The notes under the pieces are model-generated. The model did not search any database. It saw only the letters and a list, made by a program, of their open reading frames with translations, and was not told the DNA's origin. The position numbers were made by a program, and so were the translations under genes. DNA of 64,000 nt from Nocardioides houyundeii (GTDB taxonomy: Bacteria > Actinomycetota > Actinomycetes > Propionibacteriales > Nocardioidaceae): the NCBI RefSeq assembly GCF_002865585.1, contig NZ_CP025581.1, positions 3,224,001 to 3,288,000 on the forward strand, given 5' to 3'. Shown here piece after piece: positions 1 through 64,000 of the stretch. How positions within the stretch are numbered: the first letter of the stretch is position 1; the number at the start of each line of letters is the position of its first letter.

Positions 1-1431
1 GAGCACCGGCATCGGGGCGAACCCCAGCACCACCAGGGCCAGCAGCAGAGGTGCGAGCACGCCGACCTCGCGGACGTTGAGGTCGGTGAAGTGCGCGACC
101 TCGGGGCGGACCGGCCCGGTCATGGTGCGCTGGTAGGTCCACAGGATGTAGATGGCGGCGAGCACGATCGCGGTTACCGCGATCGCACCGGCCCACCAGG
201 CGTAGCCGAAGGCCGCGATGATGACGAGCATCTCGGAGACGAACGGCGCCAGCCCCGGCAGGCCGAGGGCGGCCAGGCCGGCGATCAGGAAGGTGCCGGC
301 CAGGACCGGGGCCACCTTCTCCACACCGCCCATCTGGCTGATCAGCGAGGAGCCTCGGCGGCGGATCAGGAACCCGGCGACCAGGAACAGCGCAGCCGTG
401 GCGATGCCGTGGTTGACCATGTAGAGGATCGCGCCCGCGCCGCCGGTGCTGGAGAAGACGAAGATGCCCAGCACGATGAAGCCGAAGTGGGACAGCGACG
501 TCAGACCGATCATCCGCAGGATGTCGTCCTGTCCGATCGCCACCAGGGCGCCGTAGACGATGGAGACCAGCGCCAGCACCACGACCACCGGGGTCGCCCA
601 CTGCGACGCCTCGGGCAGCAGCCCCAGGCAGAAGCGCAGCATCCCGAAGGTGCCGATCTTGTCCAGCACGCAGACCAGCAGCACCGAGGTGCCGGTGGTG
701 GCCTTCTCCGTGGTGTCGGCCAGCCAGGTGTGCACCGGGAACATCGGCGCCTTGATCGCGAAGGCGATGAAGAAGCCGGCGAAGAGCCAGCGCTGCGTCG
801 TCGGGTCGATGTCCAGGGCGGCCAGGTCGCCGATCAGGTACGACGGCGAGCCCGCGTCGGCGGAGACGACGTACAGGCCGATCACCGAGGCGAGCATGAT
901 CAGCCCGCCCGCGAGCTGGTAGATCAGGAACTTGGTCGCGGCCCGGCTCCGGCCCTCACGACCGAAGCCGCCGATCAGGAAGTACGCCGGGATCAGCGTC
1001 GCCTCGAAGACCACGTAGAACAGGAAGACGTCGGTCGCGGTGAAGACCGCGAGCGAGAGGCCCTCCAGCGCCAGCGTCCAGGCGAAGAAGGCGCGGGTCG
1101 AGCCTTCGTCGGAGTCGGTCCAGGAGGCGACCATCACGATCGGGACCAGCACCGCGGTGAGCAGCACCATCAGCACGCCGAGACCGTCGACGCCCAGGGC
1201 GTAGTGGGCGCCGAAGGCGGCGATCCACTCGTGCTCCTCGGTGAACTGGAAGCCACCGTCGGCGGTGAAGCCGATGGCGACGCCGACGGCGACCGCCAGG
1301 GTCAGCACCGAGAACCCGATGCCGACCTGCTTTGCCAGGGGCTGACCGGGCCCGCTGGGCAGGAACGCGGTGACGCACGCCCCGACCAGTGAAATCAGGA
1401 TCAGGATCGTCAACCAGGGAAGTTCGCTCAT
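1..1431 (-). CDS. nuoM: NADH-quinone oxidoreductase subunit M (3'-truncated by window edge)
   Basis: Antiporter-like membrane subunit of complex I, taking part in proton pumping coupled to NADH:menaquinone oxidoreduction. The reading frame is open from the ATG at 1431 to base 1 (477 codons, no stop), so the C-terminus, and presumably nuoN, lie outside the window. The N-terminus [17 protein letters not shown] is a membrane helix, and the last visible residues (PMPVL) resemble the Pro-rich end of NuoM, so little is missing. The start overlaps the nuoL stop in an ATGA, indicating translational coupling. Homologous to NuoL and NuoN; position after nuoL fixes the assignment. Confidence 0.95.
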
Positions 1432-3383
1432 GCGAGGTTCACCGCCAGCAGGGCCAGGACGACGAGCAGCACGCCGCCGACAACGGAAAGAGCGTAGGAG
1501 CGGACGAACCCGTTCTGGATCCTGCGCAACGCCAGGGAGATGCCGCCGGTGGCGGCCGCGCCACCCTCGACGAGCCCGTCGACGCCGAGGCGGTCCGCGG
1601 TCGTGAGACCGCTGACGAGCCGCGAGCCGGGAGCCACCACGAGGGTGTCGTTGATGGTGTCCCCGTAGAGGTCGGCGCGAGCCGCACGGGTGGCGAGGGA
1701 GACGTCCTGGGGCGCCACGCGGGGGATCGTGCGCTGGCCCACCAGGAACCAGGCCGCAGCGACGCCGAGGGCGACCACCGCGACCACGATCAGCGTGATC
1801 ACCAGGGCCGGCAGGGGCGGCTCGTGGTGGGCGGCGGTCCCGATCACCGGAGCCAGCCAGTCCACGATCCAGTCCCCGAGCAGCATCACGCCGCCGAGCA
1901 CCGAGAGCGCGGCCAGCACGACCAGCGGCACGGTCATCACCTTGGGCGACTCGTGCGGGTGCACCCCGTCGGCCCAGCGCTTCTCGCCCATGAAGGTCAT
2001 CAGCATCAGCCGCGTCATGTAGAACCCGGTGATGCCGGCGCCCAGCAGGGCGCACAGCCCGACCAGCAGGTTGTCGGCCAGCGCGGTCTCGATGATCTTG
2101 TCCTTGGACCAGAACCCGGAGAAGCCCGGGAAGCCGATGATCGCCAGGTAGCCCATCGCGAACGTCAGGAAGGTGACCGGCATCATCGTGCGCAGCCCGC
2201 CGTAGTGACGCATGTTCACGTCGTCGTCCATCCCGTGCATCACCGACCCGGCGCCGAGGAACATGTTGGCCTTGAAGAAGCCGTGCGTGAGCAGGTGGAA
2301 GATCGCGAACGCGTAGCCGGCGGTGCCGAGCCCGGCGGCCAGCATCATGTAGCCGATCTGGCTCATCGTGGAGCCGGCGAGCGCCTTCTTGATGTCGTCC
2401 TTGGCGCAGCCGAGCACCGCACCCCACAGCAGCGTCACCGTGGCCACGATCACCGTCACCGTCTGGGCGGCCGGGGCCAGCTCGAAGATGAAGTTGGAGC
2501 GGACCACCAGGTAGACGCCCGCGGTGACCATCGTTGCGGCGTGGATCAGCGCGGAGACCGGGGTCGGACCCTCCATCGCGTCCAGCAGCCAGGCCTGGAG
2601 CGGGACCTGGGCGGACTTGCCGCAGGCACCCAGCAGCAGCAGCAGGCCGATCGCGTTCAAGGTGCCCTGGCCGGCCTCGGAGGAGGCGGCGCTGACCACG
2701 GAGTAGTCGGTGCTGCCGAAGGTCGCGAACATCAGGGCGATGGCGAGCGAGAGCCCGATGTCACCGACCCGGTTGATCACGAAGGCCTTCTTGGCCGCGG
2801 CGGCCGCCGACGGCTTGTGCTGCCAGAAGCCGATCAGCAGGTACGACGCCAGGCCGACGCCCTCCCAGCCGAGGAAGAGGCCCAGGAAGTTGGCGCTGAG
2901 GATCAGCATCAGCATCGCGGCGACGAAGAGGTTGAGGTACCCGAAGAACCGGCGGCGCCGGACGTCGTGCTCCATGTAGCCGATCGAGTAGACGTGGATC
3001 AGCGTGCCCACGCCCGTGATCAGCAGCAGGAAGAGCGCCGAGAGCGGGTCGTAGAGCAGGTCCATGCCCACGTCGAGGCCGCCGGCGGAGAACCAGGTGT
3101 AGAGCTCCTGGCCGACCTGGCGCTCGCTCTCCTCACGACCGAGCAGGCTGAGGAAGAGCACCAGGCTGAGCACGAAGGAGCCCGCCACGGTCGCGGTGCC
3201 GAGGTAGTGGCCCCACCGGTCGATGGCGCCCTTGGTGAGGGCTCCACCCAGCAGCAGCACCAGGGCGCCGGCCAGGGGAAGGGCGATGACCAGCCAGAGC
3301 AGCGAGAAGACGCCGTCGGCGGCACCGGGGTCGACCACCGGGATGGAGGTGGCCCCGGACAGGGGAATAAGAGCTAGTGGCAT
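1428..3383 (-). CDS. nuoL: NADH-quinone oxidoreductase subunit L
   Basis: Largest antiporter-like membrane subunit of complex I (651 aa), bearing the long lateral helix at its C-terminus. Almost entirely hydrophobic helices, with the conserved [16 protein letters not shown] stretch near residue 170 and a [17 protein letters not shown] segment typical of the proton-translocating core. The ATG at 3383 lies 13 nt after the nuoK stop, the only non-overlapping junction in this part of the operon apart from nuoA-nuoB. The 3' end overlaps nuoM by 4 nt. Confidence 0.97.
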
Positions 3384-3396
3384 GTGTCAGACCCCG

Positions 3397-3696
3397 TCAG
3401 TACTTCAGCAGGCTTGCGTCGTCGACCGAGGCCGAGCGACGGGTCCGGAAGATGGTCATGATGATGGCCAGCCCGACCACGACCTCGGCCGCGGCCACCA
3501 CCATCACGAAGAAGGCGGCGATCTGGCCGTCGAGGTTGCCGTGCTGCTTGGCGAAGGTCACCAGCGCCAGGTTGCAGGCGTTGAGCATCAGCTCCACGCA
3601 CATGAACACCACCAGTGCGTTGCGGCGGATGAGGACACCCACGGCACCGATGGTGAAGATGATCGCCGAGAGGACGATGTAGGGGGTGAGGCTCAC
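3397..3696 (-). CDS. nuoK: NADH-quinone oxidoreductase subunit K
   Basis: Small three-helix membrane subunit of complex I (99 aa, the usual length). The second helix carries the conserved buried glutamate in [13 protein letters not shown], part of the proton path. Its start overlaps the nuoJ stop by 4 nt. The C-terminal tail [16 protein letters not shown] is hydrophilic, as in other actinobacterial NuoK. Confidence 0.97.
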
Positions 3697-4511
3697 TGCT
3701 GGTCCTCCTCGGGGTGGGCAGGGGCGCCGGACTTGCCGGAGACCTCCGGGGACTGCCCGGGGTCGGTGCCCAGCTGACGGGTGATGTCCTCGATGTCCTC
3801 GGCCAGGGCCGGGGCCGAGCGCACGGTGCCGCGGGCGGCGAGCACCCGCGAGATCGAGGCCTCCGAGGGAGTCCCGTCAGGCAGCAGGGCCGGGGTGTCG
3901 ACGGCGTTGTGCCGCGCGAAGACGCCCGGGGCCGGCAGCGGGCCGGGGTGCTTGCCCGTCTCGGCGTAGTCCTGCAGCCGCTGCGCGGCCAGGTCGGCCT
4001 GGCGCGCCTTGGGGGCCGAGCGCTCGCGGTGGGCCAGCACCATCGCTCCCACGGCGGCGGTGATCAGCAGTGCGCTGGTCGCCTCGAACGCGAAGACGTA
4101 GTTGCTGAACAGGATGTTGGCCAGGCCCTGGATGTTGCCCCCGGCATTGGCCTCCTCGAGGCCGACCGCGGTGCCGAGCGAGATCTGCCCCAGCCCGATC
4201 ACCAGGACGGCGGCGAGCAGCAGACCGGCGACGGCGGCGGCGACGCGCTGTCCCCGGATGGTCTCCACGACCGAGTCCGAGGAGTCCACTCCCACCAGCA
4301 TGACCACGAAGAGGAACAGCATCAGGATCGCGCCGGTGTAGACGATGATCTGCACCGCGAACAGGAACGGGGCCTCGAGGACCGCGTAGAGGATCGCCAG
4401 GCTGATCATCACCACGGCCAGCAGCAGCGCGGCGTGCACGGCCTTGCGGACGAAGAGGATGCCCAGGGCGGCCAGCACCATGACCGGCGCCAGGATCCAG
4501 AACGCCGTCAT
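3693..4511 (-). CDS. nuoJ: NADH-quinone oxidoreductase subunit J
   Basis: Membrane subunit of complex I (272 aa). The first ~165 residues hold five hydrophobic helices, including the [19 protein letters not shown] segment conserved in NuoJ. The remaining ~100 residues are a hydrophilic, Pro/Ala/Asp-rich cytoplasmic tail of the kind actinobacterial NuoJ proteins carry and E. coli NuoJ (about 184 aa) lacks. Both ends overlap neighbours by 4 nt (nuoI upstream, nuoK downstream). Confidence 0.96.
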
Positions 4512-5083
4512 CGGTCGACCCCCTCGGGAGCCGGGGCGGAGAAGTGGCCACGGTAGTAGTCACCCTCGTCGCGGCCGGGCAGCATCTCGTGCGGCGGCTG
4601 CTCCATGCCGGGCAGCAGCGGGGCCAGCAGGTCGCTCTTCTCGTAGATCAGCGACTCCCGCGTGGTGTCGGCGAGCTCGTACTCGTTCGTCATGGTCAGC
4701 GCCCGCGTCGGGCACGCCTCGATGCACAGCCCGCACAGGATGCAGCGCAGGTAGTTGATCTGGTAGACGCGGCCGTAGCGCTCACCGGGGCTGAACCGCT
4801 CGTCCTCGCTGTTGGAGGCGCCCTCGACGTAGATGGCGTCCGCCGGGCACGCCCAGGCGCACAGCTCGCAGCCGATGCACTTCTCCAGGCCGTCGGGGTA
4901 GCGGTTGAGCTGGTGCCGGCCGTGGAAGCGCGGAGCCGTCGGCAGCTTCTCGAAGGGGTACTGCTCGGTGACGACCTTGCGGAACATCGTCCGGAACGTC
5001 ACCCCGAAACCCGCGACCGGGTCCCAGACGCTCTCCCGCAGGCTCTTGCCGCCCTCGGACGAGGTTGGCTTTCCGGTGGCCAT
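4508..5083 (-). CDS. nuoI: NADH-quinone oxidoreductase subunit I (2x 4Fe-4S)
   Basis: Ferredoxin-like peripheral-arm subunit (191 aa) carrying clusters N6a and N6b, passing electrons towards NuoB. Two complete 4Fe-4S motifs are visible: [12 protein letters not shown] near residue 65 and [12 protein letters not shown] near residue 110. The ATG at 5083 shares one base with the nuoH stop (TGATG) and the 3' end overlaps nuoJ by 4 nt. The N-terminal ~35 residues are somewhat longer than in E. coli. Confidence 0.98.
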
Positions 5084-6477
5084 CAGTTCTCCTCACCAGC
5101 AACGTGGGTCGTGTCGGTCGAGCTCTCGGTGGAACCGCTGACGGTGCCGGCACGAGAGCCCGCGAAGCTCAGCGGGGCGGCGGCGCCGCGCACGGCCCCG
5201 CCGACGGGCATCGGGGGCACCGGGAAGCCGCCGGCGAACGCGTCGACCGGTGCGGGCTCGACCTCGTCCTCGTCAGTGGCGTCCCCGGAGTCCTCGAACA
5301 GGAACATCGCACCGAGCAGCACCACCAGCGCCCCGAGGGCGACCAGGATGTGCCAGGTCTCGATGTCGTCGGCGAGCACCCGCATCGACGCCACGGCGAC
5401 GATCCACAGCAGCGAGAACGGGATCAGGTACTTCCACCCGAACGCCATGAACTGGTCGTAGCGCAGGCGGGGCAGCGTGCCGCGCAGCCAGATGAACAAG
5501 AAGATGAACAGCAGCATCTTGCCGAAGAACCAGAGCACCGGCCAGTAGCCGTGGTCGGCGCCCTCCCAGACGTGCTCCAGGCCCCAGGGTGCGGCCCAGC
5601 CGCCGAGGAAGAGCGTCGTCGCCAGGGCGGAGACGGTGGCCATGTTGATGTACTCGGCGAGGAAGAACATCGCGAACTTCATCGCGGAGTACTCCGTGTG
5701 GAACCCGCCGACCAGCTCGCCCTCGGCCTCGGGCAGGTCGAACGGCGCCCGGTTGGTCTCCCCGATCATCGCGATCACGTAGATCACGAACGACGGCGCC
5801 AGGATGACGGCGTACCAGGACGGGACCGGGATGACGTCGAGCCAGTACTCCTGCTCCACCGGGTTCTGCGCCGCGACGATGCCGGAGGTGGACATGGTGC
5901 CCGAGTAGAGGAAGACCGAGACCAGGGCCAGGCCCATGGCGACCTCGTAGGAGATCATCTGCGCGCTCGAGCGCAGACCGCCCAGCAGCGAGTACGTCGA
6001 TCCCGAGGACCAGCCGCCCAGCACGATGCCGTAGATGCCGATCGAGGCGATGGCCATCACGAACAGCACCGCCACCGGCATGTCGGTGAGCTGGAGCGGG
6101 GTGTGGGTGTCGGTGAACGGCACCTTGACCACCGGCCCGAAGGGGATCACCGCGAACGTCACGAACGCCGCCGTGGCGGCGATGACGGGGGCGATCACGA
6201 ACACGACCTTGTCGGCCGCCTTCGGGATGATGTCCTCCTTGAACATCAGCTTCGCACCGTCCGCCAACGACTGCAGCAGCCCGAAGGGACCGTTGACGTT
6301 GGGTCCGATGCGGTGCTGCATCCGGGCGACCACGCGACGCTCGAACCAGATCAGGAACAGCGTGAGCAGCACCAGGACCAGGAAGAGCACCACGGTCTTG
6401 CCGATGATCAGCCAGATGGAGTCCTGGCCGAAGGCCGACAGGTCCTCGACCTGCCGCAGGATGACGAGCGGGTTCAC
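5083..6477 (-). CDS. nuoH: NADH-quinone oxidoreductase subunit H
   Basis: Membrane subunit (464 aa) at the junction of the two arms, forming much of the quinone chamber. The conserved loop [19 protein letters not shown] is present, as is [17 protein letters not shown] near residue 45. The last ~65 residues are a low-complexity Asp/Glu/Pro/Gly/Ser tail beyond the usual NuoH core, so the protein is longer than most. The gene lies between nuoG (4-nt overlap) and nuoI (1-nt overlap). Confidence 0.97.
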
Positions 6478-8986
6478 TGGGTGGCTCCCTTCACCAGGAC
6501 AGTGCTGCCGGGAGATGCGAGGTCGGCGAGCACGCCGCGGCCGAAGGACCGCGCGGGCAGCCAGACGACCTGCTCGGGCAGGTCAGCGGGGACGACGGGC
6601 AGCGTGACGCTCCCCCGGTCGCCGGTCACCGTGACCTGGACCTCGGCCTGGCCCTCGACCTCGGGGTCGAGGACTCCGCAGATCCGCTCGAAGTCCGGGC
6701 GGGACAGGCGGGCGACGGGGCGTCGCCCGGTGGCGCGGTAGTGCAGCTCGCCGTCCTGCATGGAGCCCAGGTCGACCAGCTGCTTCCAGGTGGCCAGGCG
6801 CATCGCGCCGGCCTCGCCGATCGGCGCCGGGGTCGCGGCGGGGGTCTCCAGCGGGGGCCGGGCACCGTCCCACGGACCCAGCGCCGCCATCTCCTGGCGG
6901 ACCTCGGTGACCGTGCGGAACCCCAGCGGGGCGCCCAGCTCCTCGGCGATCCCGGCCAGGACCCGCAGGTCGGGCAGGGAGGCGGGGTTGGCCAGGACCG
7001 TCTCGAAGGAGCGGGTGCGCCCGTCCCAGGTGACGAAGGTGCCGGCCTTGTCGGTGACCGGGGCCACCGGCAGGACCACGTCGGCGGCCCGGGTCACGTC
7101 GGTCTCGCGCAGCTCCAGGGAGACCACGAAGGACGCGGCAGCGAGCGCCTGGCGGAAGAGCGCCGGGTCGCTGGTGTCGTCGGGGTCGACCCCGCCGACC
7201 AGCAGTCCGCCCACCGCGCCGGAGGCGACGGCGGAGACGATGGCGTCGCCGTCGCGGCCGGGCGTCTCCGGCAGCGCCGGAACCCCCCACGCGGTGGCGG
7301 TGTCGACCCGGGCCTGCGCCTCGGCGACGGGACGGCCGCCGGGCAGCAGGTTGGGCAGGCACCCGGCCTCGACCGCGCCGCGGTCACCGGCGCGACGCGG
7401 CACCCAGGCGAGCCGGGCGCCGGTGGTGCCGGACAGCGCGGCCGCCGCGGTGAGGGCACCGGGGCTGGTGGCCAGCCGCTCCCCGACCAGGATGATGCCG
7501 CCGCCGTCGAGGGCGACCTCGCCGTCCCCGGCGAGCTCGGCCATCGCGACGGCCTCGTCGCCTGGTGCGGTGGCGACCAGGCGGCCCTGCAGCTTCTCCA
7601 GGCCACGGGAGGCGAACGGGGCGATCGAGACCACCCGGGTCCCGTGCTGGGTGACGGCCTTGCGCAGCCGCAGGAAGAGCGTGCCTGCCTCGTCCTCGGG
7701 CTCGAAGCCCACCAGTACGACGACCGAGGCGCGCTCCAGGTCGGCGTACGTGACGCCGGCCGGGGACTCGTGGTGGCCCAGCACCACGTGGGAGGCCAGG
7801 AAGGAGGCCTCCTCCGCGGAGTGCGGACGGGCCCGGAAGTCGATGTCGTTGGTGCCCAGGGCGACCCGGGCGAACTTGGCGTAGGCGTAGGCGTCCTCGG
7901 CCGTCACCCGACCGCCGGTCAGCACCGCGGAGGAGCCGGCGGCGGCCAGTCCTCGGGCGGCGACGGCGAAGGCCTCGGTCCAGGAGGCGGGCCGGAGCTC
8001 GCCGGTCCCCCCGTCCTCGACCCGGTCACGCACCTGCGGGTAGGTGATCCGGTCGTCCTGCCGGGAGTAGTGGAACGCGAAGCGGTCCTTGTCGGTGATC
8101 CACTCCTCGTTGACCTCGGCGTCGTTGCCCGAGAGGCGGCGCATCACCTTGCCGCGACGGTGGTCCACCCGGATCGCGGCACCACAGGCGTCGTGCTCGG
8201 CGATCGAGGGCGTGGAGACCAGGTCGAAGGGCCGCGAGCGGAAGCGGTAGTCAGCGCTGGTCAGGGCACCGACGGGGCAGATCTGGATGGTGTTGCCGGA
8301 GAAGTAGCTCTCGAACGGCTCGCGCTCGTAGATGCCGACCTGCTGGAGCGCGCCGCGCTCGATCAGGGCGATGAACGGGTCGCCGGCGATCTCCTGGGAG
8401 AACCGGGTGCAGCGGGCGCACAGCACGCACCGCTCCCGGTCCAGGAGCACCTGGGCGGAGATGTTGATCGGCTTGGGGAAGGTGCGCTTGATCCCGCCCT
8501 GCGCCGAGAAGCGGGACTCGCCACGGCCGTTCGACATGGCCTGGTTCTGCAGGGGGCACTCGCCGCCCTTGTCGCAGACCGGGCAGTCCAGCGGGTGGTT
8601 GATCAGCAGCATCTCCATCACGCCCTGCTGCGCCTTGTCGACGGCCGGCGAGGTCAGCTGCGTCTTGACCTCCATGCCCTCGGTGGCGACCAGGGTGCAG
8701 GAGGCCTGCGGCTTCATCCGTCCCGGCGGACCCTGCATCTGGCGCAGGGAGCCGTCCGGCCCGGGCATGGCGACCTCGACCAGGCACTGGCGGCAGGCGC
8801 CGGCGGGCGCGAGCAGCGGGTGGTCGCAGAAGCGCGGGATCTGGATCCCGATCTGCTCCGCGGCACGGATCACCAGGGTGCCCTTGGGCACGCTGGTGGA
8901 GATTCCGTCGATGGTCAGGTTGACCAGGTCGGGCTTGGCGACCTGGTCGGTCCTGCCCTGGTCGGTCCTGGCGTTCGAGACCTGGG

Positions 8987-8990
<4 letters not shown>
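6474..8990 (-). CDS. nuoG: NADH-quinone oxidoreductase subunit G
   Basis: Large iron-sulfur subunit of the peripheral arm (838 aa). The N-terminal [2Fe-2S] region shows [20 protein letters not shown] (residues ~54-73), followed by the His-Cys3 cluster region [19 protein letters not shown] and a 4Fe-4S site [13 protein letters not shown] with the distal ICPVGALTS. The C-terminal ~500 residues are a molybdopterin-oxidoreductase-like domain that in complex I is structural, without cofactor. The overall length agrees with actinobacterial NuoG. Overlaps both neighbours by 4 nt. Confidence 0.97.
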
Positions 8991-10293
<1,303 letters not shown>

Positions 10294-10297
<4 letters not shown>

Positions 10298-11007
10298 TTC
10301 GCGGTCCCCTGATCTCCGGCGCCGAGCGCCGGTCCTGACGGTGTTGCGGGGGCGGTCCAGCCGCGCTCGCGGGCGATCTCACGGCCCACCAGCGACGCGG
10401 GACCGGCGGACGGGCCCTGGTCGGCCAGGCCGTCGTTGAACCCGGCCAGGACCCGCTCGGCCTCGCGCCAGGTGCAGAGCTTGGGGCCTCGGGTGGAGTG
10501 CACCTCGCGCCCGGCCCGCAGGTCGTCGACCAGCTGCGTCGCCGACTCGGGGGTCTGGTTGTCCATGAACTCCCAGTTCACGGTCATCACCGGTGCGTAG
10601 TCGCAGGCGGCGTTGCACTCGATGTGCTCCAGCGTCACCGTCGCCTCGTCGCCCTCGCGACGCGGCGCGGTCTCGTCGTTGCCCACGTCGAGGTGGTCCT
10701 TGAGCCGCTCGAGGATGAGGTCGCCCCCCATCACCGCGCAGAGCGTGTTGGTGCACACCCCGACGTGGTAGTCGCCCACCGGGCGGCGCTTGTACATCGT
10801 GTAGAAGGTGGCGACCCCGCTGACCTCAGCGGCAGTGATGCCCAGCACCTCGGCGCAGGCCTCGATGCCCTCGGGAGTCACCCGCCCCTGGGCCGACTGC
10901 ACCAGGTGCAGCATCGGGAGCAGACCCGAGCGCGGCTGCGGGTAGCGGGCGGCGATCTCTCGCAGCTCCGCCATCGTCGCGGCGTCCAGGGTGTCCAGCT
11001 CGCTCAT
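10294..11007 (-). CDS. nuoE: NADH-quinone oxidoreductase subunit E (2Fe-2S)
   Basis: Thioredoxin-like [2Fe-2S] subunit (237 aa) that works with NuoF. The four cluster ligands are in CTNTLC (residues ~88-93) and CNAAC (~residues 129-133). A C-terminal extension of ~70 residues, ending in a Gly/Pro-rich tail, goes beyond the ~160 aa E. coli protein; such tails are common in actinobacteria. Overlaps nuoD and nuoF by 4 nt. Confidence 0.97.
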
Positions 11008-12368
11008 CGGTCCACGCCTCCCATCACGGGGTCGATCGAGGCGATGGCCACGATCACGTCGGCGACCATGCCGCCCTCGCTCATCACACTGGTGGCTTGC
11101 AGGTTGGTGAACGACGGGTCCCGGAAGTGCGCCCGGAACGGCTTCGTGCCACCGTCGGAGACCACGTGCGCCCCGAGCTCGCCGCGGGGCGACTCGATGG
11201 GCACGTAGGCCTGGCCGGCCGGGACCCGGAAGCCCTCGGTGACCAGCTTGAAGTGGTGGATCAGAGCCTCCATCGACTCGTCCATGATGTGCCGGATGTG
11301 GTCCAGGCTGTTGCCCATCCCGTCACTGCCCACGGCGAGCTGGCTGGGCCAGGCGATCTTCTTGTCGGCCACCATCACCGGAGCGCCGTCGAGCCGGCTC
11401 AGCCGGTCCGCGCACTGCTCCACGAGCCGGAGCGACTCGTGCATCTCGTTGAGCCGGACCCGGAAGCGGCCGTAGGCGTCGGCGGTGTCCCAGGTCTGGA
11501 CGTCGAAGTCGTAGGTCTCGTAGCCGCAGTACGGCTGGGTCTTGCGCAGGTCCCACGCGTAGCCGGTGGCGCGCAGCGGCGGGCCGGTCAGGCCCAGGGC
11601 CAGGCAGCCGGTCAGGTCGAGGTGCCCGATGCCCTCGAGCCGGCCCCGGAAGATCGGGTTGGCGTTGCACAGGTCGGCGTACTCGGTGAGCCGCTTCCTC
11701 ATCAGCGCGACGAAGGCGCGGATGTCGTCCAGCGCCCCCACCGGGAGGTCCTGGGCGACGCCGCCGGGGCGGATGAACGCGTGGTTCATCCGCAGGCCGG
11801 TGATGGTCTCGAACAGGTCCAGCACGAGCTCGCGCTCGCGGAAGCCGATGGTCATCACCGTGAGGGCACCCAGCTCCATGCCGCCCGTCGCGATCGCCAC
11901 CAGGTGGGAGGAGATGCGGTTGAGCTCCATCAGCAGGACGCGCATCACCGAGGCCTTCTCGGGGATCTGGTCCTCGATGTCGAGGAGCCGCTCCACCCCC
12001 AGCACGTAGGTGGCCTCGTTGTAGAACGGGGAGAGGTAGTCCATCCGGGTGCAGAAGGTCACGCCCTGCACCCAGCTGCGGTACTCCATGTTCTTCTCGA
12101 TGCCGGTGTGCAGGTAGCCGATCCCGCAGCGGGCCTCGGTGACCGTCTCGCCCTCGAGCTCCAGGATCAGCCGGAGCACGCCGTGGGTCGAGGGGTGCTG
12201 CGGTCCCATGTTGACGACCACGCGCTCCTCGACGCCCTCGCTGAGGCCCTCGGTGATGGAGTCCCAGTCCTGCCCGGTGACGGTGAACACGCGTCCCTGG
12301 CTGGTCTCGGAGCCGGAGGCGTAGAAGTCCTCGTCCGAGCCCGGGGTGTTTGAGGTAGTCGATGCCAT
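11004..12368 (-). CDS. nuoD: NADH-quinone oxidoreductase subunit D
   Basis: 49-kDa-type subunit (454 aa) forming the quinone-reduction site with NuoB. The signature [15 protein letters not shown] is at residues ~53-67. I take the ATG at 12368, which shares one base with the nuoC stop (TAATG); a longer frame upstream only shadows nuoC. The first ~45 residues ([17 protein letters not shown]...) are an extra hydrophilic leader. NuoC and NuoD are separate here, not fused as in E. coli. Confidence 0.97.
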
Positions 12369-13186
12369 TAGTTGTACGACCTCCGCTGGTCCGGCGGCGG
12401 GATGCTGCCGCCCTTGTATTCCACGGGGATGCCGCCCAAGGGGTAGTCCTTGCGCTGCGGGTGGCCCGGCCAGTCGTCGGGCATCAGGATCCGGGTGAGC
12501 GCGGGGTGGCCCTCGAAGAGGATCCCGAACATGTCGTAGGTCTCGCGCTCGTGCCAGTCGGCCGTCGGGTAGACCGAGACCACCGAGGGCAGCCGTGGGT
12601 CGCTGTCGGGGACCGCGACCTCCAGCCGGATCCGGCGGTTGTGGGTCATGGAGAGCAGGTGGTGGACCACGTGCAGCTCGCGTCCGGTGTCCCCGGGGTA
12701 GTGCACCCCCGAGACGGAGGCGCAGAACTCGAACCGGAGCTGCTCGTCGTCGCGCAGCATCTGCGCCACGAACAGCAGGTCGGCGGCCCGGACGTGGAAG
12801 GTGATCTCGTTGCGGTGCACCACCACGGCCTGGATGGCGTCCTCGAGGTCGGTGGCCCGCAGCCGCGCCTGCAGCGCGTCGGCCACCTCGTCGAACCACC
12901 CGCCGTACGGGCGCTGGGTGGCGCCGGGGAAGACCACCGGGGTCACCAGCCCGCCGAAGCCGCTGGTGTCGCCGGAGCCGGCGGCGCCGAACATGCCGTG
13001 CCGGGCGCCGACCGCACGGTCCACGACGGCGTCGGGGGCGATCAGCTCGCCGCCCTCGCCGGGGGCGCGGACCCGGTCCTCGCGCGCCTCGGTCTCCGGG
13101 GTGTCCCGGGTGACGCGCTCGTTCTCGGGGGTGCCGAACTCCTTCTTGGGGTCGGCTCCCTCGTCACGGCGATCGGTCGGACTCAT
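12368..13186 (-). CDS. nuoC: NADH-quinone oxidoreductase subunit C
   Basis: 30-kDa-type peripheral-arm subunit (272 aa). The conserved C-terminal signature [17 protein letters not shown] is clear near residue 215. The ATG at 13186 overlaps the nuoB stop by 4 nt (ATGA). The first ~80 residues are hydrophilic and charged, rich in Asp/Glu/Arg, and are not part of the conserved domain. Confidence 0.96.
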
Positions 13187-13737
13187 CGCAGCAGGCCCTT
13201 CATGTGCGAGGTGGGCAGGGCACGCAGCGCGAGGTTCTCCTGCTCCTCGATCTCCGCGGTCCGGTTGGCGCCCATCTTGGTCGCCTGCACCTTGTCGTGG
13301 AGCTTGAGGATGGCGTCCATCAGCATCTCCGGCCGCGGCGGGCAGCCGGGCAGGTACATGTCGACCGGCACCACGTGGTCGACGCCCTGGACGATCGCGT
13401 AGTTGTTGAACATCCCGCCGGAGCTGGCGCAGACGCCCATCGCCAGCACCCACTTGGGCTCGGGCATCTGGTCGTAGATCTGGCGCAGCACCGGAGCCAT
13501 CTTCTGGCTCACCCGGCCCGCGACGATCATCAGGTCGGCCTGTCGGGGGCTGGCCCGGAAGACCTCCATGCCGAACCGACCGAGGTCGTACTTCGGTCCG
13601 CCGCTGGTCATCATCTCGATGGCACAGCACGCGAGGCCGAAGGTGGCCGGCCAGAAGGACGCCTTGCGCATGTAGCCCGCAACGCCCTCGACCGTGGTCA
13701 GCAGCACTCCGCTGGGGAGCTTGTCCTCAACACCCAT
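13183..13737 (-). CDS. nuoB: NADH-quinone oxidoreductase subunit B (N2 cluster)
   Basis: Carries the terminal 4Fe-4S cluster N2 that reduces the quinone (184 aa). The tandem-cysteine site [21 protein letters not shown] and LPGCPPRPE supply the ligands. I choose the ATG at 13737 ([10 protein letters not shown]), which gives the standard family N-terminus and begins 4 nt after the nuoA stop. A start 51 nt further upstream would run into nuoA. Confidence 0.97.
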
Positions 13738-13741
13738 TTGT

Positions 13742-14101
13742 CTAGTCCCAGTCCAATCCGCCACGCCGCCAGACGTAGGCGTAGGCAACGAACACGGTCG
13801 CGATGAACAGCACCATCTCGACCAGCCCGAAGACCTCCATGGCGTCGAAGTGGACGGCCCAGGGGTACAGGAAGATGATCTCGATGTCGAAGACGATGAA
13901 GAGCATGGCGGTGATGTAGTACTTCACCGGGAAGCGTCCTCCACCGACCGGCTGCGGAGTGGGCTCGATGCCGCACTCGTAGGAGTCGACCTTGGCCCGG
14001 TTGTAGCGCTTCGGGCCCAGGACCGCGCTGGTGGCCACCGAGACGACGGCGAATCCGGCCGCGAGGATCGCCAGCACCAGCACCGGTGTGTAGAGCTCCA
14101 T
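13742..14101 (-). CDS. nuoA: NADH-quinone oxidoreductase subunit A
   Basis: First gene of the operon (119 aa): a three-helix membrane subunit. [22 protein letters not shown] is the hallmark region, with the conserved Asp and Glu in helix 2. I choose the ATG at 14101 (MELYTPVL) because a good ribosome-binding site, GGAAGGGGA, ends 5 nt before it; a start 48 nt upstream lacks this and adds a non-conserved extension. A promoter-like element and a Rex operator lie 55-115 nt upstream. Confidence 0.96.
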
Positions 14102-14155
14102 CAAGTTCCCCTTCCTAGCCGTCACCCACTCGCGACGACCGGTCGACATGTGACC

Positions 14156-14173
14156 TTGTGAAACTCTTCACGA
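14156..14173 (-). promoter_or_regulatory. Rex operator (ROP) upstream of nuoA
   Basis: TTGTGAA-ACTC-TTCACGA, an inverted repeat matching the known Rex consensus TTGTGAA-N4-TTCACAA at 13 of 14 half-site bases. It lies 55 nt upstream of nuoA, just downstream of the predicted transcription start, where bound Rex would block transcription. Rex itself is encoded at 43982-44725. In Streptomyces coelicolor nuo is a known Rex target. Confidence 0.8.
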
Positions 14174-14187
14174 GTGGTGCGGCCCAC

Positions 14188-14216
14188 AGTCTAGGCATGA
14201 AGTCCGACACAGTCAC
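14188..14216 (-). promoter_or_regulatory. putative nuo operon promoter
   Basis: On the minus strand, a -35-like GTGACT (14211-14216) and a -10-like TAGACT (14188-14193) are separated by exactly 17 bp. Predicted initiation near 14181 puts the Rex operator at about +8 to +25. Inferred from sequence only. Confidence 0.5.
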
Positions 14217-14219
14217 CAA

Positions 14220-14236
14220 CCGGGGCTCCACCCCGG
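14220..14236. terminator. small hairpin between menG and nuoA promoter
   Basis: CCGGGG / CCCCGG arms with a 5-nt loop (CTCCA), 65 nt beyond the menG stop. It has no U-tract, so it is only a weak candidate for ending menG transcription before the nuo promoter. Confidence 0.3.
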
Positions 14237-14300
14237 CGCGACGCCCCTGACCTGCTGATTTAGCGGCTCTCGGCGTTGCGATATTCGCTGGCTGCGAGGG

Positions 14301-14990
14301 CTACGCGGAAGCGCGGTGCAGCGCCACGATCCCGCCGCTGAGGTTGCGCCACTGCGACTCCTGCCAGCCCGCCCGGGCGACCAGGTCCGCGAGTCCCGCC
14401 TGGTCCGGCCAGGCGCGGATCGACTCGGCCAGGTAGACGTAGGCGTCGGGGCTGGAGGAGACGGCCCGGCTGATCGCGGGCAGCGCCTTCATCAGGTACT
14501 CCAGGTAGACGGTGCGGAACGGCTTCCAGGTCGGGTGGCTGAACTCGCAGACCACCAGGGTGCCGCCGGGACGGGTCACCCGGCGCATCTCGGCGAGGCC
14601 CGCGAGGGGGTCGACGATGTTGCGCAGGCCGAAGGAGATGGTGACCGCGTCGAAGGTGTCGTCCGCGAAGGGCAGCCGGGTGCCGTCACCAGCGGTGAAC
14701 GGCAGGTGCGGCCGCGCCTTCTTGCCGACCTGGAGCATGCCCAAGGAGAAGTCGCACGGCACCACCGTCGCGCCCGCCTCGTGGAACGGGACGCTGGAGG
14801 TGCCGGTCCCCGCGGCGAGGTCGAGGACCAGGTCGCCGGGCGAGGGTGCGACGGCGTCGAAGACCTCCTGGCGCCAGCGTCGGTCCTGTCCCAGGGAGAG
14901 GACGTCGTTGGTGACGTCGTAGCGACGCGCCACCGCGTCGAACATCCGTCGTACGTCGGTCGGCTGCTTGTCGAGTTCTGCACGGGCCAC
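14301..14990 (-). CDS. menG: demethylmenaquinone methyltransferase (MenG/UbiE family)
   Basis: Catalyses the last step of menaquinone synthesis, SAM-dependent C-methylation of demethylmenaquinone (229 aa). The SAM motif [12 protein letters not shown] (residues ~55-66), the [12 protein letters not shown] motif and [15 protein letters not shown] are all typical of UbiE/MenG. In an actinobacterium that makes only menaquinone, menG is the likelier role. The GTG start at 14990 is preceded by a TANNNT box 6 nt upstream (leaderless). Divergent from the isochorismate synthase gene; upstream of nuo on the same strand. Confidence 0.93.
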
Positions 14991-14996
14991 GGGCTG

Positions 14997-15002
14997 AGCC
15001 TA
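14997..15002 (-). promoter_or_regulatory. -10 box for leaderless menG
   Basis: TAGGCT on the minus strand, 6 nt before the menG GTG at 14990. Fits the TANNNT -10 rule with initiation at the start codon. Confidence 0.5.
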
Positions 15003-15101
15003 CGGTGACGTGGCGCACGCACCTGCACGGGTTCGCCGGTGCGCACCCGACCGGCGTCGCGCCAGTGCCCCGGTCCCGGGCGGCGCGGCATGACCCGCCG
15101 G

Positions 15102-15107
15102 TAGTCT
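15102..15107 (+). promoter_or_regulatory. -10 box for leaderless isochorismate synthase gene
   Basis: TAGTCT, 7 nt before the GTG at 15115. No convincing -35 is seen. Together with the menG box it makes a divergent menaquinone promoter pair. Confidence 0.5.
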
Positions 15108-15114
15108 TGGCCGG

Positions 15115-16446
15115 GTGAGCAACCGCGCGGCCGTCCCTGTCTCCGGTGACCCGCTGGTCGTACGGACCGTCGCGGTCGACCCCGGCGAGGTCGCCGAAGA
15201 CCTGCTGGGCGGCGTGCCCGACGACCGTCCCGTCACCTGGCTCCGCAAGGGAGACGGGCTCGTCGGCTGGGGCGTCGCCGCCGAGGTCCGCACCAGCGGC
15301 GCCACCCGGTTCAGCGACGCCGACAAGTGGTGGACCGAGCAGACCGTGCGGGCCACCGTGCACGACGAGGTCGGCGAGCCCGGCACCGGTCTGGTCGCCT
15401 TCGGCTCGTTCGCCTTCTCCGACGAGCCCGGGGACTCGGTGCTGGTGGTGCCCCGGGTGATCATCGGCCGGCGCGGCCCGACGACGTGGCGCACGACGAT
15501 CAGTCTGGCCTCGGACCTCGCGAGCGAAACTGACGGTTCTGCGGTGTTGCAACGGGGTGGAAGTGCGGGTTTCACCGGGTCCCCGGTGAAACCGCCCGCC
15601 GCACCCGACGAGGTGCACTTCGCCGACGGCGCCCTCAACGGCGACCAGTGGATGTCGGTGGTGGCCGACGCGGTGGCGCGGATCAGCCGGGGGGACCTGG
15701 ACAAGGTGGTGCTGGCGCGGGACCTGCTGGCCACCACCACCAGCGAGCTCGACGTGCGCTGGCCGCTGTCCCGGCTCGTCGCGCAGTACCCCATGTGCTG
15801 GAGCTTCCACGTCGACGGGATGTTCGGGGCCACGCCGGAGATGCTGGTGCGCCGCGAGCGGGGCCTGGTCACCTCCCGGGTGCTGGCCGGCACCATCCGC
15901 CGTACCGGCGACGACGAGCGCGACCTGGCGCTGGCCGCGACGCTGGCGCGCAGCTCCAAGGACCTGGAGGAGCACGAGTACGCCGTCCGCTCGGTCGCCG
16001 ACGCCCTCGAGCCGCACTGCTCCTCGATGAACGTGCCCGACGCGCCGTTCGTGCTGCACCTGCCCAACGTCATGCACCTGGCCACCGACGTGAACGGCGT
16101 GGTGCACGACGCGGAGACGGTCTCCTCGCTGCAGCTGGCCGCTGCGCTGCACCCCTCCGCCGCGGTGGGCGGCACCCCCACACCGGTGGCGACCGCGCTG
16201 ATCGACCAGATCGAGGGCATGGACCGCGGCCGGTACGCCGGACCGGTGGGCTGGATCGACGCTCGCGGGGACGGCGAGTGGGGCATCGCGCTGCGCTCGG
16301 CCTCGGTCGAGGAGAGCGGCCCGGACGGCAGCACCGTGCGGCTGTTCGCCGGCTGCGGGATCGTGGCCGACTCGGTCCCCGAGGCCGAGCTCGCGGAGTC
16401 GCAGGCCAAGTTCGTCCCGGTGCGGGACGCGCTCGCCCGGTCCTGA
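15115..16446 (+). CDS. menF: isochorismate synthase (MenF/EntC family)
   Basis: Converts chorismate to isochorismate, the first committed step of menaquinone synthesis (443 aa). The C-terminal half is a chorismate-binding fold: DKVVLARDLLATT (~residue 195), the LEEHEYAVRSV helix, TPVATALIDQIEGMDRGRYAG, and the terminal GCGIVADSVPEAE. The N-terminal ~150 residues are the poorly conserved family domain. Siderophore-type EntC is a possible alternative, but the surrounding menG and menECD genes favour the menaquinone role. GTG start without a Shine-Dalgarno site, probably leaderless. Confidence 0.88.
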   Translation: MSNRAAVPVSGDPLVVRTVAVDPGEVAEDLLGGVPDDRPVTWLRKGDGLVGWGVAAEVRTSGATRFSDADKWWTEQTVRATVHDEVGEPGTGLVAFGSFAFSDEPGDSVLVVPRVIIGRRGPTTWRTTISLASDLASETDGSAVLQRGGSAGFTGSPVKPPAAPDEVHFADGALNGDQWMSVVADAVARISRGDLDKVVLARDLLATTTSELDVRWPLSRLVAQYPMCWSFHVDGMFGATPEMLVRRERGLVTSRVLAGTIRRTGDDERDLALAATLARSSKDLEEHEYAVRSVADALEPHCSSMNVPDAPFVLHLPNVMHLATDVNGVVHDAETVSSLQLAAALHPSAAVGGTPTPVATALIDQIEGMDRGRYAGPVGWIDARGDGEWGIALRSASVEESGPDGSTVRLFAGCGIVADSVPEAELAESQAKFVPVRDALARS

Positions 16447-16451
16447 CCAGC

Positions 16452-16464
16452 GGCCCGGCGGGCC
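16452..16464. terminator. short GC hairpin between convergent genes
   Basis: GGCCC-GGC-GGGCC fills the 18-nt gap between the isochorismate synthase stop and the metallo-hydrolase stop. It could act on both strands, but the stem is only 5 bp and no U-tract follows. Confidence 0.3.
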
Positions 16465-17103
16465 TCAGTCCAGGTCCTCCCCGGCACCCAGCCGGGTCCA
16501 GCCCAGCCCGCGGGGCCCGTTGAGCCGCTGCATGTGGCCGTCGACGATGCCCAGACCGGTCTCGGAGTAGACGGCGTCGTGGATCGCCAGGTTGCGCGGG
16601 GCCCCCACCGCCCGGACGAAGTCGATGGCCTCCCCCACCTTCAGCCACGGCGCCGAGGCGGGCGCGCACATCAGGTCGACCTCGACGCCGGGCGGGGTGA
16701 GAGCGTCCCCGGGGTGGTACAGCGTGGTCGTTCCGTCGTCGAGCAGGTAGCCGCTGTTGTCGAAGGTCGGCAGCTCCTGGTGGATCACCGCGTGCCGCTC
16801 CCCCACCACCGTGACCCGCAGCCCGAGGTCGAGCTCCTCGCCGGGGACGACCACCCGCAGCCGGTCGGCCAGCTCCGGCGCGTCGGCCCGGATCCGCTCG
16901 GCGACCGCGGGAATGGTGACGATCTGCGCGGCGCAGGCTCGCAGGTGGTCGGGGTGGTAGTGGTCGACGTGCTCGTGGGTGATCAGCACGACGTCGGCGC
17001 CGGAGACCGCCTCGACGCCGGTGAAGGAGCCCGGGTCCACGACCAGGGTGCTCCCCTGGTGCTGGACCCGGACACAGGCATGACCGAACTTCGTGACCCT
17101 CAT
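16465..17103 (-). CDS. MBL-fold metal-dependent hydrolase
   Basis: A 212-aa single-domain metallo-beta-lactamase-fold hydrolase of the UlaG-like/YfhI-like type; the substrate cannot be read from the sequence. The metal site is visible as THEHVDHYH (residues ~42-50), with further ligands in YHPGDAL and a later His in AIHDAVYS. It starts MRVTKFGHACVRV, the usual opening of this subfamily. The ATG at 17103 has a TANNNT box 6 nt upstream. Convergent with the isochorismate synthase gene; no operon partner. Confidence 0.85.
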   Translation of the reverse strand: MRVTKFGHACVRVQHQGSTLVVDPGSFTGVEAVSGADVVLITHEHVDHYHPDHLRACAAQIVTIPAVAERIRADAPELADRLRVVVPGEELDLGLRVTVVGERHAVIHQELPTFDNSGYLLDDGTTTLYHPGDALTPPGVEVDLMCAPASAPWLKVGEAIDFVRAVGAPRNLAIHDAVYSETGLGIVDGHMQRLNGPRGLGWTRLGAGEDLD

Positions 17104-17109
17104 GGGACC

Positions 17110-17115
17110 AGCCTA
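17110..17115 (-). promoter_or_regulatory. -10 box for leaderless MBL-fold gene
   Basis: TAGGCT on the minus strand, 6 nt before the ATG at 17103. Confidence 0.5.
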
Positions 17116-17239
17116 GAACCGTGGGGGCCGGCGAGGTCGAGTCCGCCTTTCCGCGCCTCAGCGGTTACCGTGGCCCCGGTCGTCGCCGTACTTGGGGGGC
17201 GGCCCTGACCACTACACCAACGCCCGAACAGGATTCTGC

Positions 17240-18457
17240 ATGTCTGGACGCCGTTTGATCGCCATGAGCGCCGCAGCCCTGCTGCTGCCGGCCTCGGCCC
17301 TCATCATGACCACCCAGGTCAGCTCCGCCACGGAGCTCGCCGCAACCGACAACGTCGCCGCCGCCAGCCCCGCCCTGGCCCGCAAGGCCAAGACGCGCAT
17401 CAGCATCGAGGTGCTGCCGCAGGTCGCGCAGTTCGGCAAGCGCGTCGCCAGCCCCGACTCCGCCAAGACCCCGGTCTCGGTGCAGGTCAAGCCCCGCAAG
17501 GTCACCAAGGTGACGCTGCAGGTCAAGTCCGGCTCCTCGTGGAAGAAGGCCGGCAAGGGCAAGACCGACAAGAAGGGCAAGCTGACCTTCCTGGCCGGCG
17601 CCACCCGGGGCGGCAAGCCCGCCGAGTACCGCGTCAAGGCGGGCAACGGGACCTCCAAGTCGGCCAGCACGGCGGCGTGGCTGACCCCGTCGTTCTCCGA
17701 CGGCTTCGACGGCACCACTCTCGGCGAGTCGTGGAGCAACCGCATCCCGGACTACAACGCCGAGGGCAACCGACTCTGCTCGCGTGGCGGCCCGGAGGCC
17801 GTGAACGTCTCGCGCGGCACCGTCCGCCTGAGCGTCATCAAGGACCCCGCGCGCACCGACAAGTGCGTCGCCAAGCGCGGCGGCAAGGTGTCGGGCAAGT
17901 TCGACTACCGCCTCAACGGCCACATCTCCACCGAGGGCAAGTACAGCTTCAAGTACGGCATCACCGCCGCGCGCATCAAGTTCCCCAAGGCCCGCGGTCA
18001 GCACGGGTCGTTCTGGCTCCAGCCGCAGGTCCACGTCCCCGGGTCCACCAACCCGAAGGAGAGCGGCGCGGAGATCGACGTCATCGAGTACTTCGGCAAG
18101 GGCTCCGGCCCCAAGGACTCCATGGGCCTGACCAGCTTCACCTACCACTGGGCCAAGGGCGGCCAGCGCGTGAAGACCGGCAACTGGCTCAAGGGCACCA
18201 AGAAGTACCTGGCCAAGAAGAACGACGACTGGTTCAAGAACTACCACGTGTTCTCGGTCGAGTGGACACCCAAGTCCTACATCTTCCGCATCGACGGCGT
18301 GGAGACCTGGCGCAGCAACAAGGGTGTCTCCGGGCAGCCGCAGTACCCGATCCTGTCGCTGCTGAGCTCGGACTACGAGCTCAGCCAGCTGGGCGGCGAG
18401 AAGAAGCTGCCCCAGCACATGTACGTCGACTGGGTCCGGGTGTGGGAGAAGAAGTGA
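17240..18457 (+). CDS. secreted glycoside hydrolase family 16 protein
   Basis: Predicted exported beta-glucanase-type enzyme (405 aa). A signal peptide covers residues 1-~31 (MSGRRLIAMSAAALLLPASA...). Next comes a Lys-rich beta-sandwich-like region of ~85 residues (RISIEVLPQVAQFGKRVA... to PAEYRVKAG), then the GH16 jelly-roll. The catalytic E-I-D-V-I-E motif is intact (E278 nucleophile, D280, E283 acid/base). Substrate (beta-1,3-, mixed-link glucan, agarose-like) is not decidable. The ATG at 17240 has AGGA 7 nt upstream and gives the signal peptide directly; a longer frame from 17192 would bury it. Ends in front of a strong terminator. Confidence 0.9.
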   Translation: MSGRRLIAMSAAALLLPASALIMTTQVSSATELAATDNVAAASPALARKAKTRISIEVLPQVAQFGKRVASPDSAKTPVSVQVKPRKVTKVTLQVKSGSSWKKAGKGKTDKKGKLTFLAGATRGGKPAEYRVKAGNGTSKSASTAAWLTPSFSDGFDGTTLGESWSNRIPDYNAEGNRLCSRGGPEAVNVSRGTVRLSVIKDPARTDKCVAKRGGKVSGKFDYRLNGHISTEGKYSFKYGITAARIKFPKARGQHGSFWLQPQVHVPGSTNPKESGAEIDVIEYFGKGSGPKDSMGLTSFTYHWAKGGQRVKTGNWLKGTKKYLAKKNDDWFKNYHVFSVEWTPKSYIFRIDGVETWRSNKGVSGQPQYPILSLLSSDYELSQLGGEKKLPQHMYVDWVRVWEKK

Positions 18458-18495
18458 CCCACCCCCGCTGACCCTGTCTGGTCAGCAGCCGCATC

Positions 18496-18530
18496 CGACG
18501 CGTCGCACCCCACTGGGGTGCGGCGCGTCG
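18496..18530. terminator. bidirectional intrinsic terminator (GH16 / menD)
   Basis: A 16-bp stem, CGACGCGTCGCACCCC paired with GGGGTGCGGCGCGTCG (one G-T wobble), around a 3-nt loop, followed by TTGCTCT on the plus strand. It lies in the 79-nt gap between the convergent GH16 and menD genes. Confidence 0.8.
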
Positions 18531-18536
18531 TTGCTC

Positions 18537-20159
18537 TCAGGCCGGTCGCAGTGCCCGGATCCGGGCGTCCAGGTCACGCCGGTCGTCGCGCCGGACCACC
18601 ACCTCGACCACCTCGATCCCCCCGGCCGGCTGGGCCAGGGCGTGCTCCAGCTCGGGCAGCGAGGAGACCGCCCAGTGCGGGGTGCGGGTGGCGGCGCACA
18701 GGGCGGCCAGGTCCACCCCGTGCGGGGTCGCGAAGAGCCGGTCGAAGCGGTCGGCGTACTCCGGGGCACCCTGCTCCAGCACCGCGAAGATCGATCCCCC
18801 GTCGTCGTTGACCACCACCACCGTCAGGTCGGGGCGGGCCTCGGCCGGTCCCAGGACCAGGCCTCCGGCCTCGTGCAGGAAGGTCACGTCGCCCATCAGG
18901 GCCAGGTTGCGGGAGCCGTGGGGTCGCCCCAGCGCGGCCCCGATGGCGCTGCTCAGGACGCCGTCGATGCCGGCCAGGCCGCGGTTGGCGATCACCTTGC
19001 GGCGGTCGCCGACCCGGTAGCGGGGCACCATCAGGTCCAGGTCGCGGATCGGGTTGGAGGCGCCGACGAAGAGCAGCCCGGCGGCCGGCAGCGCCCGGGC
19101 CACCGCACCCGCCGCCTCGTACGGCGTCAGGCCGTCCTCCGCGGCGAGCAGCCGGTCGAGCTGCCGAGCCACGTCGGCGTCCGCGGCGTGCCACTGCGCC
19201 AGCCAGGACTCGTCCAGCGGCCCCGCGCCCACCTGCGCCGAGGGGACGGTGCGGTCGACCGGGAAGGGACGTGCGAAGCCGCTGGCGCCCCCGTCCAGGT
19301 CCCAGACCTCGACGTCGCGGCGCGCCAGCAGCTGGCTGACCGGACGGGACAGCGTCGAGTGGCCGCTGACCACGACCCGCTCGATGCGCTCGCCGAGGTC
19401 GGTGCCCAGCAGCAGGCGGTAGCAGCGCAGCGCGTTGGCGCCGGTGCGGGAGCCCGAGGTGGGCTCGGCCAGCAGCGGCCAGCCGCCGGCCTCGGCCAGC
19501 ACCCGGGCCGGCGGGCCCGCGTCGTCCCCGGCCACCACCACGGTCCGGGGTCCGCGCGGGATGGTCACCGGGGCTCCGGAGCGACGCCGGGCCGGGCCGG
19601 CTCCCCCGTCCGGGAGGCCAGCGATCTCCGGGGTCCACCGGTCGGTCGGCGTGAGGGGATCGTCGAGCTGCACGTTGAGGTGCACCGGTCCCGGCGCCCA
19701 CGGCGCGCCCCGGTCCAGCGCCTCGGCCAGCGCCACCTCGGCCCCGGCACCGGCGGCCAGGTCGACGACGTGGGCGCCGGGGAGCAGACCGACCTGCTCG
19801 GTGGTCTGGTTGGCGCTGGTGCCGCGCAGCCTGGCGGGACGGTCCGCGGCCACCACCACCAGCCGCACGCCGGCATGCCGGGCCTCCAGGACCGCCGGGC
19901 CGAGGTTGGCCACCGCCGTGCCGGAGGTGCAGACCACCGCCGCGGGCCGCCCGGAGGACTTCGCCATCCCCAGGGCGAGGAACCCGGCGGTGCGCTCGTC
20001 CAGGCGGGTGTGCAGCCGCAGCAGCCCGGCCCGGTCGGCGTCGTACAGGGCGAAGGAGAGGGGTGCGTTGCGCGAGCCCGGGGAGAGGACGACCTCGCGC
20101 ACCCCGGCGGCGACCAGCGCGGTCACCACCTGCCGGGCGAGGTGGGAGGAGTCGGTCAC
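18537..20159 (-). CDS. menD: SEPHCHC synthase (MenD)
   Basis: ThDP-dependent 2-succinyl-5-enolpyruvyl-6-hydroxy-3-cyclohexene-1-carboxylate synthase (540 aa), adding 2-oxoglutarate-derived succinic semialdehyde to isochorismate. Visible: VLSPGSRNAPLSFAL and HTRLDERTAGFLALG (cofactor glutamate region) near the N-terminus, VCTSGTAVANLGPAVLEA, and the C-terminal ThDP site LALMGDVTFLHEAGGL followed by VVVNDDGGSIF. The GTG at 20159 overlaps the menC stop in a GTGA. It ends the menE-menC-menD operon. Confidence 0.96.
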   Translation of the reverse strand: MTDSSHLARQVVTALVAAGVREVVLSPGSRNAPLSFALYDADRAGLLRLHTRLDERTAGFLALGMAKSSGRPAAVVCTSGTAVANLGPAVLEARHAGVRLVVVAADRPARLRGTSANQTTEQVGLLPGAHVVDLAAGAGAEVALAEALDRGAPWAPGPVHLNVQLDDPLTPTDRWTPEIAGLPDGGAGPARRRSGAPVTIPRGPRTVVVAGDDAGPPARVLAEAGGWPLLAEPTSGSRTGANALRCYRLLLGTDLGERIERVVVSGHSTLSRPVSQLLARRDVEVWDLDGGASGFARPFPVDRTVPSAQVGAGPLDESWLAQWHAADADVARQLDRLLAAEDGLTPYEAAGAVARALPAAGLLFVGASNPIRDLDLMVPRYRVGDRRKVIANRGLAGIDGVLSSAIGAALGRPHGSRNLALMGDVTFLHEAGGLVLGPAEARPDLTVVVVNDDGGSIFAVLEQGAPEYADRFDRLFATPHGVDLAALCAATRTPHWAVSSLPELEHALAQPAGGIEVVEVVVRRDDRRDLDARIRALRPA

Positions 20160-21142
20160 GAGCGCCGATCCTGCCCCACGGTCGATCCCGGTCCCCCACC
20201 GAGGGCGAGCACCTGGGCCAGCCGCTCCTGCCAGTGGGCGACCCGGTCCGGCGCCGCCGCGAGCCGAGTCAGCGCGGCCTCGCTGACCTCGGGCGTGTGC
20301 ACCGGCAGGTGGCCGGCGACGGGCAGCAACGAATCGTCCACGACGTCGTCGGTCAGCAGCTGGACGGTGGCCAGGCCACAGGCGTGGGACAGCTCGGGCA
20401 GCGCGGCCGCCAGGGCCACCCCGGCGGCGATGCCCACACTGCTCTCCAGCGCCGAGGAGACCACCACCGGCAGCCCGATGTCCTCCGCGATGCGAAGGCA
20501 GGCCCGGACCCCGCCGAGCGGCTGCACCTTGAGCACGGCGATGTCGGCCGCCTCCAGGTCGCGCACCCGGTAGGGGTCCTCGGCGCGCCGGATGGACTCG
20601 TCTGCTGCGATCGGCACCGAGACCCGGCGACGTACGGCGGCGAGCTCCTCGACGTCCGCGCACGGCTGCTCGGCGTACTCCAGGCCGCCGGCGGCGCGGT
20701 CCAGCAGCGGGATCGCGGTCACCGCCTGGTCCACGTCCCAGGCGCCGTTGGCGTCGATCCGGACCTTGCCTCCCGGCCCCAGGGCGGCTCGCACCGCCTC
20801 GAGCCGGGCCTGGTCCTGGGCCAGCTCCTGCCCGGGCTCGGCGACCTTGACCTTGGCGGTGGTGCAGCCACCGGCGAGCACGATCGCGTGCGCCCGCTCC
20901 GGGTCCACCGCGGGGACCGTCACGTTGACCGGGACCCGGGTGCGCACCGGGTCCGGCCAGTCGCCCGCGGCGGCCTCCAGGGCAGCGCGCAGCCACGGCT
21001 CGGCGACCGCGGCGGGGTACTCCAGGAACGGGCTCCACTCGCCCCAGCCGCGGGGACCGCGCACCAGCGCGCCCTCGCGCACGGTGATCCCCCGGAACCG
21101 GGTGCGCATCGGGATCGAGAAGACCCGCAGCTCCGGACTCAC
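20156..21142 (-). CDS. menC: o-succinylbenzoate synthase (MenC)
   Basis: Enolase-superfamily dehydratase making o-succinylbenzoate from SHCHC (328 aa). The KxK acid-base motif is in TAKVKVAEP, and the metal ligands in RIDANGAWD, EYAEQPC and AADESIR; a later Lys lies in AVLKVQPLGGV. The start GTG at 21142 overlaps the menE stop (GTGA) and gives VSPELRVFSIPMRTRF, the usual actinobacterial N-terminus. Overlaps menD by 4 nt. Confidence 0.95.
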   Translation of the reverse strand: MSPELRVFSIPMRTRFRGITVREGALVRGPRGWGEWSPFLEYPAAVAEPWLRAALEAAAGDWPDPVRTRVPVNVTVPAVDPERAHAIVLAGGCTTAKVKVAEPGQELAQDQARLEAVRAALGPGGKVRIDANGAWDVDQAVTAIPLLDRAAGGLEYAEQPCADVEELAAVRRRVSVPIAADESIRRAEDPYRVRDLEAADIAVLKVQPLGGVRACLRIAEDIGLPVVVSSALESSVGIAAGVALAAALPELSHACGLATVQLLTDDVVDDSLLPVAGHLPVHTPEVSEAALTRLAAAPDRVAHWQERLAQVLALGGGPGSTVGQDRRS

Positions 21143-22161
21143 GAGGCGTCCTCGACGCAGCGGCGCAGGGCCTGCCGGTCCACCTTGCCGTTGTCGAGCA
21201 GCGGCAGCTCCGCGAGCCGCACCACCTGCCGCGGCGCCCAGGACCGCGGGTGCACCGCTGCCACCCACTCGCGCAGCTCGTCGGGGTCGACGGCGCCGCT
21301 GACGAAGGCCACCACCCGGGTCCCCCACTCCGGGTCGGGGAACCCGAGCACCTCGGCAGCCTCGACGTCCTCGTGCTCGGTCAGCCGCCGGGCCACCGCC
21401 GGCAGCGGCACGTTGACGCCACCGCTGACCACCACGTCGTCGAGCCGCCCCAGCACCTGCAGCCGGCCGTCCTCGTCGATCCGGCCGGCGTCGGCGGTGA
21501 GGTACCAGCCGTCGACCAGGGTCTGGGCCGTCAGCTCGGGATCGTCCAGGTAGCCGTTGAAGAGGGTCGGACCGGCGATCCGGATGCGTCCCTGGGCGCC
21601 GAGCGCGACGGCCACGCCGTCCAGGGGCAGGCCGTCGTACACGCAGCCGCCGGCGGTCTCCGAGGCACCGTAGGTGGCGACCAGGCGGATGCCCTCGTCC
21701 TCGGCCCGGCGGCGCAGCGCCGGGTCGATCGGCCCGCCGCCCAGCAGCACCGCGCGGAGTCCCCGCAGGGCCGCGACGTCCTCGGGCGACTGGAGCATCC
21801 GGTGCAGCTGGGTCGGCACCAGCGAGGTGTACGACGTCTCCTCGCCCGCGGCCTGCCAGCCGTCGAGCACCGGCTCGTGGCCGGCCACCAGGGAGCGCAC
21901 GATCACCTGCACCCCCGCGACGTAGGACGACGGCAGCCGCAGCGCCCAGCGACCCTGGCCGGGACCGCCCGCGTCGCCGAGGCGGTGGGCGGTGGCGTGC
22001 ACGGAGGCCAGCACCGCCTCCCTGCTCAGCAGCACCCGCTTGGGCCGTCCCGTCGAGCCGGAGGTCTCGATGACCAGACGCTCCGGCTCGACGGCACCGA
22101 GCCAGTCGTGCAGCTGCCCGATGGCGGTCGTGGGGTCGGACGACGGGCGGAGGAAGCTCAC
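21139..22161 (-). CDS. menE: o-succinylbenzoate-CoA ligase (MenE)
   Basis: Adenylate-forming enzyme activating o-succinylbenzoate to its CoA thioester (340 aa, short as in other actinobacteria). Motifs: VIETSGSTGRPKRVLLS (P-loop), ATYGASETAGGCVYDG, the YLTADAGRIDEDGRL hinge region and the C-terminal catalytic Lys in LPLLDNGKVDRQ. It heads the menE-menC-menD operon. The GTG at 22161 follows a TANNNT box by 6 nt. Confidence 0.94.
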   Translation of the reverse strand: MSFLRPSSDPTTAIGQLHDWLGAVEPERLVIETSGSTGRPKRVLLSREAVLASVHATAHRLGDAGGPGQGRWALRLPSSYVAGVQVIVRSLVAGHEPVLDGWQAAGEETSYTSLVPTQLHRMLQSPEDVAALRGLRAVLLGGGPIDPALRRRAEDEGIRLVATYGASETAGGCVYDGLPLDGVAVALGAQGRIRIAGPTLFNGYLDDPELTAQTLVDGWYLTADAGRIDEDGRLQVLGRLDDVVVSGGVNVPLPAVARRLTEHEDVEAAEVLGFPDPEWGTRVVAFVSGAVDPDELREWVAAVHPRSWAPRQVVRLAELPLLDNGKVDRQALRRCVEDAS

Positions 22162-22167
22162 CCCCGC

Positions 22168-22173
22168 ACGTTA
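22168..22173 (-). promoter_or_regulatory. -10 box for leaderless menE operon
   Basis: TAACGT on the minus strand, 6 nt before the menE GTG at 22161. Confidence 0.45.
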
Positions 22174-22183
22174 CCGCCCGCCC

Positions 22184-23761
22184 TCAGCGCCGCCCGTTCA
22201 CCTCATAGGTGCTCCGGGCGTAGGTGATGACGGCGTGGGCGATGGCGTCGGAGTTGGCGTCCAGCGCCGCCCGGCTCACGTTGTCCAGGTCGTCGCACGC
22301 CTGGTGGTAGCACTCGTCGTACGCCACCCCGGCGGTCCCGCCGAACAACGCGGCCTCCGCCGCGGTCTTGACCCCCTCCGCCCCGGTGAACAGCCCACCG
22401 GCAGGGATGTCCTGGGCGATGAAGGGGCCGTAGTCGCTGCGTCCGCTGAACTCCGAGGGCACGGACGGGAGCCCGACGCTGGCGAAGTAGTCGGTGAAGA
22501 CCTCCTCGATCTGCGCCGACCCCTCCGGCGGCTCCGCCTCGAAGTCGGAGGCGTCACCGTCGTAGACGCCCAGCACGTAGTTGGGCGAGGCGATCATGTC
22601 GAAGTTGAGGTAGAGCGCGATCTCGGCCAACCGGTCCGGGTCGTTGGCGACCAGGTCGTCGACGTAGTGCTCGGAGCCGAGCAGGCTGAACTCCTCGGCC
22701 CCCCACCAGGCGAAGCGGACGGTGTTGCGCGTCTTGGCCTTCGCCATCTTGAGCGCGACCTCCAGCAGGGCCGCGCTGCCGCTGCCGTTGTCGTTGATGC
22801 CGGGCCCGTCCACGACGCTGTCGAGGTGCGCGCCGGCCATCACCGCGTTGTCGTCGCGACCGTGCCTGGTCTCCGCGGTCACGTTCCAGGTCTGCCGGGT
22901 CTCCGAGGCGGTGTCCGCCGCGAGGCGCACCGTGACCGCCCCGGCCTGGGCCAGCGCCTGGCCCAGGGCGAACGAGGCGCCGACGGCGGGGATGCCTGCC
23001 GGCTCGCCCAAGGTGCCGGCGAAGGGGTCGGTGGCACCGGGCACCCCGCTGTTCATCACGATCGCGCCCACCGCGCCGGCGGCCTCGGCATTGGCGACCT
23101 TGACCCCGAAGGTGCAGCTCCCCCGGCGCACGAGCGCGATGTTGCCGGCGGTGAAGCCCGCGAAGTCGCTGGCCTCGCAGCCGCTGGTGGAGCCCGCGAG
23201 GTCGCCGAGGTTGAGGTCGACGGCCTGGACCGGCGCCGTGACGTCGCCGTTCCCGGAGTAGGTCATCAGCGAGTAGTCGGTGTCCTCGACGTACGTCGTC
23301 GGGGTGGGCGAGACCTGCTGCAGCACCGAGGGGCCGAGCTGCTCGAAGTAGGGGAAGGCGAACTGCTGGACCTCGGGGCGGTAGCCGGCGCTGCGCAGCT
23401 TGCCGACCACGTAGCGCACCGAGGCCCGGTAGCCCGGCGTGCCGGAGGACCGGGTGCCGTCGTTGTCCTCGGCGATCGCCTGGAAGGCCCTCAGGTGGTT
23501 CATCACGCCGCGCACGGTGACGGCGCGCCGCAGGCTCTCGGAGGTGACCTTGGGTCCGTGCTGATGACCCTTGGGGTGGCTCTTGGGGTGGCTCTTGTGG
23601 TGGCTCTTGTGGTGTCCGTGCGGGTGTTCCTTCGCACCCGGTCCACGCGCCGGGTCCTCGGCTAGGGCGGGTGCGGTGAGTGCGGTGCTCGCCAGGAGCA
23701 GGGCACCCACAGCGATGGCTGGTGTGCGCATCGAGCGCGCGGCAGGGGTAGGACGGTTCAC
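22184..23761 (-). CDS. secreted M28-family metallopeptidase (aminopeptidase Y/S type)
   Basis: Exported di-zinc aminopeptidase (525 aa). A signal peptide (...VGALLLASTALTAPALAED) is followed by a His/Lys/Ser/Pro-rich segment built of KSHH/KSHP repeats. A PA domain (NIALVRRGSCTFGVKVANAE) is inserted before the catalytic core. Zinc ligands appear in AGAHLDSV, GINDNGSGSAA, WWGAEEFSLLGSEHY (catalytic Glu), NFDMIAS and ECYHQACDD. I prefer the GTG at 23761, 9 nt after GAAAGGG, over the ATG at 23731; both keep the signal peptide. The His-rich part may bind metal, which is inference. Confidence 0.9.
   Translation of the reverse strand: MNRPTPAARSMRTPAIAVGALLLASTALTAPALAEDPARGPGAKEHPHGHHKSHHKSHPKSHPKGHQHGPKVTSESLRRAVTVRGVMNHLRAFQAIAEDNDGTRSSGTPGYRASVRYVVGKLRSAGYRPEVQQFAFPYFEQLGPSVLQQVSPTPTTYVEDTDYSLMTYSGNGDVTAPVQAVDLNLGDLAGSTSGCEASDFAGFTAGNIALVRRGSCTFGVKVANAEAAGAVGAIVMNSGVPGATDPFAGTLGEPAGIPAVGASFALGQALAQAGAVTVRLAADTASETRQTWNVTAETRHGRDDNAVMAGAHLDSVVDGPGINDNGSGSAALLEVALKMAKAKTRNTVRFAWWGAEEFSLLGSEHYVDDLVANDPDRLAEIALYLNFDMIASPNYVLGVYDGDASDFEAEPPEGSAQIEEVFTDYFASVGLPSVPSEFSGRSDYGPFIAQDIPAGGLFTGAEGVKTAAEAALFGGTAGVAYDECYHQACDDLDNVSRAALDANSDAIAHAVITYARSTYEVNGRR
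23570..23617 (-). repeat. four 12-bp tandem repeats coding a His/Lys-rich segment
   Basis: Four near-identical 12-mers on the plus strand (CTTGGGGTGGCT twice, CTTGTGGTGGCT, CTTGTGGTGTCC). In the M28 peptidase frame they read as successive H-K-S-H/P units. Being in multiples of three, copy-number change would keep the frame. Confidence 0.75.
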
Positions 23762-23936
23762 TTCGATGACCCTTTCCGAGAGGGCGGCCGCGGGCCTTCC
23801 GGCCGTATCGCATCCTGGCGCTGCGGTCGCGGAGGTGACAAGAGCGGAGCGTCCGCAGTTCGCACCCCAGCGTCCGTTTACCCCAAACGAGGGGCGTGGC
23901 CGCCGTAGTCCACAGGGCCAGGCAACCCCTTGCGGA

Positions 23937-23952
23937 TCGAACAGGTGTTCGA
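23937..23952. promoter_or_regulatory. SOS box (LexA operator)
   Basis: TCGAAC-AGGT-GTTCGA is a perfect match to the mycobacterial SOS box TCGAAC-N4-GTTCGA and also fits the Bacillus CGAACRNRYGTTCG form. It lies 13 nt before the HNH gene start, between a -35-like TTGCGG (23930-23935) and a -10-like CACAAT (23954-23959), an ideal repressor position. Some M. tuberculosis 13E12-family genes are LexA-controlled in the same way. Confidence 0.85.
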
Positions 23953-23965
23953 ACACAATGGAAGC

Positions 23966-25360
23966 ATGACAGCACTGCAGGAGACCGGGACGAGCACCGA
24001 GATGATCGATCGCGTCCGCCGGCTGCGCGACGTCTCGTGCCGCGCCGAGATGGAGACCTTCGTGCTGGCCGCCGAGTGGGCCGACGCCCACCCCGACCAA
24101 GGCACGGGCGCTCCGCGACCGTGCGCCGCGGGGTGCGAGAGCGACGATCCGTCTCGCGGCGACTACGGCGGCGGGTGTGCTGGTCCCTGCCCCGAGGACC
24201 CGCACGGCCTCGGCAACGGACTCATCCCCGGCTGGTCGTGGTCGGCGGCCGCACCCCTGGGCGCGGCCCTGGGGCGTACGACGCTCGCGGCCGACCTGCT
24301 GATCCGCGACGCACTCATCGTCCGCCACCGGATGCCCATGCTGTGGCAGCGCGTGCTGAGCTGCCAGGTCGAGGCCTGGCGGGCTCGTCGGATCGCCAAG
24401 GCCTTGGTCGGTCGCCCCCGCGACGTCTCCGACTGGCTGGACGCCAACCTCGCGCCGGTCGCCCACCGCATCGGGGTCACCGTGCTCGACCGGCTCATCG
24501 ACGAGGCGATGCTGCGCCTGCACCCCGAGGAGCGGGAGCAGGAGCAGCTCGAGGCGCTGGACGCCCGCTACGCCCGCCTGCACGAGGGGTCGATCAACGA
24601 CTCCGCGATCGCCGAGATGTCCCTGCGCGCCGACTGGAAGGACCTGCACGACTTCGACCGGACGCTCTCCGACGTCGCCGCGGCGCTGGCGACCCTCGAC
24701 GCCGCGGCAGGTCGTCCCGCCGACTCGCTGGACGTCCGCCGAGCACGAGCGGTGGGGGTGGTGGCCGACCCCGCCCAGGCCCTGGCGCTGCTCCACGGCG
24801 CCCGTGCTCCCAAGCCGCGCAAGCAGGTCCGGCTGGTCCTGCACCTCACGCCCGACCACCTGGCCGGGCGCGACCCGGTGGGCCGCAACGGCACCCTCGG
24901 GCGGGCCGAGCTGGAGCAGACGATCCGCGAGTGGTGCGGCCGGAGCGACAGCCACCTGCAGGTGCTGCCGGTGATCGACCTGGCCGACCACACCGAGACC
25001 GACCGCTACGAGATCCCGCTGCGCACCAAGGACCGGGTGGACCTGCTCACCGGGACGTGCGTCTTCCCCTGGTGCACCCGCCCGTCCCGTCACTGCGACC
25101 ACGACCACGTGGTGCCGCACGGTGCCGGTGGTCCGACCTGCGACTGCAACCTCGCCCCGTTGTGCCGACGGCACCACCGGCTCAAGACCCACGCCGGGTG
25201 GCGCTACACCACCCTCGACACCGGCACCTGGCTCTGGTCCGACCCCTACGGGCAGCAGTTCCTCCGCGACCACGCCGGGACCCTCGACGTGACGCAGCGA
25301 CCCGGCTCAGCCGGACCCGGTCGCTCAGCCCCAGTTCAGTCGATGAGGTGCCGCAGGTAG
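23966..25360 (+). CDS. DUF222 (13E12-repeat family) HNH endonuclease
   Basis: 464 aa. The N-terminal ~300 residues are the DUF222/13E12-type helical domain (MTALQETGTSTEMIDRVRRL...). The C-terminal HNH nuclease domain is complete: cysteines in CVFPWC, then HCDHDHVVPHGAGGPT, the Asn in NLAPLC and the His pair in RRHHRLKTHAGW. These proteins are common, often multicopy, in actinobacteria; the target is unknown. I use the ATG at 23966 because the SOS box and promoter occupy the DNA upstream; an alternative TTG at 23930 would lie inside the -35. DNA-damage induction is predicted. Confidence 0.9.
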   Translation: MTALQETGTSTEMIDRVRRLRDVSCRAEMETFVLAAEWADAHPDQGTGAPRPCAAGCESDDPSRGDYGGGCAGPCPEDPHGLGNGLIPGWSWSAAAPLGAALGRTTLAADLLIRDALIVRHRMPMLWQRVLSCQVEAWRARRIAKALVGRPRDVSDWLDANLAPVAHRIGVTVLDRLIDEAMLRLHPEEREQEQLEALDARYARLHEGSINDSAIAEMSLRADWKDLHDFDRTLSDVAAALATLDAAAGRPADSLDVRRARAVGVVADPAQALALLHGARAPKPRKQVRLVLHLTPDHLAGRDPVGRNGTLGRAELEQTIREWCGRSDSHLQVLPVIDLADHTETDRYEIPLRTKDRVDLLTGTCVFPWCTRPSRHCDHDHVVPHGAGGPTCDCNLAPLCRRHHRLKTHAGWRYTTLDTGTWLWSDPYGQQFLRDHAGTLDVTQRPGSAGPGRSAPVQSMRCRR

Positions 25361-25467
25361 GCATGCGGCGACCCGAGGAACCGGCTGCAGTGCAGCACCA
25401 CGACCGCGGGTGCGTGGCCAGGGTCACGTCCGAAAATGGCGCGACACCGACAACCACCCAGGACAAG

Positions 25468-26910
25468 ATGTTGCCGGTGTCGTCACCCCCCTCCCGCGCC
25501 CGGCAGCTCGTCCACTCCGTCCGGCCACCCTCCCGCCTCGCCGGCCGGCTAGCGGTGCAGAACCTGCTCTACGCCCTCGGCGACGGCATCTTCATGACCG
25601 GGTCCCTGGTCTTCTTCACCGAGGTCGTCGGCCTCAGCTTCACCCAGGTGGGCCTGGGGCTCACCCTGGCCGGGATCGCCAGCTTCCTGGCCGCCCTGCC
25701 GATGGGCAAGCTGGTTGACCGGTTCGGCCCGAAGCGGATGTGGGCACTGAGCGCCGCAGGTCAGGCAGCGACCTTCGCGGTCTGGCCGTTCATCGAGAAC
25801 TTCGCGGGCTACCTGGCGATGGCGATCACCATGGAGGTGATCGGGGCGCTCGGCGGCGCCGCGCACGGCGCCTACACGATCGACGTCCTGCCGTCGCAGG
25901 AGCGGGTGCTGTCCCGCGCCTACATGTACTCCGCGCTCAACCTCGGCTTCACCCTGGGCGCGCTGGTGGGCGGCGTCGCGCTGGCCGCGGAGTCCAACCA
26001 GCTGATCCGGATCATCCCCTGGTTCACCGCCGTCGTCTTCTCCGTCAACTGCGCGTTCGTGCTGCGACTGCCCAACGCCTCCCACGACGACCGCACGCCC
26101 GAGGAGCGGAAGACCAAGGTCCCCGGGCCTGGTCCGCTGCGGAACCCGGGCTGGCTGGGCGTGACGTTCTTCGGGGGCGTGCTGTGGACCAACCAGGTCC
26201 TGCTCCACCTGGTCATCCCGGCCTGGCTGCTCGCCCAGACCGACGCGCCCCGGGTCCTGGTGGCCCTGCTGCTGGGCACCAACACGGTGATGTGCATCTT
26301 CTTGCCGATGGCGGCGGCGCGGGGCATCCGGGACGCCACCACCGGACTGCGCGGCATCCGGGTCTCCACCGCCTTCTTCATCCTCTCCTGCGCCATCACG
26401 GTGGCCACCCACGAGACCGTGGGCTGGCTTACCGTGGTGCTGCTGCTGCTGGGACACATGGCGCTGACCGGGGCCGAGCTCTTCCTGTCCGCCGCGAGCT
26501 GGTCCTTCGAGGCGGACCTGATGGACCCGCGGCGGCGCGGCGAGTACCAGGGCGTCTCGGAGCTCACCGGCACCCTGGGACGGGTCTGGGCGCCGGCGCT
26601 CTACATGTTCCTGGCGATGCAGTGGGGCGTCGCCGGATGGCTGCTGATCGCGCTGATCATCGTCGCGGCGTCGGTGGGCATCCACCCCAGCGTCCGGATG
26701 GCCGAGCGGTTCCTCGTGCAGCATGGGCCGCCTCCGGAGGCAGCCGTCGGGGCAGCGCGAGCGCTACAGGTGGCGCAGGTAGCGCTCGGGAGCGGCCAGG
26801 AACGCGCGCCAGTGGCGGACCAGGTCGAGGTCGGCCCACTCGGCCTCGCGCAGACCCCAGTGCCCGACCTCCAGGATCCGCGCACCGGGCATCGCGGCGA
26901 GGACGGGTGA
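25468..26910 (+). CDS. MFS transporter
   Basis: About 12 hydrophobic segments in 480 aa. The MFS loop 2-3 signature is seen as LPMGKLVDRFGPKRMW (~residue 75). The substrate cannot be inferred; the family includes drug exporters. The ATG at 25468 has AGGA 5 nt upstream. The 3' end is odd: the frame continues 147 nt into the antisense of the ATPase gene, giving a hydrophilic tail after PSVRMAERFLVQHG. Starts 107 nt after the HNH gene, same strand. Confidence 0.87.
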   Translation: MLPVSSPPSRARQLVHSVRPPSRLAGRLAVQNLLYALGDGIFMTGSLVFFTEVVGLSFTQVGLGLTLAGIASFLAALPMGKLVDRFGPKRMWALSAAGQAATFAVWPFIENFAGYLAMAITMEVIGALGGAAHGAYTIDVLPSQERVLSRAYMYSALNLGFTLGALVGGVALAAESNQLIRIIPWFTAVVFSVNCAFVLRLPNASHDDRTPEERKTKVPGPGPLRNPGWLGVTFFGGVLWTNQVLLHLVIPAWLLAQTDAPRVLVALLLGTNTVMCIFLPMAAARGIRDATTGLRGIRVSTAFFILSCAITVATHETVGWLTVVLLLLGHMALTGAELFLSAASWSFEADLMDPRRRGEYQGVSELTGTLGRVWAPALYMFLAMQWGVAGWLLIALIIVAASVGIHPSVRMAERFLVQHGPPPEAAVGAARALQVAQVALGSGQERAPVADQVEVGPLGLAQTPVPDLQDPRTGHRGEDG

Positions 26911-27477
26911 GTGGGTGGCGCAGAGCACCTGGCCGCCCGCGGCGACGACCCGCTGCAGCACCGCGACCAGCCCCAGGGTGGAGGTGAAGGAGAGGGCAGC
27001 CTCGGGCTCGTCGAGGCAGAAGAAGCCCTTGGCGTTGAACCGGGTCTCCAGCACCGCGAGGAACGACTCGCCGTGGCTCATCTCGTGGAACCGCACGTCG
27101 TCGCCACCGAGGCTCTCCAGGTACGAGTACCAGCCGTGCATCGTCTCGGCGCGCAGGAAGAAGCCCCACCGGCTCGCGGAGAGACCCCGGCGCACCACGA
27201 GGGCGTCACCCAGCGGCGACTCGCTCGCCCGGGTGGAGTGCCGGCTGGCGGTGGAGCCGCCCTCCGGAGAGAGACCGTAGGCCTGGGCGATCCCCTCGAC
27301 GAGGGTGGACTTGCCGGACCCGTTCTCCCCGACCAGGAAGGTCACGCCGGGCGCCAGGTCCAGACCCTCGCGCGCCAGCTGGGCGACGGCCGGGAGATCG
27401 AACGGCCAGCCGCTGGGGGTCGGGGCCCCGGAGTCGGCCAGCTCCACACGACGTACCGGAGGCTGGGCGAGGTCCAC
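26764..27477 (-). CDS. AAA family ATPase (SMC/ABC-type fold)
   Basis: Small stand-alone ATPase (237 aa) with Walker A GENGSGKS (residues ~46-53), a signature-like SHGESFLAVL, Walker B FFCLDEPEAALS and a switch His in CATHSPVLAAMP. It resembles the widespread 'predicted ATPase' family with RecF/ABC-like heads; the cellular role is unknown. I place the start at the GTG at 27477 because a TANNNT box lies exactly 7 nt upstream; a GTG 9 nt earlier would overlap it. Its last 147 nt overlap the MFS gene on the other strand. Confidence 0.82.
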   Translation of the reverse strand: MDLAQPPVRRVELADSGAPTPSGWPFDLPAVAQLAREGLDLAPGVTFLVGENGSGKSTLVEGIAQAYGLSPEGGSTASRHSTRASESPLGDALVVRRGLSASRWGFFLRAETMHGWYSYLESLGGDDVRFHEMSHGESFLAVLETRFNAKGFFCLDEPEAALSFTSTLGLVAVLQRVVAAGGQVLCATHSPVLAAMPGARILEVGHWGLREAEWADLDLVRHWRAFLAAPERYLRHL

Positions 27478-27484
27478 GGCCGAC

Positions 27485-27490
27485 ACCGTA
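27485..27490 (-). promoter_or_regulatory. -10 box for leaderless ATPase gene
   Basis: TACGGT on the minus strand, 7 nt before the GTG at 27477. Confidence 0.45.
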
Positions 27491-27574
27491 CCGGCGGCGA
27501 GGACCAGCGACCCCCGGCACCGGCGCGGCCACGCCGGGTGTGGGCGGAACGGTCCAGCCTGCTTCAATCCTCTG

Positions 27575-28405
27575 GTGGATCTGGCCTTCTTCCGCCTCGA
27601 CGGCGACCGACTCGTCCCCCTGGACCTAGCGCGCAGCATGTGGCGCGACGACCAGATGCACGGCCTGGCGGTGAGCGGCGCGCTCGCCCGCGCCATCGAG
27701 CAGCAGGCCACCGCCCTGGGTCGCGAGGACCTGGTGCCCTCGCGCTACACCGTGGACCTGTTCCGGTCGGCCTCCATGGACCCGTGCGAGCTCACCACCA
27801 CCGTGGTGCGCCAAGGACCGCGGCTGTGCCTGATCGACGCGACGCTGCTGCAGGACGGCCAGCCCGTGGCTCGGGCCAGCGCGGTGCTGCTGCGGCGCTC
27901 GGAGGACCCCAGCGGCACGGTGTGGTCCCCCGACGACGTCCCCGAGCCGCCCTCGACCGAGATCGCGCCGGACACCGACGACCCGCACATCCCGTTCTTC
28001 CACAGCGAGGCCGGCTGGTCCCAGGACTTCAGCAAGCACCAGAACGCCTCCCGCAAGCAGACCTGGCAGACCGCCATCCCCATCGTGCTCGGCGAGAAGC
28101 CGAGCGGCTTCGTGGCCGCCGCGAGCATCGCCGACGCCACCAGCCTGGTGACCAACTGGGGCACCGAGGGCGTGCAGTACATCAACAGCGACATCACCCT
28201 CTCCATGTCCCGTCCCCCTGCGGGCGTCAAGGTCGGGCTGGTGGCCACCGACCACCACGCCTGTGACGGCATCGCCGTGGGCTCGGCCACCGTCTACGAC
28301 CGCGAGGGCGCGTTCGGCGTCGCCACCGTCACCGCGCTGGCCAACAGCCGCCGCACCGTGGACCTCTCCGACGGCATGACCTACCAGCGAGAGCCCCGCG
28401 CATGA
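27575..28405 (+). CDS. thioesterase-family protein (double hot-dog fold)
   Basis: 276 aa, resembling TesB-like/4HBT_3 acyl-CoA thioesterases: FRLDGDRLVPLDLARSMWRD at the start, then MHGLAVSGALARAIEQ and RYTVDLFRSASM typical of the first hot-dog, and MSRPPAGVKVGLVATDHHACDG in the second. The natural acyl group is unknown. The GTG at 27575 is the first in-frame start giving the whole domain, but it lacks a clear Shine-Dalgarno site, so the exact start is uncertain. Overlaps menA by 4 nt (ATGA), so the two are co-transcribed. Confidence 0.8.
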   Translation: MDLAFFRLDGDRLVPLDLARSMWRDDQMHGLAVSGALARAIEQQATALGREDLVPSRYTVDLFRSASMDPCELTTTVVRQGPRLCLIDATLLQDGQPVARASAVLLRRSEDPSGTVWSPDDVPEPPSTEIAPDTDDPHIPFFHSEAGWSQDFSKHQNASRKQTWQTAIPIVLGEKPSGFVAAASIADATSLVTNWGTEGVQYINSDITLSMSRPPAGVKVGLVATDHHACDGIAVGSATVYDREGAFGVATVTALANSRRTVDLSDGMTYQREPRA

Positions 28406-29286
28406 GCGCCCCCGCCGCCACCCGGTCGGACTGGGTCGCCGGCGCCCGGCCACGCACCTTCCCCGCCGCGATCGCGCCGGTCCTCGCCGGCACCGGCGTC
28501 GCGGCGTACGTCGACTCGCTGGTGTGGTGGAAGGCCCTGCTGGCCCTGCTGGTCAGCCTGGCCCTCCAGGTGGGCGTGAACTACGCCAACGACTACTCCG
28601 ACGGCATCCGCGGCACCGACGAGGACCGGGTCGGTCCGATGCGCCTGGTGGGATCGGGCCGGGCCACGCCAGCCGCGGTGAAGCGGGCGGCCTTCGCCGC
28701 CTTCGGCGTCGCGGGCCTGGCCGGGCTGGTGCTGGCAGCGACCACCGCGCCGTGGCTGGTGGCCGTCGGCGCGGTCTGCATCCTGGCGGCCTGGTTCTAC
28801 ACCGGGGGCAAGTCCCCCTACGGCTACCTGGGGCTCGGCGAGGTCATGGTCTTCGTGTTCTTCGGGCTGGTGGCGGTGGTCGGCACCACCTACGTGCAGA
28901 CCGAGACCTTCGAGTGGGCGGCGCTCTACGCCGGCGTCGGGGTCGGCGCGCTCGCCTGCGCCATCCTGGTGACCAATAATCTGCGCGACATCCCCAGCGA
29001 CACCGTCGCGGGCAAGAACACCCTGGCGGTGCGGCTCGGAGAGGAGCGCACCCGCTACTTCTACGTGCTGCTGGTCGCGTTGGCCGCCGCCGCGGTGGTC
29101 GCGGTGGCCGCCGCCACCCACTGGTGGGTGCTGCCGGCGCTGGCGTTCGTGGTGCCGATGACGCCCGCGGTGCGCACCGTGCTCAGCGGCGCCCGCGGCC
29201 CGGCGCTGATCCCGGTGCTGGCCCAGACCGGCACCGGGCAGCTGTGGTGGGCCGGGCTCGTGGTGGTCTTCCTGCTGGTCCCCTGA
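28402..29286 (+). CDS. menA: 1,4-dihydroxy-2-naphthoate polyprenyltransferase (MenA)
   Basis: Membrane prenyltransferase attaching the polyprenyl chain to DHNA, giving demethylmenaquinone, the MenG substrate (294 aa). UbiA-family motifs are clear: NYANDYSDGIRGTD (first Asp-rich site, ~residue 60) and NNLRDIPSD (second site, ~residue 193), among eight to nine hydrophobic helices. Translationally coupled to the thioesterase gene. Physically separated from the other men genes by ~6 kb. Confidence 0.95.
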   Translation: MSAPAATRSDWVAGARPRTFPAAIAPVLAGTGVAAYVDSLVWWKALLALLVSLALQVGVNYANDYSDGIRGTDEDRVGPMRLVGSGRATPAAVKRAAFAAFGVAGLAGLVLAATTAPWLVAVGAVCILAAWFYTGGKSPYGYLGLGEVMVFVFFGLVAVVGTTYVQTETFEWAALYAGVGVGALACAILVTNNLRDIPSDTVAGKNTLAVRLGEERTRYFYVLLVALAAAAVVAVAAATHWWVLPALAFVVPMTPAVRTVLSGARGPALIPVLAQTGTGQLWWAGLVVVFLLVP

Positions 29287-29299
29287 GGGCCCGGGCGGG

Positions 29300-29599
29300 T
29301 CAACCCACCTCGAGCACCGGGGCGAAGTGCTCCACCACCGGGAACGGCTCGTAGAAGTGGTGCAGCAGCCGCCGCCACTCCTGGTAGCCCGGCGAGCCCC
29401 GGAACCCCTCGGTGTGGTCCTCCAGGGTCTCCCACTCCACCAGCAGCAGGTAGCCGCTGGGCCGCTCCACGCACCGCGACAGGCTCAGCCGCCGGAAACC
29501 GGGGGCCGCCGAGATGATGGCCGTGGCGGAGGCGAAGGCCTCCTCGAACTCCTGCTCGCGGCCCGGTACGACGGGCAGCAGCGCCTGCTCGGTGATCAT
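29300..29599 (-). CDS. antibiotic-biosynthesis-monooxygenase (ABM) fold protein
   Basis: A 99-aa dimeric alpha-beta-barrel-type protein of the ABM/YgiN-like family: MITEQALLPVVPGREQEFEEAFA at the N-terminus and a central GYLLLVEWETLEDH strand-helix. Members include heme-degrading and quinol monooxygenases as well as proteins of unknown function; no decisive residues are visible, so the reaction is left open. ATG preceded by a TANNNT box at 6 nt. Monocistronic, convergent with menA. Confidence 0.8.
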   Translation of the reverse strand: MITEQALLPVVPGREQEFEEAFASATAIISAAPGFRRLSLSRCVERPSGYLLLVEWETLEDHTEGFRGSPGYQEWRRLLHHFYEPFPVVEHFAPVLEVG

Positions 29600-29605
29600 G
29601 GCCCC

Positions 29606-29611
29606 AGGCTA
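29606..29611 (-). promoter_or_regulatory. -10 box for leaderless ABM gene
   Basis: TAGCCT on the minus strand, 6 nt before the ATG at 29599. Confidence 0.5.
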
Positions 29612-29640
29612 GAGGCACGATGCTCTGGCTGGTCGTCGGC

Positions 29641-30912
29641 TCAGAACGAGGTCCGCGAGTACGGCGCCGGCCCGCCGTCGGCCAGCGCCGCCCAGGCCCG
29701 CACCGCCTCGGGACTGCCCGAGACCCGTCCCGCGTCCGCCAGCGTGCTGACCCGGGTGCCGCCGAGGTAGAGCGCGCCCAGGGTGCCCACGTCGAGCCGT
29801 ACCTCGCCGGCGGCGGGGTCCGCCGACGCCTGCGCGACCTGGGCCTTCCCGTCGCGCACGCTCACCCGCCAGGCGCCGTGGGCGTGTCCCAGGGAGTCGG
29901 TGATCCCGAGGAGGACCGACCCGTCGCCGAACCAGGGCCGCCCCTCCAGGGCGACCGGCACGTCGAGCACCCGCAGCCAGATGTGGTCCTCGACCCCCGC
30001 CACCGAGCGGCACTGCGGGTCGGCCAGGGCCCAGGTGATCGGGGCGTCCACCTGGGTCTTCGCCTTGACCAGCTCGCAGAGGTCGAGGTCCCCCAGGAAC
30101 GTCCACAGCGCCAGCTCGGCCTGGGGGGTCAGCCCCACCAGGTCCTGGACCGTGGCCGTGTAGGGGCGGTCCCAGCCGGAGTGCCGGTAGAGCACGTAGC
30201 CGTCCGGCTGCTCGTCGGCGTCGAGGTGGACCGCGGCGCGCAGCTTCTCGTCGGGCGCCTGCTCCTCGGGGTCCCACTCCCCCCGCGACAGGGCGTCGTA
30301 GCCGGAGTGCCGGCTCACCGAGCCGCGCTGCTGGGCGTGCCAGGCGTCGAAGAGGTGGCGCTGGGTGGGCCACAGGTCGGCCGGCTCCACCAGCTCGAAC
30401 CGGCCGTAGGGCCGATAGCCGGGCACCGCGAAGCGCGCCGAGACGTCCATCTCCACCTTGGCGCGCCAGGTCGCGGGCCCGAAGCCGAACCGGCCGTAGA
30501 TCGAGCCCTCCGAGACCGTCAGCGCCGCCAGCGGCCGCCCCGCCGCCACCGCGTCGTCCAGGTCGGCGGTCATCATCCGGCGCAGCAGGCCCTTGCGCCG
30601 GTGGGCGGGGCTCACCGTGACCTCGCTGATCTGGTGCAGCGGCAGCGTCCCGGCTCCCGTGTTGAGCTCGCCCGCCCAGTGCGCGAAGGTCGCCACCGGC
30701 ATCGGGCCCGCGCCGTACGCCGTGGCCGGGAGCCAGGCCCCCCGCAGGACCGCCCCGTCCGACCGGACGTTGCGCAGCCAGCGTTCCCGGGTCTCGTCCT
30801 TGGGCCGCGCCTGGTGGAAGCCGCGGTTCACCGCGCTGAACCAGCCGGCCAGCCGGGCCTGGTTGTCGGCGGAGTCGTCGTGCGGGTCGAGGATCGCGAA
30901 GTCGAGGTTCAC
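29641..30912 (-). CDS. Eis-type GNAT N-acetyltransferase
   Basis: 423 aa, resembling the three-domain Eis (enhanced intracellular survival) family: an N-terminal GNAT domain with the acetyl-CoA loop VSPAHRRKGLLRRMM (~residues 105-119), a second GNAT-like domain, and a C-terminal sterol-carrier-like domain ending in a terminal Phe carboxylate, which in Eis proteins acts in catalysis. Mycobacterial Eis acetylates aminoglycosides and other amines; the substrate here is unknown. I use the GTG at 30912 because a TANNNT box sits 7 nt upstream; a GTG at 30921 would overlap that box. Confidence 0.87.
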   Translation of the reverse strand: MNLDFAILDPHDDSADNQARLAGWFSAVNRGFHQARPKDETRERWLRNVRSDGAVLRGAWLPATAYGAGPMPVATFAHWAGELNTGAGTLPLHQISEVTVSPAHRRKGLLRRMMTADLDDAVAAGRPLAALTVSEGSIYGRFGFGPATWRAKVEMDVSARFAVPGYRPYGRFELVEPADLWPTQRHLFDAWHAQQRGSVSRHSGYDALSRGEWDPEEQAPDEKLRAAVHLDADEQPDGYVLYRHSGWDRPYTATVQDLVGLTPQAELALWTFLGDLDLCELVKAKTQVDAPITWALADPQCRSVAGVEDHIWLRVLDVPVALEGRPWFGDGSVLLGITDSLGHAHGAWRVSVRDGKAQVAQASADPAAGEVRLDVGTLGALYLGGTRVSTLADAGRVSGSPEAVRAWAALADGGPAPYSRTSF

Positions 30913-30919
30913 ACCCGCC

Positions 30920-30925
30920 ACGCTA
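30920..30925 (-). promoter_or_regulatory. -10 box for leaderless eis-like gene
   Basis: TAGCGT on the minus strand, 7 nt before the GTG at 30912. Confidence 0.45.
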
Positions 30926-30969
30926 TGCGGCGCCTGCGCCCCGCGACGTCGCGGGGGACTCCGGCGGGG

Positions 30970-31230
30970 TCAGTCCTCGTCCTGGCGCGCCTTGTGCGCC
31001 TCGAACGCCGCGGAGGCGCGATCGGCCCGCTGCTGGATCTTCAGGGCCAGCGCCGCCCGCGGTCCACGGAGGGCGAACCACGACACCACGCCGGAGAGCA
31101 GCAGGGCCACCACGAGCACGCCGAGCACCGGGATGGTGTCGGCGAACATGGCCCAGACGGCACCCACCAGCGCCACGGAGGCAACCAGGAGCAGCAGGCG
31201 CAGGACGTTGTAGACGAGGAACTCCTTCAC
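30970..31230 (-). CDS. DUF4229 small membrane protein
   Basis: 86 aa with two hydrophobic helices (residues ~5-30 and ~36-55) and a charged C-terminal helix (LKIQQRADRASAAFEAHKARQDED). This matches the actinobacterial DUF4229 family, whose function is unknown; it often lies beside ccsB/menaquinone genes, as here. GTG start with a TANNNT box 6 nt upstream. Divergent from the 67-aa protein at 31293 across only 62 nt. Confidence 0.8.
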   Translation of the reverse strand: MKEFLVYNVLRLLLLVASVALVGAVWAMFADTIPVLGVLVVALLLSGVVSWFALRGPRAALALKIQQRADRASAAFEAHKARQDED

Positions 31231-31236
31231 GCCTCA

Positions 31237-31242
31237 ACTCTA
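31237..31242 (-). promoter_or_regulatory. -10 box for leaderless DUF4229 gene
   Basis: TAGAGT on the minus strand, 6 nt before the GTG at 31230. Confidence 0.5.
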
Positions 31243-31280
31243 GGCTCACCGGGGGTCCAGCACCGCTCCCACCCCCGGCC

Positions 31281-31286
31281 TACTCT
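31281..31286 (+). promoter_or_regulatory. -10 box for leaderless small membrane protein
   Basis: TACTCT, 6 nt before the GTG at 31293. The GGAGGG that follows abuts the start codon, too close for a normal ribosome-binding site. Confidence 0.45.
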
Positions 31287-31292
31287 GGAGGG

Positions 31293-31496
31293 GTGCTGAA
31301 GATCCTGATCATCGTGCTCCTGATCGCTGTCGCGATCTACGTGGTGGCACGCCTCGTCCAGGGGCGCGGCGGGTCCGCACCGCGCCGCCGCCCGGAGCCG
31401 CCGCGGCCGGTGGGCCCCGACGACGACCCGAACTTCCTCCGGGACCTGGAGCGCAAGCGCCGCAAGCCTCAGAAGGACGAGCCCGACCCCAGCTGA
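31293..31496 (+). CDS. small single-pass membrane protein
   Basis: 67 aa: an N-terminal transmembrane helix (LKILIIVLLIAVAIYVVARL) followed by a short cytoplasmic tail very rich in Arg, Pro and Asp. I do not recognise a named family. Its 3' end overlaps the end of ccsB (opposite strand) by 28 nt. Codon pattern, promoter-like box and the membrane helix support it being real; function unknown. Confidence 0.65.
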   Translation: MLKILIIVLLIAVAIYVVARLVQGRGGSAPRRRPEPPRPVGPDDDPNFLRDLERKRRKPQKDEPDPS

Positions 31497-32449
31497 GGAT
31501 CGACCGCGCGCTCCAGCGGGCTCACCACCGCCGAGGCCCCCTCGGCGTAGGAGTGCTGCGAGGTGGTGGAGAAGAAGTTGATCCCCACGAAGTTGAACCA
31601 CAGGGTGGCCAGCCCGACCAGCGCCACGATCGACGCGTTGCGCCCGCGCCAGCCGGCCGTCGTACGGGCGTGCAGGTAGGCGGCGTAGACCACCCAGGTG
31701 ATGAAGGCCCACACCTCCTTGGGGTCCCAGTTCCAGTACGACGACCACGCCTGGTGGGCCCAGATCGGCCCGGTGATCAGCACCGCGAAGGTCCACACCG
31801 GGAAGGCGAAGGCGTGCATCCGGTAGGAGACGCGCTCCAGGGTGGTGCTGGAGGGAAGGCGGGCGACGTACCCGGTGGCCAGGTCGTCGTCGCCGGACGT
31901 GGCGGCCTCGCGGCGCGCCTTGACCAGGTAGAGGATCGACCCGATCCCCCCCAGCGTGAACGCTCCGGTGGCGATCACCGCGGAGACCACGTGGATCACC
32001 AGCCACGGCGACTCCAGGGCCTCGGTCAGCGGGGCCACGGGGCTGTAGAGCCACACCACGGCCATCATCAGCACGGTCAGCACGAAGCCGACCACCAGCG
32101 GCGCCATCCAGTGCAGCGCGAAGCGCCGGTAGGCCAGGAGGTAGAGGAGGGCGACGAAGAAGGACCCGGCCATCGTGAACTCGTACATGTTGCCCCAGGG
32201 CACCCGGTTGGGGTCCGCGGCCATGCCGCGCGCCAGCAGGGCCACGAAGTGCACCGCGGTGGCCAGGATCGTCAGCAGCAGCCCGAGCCGGCCGAACATC
32301 GGGATCACCCCGGTGCGCGGCTGCTGCCGCACCGGCACCTTGCGCAGCGCCGTCCACTCCACCAGGTGGGCCAGCAGCGCCAGGAAGTAGACCACTCCCG
32401 CCGCGGCCACGGCCTGGTTGCTGAGGGTTTCCCACTGTGCGTCGTTCAC
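31469..32449 (-). CDS. ccsB: cytochrome c synthase subunit CcsB (ResC)
   Basis: Membrane haem-handling subunit of System II cytochrome c maturation (326 aa). The haem-binding WWD-type motif WNWDPKEVWAFITW is present near residue 232, as is WGNMYEFTMAGSF (~residue 80). About eight helices. The GTG at 32449 overlaps the resB stop by 4 nt. Last gene of the hemL-phosphatase-tlpA-ccdA-resB-ccsB operon. Confidence 0.95.
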   Translation of the reverse strand: MNDAQWETLSNQAVAAAGVVYFLALLAHLVEWTALRKVPVRQQPRTGVIPMFGRLGLLLTILATAVHFVALLARGMAADPNRVPWGNMYEFTMAGSFFVALLYLLAYRRFALHWMAPLVVGFVLTVLMMAVVWLYSPVAPLTEALESPWLVIHVVSAVIATGAFTLGGIGSILYLVKARREAATSGDDDLATGYVARLPSSTTLERVSYRMHAFAFPVWTFAVLITGPIWAHQAWSSYWNWDPKEVWAFITWVVYAAYLHARTTAGWRGRNASIVALVGLATLWFNFVGINFFSTTSQHSYAEGASAVVSPLERAVDPQLGSGSSF

Positions 32450-34029
32450 GCGTGCTCCTTCGTTGCGGCACTCGTCGTCGAGTCCGGGTCGTGCCCATCG
32501 CCGGTCATCTCTGCTCGGATCACGGCCAGCTCCGCGGCCACGTCGCCGCCGCTGGAGCGGTCGAGGCCACCGATCTCCACGACCGTACGCCCGTCCTCGC
32601 CGCGCCTGGTGCGCACCCACACCCGCCGGGGGCGGATGTAGAGCGACCCGATCAGGCCCAGCAGGGCCAGGCTGACCCCGCCCAGGGCGATGAGCTTGCC
32701 GGGGGTGCGGCTGATCTGGATCTTGTTCCAGCGCTCCAGGCGGTCGAAGGTGACCGAGCCGCGACCCTCGGGCAGGTCCATCGTCTGGCCCGGCCGCAGG
32801 TCGAGGCGGAACATCGAGCCGTCGGCCTTGGTGACCTGCTCGGCCTTGCTCTTGTCCAGCACGTAGACCGACTGCGAGCGCCCGTCGTCGACCCCCAGGT
32901 CGCCGGCGTAGACGACCATCGAGATCAGCGGGTCCGCGGCGTCACCGAAGGCCGAGTAGGGCCCGTCGTCGAACGCGAAGGTCGGGTAGAGCTCCCCCTC
33001 CAGGGCCAGGGACTCGGGCTTGGCGTCGGCAGCCTTGACCACCCCGAAGGAGCGGAACGAGCCGTCGGTCGGCAGGAAGATGGTGGGCCCGGAGTAGGCG
33101 ACGTCGCCGTTGCCGTCGCGGACGGTGATGACCGGGGCGTAGCCGTGGCCGATCAGGAAGACGTCGGTGCCGCCGATGGTGAGCGGATGGTTGACCCGCA
33201 GGTCGTACTCCTTCGGCTCCTCCCCCGGCGACTCGGTGTAGGACAGGTGCGAGACGAACTTGCGGGCCTGCCCGGCCGCCGGGCCCTTGGTCAGCCAGGT
33301 GACGTCGAAGTCCTCGATGTCGAAGGCGAAGGGCTCCATCCACTCGGGCTGGAAGAGGCTGCCCGGCACGAAGTCGTCGTACTGGGTGAGGTTGTTGGAG
33401 AAGCCGTTGCCCACGACCACGATGGCGCCGCCCTTGTAGCCCAGCAGGCTGCCCATGGCGAAGCCCACCAGGACCACCAGGATCGAGACGTGGAAGACCA
33501 GGTTGCCGGCCTCGCGCAGGTAGCCCCGCTCGGAGGCGACCGAGTCCTCGCCCGGCTCCACGCGGTAGCGGCGGCCCTTGAGCACGCTCGTGGCGCGCTC
33601 CAGCACCGTGCGCTCGTCCTCGTCGGTGGTGTACGTCGTGTGGTCCGGGAGCCGGAGCAGGTTGCGCGGGGCGCCCGGCGGCCGCGCCCGCAGCGCGCGC
33701 CAGTAGACGAAGGTGCGCGGGATGATGCAGCCGACCAGGGAGACCATCAGCAGCAGGTAGATCGCGGCGAACCAGGGAGAGTCGTAGACCGAGAACAGCC
33801 CGAGCTTCTCGTAGATCGGGGTCAGCGTCGGGTGGGCGTCCTGCCAGCGGGAGGTCTTGAGCGAGTCGACGTCCTCCTGCGGGATCACCGACCCCGGCAC
33901 CGCGACCAGGGCGAGCAGGAGCAGCAGGACCAGCGCGGTGCGCATCGAGGTCAGCTGCCGCCAGCCCCAGCGCAGCAGCTCGCGCAGGCTCAGCTCGTTG
34001 CTGGTACGGCGCTCGCGGTCGCGGGCCAT
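32446..34029 (-). CDS. resB: cytochrome c biogenesis protein ResB
   Basis: Partner of CcsB in the System II synthase (527 aa). Membrane helices near residues 30-48, ~75-95 and ~170-190, then a large extracytoplasmic domain and a last helix (~LIALGGVSLALLGLIGSLYI). The ATG at 34029 shares one base with the ccdA stop (TGATG). The C-terminal ~50 residues are charged and cytoplasmic. Confidence 0.94.
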   Translation of the reverse strand: MARDRERRTSNELSLRELLRWGWRQLTSMRTALVLLLLLALVAVPGSVIPQEDVDSLKTSRWQDAHPTLTPIYEKLGLFSVYDSPWFAAIYLLLMVSLVGCIIPRTFVYWRALRARPPGAPRNLLRLPDHTTYTTDEDERTVLERATSVLKGRRYRVEPGEDSVASERGYLREAGNLVFHVSILVVLVGFAMGSLLGYKGGAIVVVGNGFSNNLTQYDDFVPGSLFQPEWMEPFAFDIEDFDVTWLTKGPAAGQARKFVSHLSYTESPGEEPKEYDLRVNHPLTIGGTDVFLIGHGYAPVITVRDGNGDVAYSGPTIFLPTDGSFRSFGVVKAADAKPESLALEGELYPTFAFDDGPYSAFGDAADPLISMVVYAGDLGVDDGRSQSVYVLDKSKAEQVTKADGSMFRLDLRPGQTMDLPEGRGSVTFDRLERWNKIQISRTPGKLIALGGVSLALLGLIGSLYIRPRRVWVRTRRGEDGRTVVEIGGLDRSSGGDVAAELAVIRAEMTGDGHDPDSTTSAATKEHA

Positions 34030-34790
34030 CACACACTCACCTCGAAGTCGCTGATCAGGTGGATCTGGAGCCAGGTCACCATGTCGTTCCACCAGCCGGT
34101 GACCAGCAGCACGCCCACCACCACCAGCATCAGGCCGCCGATCCGCATCACCCAGGTCTGGTGCCGGCGGACCACGCCGAACGCCCGGAGCATCCGCCCG
34201 TAGGCCAGCCCGGCCACGATGAAGGGCAGGCCCAGGCCGAGGGAGTAGACGGCCGAGAGCAGCGCGCCGCGCCCGGCGGTGCCCTCGGCGTAGGCGAGGT
34301 TGAGGATCACGCCCAGGGTGGGGCCGATGCAGGGGGTCCATCCCAGGCCGAACAACAGGCCGAGGAACGGGGCCGCGGCGAGGCCGACGGCAGGCACCCG
34401 GTGCACCCGCAGGTCACGCTGCAGCCAGGGGACGAGGCCGGCGAACGCCAGCCCGAGCACGATCGTCAGGGCGCCCAGGACGACCGTGATCTCGCGCTCC
34501 CAGGTGACCAGCCAGTCCCCCAGCGCGCCCGACAGGGTGCCGAGGGCCACGAAGACCACCGAGAAGCCGAGCACGAAGAGGACCGAGCCGAGCAGCATCC
34601 GGCCGCGCTGCCGGTCGCCCTCACCGTCGGCCAGGTCGGCGCCGGAGAGCCCGGTGGCGTAGGAGAGGTAGCCCGGGAGTAGCGGGATCACGCACGGGGA
34701 GAAGAACGAGACCAGGCCCGCGACCAGCGCGACCGGGACCGCCAGGGCCAGGGAGCCCGACGCGGCGGTCTCGCCGAACCAGTCACCCAT
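34029..34790 (-). CDS. ccdA: cytochrome c biogenesis thiol-reductant transporter CcdA
   Basis: Six-helix DsbD-like membrane protein (253 aa) that passes reducing equivalents from cytoplasmic thioredoxin to the extracytoplasmic TlpA/ResA. The two redox cysteines are in FFSPCVIPLLPGY (~residue 32) and LGWTPCIGPTLG (~residue 152), in pseudo-symmetric Pro-Cys contexts. Overlaps tlpA by 8 nt. Confidence 0.95.
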   Translation of the reverse strand: MGDWFGETAASGSLALAVPVALVAGLVSFFSPCVIPLLPGYLSYATGLSGADLADGEGDRQRGRMLLGSVLFVLGFSVVFVALGTLSGALGDWLVTWEREITVVLGALTIVLGLAFAGLVPWLQRDLRVHRVPAVGLAAAPFLGLLFGLGWTPCIGPTLGVILNLAYAEGTAGRGALLSAVYSLGLGLPFIVAGLAYGRMLRAFGVVRRHQTWVMRIGGLMLVVVGVLLVTGWWNDMVTWLQIHLISDFEVSV

Positions 34791-35370
34791 TGCTGCCGCC
34801 GCCCTCCGCAGCCACGTCCTCGACCACGTCCGTGAGCGTCAGCTTGGAAGGCAGCACCCCGATGATCGAGGCGGCCACCCGGCCCTCGGCGTCCAGCACC
34901 ACCGTCGAGGGGGTCGCCCTGGGCGGGATGGTCTTGCTGAACGGCAGCAGCGCCCTGCCGTCGGGCGAGTAGAACGACGGGTAGGTGATGCCCCAGGTGC
35001 GGACGAAGCCCTTGGCCTGGGCGGTGGAGGAGTCGCGGATGTTGATCCCGACGAAGTGGGCGGTCTCCTCGGTCTCGGCGGCGGCCGCGACCAGGTCCGG
35101 CATCTCGGTGCGGCACTGGTTGCACCAGGAGCCCCAGACGTTGAGCACGGTCACCCGGCCCCGGAAGTCGGCCAGGTCCAGGGGTCGGCCGTCGAGGTCC
35201 TCGCCGGTGAGCTCGACGGGCTCACCGCGCTCCTCGGGCGGGATCGTGGTGACCTGCCCGTCGGCGGTGATGTAGCCCTTGTCGCCGGTCCCGGACAGGC
35301 TCGAGCAGCCCGCCAGGAGCAGCAGGCAGGCCAGCAGGGGGACGAGGGCGACTCGCGAGGTTCGCAACAC
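34783..35370 (-). CDS. TlpA/ResA-type thioredoxin-like lipoprotein
   Basis: Extracytoplasmic thiol-disulfide reductase (195 aa) that keeps apocytochrome c cysteines reduced, fed by CcdA. A lipobox LLLLAGC (Cys ~21) marks it as a lipoprotein. The thioredoxin fold has the active site WGSWCNQCRTEMPDL; the middle residues N-Q are unusual compared with the commoner C-E-P-C or C-P-P-C. A cis-Pro site is visible in PRATPSTVVLD. GTG start 2 nt after the phosphatase stop. Confidence 0.92.
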   Translation of the reverse strand: MLRTSRVALVPLLACLLLLAGCSSLSGTGDKGYITADGQVTTIPPEERGEPVELTGEDLDGRPLDLADFRGRVTVLNVWGSWCNQCRTEMPDLVAAAAETEETAHFVGINIRDSSTAQAKGFVRTWGITYPSFYSPDGRALLPFSKTIPPRATPSTVVLDAEGRVAASIIGVLPSKLTLTDVVEDVAAEGGGSNG

Positions 35371-35372
35371 GG

Positions 35373-36059
35373 TCAGGGGCGCTTCTCCGCAGGTGCGCCA
35401 CCGGCCGAGAACGGCGCGTTCTTGTCCTTGACCGGGATCAGGTCACCGGCGGGCTCGGAGAAGCTGACCCGGGTCAGCTCGTCGCCGTCGAAGTGCAGCG
35501 TGGTGAGCGAGCAGAGCGTGCACTGGCGCTTGCGCGGGTCGTGCACGAACGACTTGTGCTCCACGTGCAGCCGGGTGGTCCAGATCGGCAGCTGGTGGGA
35601 GACGATCACCGCCTCGTGACCGCGGGCGGCGTCGCGGGCGTCGTACACCGCGGCCATCATCCGGGCCGCCATGTGCTCGTAGGGCTCGCCCCACGAGGGC
35701 TTGAACGGGTTGTACAGGTGCCGCCACAGCCCGGGCCGCTTGAGCAGCGTCTTGGCGCCCTCGCCGAAGCTGATGCCCTCGAACAGGTTCGTGGACTCGA
35801 TGACCCGCTCGTCGACGACCATCTCCAGGCCGCGGGCCTGGGCCAGGGGGGCGCCGGTCTCCCGGGCCCGCTCCAGCGGGGAGGTGCGGATGTGGACGAT
35901 GTCGCGGTCGCCCACCACGTCCGCGACGCGCTGCGCCATCTGCTGTCCCAGCTCGGAGAGGTGGAACCCGTCGCGGCGGCCGTAGAGGATGCCCTCGGGG
36001 TTGTACACCTCGCCGTGGCGGAGCAGGTGGACCAGGGTGCGCTGCGTGTCCGGAGCCAT
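35373..36059 (-). CDS. histidine phosphatase family protein
   Basis: Phosphoglycerate-mutase-like phosphatase (228 aa). The phospho-acceptor motif LLRHGEVYNPEG (~residue 12) and the second His in VIVSHQLPIW (~residue 150) are both present. Substrate unknown; in many actinobacteria this gene lies between hemL and tlpA, as here. The ATG at 36059 shares one base with the hemL stop (TGATG). Confidence 0.88.
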   Translation of the reverse strand: MAPDTQRTLVHLLRHGEVYNPEGILYGRRDGFHLSELGQQMAQRVADVVGDRDIVHIRTSPLERARETGAPLAQARGLEMVVDERVIESTNLFEGISFGEGAKTLLKRPGLWRHLYNPFKPSWGEPYEHMAARMMAAVYDARDAARGHEAVIVSHQLPIWTTRLHVEHKSFVHDPRKRQCTLCSLTTLHFDGDELTRVSFSEPAGDLIPVKDKNAPFSAGGAPAEKRP

Positions 36060-37378
36060 CAGCTTCCTTCCGAGACGGCCGCCGCGGCGCGGGCCGCGGC
36101 AGGCAGGGCGTCCAGCACCGTGGTCACGGCGCGGTCGTCGTGGGCCGCGGAGACGAACCAGCACTCGTAGGCCGACGGCGGCAGATAGACGCCCGCCTCC
36201 AGCATGGAGTGGAAGAACGCCGCGTAGGCCGCGGTGTCCTGCGCGGAGGCGCCGACGAAGTCGCGGACCTCTCCAGCGGCGAAGAAGACCGAGAACATCG
36301 TGCCGGCCGACTGCACCTGGTGCGGCACCCCGGCCGCGGCGAGCGCGTCGCTCGTCGCGGTCTTGATCGTCTCGCCGACCTTGCTCAGGTGGGCGTAGAC
36401 CTCGTCGTCGGCCAGGCGCAGCGTGGCCAGCCCGGCGGTGGTGGCGATCGGGTTCCCCGAGAGCGTGCCGGCCTGGTAGACCGGGCCCTCGGGAGCGAGG
36501 CGAGACATCACGTCGGCACGGCCACCGAAGGCCGCAGCGGGGAAGCCGCCTCCCATCACCTTGCCGAAGGTCATCAGGTCGGGCGTCCAGCCCTCCACGG
36601 CGCCGTCCAGCCCCCAGCCGCCCTGACGGGTGGCCCGGAACCCGGTCATCACCTCGTCGGAGATGAACAGCGCCCCGGCCTCGCGGCAGGTGGTCGCCAG
36701 GAACTCGTTGAAGCCCGGCTCCGGGGGCACGATGCCCATGTTGCCCGGCGTGGCCTCGGTGATCACCGCGGCGATCGCCGGCCCGTGCTCGGCGAAGGCG
36801 GCGGTGACCGCGGCGCGGTCGTTGTAGGGCAGCACCAGGGTCAGGTCGGTGGAGGAGCGCGGCACCCCGGGGGTGCCGGGCAGGGCGAAGGTGGCGACCC
36901 CGGAGCCGGCCTCGGCCAGCAGCGAGTCGACGTGGCCGTGGTAGCAGCCGGCGAACTTCACGATCACCTCACGGCCGGTGAAGCCGCGGGCCAGCCGGAT
37001 CGCCGACATGGTGGCCTCGGTGCCGCTGGAGACCAGGCGCACCGCGTCCACCGGGGTGCGCGCCACGATCTCCTCGGCGAGCTCCACCTCGGGCTCGGTC
37101 GGGGTGCCGTACGACGTGCCGCGGGCGACCGCGGCCTGGACCGCGGCCTGCACCTCGGGGTGCGCGTGGCCCAGCAGCATGGGGCCCCAGGAGCCGACCA
37201 GGTCGACGTACTCGTCGCCGTCGACGTCGGTCAGCCAGGCACCCGCGGCGGAGCGCATGAAGCGCGGCGTGCCGCCCACGGCGTTGAAGGCGCGGACCGG
37301 CGAGTTGACCCCACCGGGGATCACCTTGCGCGCCCGAGCGAACAGGTCCGCCGAAGCGGTCGGGGATCGGTGAGTCAC
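36059..37378 (-). CDS. hemL: glutamate-1-semialdehyde 2,1-aminomutase
   Basis: PLP enzyme making 5-aminolevulinate from glutamate-1-semialdehyde, the HemA product (439 aa). The PLP lysine is in [15 protein letters not shown]; also [28 protein letters not shown] and [11 protein letters not shown] use the GTG at 37378 ([16 protein letters not shown]), with GAGG close upstream; a longer frame to 37429 looks untranslated. First gene of an operon running through the phosphatase to ccsB, linking haem supply to cytochrome c assembly. Confidence 0.95.
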
Positions 37379-37483
37379 TGCCTCATTGTCGCGCAAGGGA
37401 CCAAAGTCCCCCGAATCCAGGCCCTTCACGGGCAGCGGTGCAGGAGCGCAGAATCACAGGAGGAGACCAACTCGGGAGGCACC

Positions 37484-39006
37484 ATGCCACCAGTCCGTCC
37501 GGTAACCACCCTGCAGAGCCCGACGCTGCTGCCCCTGGTGCTGCTCGTCCTCTTCAGCGTGCTGGGCGCCGGCTGGACGGCGTTCCTGGTCGGCGGCGCC
37601 CAGGGCCCTCGCACTGCGGGGACGCCGGAGGCGCTCCTGGTCCCGCGGGAGCCGGTCAAGGGCCCGGCGAGCGTCTCCAAGGCCCGGAAGCCGGCAGCGC
37701 CCGGCCCTCGCGGGGTGGTCCGTCCCGCGATCGGCGTCACCAGCACCGGGATCCCCTCCGAGGCGCTGGCCGCCTATCAACGGGCCGCGGCGGTGCTCGA
37801 CGTCGCCGACCCCGCGTGCCACCTGCCCTGGACCCTGCTCGCCGCGATCGGCCGCGTGGAGTCCGACCACGGGCGCTACGGCGGGGGCGCCCTGGACGCC
37901 GGCGGTCGGGCCGTGCCCGCGATCTACGGCGTCCCGTTGGACGGCAGCCGGAGCACGGCACGCATCGCCGACACCGACGGCGGCACGATCGACACCGACA
38001 CCACCTTCGACCGCGCCGTCGGCCCCATGCAGTTCATCCCCACGACCTGGTCGATGGTGGGAGTGGACGGCGACGGCGACGGCCGCCGCGACCCCAGGAC
38101 CTTGACGACGCAGCCCTGGCTGCGGGGGTCCACCTCTGCGCCGGTGATGAGTCGCTGACCGACGACTCCGGCCGACGGGCGGTGCTGTACCGCTACAACC
38201 CCAGCGACGAGTACGTCGACGTGGTGCTCGCGGTGATGGCGGCCTACGTCGAGCAGCAGTTCCTGCCCCCGGCCTCCGGGGACGACCCGCGGGGCACGCT
38301 GCTGGCCGACGGTCCGCTGAGCACCGGGACCGCCCCGCGCCCCGGCCGCAGGCCGGACGCCCAGCTGGGGCTCGCGGCGGACGCCGACCGGCGCCCCGGG
38401 CGCCAGGCCACCGCGCAGCTGGTCCTCGAGCTGTCTCCCCAGTCCACCGGGCCCACCCCCAGACCGACGTGGACCCCGAGCGGCGAGCCCAGCCTGACGC
38501 CCAGCCTGACGCCCACCCCGAAGCCGACCCGGACGCCGACGCAGACGCCGACACCGACAGTGACGCCGCCTGTGGCCGCCTCGGGAGAGCCCGCGGGCCA
38601 GGCCGCAGGCGAGCCCGGCCAGGCGACCGGCGCTCCCACGGGGACACCCTCCCCCACCGGCACCCCCAGCCCCACCGGCACCGGCACTGGCACCAGCACC
38701 GCGCCGACGCCCAGCGACAGCCCGACCACCAGCGCGCCGCCGACTGCGGAGACACCCACGCTGCCGCCGCTCCCCGCCACGCTGGCCGACACGCTGGCCG
38801 GGACGCTCCTCACCGACGCCGAGGTCCGCACCCTGTGCGGTGCCGAGGACGCCGGCGCCGAGGAGGCTGAGCTGCTGCTCGCCTGCGCACAGGCTCTCGA
38901 CCTGTGCCTGGCCGAGGGCATCGGGGCCGCGGAGACCCAGCGGCTCGTCGCCTGCGTGACGGACCGGCTGGGCCTTCCGGCGTCAGGGGCACCCGACGCC
39001 GGTTGA
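37484..39006 (+). pseudogene. lytic murein transglycosylase with an apparent one-base deletion
   Basis: A membrane-anchored or secreted peptidoglycan lytic transglycosylase. ATG at 37484 after GGGAGG; hydrophobic segment at residues ~15-38; catalytic Glu in AIGRVESDHGRYGG and the GPMQFIPTTW motif. At 38092-38095 (a C4 run) the frame slips: the first frame stops at 38158 after 224 aa, while the continuation (QDLDDAALAAGVHLCAGDE... RYNPSDEYVD) is open in the next frame to 39006. One extra C restores a single protein of ~508 aa, including a Thr-Pro repeat linker and a C-terminal tail. The downstream frame keeps full coding character, so a sequencing error is likelier than decay. Confidence 0.85.
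38490..38570 (+). repeat. Thr/Pro-coding low-complexity repeat
   Basis: Imperfect 6- and 12-bp repeats (ACGCCGAC..., CTGACGCCCAGC...) code for a PTPT/TPSLTP linker in the transglycosylase. A second Thr/Gly/Pro stretch (PTGTPSPTGT) follows near 38640-38700. Wall-spanning linkers look like this. Confidence 0.6.
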
Positions 39007-39011
39007 CCGCC

Positions 39012-40034
39012 TCAGCGGCGCAGCAGCCGGGCGGCCTCGGAGGCCCAGTAGGTGAGGATCACGTCGGCGCCCGCTCGGCGGATCGAGGTGAGCGTCTCCA
39101 GGATGGCCGCCTCGCGGTCGATCCAGCCGTTGGCGGCCGCAGCCTCCACCATCGCGTACTCGCCGGAGATGTTGTACGCCGCCACCGGGACGTCGACCGC
39201 GTCGCGCACCCGACGCAGCACGTCGAGGTAGGCCAGCGCGGGCTTCACCATCACCAGGTCGGCCCCCTGGGCCACGTCGAGCAGCGCCTCGCGGACGCCC
39301 TCCAGCGCGTTGGCGGGGTCCTGCTGGTAGGTACGCCGGTCGCCGACGAGGCTGGAGTCCACGGCCTCGCGGAACGGACCGTAGAACGCCGAGGCGTACT
39401 TCGCGCTGTAGGCCAGGATCGAGACGTCGGTGTGCTGCACGGCGTCCAGCGCCGCGCGGATCACCCCGACCTGTCCGTCCATCATCCCGCTGGGTCCGAC
39501 CATGTCGACGCCGGCGTCGGCCTGCGCCAGCGCCATCTCGGCGTAGGCGCCGAGCGTCTTGTCGTTGTCGATCCGGCCGTCCGGGGTCAGCAGCCCGCAG
39601 TGGCCGTGGTCGGTGAACTCGTCCAGGCACAGGTCGCTCATCACCGTCAGCCCGTCGCCCACCTCGGCGACGACGTCGTTGATCGCCAGGTTGAGGATCC
39701 CCGAGGGGTCGATCGCCCCGGAGCCGACGGCGTCCTTGACCTCGGGGATGCCGAAGAGCATGACCCCGCCGAGCCCGAGCTCCGCGGCCTCGGCGGCGGC
39801 TGCCACGAGCGAGGAGCGGGTGTGCTGGAACACGCCCGGCATCGAGGAGATGGGACGCGGCTCGCTGATGCCCTCCCGCACGAAGAGCGGCAGCACCAGC
39901 TGGCGCGGCTCCACCGCGACCTCGGCGACCATCCGGCGCAGCGCCGGGGTGGTGCGCAGCCGCCGGGGGCGCACCACCGGTCCGGTCACCGGCTCGAACG
40001 TGTGGGGCGAGCCCTCGGGCGGTGTGTCGACCAC
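39012..40034 (-). CDS. hemB: delta-aminolevulinic acid dehydratase (porphobilinogen synthase)
   Basis: Condenses two 5-aminolevulinates to porphobilinogen (340 aa). Motifs: [20 protein letters not shown], the metal-site segment [29 protein letters not shown] and the Schiff-base Lys in [13 protein letters not shown]. The GTG at 40034 overlaps the cobA/hemD stop by one base (TAGTG); a much longer frame upstream shadows that gene. Last gene of the rex-hemA-hemC-hemD-hemB operon. Confidence 0.95.
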
Positions 40035-41698
40035 TACTTCGAGCCCACCTTGCGGCGACCCGACGCCTTGCGGTCCGACGGCTTGGTGATCGGCTGGCCG
40101 GCCTCCACCATCGCCAGGCGGCGGGCGGTCCCGAAGTCGGCCAGGGCGTCGACCAGCTCGTCGACGTCCGGGTTCGGGGAGATCACGTCGACCCGCAGGC
40201 CGTGCTCCTCGGCCGTCTTCGCCGTCGCCGGCCCGATGACCGCGATCACGGTCGAGGGGTGCGGTTTGCCGGCGATGCCGACCAGGTTGCGCACGGTCGA
40301 GGATGAGGTGAACACCACGGCGTCGAACTTGCCGGTCTTGATGGCGTCGCGGGTCGGCGCCGGCGGCGGGGTGGCGCGCACCGTGCGGTACGCCGTCACG
40401 TCGTCGCACTCCCAGCCGAGGTCGACCAGGCCGGCGACCAGGGTCTCGGTGGCGATGTCGGCGCGCGGCAGGAAGACCCGGTTGATCGGGTCCAGCAGCT
40501 CGTCGTACGGCGGCCACTCGGCCAGCAGCCCGGCAGCCGACTGCTCGCCGGTTGGCACCAGGTCGGCACGCAGTCCCCACGCCGCGATGGCGTCGGCGGT
40601 CTTGTCGCCGACCGCGGCGATCTTCAGGCCCGAGAAGGCGCGGGCGTCCAGGCCGTACTCCTCGAACTTCTCGCGCACCGCCTTGACCGCGTTGACCGAG
40701 GTGAAGGCGATCCACTCGTAGCGGCCCTCCACCAGGCCCCGGACGGCCTTGTCCATCTGCAACGGGTTGCGCGGCGGCTCGACCGAGATGGTCGGCACCT
40801 CCTCGGGCACCCCGCCGAAGGCACGCAGCCGGCGCGAGACCGAGCCGGCCTGCTCCTTGGTGCGCGGCACCAGCACCCGCCAGCCGAAGAGCGGCTTGGT
40901 CTCGAACCACGACAGCGTCTCGCGCAGGTTGACCACGTCGCCCACGACGATGATCGCCGGCGGCGCGACCCGCATGGTGCGCACGTCGACGGCGACGTGC
41001 TCGAGGGTGGAGATGGTGGTGGCCTGCTCGGTGGTGGTCCCGACGCGGGTGACCGCGACCGGGGTCTGGGCCGAGCGCCCGGCAGCCATCAGCGCCTTGG
41101 CGGTCTCACCGATGGAGCCCACGCCGGAGAGCAGCACCAGGGTGCGGTCGTCGGCGTACTGGCTCCAGTCGACGGCGCCGCCGCAGGTCACCACGGCGAC
41201 CTCGCGGTGCGTCTTGTCGGTCAGCGGGATCCCGGCGTACGCCGGCACCGCCTGCACCGCGGAGACACCGGGCACGATGTCGAAGCCGATGCCTGCCTTG
41301 ACGCACGCCTGGGCCTCCTCGGGGCCGGAGGCGTAGAGGAACGGGTCGCCGGTCATCAGTCGGACCACCCGCGCCTTCTTGCCGTGGCGCACCACGACGC
41401 GGCCGCGGGAGGCGTGGGTCAGCGGCTGGCCGTCCTCGCCGAACCCGCCGTCCACGAACTCCGGGCCGACGGGGATCGCGGGAGCCGCCTCGCCCTCCTT
41501 GGGCTCGACGGGGACCGGCAGGCCGAGCACCGTGCGGACCAGCGCCTCGTGCTCGGGGGCCTCGGTGATGACCACCTCCGCCTCCTTGAGCAGCTCCACG
41601 GCACGAAGCGTGAGCAGGCCGGGGTCGCCGGGCCCACTGCCGACGAAGGAGACCCAGCCGGTGGGGATCGTCTTGGTGGGGGTGTTGCCTCGAGTCAT
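40034..41698 (-). CDS. hemD: uroporphyrinogen-III C-methyltransferase / uroporphyrinogen-III synthase fusion
   Basis: Two-domain enzyme (554 aa). Residues ~12-265 form a CobA/SUMT-type methylase ([56 protein letters not shown]), which makes precorrin-2 for sirohaem/cobalamin. Residues ~270-530 form HemD, which closes hydroxymethylbilane to uroporphyrinogen III. The GDPFLYASG segment differs from the classical GGDPFVFGRG, so methylase activity is not certain. Lies between hemC and hemB as in other actinobacteria; 4-nt overlap with hemC. Confidence 0.92.
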
Positions 41699-42654
41699 GA
41701 GTGCTGCTTCCTCACTGGTGCTTCGATCAGGATCGGTGCTTCCATCAGGTCTGCGGCGCCTTCGGCGAGCATCTCGCTCCCCAGGCGGGCGCCCACGCCT
41801 CCTGCGTCTTCAGGGGGTCCGGTGCTGCTCATCCGCACGGCCACCGCCCCGTCATGGGACAGTGCGACGGCGCGGATCCAGAGCTCGTCCGCGTCGTCGC
41901 CCTCGACGACCTCGGCGAGCGCGCCGAGCGGCGCGCTGCAGCCGGCCTCGAGGGTCGCCAGCACGGCGCGCTCGGCGGTCACCGCGGCCCTGGTGCGGGG
42001 GTCGTCGAGCTGGCCGAGTGCGGCGAGCAGGTCGGTGTCGTCCGCGCGGCACTCGATGGCCAGGGCGCCCTGCCCGGGAGCGGGCAGCATCTGCAGCGGG
42101 TCGAGCACCTCGGTGGCCTCGTCCAGCCTGCCCAGTCGCGCCAGGCCGGCTCGGGCCAGCACCACGGCGTCGACCTCCCCGGAGGTCACCTTGGCGATCC
42201 GGGTGCCCACGTTGCCACGGATCCCCACGATCTCCACGCCCAGGCCCAGGGCGGCCAGCTGTGCGGCGCGCCGGGGCGATCCGGTGCCGATGACGCTGCC
42301 CGTGGGGAGCTCCCCCAGGGTCAGTCCGTCGCGGGCGACCACCACGTCACGCGGGTCCTCACGCACCGGTACGGCGACCAGGGCGATGCCCTCGGCCGGC
42401 GTGGTGGGGAGGTCCTTGAGCGAGTGCACGGCCATGTCCACCCGGCCGTCCAGCAGGGCGTCGCGCAGCGCGCTGACGAAGACGCCGGTGCCGCCCATCT
42501 GGGCCAGCGGCGACCGGTTGACGTCGCCCTCGGTGGTGACCTCGACCAGCTCGACCTCACGGCCCAGCCGGGACCGGACCATCTCGGCGACCATCCCGGA
42601 CTGGGTGGTGGCCAGGGCGGAGGCGCGGGTCCCCAGACGCACGGTGCGGCTCAC
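41695..42654 (-). CDS. hemC: hydroxymethylbilane synthase (porphobilinogen deaminase)
   Basis: Polymerises four porphobilinogens (319 aa). The dipyrromethane cofactor Cys is in LEAGCSAPLGA (~residue 246); MSRTVRLGTRASALATTQS and the conserved VHSLKDLPT and GTGSPRRAAQL segments are all present. Overlaps hemA and cobA/hemD by 4 nt each. Confidence 0.97.
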   Translation of the reverse strand: MSRTVRLGTRASALATTQSGMVAEMVRSRLGREVELVEVTTEGDVNRSPLAQMGGTGVFVSALRDALLDGRVDMAVHSLKDLPTTPAEGIALVAVPVREDPRDVVVARDGLTLGELPTGSVIGTGSPRRAAQLAALGLGVEIVGIRGNVGTRIAKVTSGEVDAVVLARAGLARLGRLDEATEVLDPLQMLPAPGQGALAIECRADDTDLLAALGQLDDPRTRAAVTAERAVLATLEAGCSAPLGALAEVVEGDDADELWIRAVALSHDGAVAVRMSSTGPPEDAGGVGARLGSEMLAEGAADLMEAPILIEAPVRKQHS

Positions 42655-43985
42655 GACACCTCACCCCCAGCCGGCTCGGTGGAGAGGTCGGAGGCGGGCA
42701 CGCCGACCCGGGTGACGGCGTCGACGGACTCGGGGTCGAGGGCGAAGAGCTCGGCCAGGGCGGTGGCGTAGGAGACCGCGCCGGTCTCGTTGGCCAGCTC
42801 CTTGACCCGCACGGTCGGCTGGTGCAGCAGCTTCTCCGCGACCCGGTGCACGGTGCGCCGCACCTCGGCACGGATCCCCGGGTCGAGGTCGGGCAGCCGG
42901 GAGCCGAGGCGCTCCATCTCCGACTCCACGACGCCGGTCGCCATGGTGCGCAGGGCGACCACGGTGGGGGTGACACTGGCCGCGTGACGAGCCGAGACGA
43001 ACGCGCTGATCTCCTGGGTGACGATCCGCCGGACGTCCGCGACGTCGCGGATCGCGTCGGAGTCGTCGAGCATCTCGGCCAGCTGGGCCAGCCCGGTGAG
43101 CTCGACGCCCGGGAGCGCGACGACGTCGGGGTCGACGTCGTGCGGCAGCGCCAGGTCGATGATGGTGAGCCGGTCGGTGCGGGCCCCGCGGGCCGCCGCC
43201 AGCATCGGGGCGGTGACCAGGATGCCGGTGGCTCCGGTGCAGGTGATGAGCACGTCGGCGTCCGCCAGGGCGAGGTCCAGCGAGGCCAGCGGCACGGCCT
43301 CGGCGCCGTGCTCGGCGGCCAGCCGCTCGGCGTTCTCCAGGGATCGGTTGGCCACGACCACCCGTCCCGCCCCCATCCGGGTGACCGTGGCGGTGGCCAG
43401 GCCAGCCATGGAACCGGCTCCGACGACGACCACCGAGGCGCCCGCGACGCCCCCGTGGGGCTCGGTGGTGCGGTGCAGCGCCGCGGTGACCAGCGAGGGC
43501 GCGGCCGAGTCGATGCCGGTCTCGGCGTGCGAGCGTTTGCCGACCCGCAGGGCCTGCTGGAAGAGCACGTTGAGAGCGGGGCCGACGGTGCCCATCTCCT
43601 GCCCCAGCCTCAGGGCCTCCCGGGCCTGACCGAGGATCTGGCCCTCGCCCACGACCATCGAGTCCAGCCCCGCGGCGACGTGGAACAGGTGCGAGACCGC
43701 GCCGTCGTCGTAGTGCACGTACAGGTGCGGCACCAGGGCGTCGGTGGACGCTCCGGCACGGTCCACCAGCAGCCGCGAGACGTCCTCGATGCTGCCGTGG
43801 AACCGGTCCACGTCGGCGTAGACCTCCAGGCGGTTGCAGGTGGAGATGACCGTCGCCTCGACGACGTGGTCGCAGCCCGCCACGTCGGCGATGAGCTTGG
43901 CCACGCCGTCGGAGTCGAGCGCGAGGCGCTCGAGCAGGGCCACCGGGGCCGACTTGTGGGAGATCCCCACGACGAGGACGCTCAT
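42651..43985 (-). CDS. hemA: glutamyl-tRNA reductase
   Basis: NADPH-dependent reduction of glutamyl-tRNA to glutamate-1-semialdehyde, the entry step of C5-pathway haem synthesis (444 aa). The catalytic Cys lies in VISTCNRLEVYADV (~residue 50), GISHKSAPVALLERL opens the protein, and the NADPH site GAGSMAGLATATV is near residue 190. The ATG at 43985 overlaps the rex stop in ATGA, coupling it to the redox regulator. Confidence 0.97.
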   Translation of the reverse strand: MSVLVVGISHKSAPVALLERLALDSDGVAKLIADVAGCDHVVEATVISTCNRLEVYADVDRFHGSIEDVSRLLVDRAGASTDALVPHLYVHYDDGAVSHLFHVAAGLDSMVVGEGQILGQAREALRLGQEMGTVGPALNVLFQQALRVGKRSHAETGIDSAAPSLVTAALHRTTEPHGGVAGASVVVVGAGSMAGLATATVTRMGAGRVVVANRSLENAERLAAEHGAEAVPLASLDLALADADVLITCTGATGILVTAPMLAAARGARTDRLTIIDLALPHDVDPDVVALPGVELTGLAQLAEMLDDSDAIRDVADVRRIVTQEISAFVSARHAASVTPTVVALRTMATGVVESEMERLGSRLPDLDPGIRAEVRRTVHRVAEKLLHQPTVRVKELANETGAVSYATALAELFALDPESVDAVTRVGVPASDLSTEPAGGEVS

Positions 43986-44725
43986 GAGGAACTCCCTTCC
44001 GCTACCAGCTCGCCGGGCAGCTCGCCGGGTAGCCCGTCAGCCACCCCGGCAGGCAGCTCTGCGCCGACTGGCGGCTGCGACTTGCGCTGTTCATGGTAGG
44101 CGAGGATCTGCAGCTCGATCGAGAGGTCGACCTTGCGCACGTCCACCCCCTCGGGCACCGAGAGCACGCTCGGCGCGAAGTTCAGGATGCTGGTGACGCC
44201 GGCTGCGACCATCCGGTCGGCGACGTCCTGGGCGGCGTGGGCCGGCGTCGCGATGACCCCGATCGCGACGCCGTTGTCGCGCACGATCCGCTCCAGGTCG
44301 TCGAAGGGACGGACCACGACACCGGCGACGGTCTCGGAGTGCCGCTGTGGGTCGGCGTCCAGCAGCGCCACGACTCGGAAGCCGCGACTGCGGAAGCCGG
44401 AGTAGTTGGCGAGGGCATGGCCCAGGTTGCCGATGCCGACGATGACGACCGGCCAGTCCTGGGTCACGCCGATCTCGCGGGCGATCTGGTAGCGCAAGTA
44501 GTCCACGTCGTAGCCCACGCCGCGGGTGCCGTAGCTGCCCAGGTGGGAGAGGTCCTTGCGCAGCTTGGCGCTGTTCACGCCCGCCGCGGCTGCTAGCTGC
44601 TCGCTGGAGCAGGTGGCCGTTCCGGACTCCGAGAGACTCGTGAGGGCTCGGAGGTAGATCGGAAGTCGGGCCACCGTGGCCTCGGGAATGTCCCGGGCGC
44701 TCTCGGCAGACGTCCGTGCGCTCAC
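43982..44725 (-). CDS. rex: redox-sensing transcriptional repressor Rex
   Basis: Dimeric repressor that senses NADH/NAD+ (247 aa). N-terminal winged helix: IPEATVARLPIYLRAL, AGVNSAKLRKDLSHLGSYGTRG (first part is the recognition region). C-terminal Rossmann domain: PVVIVGIGNLGHALANY. NADH binding releases it from DNA. The GTG at 44725 gives the usual N-terminus; longer frames have no family match. First gene of rex-hemACDB; its own promoter carries a Rex-like site and the nuo operon has a strong one. A ~25-residue Gly/Glu/Pro tail at the C-terminus is poorly conserved. Confidence 0.96.
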   Translation of the reverse strand: MSARTSAESARDIPEATVARLPIYLRALTSLSESGTATCSSEQLAAAAGVNSAKLRKDLSHLGSYGTRGVGYDVDYLRYQIAREIGVTQDWPVVIVGIGNLGHALANYSGFRSRGFRVVALLDADPQRHSETVAGVVVRPFDDLERIVRDNGVAIGVIATPAHAAQDVADRMVAAGVTSILNFAPSVLSVPEGVDVRKVDLSIELQILAYHEQRKSQPPVGAELPAGVADGLPGELPGELVAEGSSS

Positions 44726-44793
44726 TGGCTCTTCTTTCCAGCCCACAGATCGGCCCCGGTTGATCGAGGCCTCCCAATCGGTCGGCAAATGCC

Positions 44794-44822
44794 ACCTTAG
44801 GAGTTTGTGAACGCGAGAACAA
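44794..44822 (-). promoter_or_regulatory. rex-hem operon promoter
   Basis: On the minus strand TTGTTC (-35, 44817-44822) and TAAGGT (-10, 44794-44799) are exactly 17 bp apart, ~68 nt before the rex GTG. The Rex-like palindrome covers the -35 and spacer. Confidence 0.6.
44805..44822 (-). promoter_or_regulatory. Rex operator-like site in the rex promoter
   Basis: TTGTGAA-CGCG-AGAACAA on the plus strand: one perfect half-site of TTGTGAA-N4-TTCACAA, the other matching at 4 of 7 bases (ACAA end). Overlap with the promoter implies weak autorepression, as known for Streptomyces rex-hemACD. Confidence 0.6.
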
Positions 44823-44861
44823 AATCCCTCGCAGCGTCTTGCTACCACAGGTGAGATTCGA

Positions 44862-44876
44862 CACCCCGCCGGGGTG
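44862..44876 (-). terminator. hairpin after the glutaredoxin gene
   Basis: CACCCC-GCC-GGGGTG hairpin 11 nt beyond the glutaredoxin stop on the minus strand; a reasonable terminator for the acyl-CoA ligase-glutaredoxin unit, upstream of the rex promoter. U-tract weak. Confidence 0.5.
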
Positions 44877-44887
44877 CACCTCTGGGC

Positions 44888-45142
44888 TCAGCGCGCCAGC
44901 GCCGCCCGGAGCCTCGCCTCGTCCACCCGCCAGAAGTCGTGCTGGCGACCGTCCACGAAGGTCACCGGGACCTCCTCGTCGAACCGGGCCGCCAGGGCGG
45001 GGTCCTCGTCGACGTCGACCTCCACCCAGGTGTCGCCGGTCTCGGCACAGACCCGCGCGATGACCTGCCGGGCCTCCTCGCACAGGTGGCAGCCGGCGCG
45101 GCCGTACAGCGTGACCCGGGCGGCTGACTCGCTGGCCACCAC
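44888..45142 (-). CDS. glutaredoxin-family protein
   Basis: 84-aa thioredoxin-fold protein: VTLYGRAGCHLCEEARQVI carries the C-H-L-C redox motif (positions ~18-21), followed by VEVDVDEDPALAARF and the cis-Pro EVPVTFVDGR. It fits the short GrxC/DUF836 type seen next to rex-hem clusters. The start GTG at 45142 shares a base with the acyl-CoA ligase stop (TAGTG); an adjacent GTG at 45139 is equally possible. Confidence 0.85.
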   Translation of the reverse strand: MVASESAARVTLYGRAGCHLCEEARQVIARVCAETGDTWVEVDVDEDPALAARFDEEVPVTFVDGRQHDFWRVDEARLRAALAR

Positions 45143-46755
45143 TACTCCAGCAGCCCGAGGGCGCGGCGCCGCTCGATGCCGCGCAGCCGGCCCTTCTGGA
45201 TCTTGCCGGTGGCCGTCTGCGGCAGGGTCTGCACCACCTCGATGCGGGCCGGCTGCTTGAACCGGGCCAGCTTGCGCGCCACCTGGGCGCGGACCGCGTC
45301 CTGCACCTCGCCCGGGGCTGCGTCGCCGGCCGCCACGACGTAGGCGACGACCGCCTCGCCGGTCTCCTCGTCGGAGGCTCCGATGACGGCCACCTCGGCG
45401 ACCTCGGCCACGTCGCGGATCACGTCCTCCACCTCGGAGGGATAGACGTTGAACCCCGAGACGATCACCAGCTCCCGGACCCGGTCGACCAGGAACAGGT
45501 CGCCGCGGGGGTCGAGGTAGCCCACGTCCCCGGTGGACCACCAGCCCTCCGCGTCCGGACCGCCCGAGCCGTCAGGCCAGTAGCCGCTGAAGAGGTTGGC
45601 GCCGCGGATCTGGATCTCGCCCGGGTCGTCGCCCTCCAGGTGACCGGTGTGCTCGTCGACCAGCCGCAGCTCGATGCCGGGCAGCGCCGCCCCCACCGAC
45701 CCGCTCTGCGGGTGGGTGCTGCACAGGGTGCTGGTCACCACCGGCGACGCCTCGGTCAGGCCGTACCCCTGGTGCACCGGCACCCCGGAGACCTCGGAGA
45801 ACTTGTCCATCACCTCGGCCGACAGCGGCGCGGATCCCGACAGCACCAGGCGGACCGGTCCCAACCGGTCGCGCAGGTGCTCCATGGGCAGCCAGTAGCC
45901 GAAGACCGGCGGCGCCACCGGCACCACCGAGATCGCCTCGTCGTCGATCAGGTCCAGCACCGGCTCGGGCTCGAAGCGGTCCACCAGCACCAGCTTGGCG
46001 CGGTGCCTCAGGACCCCGCCGAGCACCGCGTTGAGGCCGTAGACGTGGAAGAGCGGGAGCACACCGAGGACCACGTCGTCGCCGTGCATCATCGACGGCT
46101 CGACCGCCGCGACCTGCTCGATGTTGGCCAGCAGCGCTCGGTGCGACAGCATCGCGGCGCGGGGCCGGCCGCTGGCGCCGCTGGTGTAGAGCAAGGTCGC
46201 CAGCTTCTCCGGGTCCTGCAGCGGCGGCACCGTCCGCGCGGGCCAGGAGACGAGGTCGGCGTACGTCGTCTCGCGCTCGCCGGCGTGCTCGCCGATCACC
46301 ACCACCTGCGGGTCACGGGCCCGCTCGAGCAGCTGGTCCTCCAGCTCGCTGCCGGCCACGGGGGTGCCAGCGAGGGCGGCCCGCAGCTGCTGCACCGCCT
46401 CCCGCACGGCGCCGCTGGTGGCGGCGTCGCAGACGATCAGCCGGGACCCGGAGTCGGCGATCATCCGGAGCAGCTCGTAGGCGGTGGACCCCGGGTTCAC
46501 CGGCACCGCCACCACCTGCGCGCGGAGCACCCCCAGGTAGGTGGTCACGAACTCCAGCCGGTTGCCCAGCACGATCATCACCCGGTGCCCGGCCACCAGG
46601 CCCAGCTCCCCGAGACCGGCGGCCGCGCGCCCCACCTCGTCGTCGAGCTGGGACCAGGTCAGGCTGCGGCCACCGACCTCGACCAGCGCGAGTCGGTCGG
46701 GGGACTCGGCGGCGGCGTCGGCCACGAGGGCAGCGACGTCTGTCTGGCGCGGCAT
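45142..46755 (-). CDS. AMP-binding acyl-CoA synthetase (FadD-like)
   Basis: Adenylate-forming ligase (537 aa), probably activating a fatty acid to acyl-CoA. Visible: P-loop [18 protein letters not shown] (the usual Thr/Gly positions show slight variation: SGASGRPR), [33 protein letters not shown], and the C-terminal catalytic Lys in [13 protein letters not shown]. Chain-length preference cannot be read. Coupled to the glutaredoxin gene downstream; divergent from the HAD gene over 53 nt, with a -10-like AAGTAT 7 nt before the ATG. Confidence 0.9.
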
Positions 46756-46795
46756 GGGACCGATACTTCCACAACCGCCGGTCGGCGCGCCCTAC

Positions 46796-46801
46796 TACTG
46801 T
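46796..46801 (+). promoter_or_regulatory. -10 box for leaderless HAD gene
   Basis: TACTGT, 7 nt before the GTG at 46809. It overlaps an earlier in-frame GTG at 46800, which argues for the later start. Confidence 0.45.
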
Positions 46802-46808
46802 GAGACGC

Positions 46809-47705
46809 GTGACGTCTCCGGAGAAGCACCGCCGTCAGCCGGCCCGCCCCGCCGACCTGCGCCGCCGGTCCGCCCTGGCCGGGGAGGCCGCCGCCGCCTC
46901 CGCCGAGGTGGAGACGGCGCTGAGCACGCCGGCCGACCCCACCAGCGCCGCCTTCTTCGACGTCGACAACACCGTGATGCAGGGCGCCAGCATCTTCCAC
47001 CTGGCGCGCGGGCTGTACCGACGCCAGTTCTTCACCACCCGGGACATCGCCGACGCGGTGTACAAGCAGGCCTACTTCCGGATCCGGGGCGTGGAGGATC
47101 CCGAGCACATCGCTCAGACCCGCAGCTCGGCCCTGAGCTTCATCGCCGGGCACACCGTGGCCGAGCTCGAGGAGCTGGGCGAGGAGATCTTCGACGAGGC
47201 GATGGCGCACCGGATCTGGCCCGGCACCCGCGCCCTGGCCCAGATGCACCTGGACCAGGGCCAGCGGGTCTGGCTGGTGACCGCCGCCCCCATCGAGATC
47301 GCCTCGATCATCGCCCGGCGCCTGGGCCTGACCGGCGCGATGGGCACCGTCGCCGAGCACGTCGACGGCGTCTACACCGGCCAGCTGGTGGGCGACCTGC
47401 TGCACGGACCCGCCAAGGCCGAGGCGATCAAGTCCCTCGCGGCCCGGGAGGGACTCGACCTCTCGCACTGCTCGGCGTACTCCGACTCCTACAACGACCT
47501 GCCCATGCTCGGCCTGGTCGGCGACCCGGTCGCCATCAACCCGGACCCCCAGCTGCGCAGCCACGCCCGGCAGCACGGCTGGCGGGTCCGCGACTACCGC
47601 ACCGGGCGCAAGGCCGCCCGCATCGGCGTGCTCTCGGGGGCCGTCGCCGGCGCCCTCGCCGGCGGGGTCGCGGCCGGGGTCTCGGCCCGCCGGCGTCACC
47701 ACTGA
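46809..47705 (+). CDS. HAD-IB family hydrolase (SerB-like)
   Basis: 298-aa phosphatase of the HAD subfamily IB. The nucleophile motif [11 protein letters not shown] is at ~residue 55; motif II TAAPIEI, motif III Lys in [11 protein letters not shown], motif [15 protein letters not shown]. The C-terminus ends in a Gly/Ala-rich helix and RRRHH. Homologues sit beside bldN in Streptomyces; the substrate (phosphoserine-like or lipid phosphate) is unknown. I use the GTG at 46809 because of the -10 box 7 nt upstream; GTG 46800 is the alternative. Confidence 0.87.
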
Positions 47706-47749
47706 GCCGCTCCCGCACCGACACCCTTCCCAAGGCGTCCCGCTCGTCG

Positions 47750-47755
47750 TAGCCT
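47750..47755 (+). promoter_or_regulatory. possible -10 box of the bldN-like gene
   Basis: TAGCCT, placing initiation near 47762 and leaving a ~28-nt leader with a GGGGAGG ribosome-binding site before the GTG at 47791. Confidence 0.35.
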
Positions 47756-47790
47756 GAGGCGCGTTGCATCTCTGGGGAGGGGATGGCCGG

Positions 47791-48591
47791 GTGTCCCGAG
47801 ACAACAGGTACGACGTGGCGAGTGGCCTCCATGCGCTGCGCCTGGCCGTGCTCGCGTGCCGGCCTCCGGTGCCCCACGTGGCAGCCGCTGGCGTGGGCGG
47901 TCCCTGGCCGCTGCTCTCCGAGGCCCTCGTCCCCACCGGTGACAGCAGTCCCGTCGGCCCCGCAGGCCCTGGTGGCGCTGGTGGCCCCGGGTACGGCGAC
48001 TCCTCGCTCGCCACCTCCTCCGCAGAGTCCGAGGCGGAGCGGACCAGGCTGATCGCCCTGGTCGAGCTGGCCCGTGGCGGCGACAAGGAGGCGTTCGGCC
48101 TGCTCTTCGACCACTACCACCTACGCGTGTACCGCTTCCTGCACAGCCGCACCTCCTCCACCTCGCTGGCCGAGGACCTCACCTCGGAGACCTTCTTCCG
48201 GGCCCTGCGGTCGATGAACGACTTCCGGTGGCAGGGACGCGACTTCGGTGCCTGGCTGATGACCATCGCGCGCAACCTGACCACCGACCACTACCGCGCC
48301 GGCCGGACCCGCCTCGAGGTGGCGACCGAGGACATGGGGGTCCACGACGACGCGACCGAGGGGCCGGAGCGCGAGGTGCTCGACCGGCTCACCAACGTGG
48401 CGCTCCTGGGCGCCCTTCGCGACCTCCCCGACGAGCAGCGGGACTGCCTGGTGATGCGCTTCCTCCAGGGGATGAGCATCGCCGAGACCGCGGACGTGCT
48501 CGAGCGGTCCGCCGGCGCCGTGAAGCAGCTGCAGCTGCGGGCGATCCGCAACCTCGCCAAGGCACTCCCCCCGGAGGCGCGGCAATGTTGA
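47791..48591 (+). CDS. bldN: BldN-type ECF sigma factor with N-terminal pro-region
   Basis: 266 aa. Residues ~1-80 are an N-terminal extension (YDVASGLHALRLAVLAC...), as in Streptomyces BldN, which is made as a proprotein. Region 2 (EAFGLLFDHYHLRVYRFL; SLAEDLTSETFFRALRSMND; GRDFGAWLMTIARNLTTDHYR) and region 4 (MRFLQGMSIAETADVLERSA; AVKQLQLRAIRNLAKALP) closely resemble BldN. In Streptomyces BldN drives aerial-hypha genes; its job here is unknown. The GTG at 47791 follows GGGGAGG by 10 nt. The next gene looks like its anti-sigma factor. Confidence 0.85.
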   Translation: MSRDNRYDVASGLHALRLAVLACRPPVPHVAAAGVGGPWPLLSEALVPTGDSSPVGPAGPGGAGGPGYGDSSLATSSAESEAERTRLIALVELARGGDKEAFGLLFDHYHLRVYRFLHSRTSSTSLAEDLTSETFFRALRSMNDFRWQGRDFGAWLMTIARNLTTDHYRAGRTRLEVATEDMGVHDDATEGPEREVLDRLTNVALLGALRDLPDEQRDCLVMRFLQGMSIAETADVLERSAGAVKQLQLRAIRNLAKALPPEARQC

Positions 48592-48604
48592 GGCGACGGA
48601 CGTG

Positions 48605-48633
48605 CATAACCCCGGCCTCGGCCCAGCCGTTGT
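48605..48633 (+). promoter_or_regulatory. putative sigma-BldN promoter of the rsbN-like gene
   Basis: CATAAC (48605-48610), 17 bp, CGTTGT (48628-48633). I recall sigma-BldN promoters as CGTAAC / CGTTG(A/T)-like with 16-17 bp spacing; the -35 differs at one base. It lies in the 106-nt gap between the sigma gene and rsbN, leaving a ~58-nt leader. Streptomyces rsbN is a direct BldN target. Confidence 0.55.
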
Positions 48634-48697
48634 TCCCGGTGACGACCCTTCCCGACTCGGGTCTGGACGACCCTTCGGACCACCTAGGACTAGAGCG

Positions 48698-50149
48698 ATG
48701 AGAGCGGTATTCAGGGCGGGCAGGGCCGCCGAGCGGTTCCAGTCGCTCGTGGAGTCCGGCCACGCCCAGGCCCCTGCCCAGAGCCCTGCCCAGCCCCCTG
48801 CCCAGACCGAGTCCTCCGGCTCCCACGCCGACCAGGACCGGCTGCTGGCGGTCGTCGGACAGCTGCGCGCCGTCCAGCTCCCCGATCCTCGCGCCGAGTT
48901 CGTCACCAGCCTCCGCGAGCGACTGATGGCCGAGGCCGACACCGTCCTGCTGCCGGCCCCGGCGCCGACCGCCGAGCAGCGCCCGACCCTGACCGTGGTG
49001 ACACGGCCCCGTACCACCCGGGACCGCCGGGTGGCGGCGATCCTCACGGTCGCCGCGGCACTCAGCGCCACCGGCAGCCTCGCTCTCTCCGCGCAGGCCG
49101 CCCTGCCGGGCGACTCGCTCTACCCGGTCAAGCGGGTCATGGAGTCCGCGCAGGCCGGGCTGGTCCTGGGCGAGCAGGACAAGGGCGAGCTGCTGCTGGC
49201 CAAGGCGGAGCTGCGACTCGACGAGGTGGAGGACCTGCTGGCCCGCGACAGCTGGGAGAGCCGTCAGGCCACCGCGAGCGCGCTGCAGTCGTTCTCCGAC
49301 CAGTCCGACGAAGCCGCCACCCTGCTGCTGGAGAACTACGCCTCCACCCAGCGCGAGGACGCGGTGGAGGCCCTGCTCGAGTTCACCGGTCGGAGCATGG
49401 CTCGCCTCGAGGCGCTCTCGGAGCTGGTGCCCGGCGAGGCTGCCGACGAGCTCGCGACCGCCGCCGACCAGCTGCTGCGCATCGATGCGCTCGCCCGGCA
49501 GGCCTGCCCCGGGTGTGCCGGCGAGGGGATCACCGAGTTCCCGGTCTTCCTCGCCGCCAGCGGACCCATGACCAGCAGCCTGTACGAGCCCGACGGGGTC
49601 ACCTTCGCGGCTCCCGCACCCGCCCCGCTGGTCCGCGGCAACGGTGCAGCCGGCCGGTCCGAGGGGAACGTCCGCCTCGACGCCGCCAGGAGCGGGCCCG
49701 CCACCAGCGTCCCGAGCGCGACCGCCCAGCCCAGCAGCAGCGGTGCGCCCACGAGCTCCGGCCAGCCGACCACCGGCCCCAACCCGACCTCCCAGCCCAC
49801 CGCGACCGGCTCCCCGTCACGGCCGGCCGCGCCCACCGAGAGCAGCTCCAGCGCCCCCAGCAAGACCCAGGCCCCAGGCCCGACCGTGCCGGCCACCCCG
49901 ACACCCACGACCCTCGTCGACGACGTCACCACGATCCTGGTCGGCGACCCACCGACGAGCTCCGGAGCCCCGGAGTCGAGCGGCGGCCTGGTCGGCACCA
50001 TCGGCGAGGTCCTGGAGACCGCCGCCACCGGGCTGCTCGGCGAGAAGGTGGGCGGCAGCCTGGGCGCCGCGGTGGACCAGCTGGGAGAGGCGGTCGGGAC
50101 GATCCTCGGCAGCCTGGGGTCCAGCCCGTCCGGCAGCCAGCGGCCGTGA
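48698..50149 (+). CDS. rsbN: RsbN-like anti-sigma factor, DUF5667-type membrane protein
   Basis: 483 aa. The N-terminal ~105 residues are cytoplasmic with LLAVVGQLRAVQLPDPRAEF, the likely sigma-binding part. A membrane segment (RRVAAILTVAAALSATGSLAL, ~residues 109-129) is followed by ALPGDSLYPVKRVMESAQ, the hallmark of RsbN/DUF5667 proteins, a helical domain, and a long Ser/Thr/Pro linker with a Gly-rich end. Streptomyces RsbN, encoded just after bldN, inhibits BldN. The ATG at 48698 has AGGA 9 nt upstream; a longer frame from 48602 would cross the promoter. Confidence 0.8.
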   Translation: MRAVFRAGRAAERFQSLVESGHAQAPAQSPAQPPAQTESSGSHADQDRLLAVVGQLRAVQLPDPRAEFVTSLRERLMAEADTVLLPAPAPTAEQRPTLTVVTRPRTTRDRRVAAILTVAAALSATGSLALSAQAALPGDSLYPVKRVMESAQAGLVLGEQDKGELLLAKAELRLDEVEDLLARDSWESRQATASALQSFSDQSDEAATLLLENYASTQREDAVEALLEFTGRSMARLEALSELVPGEAADELATAADQLLRIDALARQACPGCAGEGITEFPVFLAASGPMTSSLYEPDGVTFAAPAPAPLVRGNGAAGRSEGNVRLDAARSGPATSVPSATAQPSSSGAPTSSGQPTTGPNPTSQPTATGSPSRPAAPTESSSSAPSKTQAPGPTVPATPTPTTLVDDVTTILVGDPPTSSGAPESSGGLVGTIGEVLETAATGLLGEKVGGSLGAAVDQLGEAVGTILGSLGSSPSGSQRP

Positions 50150-50160
50150 CCAGGGCCTGG

Positions 50161-50181
50161 TCAGGGCCTGACAGGCCCTGA
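50161..50181. terminator. bidirectional hairpin between rsbN-like and acyltransferase genes
   Basis: TCAGGGCCTG and CAGGCCCTGA are perfect inverted repeats around a central A (effective loop ~5 nt). It lies in the 51-nt gap between convergent genes. No U-tract. Confidence 0.55.
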
Positions 50182-50200
50182 GCCGACCAGCGCCCGCGGG

Positions 50201-51379
50201 TCAGCCGAAGACGGAGCTGCGCTCGCGCAGCAGTTTGAACAGGGTCTGCTGGATGGTCTCGCGGACCTGGTCGGTCACCTCGAACACCAGCATCGGGTCC
50301 TCGGCCTCGAGCTCGCCGAAGGTGTCGGTGCGGATCGGCTCGCCGAACTCCATCAGCCACTTCGACGGCAGCGGAACCAGCCCGAGGGGGCCGAGCAGCG
50401 GGAAGAACGGCGTGATCGGGAGATAGGGCAGGTTGAGCAGCCGGGCCAGGGTCGTCAGGTTGCCGACGATCGGATAGATCTCCTCGGCACCCACCACCGA
50501 CAGCGGCACGATGGGCACGCCCGTGCGCAGTGCCGCGGAGACGAACCCCCCGCGGCCGAAGCGCTGCAGCTTGTAGCGCTCGGAGAAGGGCTTGCCGATC
50601 CCCTTGAACCCCTCGGGCCACACTCCGACCAGCTCGCCGCCGTTGAGCATCCGCTCCGCGTCGGCCTGACAGGCCAGGGTGGCCCCCATCCGACGAGCCA
50701 GACCGGCGACGACGGGCAGTCGAAAGACCAGGTCGGCGCCCAGCGGACGGAGGTTGCGGCCGGCGTGGTCGTGCACGGCGACCATGGTCATCAGGCCGTC
50801 CACCGGGATGGTGCCGGAGTGGTTGGACACCACCAGCGCCCCGCCCTCGGCGGGAATGTTCTCGATCCCACGGACCTCGATCCGGAACCACTTCTCGGCC
50901 AGCGGCCGGACCATCGCCAGGAAGAGCCGCTCGGTGAGCTCGCGGTCGAAGCCGAAGTCGTCGACCAGGTACTCGCCCTCGAGGCGTCGGCGCAGGAAGG
51001 CCAGGAGCTCGGCCAGGCGACGCTCCCAGTCCGGCCCGAACACCTCTCGGGCGCCGGACTCGATGGCCGCCAGCCAGTCCGCCGCCGGGATGCCGTCCAG
51101 CGGTTCGCGGTCCTTGGTGGTGGCGCCGGCTCGGGGGGTGCCGGGAGTGGGCCCAGCAGTCGGCCCGTCAGTGGGCCCGTCAGTGGGCCCAGCAGTGGGC
51201 CCGTCAGCCGGCCCGGCGGTGGATGCCTCGGCCGGTTCGGCGGCGGCCCGCGGTGCCCTCGGTGCCCTCGGCTTGGCGCCCTTGGCCAGGCTGCGCGCGG
51301 CCGCGGAGGGCTTGTCGCGCCCCGTCCCCCGGCCGGGCCGTCCGCCCGTGCCGATGGGGATGATCTCCGCGTCGCTCAC
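50201..51379 (-). CDS. lysophospholipid acyltransferase family protein (PlsC-like)
   Basis: 392 aa. A low-complexity N-terminal region (~95 residues, with GPTDGPTDGPTAGPT repeats) precedes a PlsC-type domain: VSNHSGTIPVDGLMTM (motif I; His and Asp are 7 apart rather than the classical HX4D), GVWPEGFKGIGKP (motif III) and VPIVPLSVVG (motif IV). Homologous in position to M. tuberculosis Rv0502. Likely acts on phospholipid or another acyl acceptor at the membrane; substrate unknown. Overlaps the epimerase gene by 4 nt. Confidence 0.85.
   Translation of the reverse strand: MSDAEIIPIGTGGRPGRGTGRDKPSAAARSLAKGAKPRAPRAPRAAAEPAEASTAGPADGPTAGPTDGPTDGPTAGPTPGTPRAGATTKDREPLDGIPAADWLAAIESGAREVFGPDWERRLAELLAFLRRRLEGEYLVDDFGFDRELTERLFLAMVRPLAEKWFRIEVRGIENIPAEGGALVVSNHSGTIPVDGLMTMVAVHDHAGRNLRPLGADLVFRLPVVAGLARRMGATLACQADAERMLNGGELVGVWPEGFKGIGKPFSERYKLQRFGRGGFVSAALRTGVPIVPLSVVGAEEIYPIVGNLTTLARLLNLPYLPITPFFPLLGPLGLVPLPSKWLMEFGEPIRTDTFGELEAEDPMLVFEVTDQVRETIQQTLFKLLRERSSVFG
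51145..51225 (-). repeat. 12-bp repeats coding GPT(D/A) in the acyltransferase
   Basis: Imperfect tandem 12-mers of the form GTGGGCCC(G/A)(T/G)CA code for repeated Gly-Pro-Thr-Asp/Ala in the acyltransferase N-terminus. Frame-preserving; copy number may vary among strains. Confidence 0.6.
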
Positions 51380-52365
51380 GCCATCCCTCCTACGGGTGCC
51401 GGACCTGGGCTGGTCCCCAACCCGAGGCTGCGTCCGAAGTCGGCGAAGGCCTCGCCGGTCGTGTACGTCGGGTAGAACCCCAGCATGTCGCGCATCCGGG
51501 TGGTGTCAACACCACGTCCGTAGGTGAGCAGGGAGAGCTGCTCGGGGGAGAACTCGGCTCGCAGCCGCGACCGGAGCACCGAGCCGACCGGGGCCACGGC
51601 GAACCCCGGCACCGGCAGCGGCAGCTTGCCGAGCCGTCGGATGGCCTGGGAGAGCATCAGCACACCGTCTCCGGCGATGTTGAAAGTGCCCTCGACGTCG
51701 TTGACGACCGAGTGGCGCAGGACGGCGTTCAGGTCCTGCTCGTGCAGGAACTGCAGCCGCGGGTCGTAGCCGAGCACCATCGGGATGGTGGGCAGCCGGA
51801 AGAACGCCGACATCGGCGACACCACGTGGGGGCCCATGACGTTGGCGCACCGCAGGGTGGTCACCCGGACGTCGGGCCGACGACGCGCGAAGCCGCGCAC
51901 GTAGCCCTCGATCTCGTGCACGTCGCGGGAGTAGCCGGCCCGGGGGAGCTTCTTGGGGCCCATGTCCTCGGTGAACATCGCCGGGTCCCGGCTGCTCGCG
52001 CCGTAGACCGTGGTGGAGGACTTGACCACCAGGTGCTTCACGCTCGCCGCGCGCTGGCAGGCCGCCAGCAGCTGCATCGAGCCGATGACGTTGATCTCCT
52101 TCATCGCGTTGCGTCCACCGGAGCCGCCGGGGGTCGCGATCACGCTCATGTGGACGACGGTGTCGACGTCCTCGCGAGCGATGACCTTGGCGATGACCGG
52201 GTTGCGGATGTCGGCACGCACGAAGGAGACGTTGCCGAGGTCGCCGCGGGGCGGCACCACGTCAACGCCGATGACGCGATCGATGGAGGGGTCGGCGGCG
52301 GCAAACCGCGCGAAGCGGCGGCCGATGTCCCGGGAGATCCCGGTGACCAGCACGACCCGCCCCAC
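51376..52365 (-). CDS. NAD-dependent epimerase/dehydratase family protein (extended SDR)
   Basis: 329 aa with an N-terminal nucleotide-binding site VLVTGISRDIGRRFA and DVDTVVHMSV. The usual catalytic Y-x3-K is replaced by Y-S-R-D-V (in LPRAGYSRDVHE), so classical SDR chemistry is doubtful. Positional equivalent of Rv0501 (annotated GalE2). It forms an operon with the acyltransferase downstream (4-nt overlap), suggesting a joint function in lipid or envelope synthesis; inference only. Confidence 0.85.
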   Translation of the reverse strand: MGRVVLVTGISRDIGRRFARFAAADPSIDRVIGVDVVPPRGDLGNVSFVRADIRNPVIAKVIAREDVDTVVHMSVIATPGGSGGRNAMKEINVIGSMQLLAACQRAASVKHLVVKSSTTVYGASSRDPAMFTEDMGPKKLPRAGYSRDVHEIEGYVRGFARRRPDVRVTTLRCANVMGPHVVSPMSAFFRLPTIPMVLGYDPRLQFLHEQDLNAVLRHSVVNDVEGTFNIAGDGVLMLSQAIRRLGKLPLPVPGFAVAPVGSVLRSRLRAEFSPEQLSLLTYGRGVDTTRMRDMLGFYPTYTTGEAFADFGRSLGLGTSPGPAPVGGMA

Positions 52366-52376
52366 GATCTAAGGCC

Positions 52377-52478
52377 CTACTTGCCGAGCTTGCGGCGCTG
52401 GACGCGCGTCTTCTTGAGAAGCTTGCGGTGCTTCTTCTTGGCCATGCGCTTGCGCCGCTTCTTGATGACAGAACCCAC
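52377..52478 (-). CDS. small ribosomal subunit protein bS22
   Basis: 33-aa, extremely basic protein ([20 protein letters not shown]... ending RRKLGK). It matches the 33-residue actinobacterial protein first annotated as an AURKAIP1/COX24-domain peptide (Rv0500B position) and later found as bS22 in mycobacterial ribosomes. The GTG at 52478 follows AAAGG by 7 nt. Longer frames upstream are not conserved. Lies between the HTH gene and the epimerase, as in M. tuberculosis. Confidence 0.88.
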
Positions 52479-52610
52479 AGGGAAACCTTTCAACGTGCAA
52501 CAGGTCGGTCGGACAGGCTGCCTGACCGACCGGGCAAGCCTACTGGCCCGAGCCAGGAGGAGGAGAATCGGGTGCCGCCACGTGGGCAGCACCGGCACTC
52601 CGGCTTGCGA

Positions 52611-52811
52611 TCAGCCGGCGTTGAAGAAGCTCTTGCGCAGGTACTCGTCGACGTCGTCCTCGGTGACCCGGAAGGAACGTCCCACGCGAACGGCGGGCAG
52701 CTCCCCACTGTGGACCAGGCGATAGACCGTCATCTTGGAGACCCGCATCATCGCGGCGACTTCTGCGATGGTCAGGAACTTGACGTCCGACCTGTCCGCG
52801 GAGTTGGCCAT
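52611..52811 (-). CDS. excisionase-family helix-turn-helix DNA-binding protein
   Basis: 66-aa single winged-helix domain: FLTIAEVAAMMRVSKMTVYR is the HTH, followed by LVHSGELPAVRVGRSFRV and DDVDEYLRKSF. It corresponds to Rv0500A of M. tuberculosis; despite the excisionase name there is no mobile element here, so it is likely a chromosomal regulator. Resembles but is not BldC (different wing). The ATG at 52811 has AAGGATGG upstream; a longer frame to 52865 adds a non-conserved leader. Confidence 0.85.
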   Translation of the reverse strand: MANSADRSDVKFLTIAEVAAMMRVSKMTVYRLVHSGELPAVRVGRSFRVTEDDVDEYLRKSFFNAG

Positions 52812-52993
52812 GGCTGCACCATCCTTGCTGGCCTCACGGGCACCGGCTTCCCCACCGGTGCGCACAGGACGTGCGGCGCATGTGGTGAGAATAGGGGTTC
52901 GAGTGACCGGTGGGGAAGGGAATGACTAGTGAAACTTGTTCCTTGCGGCGTGTCGCGTTGATTTCCAACTTTTTGTCACCGGATGCGTAGTCC

Positions 52994-54181
52994 TCAAGCG
53001 TACGGATCGAGGCCGTGCAGAGGGAAGACCTCCATCCTGGTCGCGTGGATCGCACGGTCCAGCCAGGTCTGCGGGTCGTAGCCCTCGCGCCAGTCACGGT
53101 AGGCCGGCGTACGGCCGTCGGTCATCCGGAACGGCGCCCCGTCCCCGAGCAGCTCGATGACGTGGTCGCGCCACTCCAGGGGCGTCTCGACGTGCGGGTC
53201 GATCGGGGAGCCGCCGACGATGGCCAGCAGGTGGGTCCAGGCACGCGGCACCACCCCCGGCACCGCGTAGCCGCCCCCGCCGGTGACCACCCAGCGGCCC
53301 TGCGTCAGCTCGTGCGCCAGGTCGTGCAGCGCCAGGTACGCCGCCCGCTGGCCGTCGACGGTGAGCATCAGGTGGGTCAGCGGGTCCTCCATGTGGGAGT
53401 CGCACCCGTGCTGGGTGACCAGGAACTCCGGATCGAACTCCCGCAGCAGCGGCGGCACCACGGCGTGGAAGGCGCGTAGCCAGCCCGCGTCCGCAGTACC
53501 CGGGGGCAGTGCCACGTTGACCGCCGATCCCTCGGCCGCCTTGCCGCCGGAGTCTCCGGGGAACCCCGTGCCCGGGAAGAGCATCTGCCCCGTCTCGTGC
53601 AGCGAGATGGTGAGCACCCGCGGGTCGTTGTAGAAGATCTTCTCCACGCCGTCGCCGTGGTGCGCGTCGACGTCGACGTAGGCGATGCGCTGCGCACCCT
53701 GGTCGAGCATCCACTGGATGCCGACCGCCACGTCGTTGTAGATGCAGAAGCCGCTGGCCCGGTCCGGCATCGCGTGGTGCAGGCCGCCGACCACGCTGGC
53801 GCTGTGCAGCGACTCCCCGGTCCAGACCTGGCGGAACGCCTCGACGCTGGCGCCGACCACGTGGGCGGAGGCGTGGTGCATGTCGCGGAACACCGGGTTG
53901 TCGTCGGTCCCGAGGCCGTGGACGAGATCCACGCCTCCCGACATGCGCCCGGCCCGGGTGACCGCCTCGATCAGCGACTCCGAGTGGACCGTGGCGATCA
54001 GGTCGAGGCTGGCGACCGGCGCGGGCACCACCCGGAGGCCGCGGTCCAGGACACCGAGCTGCTCGGCCAGCCTCATCGTCAGGTCCACCCGCAACGGGGA
54101 CATCGGGTGGTCGGCACCGAAGTCGTACTCCGTCAGGGTCTTGTCGAACACGACCGTGGCAGGTCCCTGGCACTCCCTCAT
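52994..54181 (-). CDS. AcuC-like class I histone-deacetylase-fold protein
   Basis: 395 aa Zn-dependent amidohydrolase of the HDAC/AcuC family. Metal and catalytic residues are visible in GLHHAMPDRASGFCIYNDVA, YVDVDAHHGDGVEKIFYND (Asp/His zinc ligands and His-His pair) and TQHGCDSHMEDPL, and GGGGYAV near the C-terminus. Bacillus AcuC deacetylates acetyl-CoA synthetase; the target here is unknown. The ATG at 54181 has a TANNNT box 7 nt upstream. Divergent from the stress-protein gene. Confidence 0.9.
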   Translation of the reverse strand: MRECQGPATVVFDKTLTEYDFGADHPMSPLRVDLTMRLAEQLGVLDRGLRVVPAPVASLDLIATVHSESLIEAVTRAGRMSGGVDLVHGLGTDDNPVFRDMHHASAHVVGASVEAFRQVWTGESLHSASVVGGLHHAMPDRASGFCIYNDVAVGIQWMLDQGAQRIAYVDVDAHHGDGVEKIFYNDPRVLTISLHETGQMLFPGTGFPGDSGGKAAEGSAVNVALPPGTADAGWLRAFHAVVPPLLREFDPEFLVTQHGCDSHMEDPLTHLMLTVDGQRAAYLALHDLAHELTQGRWVVTGGGGYAVPGVVPRAWTHLLAIVGGSPIDPHVETPLEWRDHVIELLGDGAPFRMTDGRTPAYRDWREGYDPQTWLDRAIHATRMEVFPLHGLDPYA

Positions 54182-54188
54182 GGGGCGC

Positions 54189-54194
54189 ACGCTA
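54189..54194 (-). promoter_or_regulatory. -10 box for leaderless acuC-like gene
   Basis: TAGCGT on the minus strand, 7 nt before the ATG at 54181. Confidence 0.5.
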
Positions 54195-54248
54195 CTCCCG
54201 CCCGGCGCTGCCCTGTGCCGCAGCCGCGCCAGCGGGCAGACTGGGAAC

Positions 54249-54763
54249 ATGTCCGATCCCACGAGCCCCCGTTCCATCCAGATCTCCGGCCTGGCCCTGG
54301 CGTTCCCCCAGTCGCTGGCCGTCTACGGCACCTACGAGGAGGCCCAGCGGGCCGTGGACCACCTCGCCGACGCCCAGTTCCCGGTCGAGAACTGCATGAT
54401 CGTCGGCACCGACCTCAAGCAGGTGGAGCGGATCACCGGGCGTCTGACCTGGGGCCGGGTGGCGCTGGCGGGGCCGCCTCGGGCTTGTGGCTGGGCCTGC
54501 TGGTCGGCCTGCTGCTCGGCCTGTTCGTCGAGGAGGGCGGCTGGTGGGCGATGATGGCCTCGGCCGCGCTCTTCGGCGCGGCGTTCGGCATCGTGTGGGG
54601 CCTGGCCGGCTACGCCGCGACCCGGGGCCGACGCGACTTCTCCTCGGTCCGGACGGTGGTCGCCACCCGCCACGAGGTGCTCGTGGAGCACAAGCACCGG
54701 GCCGCGGCCCAGGAGATCCTGGCCCGCACCCCGGGCCTGCTGCCCGACCCGTTCGCCGGCTGA
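54249..54763 (+). pseudogene. general stress protein 17M-like membrane protein with an apparent one-base deletion
   Basis: N-terminal part (SLAVYGTYEEAQRAVDHL... ENCMIVGTDLKQVERITGRL) matches the YflT/GSP17M-type domain. At the G4 run 54470-54473 the frame slips: the original frame continues as an unlikely Cys/Arg-rich stretch to 54554, whereas the next frame reads AASGLWLGLLVGLLLGLF, a second membrane helix (ASAALFGAAFGIVWGLAGYAA), then RDFSSVRTVVATRHEVLVEHK, the normal family C-terminus, stopping at 54763. One more G restores a ~171-aa protein. Likely a sequencing error. A -10-like CAGACT is 6 nt before the ATG. Confidence 0.83.
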
Positions 54764-54784
54764 GCGCGGCGGAGCCGGACCGCC

Positions 54785-55612
54785 TCAGTCCTGCGCGGCC
54801 AGCTCGCGCGAGCGGTCGCGGGCGGCCTCCATCGCCGCCAGGAACGCGGCCCGCACCTTGTGGATCTCCAGCTCGCGCAGGGCGGCGGCGGTGGTGCCCG
54901 CCGGGGAGGTGACCTGCTCGCGGAGCACCGCCGGGTGGGTGCCGGTCTCGCGCAGCATCACCGCGGAGCCGAGCACGGTCTGCACCACGAGCTCGCTCGC
55001 GGTCGCCCGGGGCAGTCCCAGGTGCACTCCCGCCTCGATCATCGACTCCACGACGTAGAAGACGTACGCCGGACCGGAGCCGGAGATCGCGGTGACCGCG
55101 TCCATCTGCTTCTCCGGGACGCGCAGCACCTTGCCGCAGGAGCCCATCAGCGCCTCGGCCTCGGCCAGGTCCGCGTCGCCGCAGTGGGATCCCGGCGAGA
55201 TCGCCGCCATCCCCTCGTCCACCAGCGCGGGGGTGTTGGGCATCACCCGGACCACCGCGACGTCGGCGGGCACCCGGGCCTCGATGTAGGCGGTGGTGAT
55301 CCCGGCGGCCAGCGAGACCAGCAGCTGGCCCGGGCGCAGCACCGGCGCGATCTCGGCCAGCAGCTCGCCCATGTCCTGAGGCTTGACCACCAGCGCCAGG
55401 GTGTCCGCCGCCTTGGCGGCCGCCACGTTGCCCAGCACGGTCACGCCGTACCGCTCCTCGAGCTCCGCGGCCCGCTCGGCCCGCTTCTCACCGACCAGCA
55501 GGGTGTCCACCCGGCGACCGGCGCGGACCAGTCCCGAGAGCAGGGTCTCCCCCATCACTCCGGCGCCGATGATCGCGGTCTGGTGCGTGCTGGGGAGGCT
55601 CATGACCGCCAT
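54785..55612 (-). CDS. proC: pyrroline-5-carboxylate reductase
   Basis: NAD(P)H-dependent last step of proline synthesis (275 aa). Rossmann motif TAIIGAGVMGETLLSGL near the N-terminus, VRVMPNTPALVDEG and AISGSGPAYVFYVVE in the middle, and VTSPAGTTAAAL near the C-terminus are all typical. ATG 55612, or possibly 55603. It follows the proline dehydrogenase gene by 19 nt on the same strand, so enzymes for opposite reactions appear to share one transcript. Confidence 0.96.
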   Translation of the reverse strand: MAVMSLPSTHQTAIIGAGVMGETLLSGLVRAGRRVDTLLVGEKRAERAAELEERYGVTVLGNVAAAKAADTLALVVKPQDMGELLAEIAPVLRPGQLLVSLAAGITTAYIEARVPADVAVVRVMPNTPALVDEGMAAISPGSHCGDADLAEAEALMGSCGKVLRVPEKQMDAVTAISGSGPAYVFYVVESMIEAGVHLGLPRATASELVVQTVLGSAVMLRETGTHPAVLREQVTSPAGTTAAALRELEIHKVRAAFLAAMEAARDRSRELAAQD

Positions 55613-55631
55613 TGTGCCCCCAACCGCTCGG

Positions 55632-56576
55632 CTACTTCCCGGAGATCAGCGACCTGAGGAACAGCGAGACGTTGCCGGGCCGCTCCGCGAGGCGGCGCAT
55701 CAGGTAGCCGTACCACTGGGCGCCGTAGGGCACGTAGACGCGCACCGTCTCGCCGGCCTCCGCCAGCCGTCGCTGCTCGCCGGTGCGGACGCCGTAGAGC
55801 ATCTGGAACTCGTAGGTCCCCTGGGTGCGGCCGTACCGGCTGGCCAGCGAGCCGCCGATCTGCACCATCCGCGGGTCGTGGGTGGCGATCATCGGGTAGC
55901 CCTGTCCCGCGAGCAGGATCTTCAGGCAGCGCACGTAGGCCTTGTCGATCTCGTGCCGGCTCTGGTGGGCGACCTGCTCGGGCTCCAGGTAGGCGCCCTT
56001 GCACAGCCGCACCCGGGAGCCCTCGTGCGCCAGCGCCCGGCAGTCCGACTCGGTGCGGTGCAGCGCCGCCTGGAGCACCGCGCCGGTCTCGGGGAAGTCC
56101 TTGCGCAGCTCGTGCAGGATCTCCAGGGTCGCGTCGGTGGTGGTGTGGTCCTCCATGTCGAGGGTCACCGTGGTGCCGGCGTTGCGGGCCGCACGGCAGA
56201 TGGTGCGCGCGTGCTCGAGCGCCACCTGCTGGCCATCGCGCGGCAACGCCTGTCCCACGGCGCTCAGCTTGACGCTCACCTCGGCCTGGCGCGCCAGGCC
56301 GAGGCCGGAGAGCTGGCCCAGCAGGTCGACGTACGCCGCCACGCACGCGTCGGCCTGGGCCACGTCGCGGGTGTCCTCGCCGAGGAAGTCCAGGGTCACC
56401 GAGAGCCCGCTCCCGACCAGGGCGGCCGCGGCCTGGACCGCGTCCTGGGTGGTCTCGCCGGGCACGTAGCCCGCCACCACCGACGCGGTCGCCGGCCACG
56501 CGGTGACGGCCTTCTTGATCTGCTCGGAGCGGGAGAGCACCAAGATGGGCTGACGCAGCAAGGACATGGGCGCCAC
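55632..56576 (-). CDS. proline dehydrogenase
   Basis: FAD-linked TIM-barrel oxidase turning proline into pyrroline-5-carboxylate (314 aa; monofunctional, so a separate P5C dehydrogenase is needed and not seen here). Motifs: TLDFLGEDTRD, VSVKLSAVGQAL, TLDMEDHTTTD, LCKGAYLEP, YPMIATHDPRM and the C-terminal RVYVPYGAQWYGYLMRRLAER. Start uncertain: GTG 56576, one base after the permease stop, or ATG 56567; neither has a clear Shine-Dalgarno site. Confidence 0.93.
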   Translation of the reverse strand: MAPMSLLRQPILVLSRSEQIKKAVTAWPATASVVAGYVPGETTQDAVQAAAALVGSGLSVTLDFLGEDTRDVAQADACVAAYVDLLGQLSGLGLARQAEVSVKLSAVGQALPRDGQQVALEHARTICRAARNAGTTVTLDMEDHTTTDATLEILHELRKDFPETGAVLQAALHRTESDCRALAHEGSRVRLCKGAYLEPEQVAHQSRHEIDKAYVRCLKILLAGQGYPMIATHDPRMVQIGGSLASRYGRTQGTYEFQMLYGVRTGEQRRLAEAGETVRVYVPYGAQWYGYLMRRLAERPGNVSLFLRSLISGK

Positions 56577-56577
56577 G

Positions 56578-57315
56578 TTACGGGGTACGTCGACGCAGCG
56601 TGGCGGCTCCGAGGCCCAACACGCCCAGGGCGAACGCGACGACCACCGCCACGTTGCGCCAGACCTCGCCGGTCTCCTCGGTGGCCACGAGCTGCTGCAT
56701 CGCGTCCACGGCGTAGGACAGGGGAAGCACGTTGCTGATGGCCTCCAGCACCGCGGGCATCTGCTCGCGCGGCACCAGCAGGCCGCAGAGCAGGATCTGG
56801 GGCACCACCACCGCGGGCATGAACTGGACCGCCTGGAACTCCGTCTGGGCGAACGCGCTCACGCACAGGCCCAGCGCGGTGCCGAGGATCGCGTCGACGA
56901 CCGCCACCAGCGCCAGCAGCCAGATCGGTCCCTGCACCTCGAGACCCAGCACGCCCACGCTCAGGCCCACCGCAAGCACCGACTGCAGCGCGGCCAGCAG
57001 CCCGAACGCCAACGCGTAGCCGAGCAGGAAGTCCAGCCGCCCCATCGGCATCGCCAGCAGTCGCTCCAGGGTGCCGCTCGAGCGCTCCCGCAGCGTCGTC
57101 ACGCTGGTCACCAGGAACATCACGAAGAAGGGGAAGATCGCGAGCAGAGCCGGCCCGATCTGGTCGAATACGTCGCCCCGCACGTCGTCGTAGACCCACC
57201 ACAGCACGGTCATCAACAAGCCCGGCAGGAGCAGCAGCATCGCTGCGGTCCGGCGGTCGCGACGCACCTGGACGAGCACCCGGGAGGCGACCGCGAGGGT
57301 GATCCGGGGGCTCAT
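56578..57315 (-). CDS. ABC-2 type transporter permease
   Basis: Six-helix exporter permease (245 aa): MLLLLPGLLMTVLWWVYDD, SGTLERLLAMPMGRLDFLLGY (conserved ABC-2 loop), and further helices to the C-terminal TLRRRTP. Paired with the ATPase gene by a 4-nt overlap. Substrate unknown; such small pairs in actinobacteria include daunorubicin-resistance-type exporters. Confidence 0.9.
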   Translation of the reverse strand: MSPRITLAVASRVLVQVRRDRRTAAMLLLLPGLLMTVLWWVYDDVRGDVFDQIGPALLAIFPFFVMFLVTSVTTLRERSSGTLERLLAMPMGRLDFLLGYALAFGLLAALQSVLAVGLSVGVLGLEVQGPIWLLALVAVVDAILGTALGLCVSAFAQTEFQAVQFMPAVVVPQILLCGLLVPREQMPAVLEAISNVLPLSYAVDAMQQLVATEETGEVWRNVAVVVAFALGVLGLGAATLRRRTP

Positions 57316-58019
57316 CGCGGCTGCTCCACCAGGTGCAGGAAGGCCCGCTCCATGTCCGGGGCGCCGGTGCGGCGCAGAATCTCGGCCGGCGAGGCGTCAG
57401 CGATGATGCGCCCCTCGCGCATCAGCAGCAGCCGGTCGCAGCGCGTCGCCTCGTCCATCACGTGGCTGGAGACCATGAGCGTCGCACCGTCCGAGGCGAT
57501 GGAGTGGAACAGGTCCCAGAGCCGCTCGCGGAGCACCGGGTCCAGGCCGACGGTCGGCTCGTCGAGCACCAGCAGGTCCGGGCGGCCCAGCAGCGCCGTC
57601 GCCAGGCTCACCCGCGAGCGCTGGCCCCCGCTGAGCCGGCCGACCACCTGCTCGAGCTGTTCGGAGAGGTCCACCTGGGCGACCACCCGTGCCACGTCCT
57701 CCTCGCCTCGCCCCAGGACCGCGGCGAAGAAGCGCAGGTTCTCGCGCACGTCGAGGTCGTCGTAGACGCTGGCGGCCTGGGTGACGTAGCCGGTCCGGCT
57801 GCGCAGCCCCGGCGTCCCCACCTCCTCCCCCAGCACCCGGACGCTGCCGGCGGCCATGCGCTGCACCCCGACCAGGGAGCGCATCAGGGTCGTCTTGCCC
57901 GAGCCGGAGGGGCCCAGGAGGCCGGTGATGCCGGTGCCGATCGACAGGTCGAGCCCGTCCAGGACCGTCCGACCGCCCCGCACCACGGTGAGCCCGGAGA
58001 CCTCCACGGTGGGGTGCAC
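57312..58019 (-). CDS. ABC transporter ATP-binding protein
   Basis: 235 aa. Walker A GPSGSGKTT (~residue 36), Q-loop in YVTQAASVY, signature LSGGQRSRVSLATALL, Walker B LLVLDEPTVGLDP and the switch His in MVSSHVMDEA. Of the DrrA-like/ABC-2 exporter ATPase type. GTG at 58019 after AGAGGTG. The exporter pair sits between the sugar isomerase and proline dehydrogenase genes. Confidence 0.94.
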   Translation of the reverse strand: MHPTVEVSGLTVVRGGRTVLDGLDLSIGTGITGLLGPSGSGKTTLMRSLVGVQRMAAGSVRVLGEEVGTPGLRSRTGYVTQAASVYDDLDVRENLRFFAAVLGRGEEDVARVVAQVDLSEQLEQVVGRLSGGQRSRVSLATALLGRPDLLVLDEPTVGLDPVLRERLWDLFHSIASDGATLMVSSHVMDEATRCDRLLLMREGRIIADASPAEILRRTGAPDMERAFLHLVEQPR

Positions 58020-58034
58020 GGGTTCACCTCTCGG

Positions 58035-58844
58035 CTAACGGGCCTTGATGCTCAGGTGCTCGCGGGCGAACGACAGCGACTCCACGAGGTCCGCGAGCCG
58101 GTCCTCTCGAGTGTCGCAGCGCCGGGTGTTGATCTCAAGCACCACGTGGCCGCGGAACGCGGAGCCGGCCAGGTGCTCCAGGAACGCACCGGCGCCCATC
58201 GCGCCCCGGCCGGGCACCAGGTGCTCGTCCTTGGCGCTGCCGCTGCCGTCGGTCAGGTGCACGTGCCGCAGCCGGTCCCCCATCCTGTCCGCCATCTCGA
58301 TCACGTCGGAGCGAGCGATCGCGGCGTGCGAGAGGTCGATGGTGGTGTTGGCGTAGCTGCCCAGGGAGGGGTCCCAGTGGGGCAGGTACATCTCCATCCC
58401 CTTCGGGGCGCGGCGCCGGGACGAGGCCCGCCAGGGATACATGTTCTCCACCGCGAAGGCGATGCCGGTGGAGGCCTCCAGGGCCGCGATGCCGTCCTCG
58501 AACCCCGCGGCGTACTCCCGCTGCCAGCGGAACGGCGGGTGCACCACCACCACGTCGGCGCCGAGCGCCTGGGCCATCGCGGCCGAGCGCTCCAGCTTGC
58601 CCCAGGGCTCGGTGCCCCAGACCCGCTGGGTCCACAGCAGGCACGGTGCGTGCACCGAGCAGACCGGCATCTGGTGGTGCTCGGAGAGCTGACGCAGCGC
58701 GGCGGTCTGCTGGGACAGGGCGTCCATCCCCACCATCACCTCGACGGCGTCGTACCCCACGCTCGCGGCGTACGCGAAGCCGTGTGCGGTGGACTCGGGA
58801 TAGACCGAGGCCGTGGACAGGCCGATCTGGGTGTGTGAGGTCAT
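58035..58844 (-). CDS. sugar phosphate isomerase/epimerase (AP-endonuclease-2 TIM-barrel)
   Basis: 269 aa, xylose-isomerase-like barrel: [88 protein letters not shown] carry the expected metal-binding Glu/Asp/His. Substrate unknown; position after ppx and before proC matches Rv0498. I take the ATG at 58844 (GGAGG 5 nt upstream); ATG 58856 is possible. Confidence 0.88.
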
Positions 58845-58871
58845 CTCGTCCTCCATGGTCCCTCGCCGTGC

Positions 58872-59807
58872 CTAGCCCAGTACCGACATCTGGTCGAACC
58901 GCTCCAGGATGACGCCCTCGCGCAGCGCCCAGGGACAGATCTCGAGCTCGGCGAGACCGAAGATGTCCATCACCGCCTCGGCGACCAGGGCTCCCGGCAC
59001 GATCTGGTGGCTGCGGCTCGGGGAGACCCCCGGCAGCCCGGTGAGCTCCTCGGGCGACATGGCGGTGAGCTTGGGCAGCCAGCCCGTCAGGTCCTCCGCG
59101 CGCAGCACCCGCGGCACCAGGTGCCCCTCGGCCGAGGGCGCCGCTCCGCAGATCCGGGCCAGGGACCGGAACGTCTTGGACGTGGCGGCCGCCCGGTGCG
59201 GTACGCCACCGCGGCGCAGGGTGCCGGCGTCGCGGGCGATCTCGGTGCGGATCCGACGTCGCAGTGCGCGCAGCTCGTCGTCGTCCGGCGCCTGGGCCGG
59301 GAACCAGTCCCGGGCCAGCCGGGCCGCCCCCAGCGGGAGCGACCAGGCCACGTCCGGTGCCTCGTCGGCGCCGGCCGCGATCTCCAGGGAGCCGCCGCCG
59401 ATGTCGAACACGGCCAGCCGGCCGGCGGACCAGCCGAACCAGCGGCGTACGGCCAGGAACGTCAGCCGTGCCTCGTCCTCCCCCGACAGGACCTCGATGG
59501 TGGTGCCGGTGCGCTCCGCGACGTGGTGCAGCACGTCCTCGGAGTTCGTGGCGTCGCGGACCGCGGAGGTGGCGAAGGCGAGCATCTCCTCGCAGCCCTT
59601 CTCCTCGGCCACCACCATGGCCTGCGCGGTGAACTCGGTCAGCGCGTCCACCCCGGCCTGCCCGACGGCGCCGGCGGCGTCGAGGTGCTCGGCCAGTCGC
59701 AGCGGCTCCTTGTAGGAGAACGCCGGAAGCGGTGCCGCGCCTGCGTGGGCGTCGACCACGAGCAGGTGACCCGTGTTGGAGCCGATGTCGAGGACTCCGA
59801 GGCGCAT
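58872..59807 (-). CDS. Ppx/GppA exopolyphosphatase-family phosphatase
   Basis: 311 aa, the short actinobacterial Ppx1 type (compare Rv0496). Actin-like fold motifs: [20 protein letters not shown] (phosphate 1), [30 protein letters not shown] (phosphate 2), and a late [15 protein letters not shown]. Acts on polyphosphate or (p)ppGpp; which one is not decidable from sequence. First gene of the operon through isomerase, ABC exporter and proline dehydrogenase to proC. Leaderless-type promoter 7 nt before the ATG. Confidence 0.9.
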
Positions 59808-59814
59808 GGCCCCC

Positions 59815-59820
59815 AACGTA
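59815..59820 (-). promoter_or_regulatory. -10 box for leaderless ppx operon
   Basis: TACGTT on the minus strand, 7 nt before the ATG at 59807. Only 31 nt separate it from the opposite -10 at 59852. Confidence 0.5.
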
Positions 59821-59851
59821 CCGGGCACGGAGCGCCCTGCCGGGCACTCAC

Positions 59852-59857
59852 TAGAAT
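59852..59857 (+). promoter_or_regulatory. -10 box for leaderless cysteine-cluster protein gene
   Basis: TAGAAT, the strongest -10 in the window, 7 nt before the GTG at 59865. Confidence 0.55.
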
Positions 59858-59864
59858 TGTCCAC

Positions 59865-60650
59865 GTGCCCGAAGTCGACCTGGTCTTTCCCCGAGCGTTC
59901 GTCGAGTTCGCCGACCCGGGTGATGAGGACCAGGTCTTCCGCTGCGACCTGACGTGGCTCACCTCCTCCTACATGTGCATCTTCGGACAGGGCTGCGCGG
60001 GCATCTACGCCGACTCCCCCGACACCGGCTGCTGCACCTTGGGCGCCCACTTCTCCGACGCCGACGACGAGCAGCGGGTGGCCGGCTTCGTCGCCCAGCT
60101 CACCCCCGAGCAGTGGCAGTTCCACCCCGGCCGCGAGGTCAGCGCCGAGGACTGGGTCGAGCTCGACGCCGACGGGGAGCGCAAGACCCTGACCATCGAG
60201 GTGGACGGCCAGTCCGCGTGCGTGTTCCACAACCGGGTCGACTTCCGGCCGCCGGGCGCCGCTGCCGGCCAGGGCGGCGCGGGCTGCGCGCTGCACGGGC
60301 TGGCCCTGCAGACCGGACGCAACCCGCTGGAGACCAAGCCCGACGTCTGCTGGCAGCTGCCGATCCGGCGCACCTACCGCACCGTCGAGCAGCAGGACGG
60401 CACCTCGTACACCGAGGTCTCCATCGGGGAGTACGACCGTCGCGGCTGGGGGCCGGGTGGCCACGACCTGGACTGGTACTGCTCGGGCAACACCGAGGCC
60501 CACGTGGCCCCGGAGCCGCTCTTCGTCACCAACGCACCCGAGCTCACCGAGCTGATGGGCGAAGCCGGGTACGCCGAGCTGGTGCGGCACTGCGAGGCCC
60601 ACCTGCGCTCGCGCTCGCAGCTCGCGATCCACCCCGCCGACCCGCACTGA
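59865..60650 (+). CDS. cysteine-cluster protein (YkgJ/DUF3109-like)
   Basis: 261 aa, about ten cysteines. Pattern: C-x10-C-x4-C-x11-CC in the first ~60 residues (RCDLTW..., [24 protein letters not shown]), then [20 protein letters not shown] followed by [12 protein letters not shown], which resembles the C...GxxPxxxKPxxC core of DUF3109/YkgJ-type proteins thought to bind Fe-S or zinc. No catalytic residues known. I read the family by motif only. GTG start, leaderless-type promoter; divergent from ppx. Confidence 0.75.
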
Positions 60651-60734
60651 ACGCCCTTATCACGAGCCCCGCGAGAACCTCGACGTCAAGAGACCCGACC
60701 CCCGCTGCAAGCCGCCACGAGGGGGGTGGCAAGA

Positions 60735-61379
60735 ATGCTTGACATGCGCTTGGACCACATCTCCTACGCCGCCGGTCCCGATGGACTGGCAAGCACGGCC
60801 GCGCGCATCGGGGGACTGCTCGGACGCGAGTTCACCGATGGCGGCGTGCACCCGCGGTTCGGCACCCGCAACATGATCCTGCCCCTGGCAGACGACACCT
60901 ACGTCGAGGTGGTCGAGGTGCTCGACCACCCGGCCTCGGACAAGGCACCGTTCGGCCAGGCCGTGCGTGCCCGCTCGGCACTGGGCGGCGGCTGGCTCGG
61001 GTGGTGCGTGGCGGTCGACGACCTGGCGAGCATCGAGCAGCGACTCGGTCGCGAGGCGGTCCTGGGCAACCGGCACCGCCCCGACGGCACCGAGCTGCGC
61101 TGGCGGCAGATCGGCATCAACGGGCTGATCACCGACCCGCAGCTGCCGTTCTTCATCAAGTGGGAGTCGCCCGCGGAGCTGCACCCCAGCCGCGGCGGCG
61201 ACGGCAAGATCTCGATGTCCACCGTCGAGCTCGCCGGCGACCCGCAGCGGGTGAGCGAATGGCTGGGGGCCTCGCTGGAGACCCCCGACAAGCTGTACGT
61301 CGAGTGGGTGGCGCCGCACGGCACGCCCGGCCTGCAAGCGGTGCAGTTCCAGACCCCCAACGGGCTGGTCCGGATCTGA
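60735..61379 (+). CDS. VOC-family protein (glyoxalase-like)
   Basis: 214 aa: LDHISYAAGPDGLASTAARIGGLLG is the first beta-alpha-beta of a vicinal-oxygen-chelate fold, with His in DHISY and Glu in VEVVEVLDH as possible metal ligands; the second half (VELAGDPQRVSEWLG...) repeats the fold weakly. It resembles the Glyoxalase_3-like group of unknown function. The ATG at 60735 sits 8 nt after GAGGGGGG; ATG 60744 and GTG 60726 are alternatives. Likely co-transcribed with the methyltransferase. Confidence 0.83.
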   Translation: MLDMRLDHISYAAGPDGLASTAARIGGLLGREFTDGGVHPRFGTRNMILPLADDTYVEVVEVLDHPASDKAPFGQAVRARSALGGGWLGWCVAVDDLASIEQRLGREAVLGNRHRPDGTELRWRQIGINGLITDPQLPFFIKWESPAELHPSRGGDGKISMSTVELAGDPQRVSEWLGASLETPDKLYVEWVAPHGTPGLQAVQFQTPNGLVRI

Positions 61380-61399
61380 TCCCGGCGCCGCCCGGGGCG

Positions 61400-62086
61400 G
61401 TGCCGAGCCCCAACATCTGGCAGCACCCGGAGACCTACGAGCTGGAGAACCGCGCTCTGGACCCCGACGAGCTCCTGGAGTCGGCGATGGCGGCGGTCGC
61501 GCCCTGGCGCGGCCGGACGTTCCTCGACGTGGGCTGCGGGACGGGCTTCCACCTGCCGCGCTGGGCCGAGGAGGCCGAGCGGGTGATCGGGGTGGAGCCG
61601 ATGCCGGCCCTGGCCGCCCTGGCCGGTCGGCGTACCCGACGGCTGGCGGGCGTGGAGGTGCGCCAGGGCACCGCGCAGGCGCTGCCGCTGCCCGAGGCCA
61701 GCGTCGACGTGGCCCAGGCCCGACTGGCCTACTTCTTCGGTCCCGGGTGCGAGCCCGGGCTCGACGAGCTGTCCCGCGTGGTACGCCGCGGGGGCACGGC
61801 GTTCGTGATCGACAACGACCCCACCCGATCCACCTTCGGGCACTGGTTCCGCCGGGGCTATCCCCGCGTCGACCCGGTCGCGGTGGAGCGCTTCTGGTCC
61901 ACCCGCGGCTGGCAGCGGGTGCCGGTCGAGACCCGGCTGGCCTTCGACTCCCCTGCCGACCTCGAGGCCGTGGTGCGCATCGAGCTGGACCGGCAGACCG
62001 CCGATGCCGTGCTCGCCGAGCACTGGGCCGGCGGCGGTGGCACCGAGGTCGACTACGCGCTCAACCTGTGGTGGCGCCGCTTCTAG
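61400..62086 (+). CDS. class I SAM-dependent methyltransferase
   Basis: 228 aa with motif I FLDVGCGTGFHLPRWA (~residues 36-51), motif post-I RVIGVEPMPALAAL, and a motif IV-like VDVAQARLAYFFG. Substrate unknown. GTG at 61400, 20 nt after the VOC stop. The C-terminus (VDYALNLWWRRF) ends just before a 12-bp tandem repeat. Confidence 0.85.
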   Translation: MPSPNIWQHPETYELENRALDPDELLESAMAAVAPWRGRTFLDVGCGTGFHLPRWAEEAERVIGVEPMPALAALAGRRTRRLAGVEVRQGTAQALPLPEASVDVAQARLAYFFGPGCEPGLDELSRVVRRGGTAFVIDNDPTRSTFGHWFRRGYPRVDPVAVERFWSTRGWQRVPVETRLAFDSPADLEAVVRIELDRQTADAVLAEHWAGGGGTEVDYALNLWWRRF

Positions 62087-62090
62087 CCAT

Positions 62091-62179
62091 CGCCGGGCCG
62101 GTCGCCGGGCCGGTCGCCGGGCCGGTCGCCGGGCCGGTCGCCGGGCCGGTCGCCGGGCCGGTCGCCGGGCCGGTCGCCG
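62091..62179. repeat. 12-bp GC-only minisatellite between convergent genes
   Basis: Unit GTCGCCGGGCCG repeated six times perfectly (62101-62172) with partial units on both sides, ~89 bp in all. It fills the 95-nt gap between the methyltransferase stop and the LacI-gene stop. Each unit contains CCGGGCCGG, so strong hairpins are possible on either strand. Confidence 0.9.
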
Positions 62180-62181
62180 TG

Positions 62182-63243
62182 TCAGGCTCCGGTGCTCGAA
62201 CCGCGGACGCTCAGGGTGGGGGTCAGCAGCACTCCGGGCATCGCCAGCGGCGGCGTGGCCAGCAGCCCCTGCAGGGCCCGGACCACCTCCACCGCCACCT
62301 GCTCCAGCGGCTGCCGCACCGAGGTCAGTCCCGGCGGCACCACCTGGGCGACCTGGGAGTCGTCGAAGCCGACCACGGCCAGGTCACGCCCGGCCACCAT
62401 GCCCCGGTCGAACAACGTCTGGAGCACGCCCAGGGCGAGGGTGTCCGAGGCGCAGACGAAGGCGGTGGGGTGCGCTTCGTCGATCAGCACCGCGGCGGCC
62501 TCCCGCCCACTGGCCACCGTGTCCTCGACCCGGGAGGCGAGACCGGAGGTGGGCAGCCCGCGGGCGTGCATCGCCCGGGACCAGCCCGAGCGCCGGTCCT
62601 CGCCGATGAAGGAGTCCTTGCGCCAGCCGATCCACGCGACCCGGGTGTGCCCCTGGTCGAGCAGGTGGTCGCAGGCCAGCGCCGCGCCGGCGGCACCGTC
62701 GACGTCGACCCACGCGTGGCTGGCGTGCGGGTCCTCCCAGGGCCGGCCGAAGGCGACGAACGGGGCGCGTTGCTGGGTGAGCCACGCGGCCTGCGGGGCT
62801 CCGAGGTAGGTGTCGGTGACGATGAAGGCGTCCACCGCGGTGGAGCGCAGCAAGTGGTCGTAGGCCGACAGCGGCTCGGTGTCGTCGTCGGCGAAGAGCA
62901 GCACGTGGTACCCCACCTGGGCGGTCGCGGCGACCAGGGAGTGCACGAACCGGTCCATCAGCGCGTTGGCCGTGCCCTCCTGGGCGGGGGTGAACCGCAG
63001 GCCCACCAGGTGCGAGGCCCTGGTGCGCAGGCTGCGCGCCGCCCGGTTGGGCGAGTAGCCCAGCTCCGCGATGGCCTGCTGCACCCGGACCAGGGTGTCG
63101 GTGCGCAGCAGAGCGGGGTTGTTGACCGCGTTGGAGACCGTCTGCCGCGAGACGCCGGCACGCTCGGCGACGTCGGCCAGCGTCGGCGGATTCACCGGCA
63201 GGCTGGGGAAGGTCAGCGGCCCCTGGGCACCACGGTCCGACAC
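62182..63243 (-). CDS. LacI-family transcriptional regulator
   Basis: 353 aa. N-terminal LacI HTH and hinge: TLADVAERAGVSRQTVSNAV, ...RAARSLRTRASHLVGLRF; then a periplasmic-binding-protein-like effector domain (VAWIGWRKDSF, FVCASDTLALGVLQ, VVGFDDSQVAQ). Effector probably a sugar; regulated genes not evident nearby, so autoregulation or a distant target. The GTG at 63243 follows AGAGGAG closely. A -10-like TATGCT lies ~31 nt upstream. Confidence 0.93.
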   Translation of the reverse strand: MSDRGAQGPLTFPSLPVNPPTLADVAERAGVSRQTVSNAVNNPALLRTDTLVRVQQAIAELGYSPNRAARSLRTRASHLVGLRFTPAQEGTANALMDRFVHSLVAATAQVGYHVLLFADDDTEPLSAYDHLLRSTAVDAFIVTDTYLGAPQAAWLTQQRAPFVAFGRPWEDPHASHAWVDVDGAAGAALACDHLLDQGHTRVAWIGWRKDSFIGEDRRSGWSRAMHARGLPTSGLASRVEDTVASGREAAAVLIDEAHPTAFVCASDTLALGVLQTLFDRGMVAGRDLAVVGFDDSQVAQVVPPGLTSVRQPLEQVAVEVVRALQGLLATPPLAMPGVLLTPTLSVRGSSTGA

Positions 63244-63253
63244 GTCACTCCTC

Positions 63254-63265
63254 TGGATCGTTCCA
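63254..63265. promoter_or_regulatory. putative LacI-type operator
   Basis: TGGATCGTTCCA, arms TGGA/TCCA with a CG near the centre as in LacI-family operators. It lies 11 nt before the LacI-gene start, between TATGCT (-10) and the start codon, suggesting autoregulation. Confidence 0.35.
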
Positions 63266-63387
63266 AGCCACGTCAGCATAGGCGCTGGCCGCTCGGGCGG
63301 ACCCGCTCGCGACCCCCGGCCACGTTTTGCGCACTCTGCTCGGCCGGGCGCCACGGGACTGTCGAGAGGGCTGTCGGTGGGGTGGCC

Positions 63388-63393
63388 TACGTT
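63388..63393 (+). promoter_or_regulatory. -10 box for leaderless radA
   Basis: TACGTT, 7 nt before the radA ATG at 63401. Confidence 0.45.
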
Positions 63394-63400
63394 TGCGGCC

Positions 63401-64000
63401 ATGAGCAAACAGGCCCGTTCCCGTCCCGCCTACCGCTGCTCCGAGTGCGGGTGGGAGACGGCCAAGTGGGTCGGCCGGTGCGGGGAGTGCCAGGCCTGGG
63501 GCTCGGTGGCCGAGGCCGCCGCCCCCACCATGCGCACCGCCTCGGCCCCGGTGACCACGCCGGCGGTGCCGATCGGCCAGGTCTCGGTGGCGGAGTCGGC
63601 GTTCCGCTCCAGCGGGGTCCCCGAGCTGGACCGGGTGCTGGGCGGTGGCCTGGTGCCCGGGGCAGCGATCCTGCTGGCCGGCGAGCCCGGGGTCGGCAAG
63701 AGCACCCTGCTGCTCGAGGTGGCCGCCCAGACCGCGCGCTACAAGCACCGCACGCTCTACATCACCGGTGAGGAGTCCGCCTCCCAGGTGCGGCTGCGGG
63801 CCGACCGGACCAGCGCCGTGCACGACGAGCTCTACCTGGCCGCGGAGACCGACCTCGGCGCGGTGCTGACCCACATCGAGCAGGTGCGCCCGACCCTGGT
63901 GGTGGTCGACTCCATCCAGACCATCGGGGCCTCCGGCATCGAGGGCGTCCCCGGCGGCGTCACCCAGGTCAAGGAGGTCGCGGCCGCGCTGATCCGGGTG
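63401..64000 (+). CDS. radA: DNA repair protein RadA (5' part; window ends inside)
   Basis: First 200 residues of a RecA-like protein that drives branch migration in recombination. N-terminal C4 zinc finger (CSECGWETAKW and CGECQAWGSV), Walker A AGEPGVGKSTLLLEV (~residue 92), LYITGEESASQVRLRADR, and Walker B LVVVDSIQT (~residue 166). The KNRFG motif and Lon-like domain lie beyond the window. ATG at 63401, leaderless-type promoter. Confidence 0.95.
   Translation, partial: MSKQARSRPAYRCSECGWETAKWVGRCGECQAWGSVAEAAAPTMRTASAPVTTPAVPIGQVSVAESAFRSSGVPELDRVLGGGLVPGAAILLAGEPGVGKSTLLLEVAAQTARYKHRTLYITGEESASQVRLRADRTSAVHDELYLAAETDLGAVLTHIEQVRPTLVVVDSIQTIGASGIEGVPGGVTQVKEVAAALIRV

Follow-up and report, generated by a model that had tools for sequence, protein, structure and literature searches.

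The sigma factor gene starting at 47791 and the anti-sigma factor gene behind it probably form an ECF switch that is controlled at the membrane and feeds back negatively on itself, orthologous to the σBldN-RsbN pair of Streptomyces. The window, a stretch of 64,000 nucleotides from Nocardioides houyundeii (72% GC), belongs to a one-contig genome of 3.84 Mb; the Nocardioides-like lineage guessed at in the initial annotation was correct. The pair, its promoter box and its neighbours are located as follows.

42651..43985, reverse strand, hemA-like syntenic neighbour (named by eye)
43982..44848, reverse strand, rex-like syntenic neighbour (named by eye)
46800..47705, forward strand, HAD-hydrolase-like syntenic neighbour (named by eye)
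47791..48591, forward strand, BldN-type ECF sigma factor (match to 6dxo_A, TIGR02952 as best family at a score below its cut-off, synteny)
48605..48631, forward strand, predicted σBldN-type promoter CATAAC-N17-CGTT before rsbN (conserved in relatives)
48698..50149, forward strand, RsbN-type membrane anti-sigma factor of 483 residues (DUF5667, profile match to 6dxo_D, predicted model)
50201..51379, reverse strand, acyltransferase-like syntenic neighbour (named by eye)
51376..52365, reverse strand, NAD-epimerase-like syntenic neighbour (named by eye)

We used tblastn to locate window proteins on named loci, the best 80 of 564 confirmed ones, the queries being HemA, Rex, an AMP ligase, the HAD hydrolase, the sigma factor, RsbN, the acyltransferase, the epimerase and a histone-deacetylase-like protein (names given by eye). 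On these best 80 of 564 loci a shared gene order extends from Nocardioides, Kribbella and Actinopolymorpha to Kitasatospora and Streptomyces, and it recurs save where a contig ends or a gene is missing: the AMP ligase had no tblastn match in the Streptomyces-group loci, the window's RsbN had none in 7 of the 80, and in the three Actinomadura loci the HAD match sits behind the sigma gene. The window pair thus has the position and the neighbours of bldN, which points to the Nocardioides orthologue of σBldN-RsbN.

The sigma protein has 266 residues when read from GTG 47791 to the stop ending at 48591, a possible alternative start (TTG 47764) lying upstream. Its top PDB match is 6dxo_A (E 1.1e-44), a chain of what we take to be the RsbN-σBldN complex. 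The best family is TIGR02952, the BldN family of NCBIfam, with 155.5 bits against a curated cut-off of 206.45, and because of this shortfall we use the term BldN-type positional orthologue and do not count the protein as a certified member of the family. The initial annotation had seen here a BldN/RsbN pair whose sigma factor carries the pro-region of BldN. A putative pro-region is indeed present, as an N-terminal extension of about 85 residues whose motif ASGLHALRLAV resembles ASGLATLRATV of Streptomyces (common form ASGLxxLRxxV), and the pairing is upheld by this motif, the neighbours shared out to Streptomyces and the RsbN profile match described below, at a family score under the cut-off. 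The motif is absent from the BldN-type sigma ORFs of two Kribbella loci (L347, L350). Of 296 genomes sampled from the class, 118 have a match to the sigma protein at E 1e-40 or better, and these come from 42 of 114 genera. The gene is present in 57 of 59 same-genus genomes, our own counted, and missing in G023 and in G016, the assembly of the latter being 87% complete. In the part of its text available, a 2013 survey limits convincing bldN orthologues to genera of complex morphology (PMC4255298); within the literature searched, mostly free of subscription papers, it was also the only source to link Nocardioides with BldN, or with an ECF sigma factor and sporulation genes.

For the anti-sigma gene, ATG 48698 is the most likely start; the first GTG of the ORF (48602) would overlap the promoter box. 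DUF5667 is recognised in the protein with an E value of 1.3e-12. As a single query the protein gave no match to the RsbN chain of 6dxo; a profile built from it and seven relatives, none of them from Streptomyces, matched 6dxo_D (E 0.0012), which is labelled BldN in its file, yet a chain of 6dxo has the RsbN sequence. The layout comprises three predicted cytoplasmic helices, a membrane-like helix (residues 107-123), DUF5667, a CPGC motif (270-273) and a tail rich in P, S and T. In the predicted model (mean pLDDT 58.9), the three N-terminal helices have low to modest confidence and helix 107-123 low confidence; the model is confident only from about 161 to 280, being helical from about 161 to 270, and a fold search with it returned nothing at E 0.001. 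Sequence and model thus support the cytoplasmic three-helix sigma-binding domain of RsbN, a class III anti-sigma factor, and the RsbN layout proposed earlier for this gene agrees with the domain, the profile match and the predicted helices.

C270 and C273 are the only cysteines of the window RsbN and directly follow the helical region. Start sites of RsbN were picked mechanically in the relatives, and 5 of the 56 Nocardioidaceae picks lack the RsbN motif, some being in wrong frames. Among the motif-bearing picks, CxxC is found in 49 of 51 from Nocardioidaceae, as well as in all four Kribbella loci, and is absent from 8 of 9 from the Streptomyces-group loci and Sporichthya. Our guess is that these cysteines might sense a redox or metal signal.

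Counting from the opening base of the sigma gene's stop codon, the predicted promoter of rsbN begins 16 bases on. C(G/A)TAAC-N17-CGTT stands behind the sigma gene in all 57 same-genus genomes that have the gene. A box was also present in 13 of 13 loci fetched from the sister family (spacer of 16 in seven and 17 in six), in all 7 loci from family f22, presumably Streptomyces, and in 78 of the 79 scorable loci among the best 80 of 564 named loci (spacer of 17 in 75 and 16 in 3), where L356 could not be scored and L363 lacks the box. Base-shuffled stretches contained a box in only 13 of 14,000 cases, the shuffling preserving base composition but not dinucleotides and its stretches being 300 bases long against 420 for the real ones. 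The conservation of the rsbN box is not due to chance. Because the sequence of the spacer and the flanks vary, the two hexamers constitute the conserved part. In our own genome, the search for CRTAAC-N16-17-CGTTG suggested in the initial annotation returned 2 sites in 3.84 Mb, against 0 for the reversed pattern. The CATAAC-17-CGTTGT element noticed in the gap is thus a nearly universal feature of this position in relatives, and the comparison makes a strong case, at the level of sequence, that the feedback loop of Streptomyces has been kept, as had been proposed. As judged from its upstream sequence, rsbN would have a BldN-type promoter of its own; in the available part of the 2013 survey, the RsbN promoter of S. 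venezuelae is described as dependent on BldN (PMC4255298). In all three sampled genomes of family f14 (G105:C29, G129:C59, G146:C86), the rsbN box is followed some 1.4 kb further on by a second box whose spacer ends similarly (AACTAGTCGTT); the same genomes hold two BldN-type matches.

The regulon was searched in 14 chosen same-genus genomes, most of them consisting of one or few contigs and the others being close sigma relatives. The 14 genomes contain a clear excess of boxes, with 29 sites against 1 reversed control for the N16-TCGTT form and 88 against 7 for N16-CGTT. All 117 sites were taken as loci and the ORFs downstream were clustered; the sites of L180-L182, from another family, do not enter these counts, and clusters made up of wrong-frame ORFs were disregarded. 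Four targets recur. The box precedes rsbN in 14 of 14 genomes (13 by search, plus G027 with CATAAC), a lipid-transport ABC ATPase in 13, a secreted SLT_2 lytic transglycosylase in 12, and an RNA adjacent to guaA in 13 (11 by search, G055 and G043 by covariance model). Pfam and NCBIfam names rest on one or two representatives per target: two were tested for the transglycosylase, and one for the ATPase, which is closest to MlaF yet below the cut-off of that model. One box of G027 precedes an MlaE permease. Smaller clusters comprise two secreted families with 6 sites each, one member of each being without a Pfam match, a CsoR-type repressor (4 sites) and another secreted family (4 sites). In these 14 genomes the spacer is always 17 at rsbN and always 16 at the ATPase, a difference that could set the threshold of the feedback at the reset gene. 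Family f4 has a recurring box with the same spacer each time (L180 near 1223 in G077, and in G064 and G066); in L180 it is followed by what looks by eye like a lipoprotein ORF.

These recurrent targets offer a first answer, drawn from sequence, as to what the pair may do without aerial development. Since they consist of envelope functions and a structured RNA, the pair most likely governs a programme of stationary phase or of envelope remodelling. It might still serve a cryptic developmental programme (rod-coccus transition, fragmentation or occasional mycelium) of which the envelope targets would be outputs; orthology to a developmental pair of Streptomyces speaks for this, as does the description of Nocardioides as mycelial and sporulating in the accessible part of the 2013 review (PMC4255298). 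However, no chaplin-like cluster was seen by eye among the recurrent targets of the 14 same-genus genomes, the chaplin search of our own genome being uninformative since none of 14 control genomes matched, and we regard this alternative as unlikely.

The RNA near guaA folds into three hairpins, and in nearly all copies the first loop and the last carry CUCCCUCC. Our own copy (G000:C1:2858367-2858487(-), with its box at 2858496-2858521(-)) folds with a z-score of -3.05 relative to shuffles. Both-sided changes that keep the pair were found at 17 of 22 predicted pairs across 29 copies, counts that lean towards structure because the alignment was fitted to the model. In the sample of 296 genomes of the class, the covariance model matches 15 of 15 same-genus genomes and 3 of 10 other family members, and the box precedes the RNA in all 14 sigma-bearing same-genus genomes; it is also visible in front of the G384 copy (L270). 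G044 has two tandem copies (L140, 1146-1270 and 2292-2416, reverse strand), each with a CGTAAC box. Six weak matches outside the family (G265, G270, G274, G334, G371, G382) and L278 were rejected: no box was found upstream of them, and by eye they are other hairpins, terminators and tRNA neighbours.

No Rfam family was reached at its cut-off by our own RNA copy. Like 6C/B11 RNA (RF01066), the Nocardioides RNA has hairpins with C-rich loops; it differs in its three hairpins with CUCCCUCC loops, and its score of 24 bits in our own copy, against a gathering score of 47, led us to reject this assignment. Among 16 other RNA loci there was no 6C match at E 0.1. The alphaproteobacterial ar14 (RF02344) has a similar hairpin plan with CCUCC loops but comes from another phylum; with at most 36.8 bits against a gathering score of 58.8 it was rejected too, and its likeness is probably convergent. 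The RNA is probably a new sRNA, and in the literature searched, mostly without subscription papers, looking for a small RNA associated with guaA or with BldN turned up nothing on this RNA. The C-rich loops of B11 pair with ribosome-binding sites, according to the part of the source available (PMC10470900). By analogy with this mycobacterial RNA, and from its loops, the Nocardioides RNA would be expected to pair with G-rich ribosome-binding sites.

The only exact boxes in our own genome are those at rsbN and at the RNA. A relaxed pattern gave 7 sites against 4 controls, hence no excess, and by eye the five extra sites have no recognisable target downstream; for these reasons we limit the claim for this genome to rsbN and the sRNA. 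An ATPase orthologue was not found at E 1e-60, and the transglycosylase is represented in the window by the following feature.

37484..39006, forward strand, apparent lytic transglycosylase orthologue with an interrupted frame and no box upstream (orthology and interruption judged by eye)

The interruption is possibly a sequencing error. G028 likewise has the sigma gene, no ATPase and a single box match. From the boxes, the ATPase and the transglycosylase, it appears that the circuit of our species is kept while much of the regulon of its relatives is gone or unrecognisable; the recognisable regulon looks pared down to rsbN and the small RNA. The missing ATPase, the interrupted transglycosylase frame and the lack of a box excess would also fit a pair that is a decaying relic in this species, but the sigma gene is intact, as are rsbN and the sRNA, each with its box, which makes decay quite improbable.

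Within the family, box counts track the sigma gene. Twenty sigma-bearing genomes, our own excluded, hold 151 boxes against 12 controls, whereas four sigma-less genomes hold 3 against 5; our own has 1 against 0 in the same count. Targets retained by sigma-less relatives have lost their boxes: G184 keeps the RNA and lacks the box in front of it, and the g11 genomes G196, G319 and G369 keep the ATPase (81% identity) with no box within 1.5 kb upstream. The losses of the sigma gene within the family amount to few independent events. Outside the family the relation is less clean. Box excess occurs in genomes with no sigma match at E 1e-40 (G114, 12 against 3; G290, 9 against 1; G256, 8 against 2), sigma-bearing genomes may lack it (G107, 2 against 2; G131, 3 against 35), and the f22 genome G274 has the ATPase without a box. 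That another ECF sigma factor mainly serves the boxes, the BldN-type gene being incidental, could draw on these excesses without a close sigma match (as in G114 and G290) and on the 11 matches at E 0.001 in our own genome, which are other ECF-like genes, but is very improbable given the box that directly follows the sigma gene in each of the 57 same-genus genomes that have it, the tracking of box numbers within the family and the boxless targets of sigma-less relatives.

The orthologous switch that we favour would work as follows. The cytoplasmic helices of RsbN would hold the sigma factor until a signal that acts on DUF5667, the extracytoplasmic domain, releases it; once free, the sigma factor would transcribe from CGTAAC-N16/17-CGTT promoters, including that of rsbN, and transcription of rsbN would reset the switch. 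The binding, the signal and the transcription are what we infer; genome comparison documents the two genes with their surroundings, the rsbN box as a conserved element and, within the family, boxes that go along with the sigma gene. Gene order, neighbours, the box behind the sigma gene, the N-terminal motif, the RsbN layout and its cytoplasmic domain are all as in σBldN-RsbN of Streptomyces. There, the key σBldN targets are bldM, chaplins and rodlins, according to the part of the source available (PMC4125116). In contrast, the boxes of the Nocardioides relatives precede envelope genes and an sRNA, and RsbN of Nocardioidaceae and Kribbella, unlike most picks from the Streptomyces group, mostly has an extracytoplasmic CxxC.

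The sigma/anti-sigma system itself is of a known kind, and what is new is the regulon together with the RNA. A syntenic pair with its feedback promoter extends across Nocardioides, and its relatives provide a concrete, testable regulon without recognised sporulation output, a structured RNA included, for which strains that have lost the sigma gene in nature are ready controls. In these relatives, cell-envelope genes and a small RNA seem to be driven by the switch, suggesting that it has uses besides spore-making. Tentatively, and with more doubt than confidence, σBldN-RsbN could be an ancestral actinomycete switch of envelope state, not a sporulation device. If so, the Nocardioidaceae switch would couple three outputs, namely the lipid-transport ATPase, an enzyme that lyses the wall and a translation-muting small RNA with C-rich loops; RsbN of Nocardioidaceae may use its CxxC to sense the thiol or metal state on the outer side of the membrane; and in Streptomyces this feedback-controlled switch would have recruited the chaplin/bldM regulon at a later stage.
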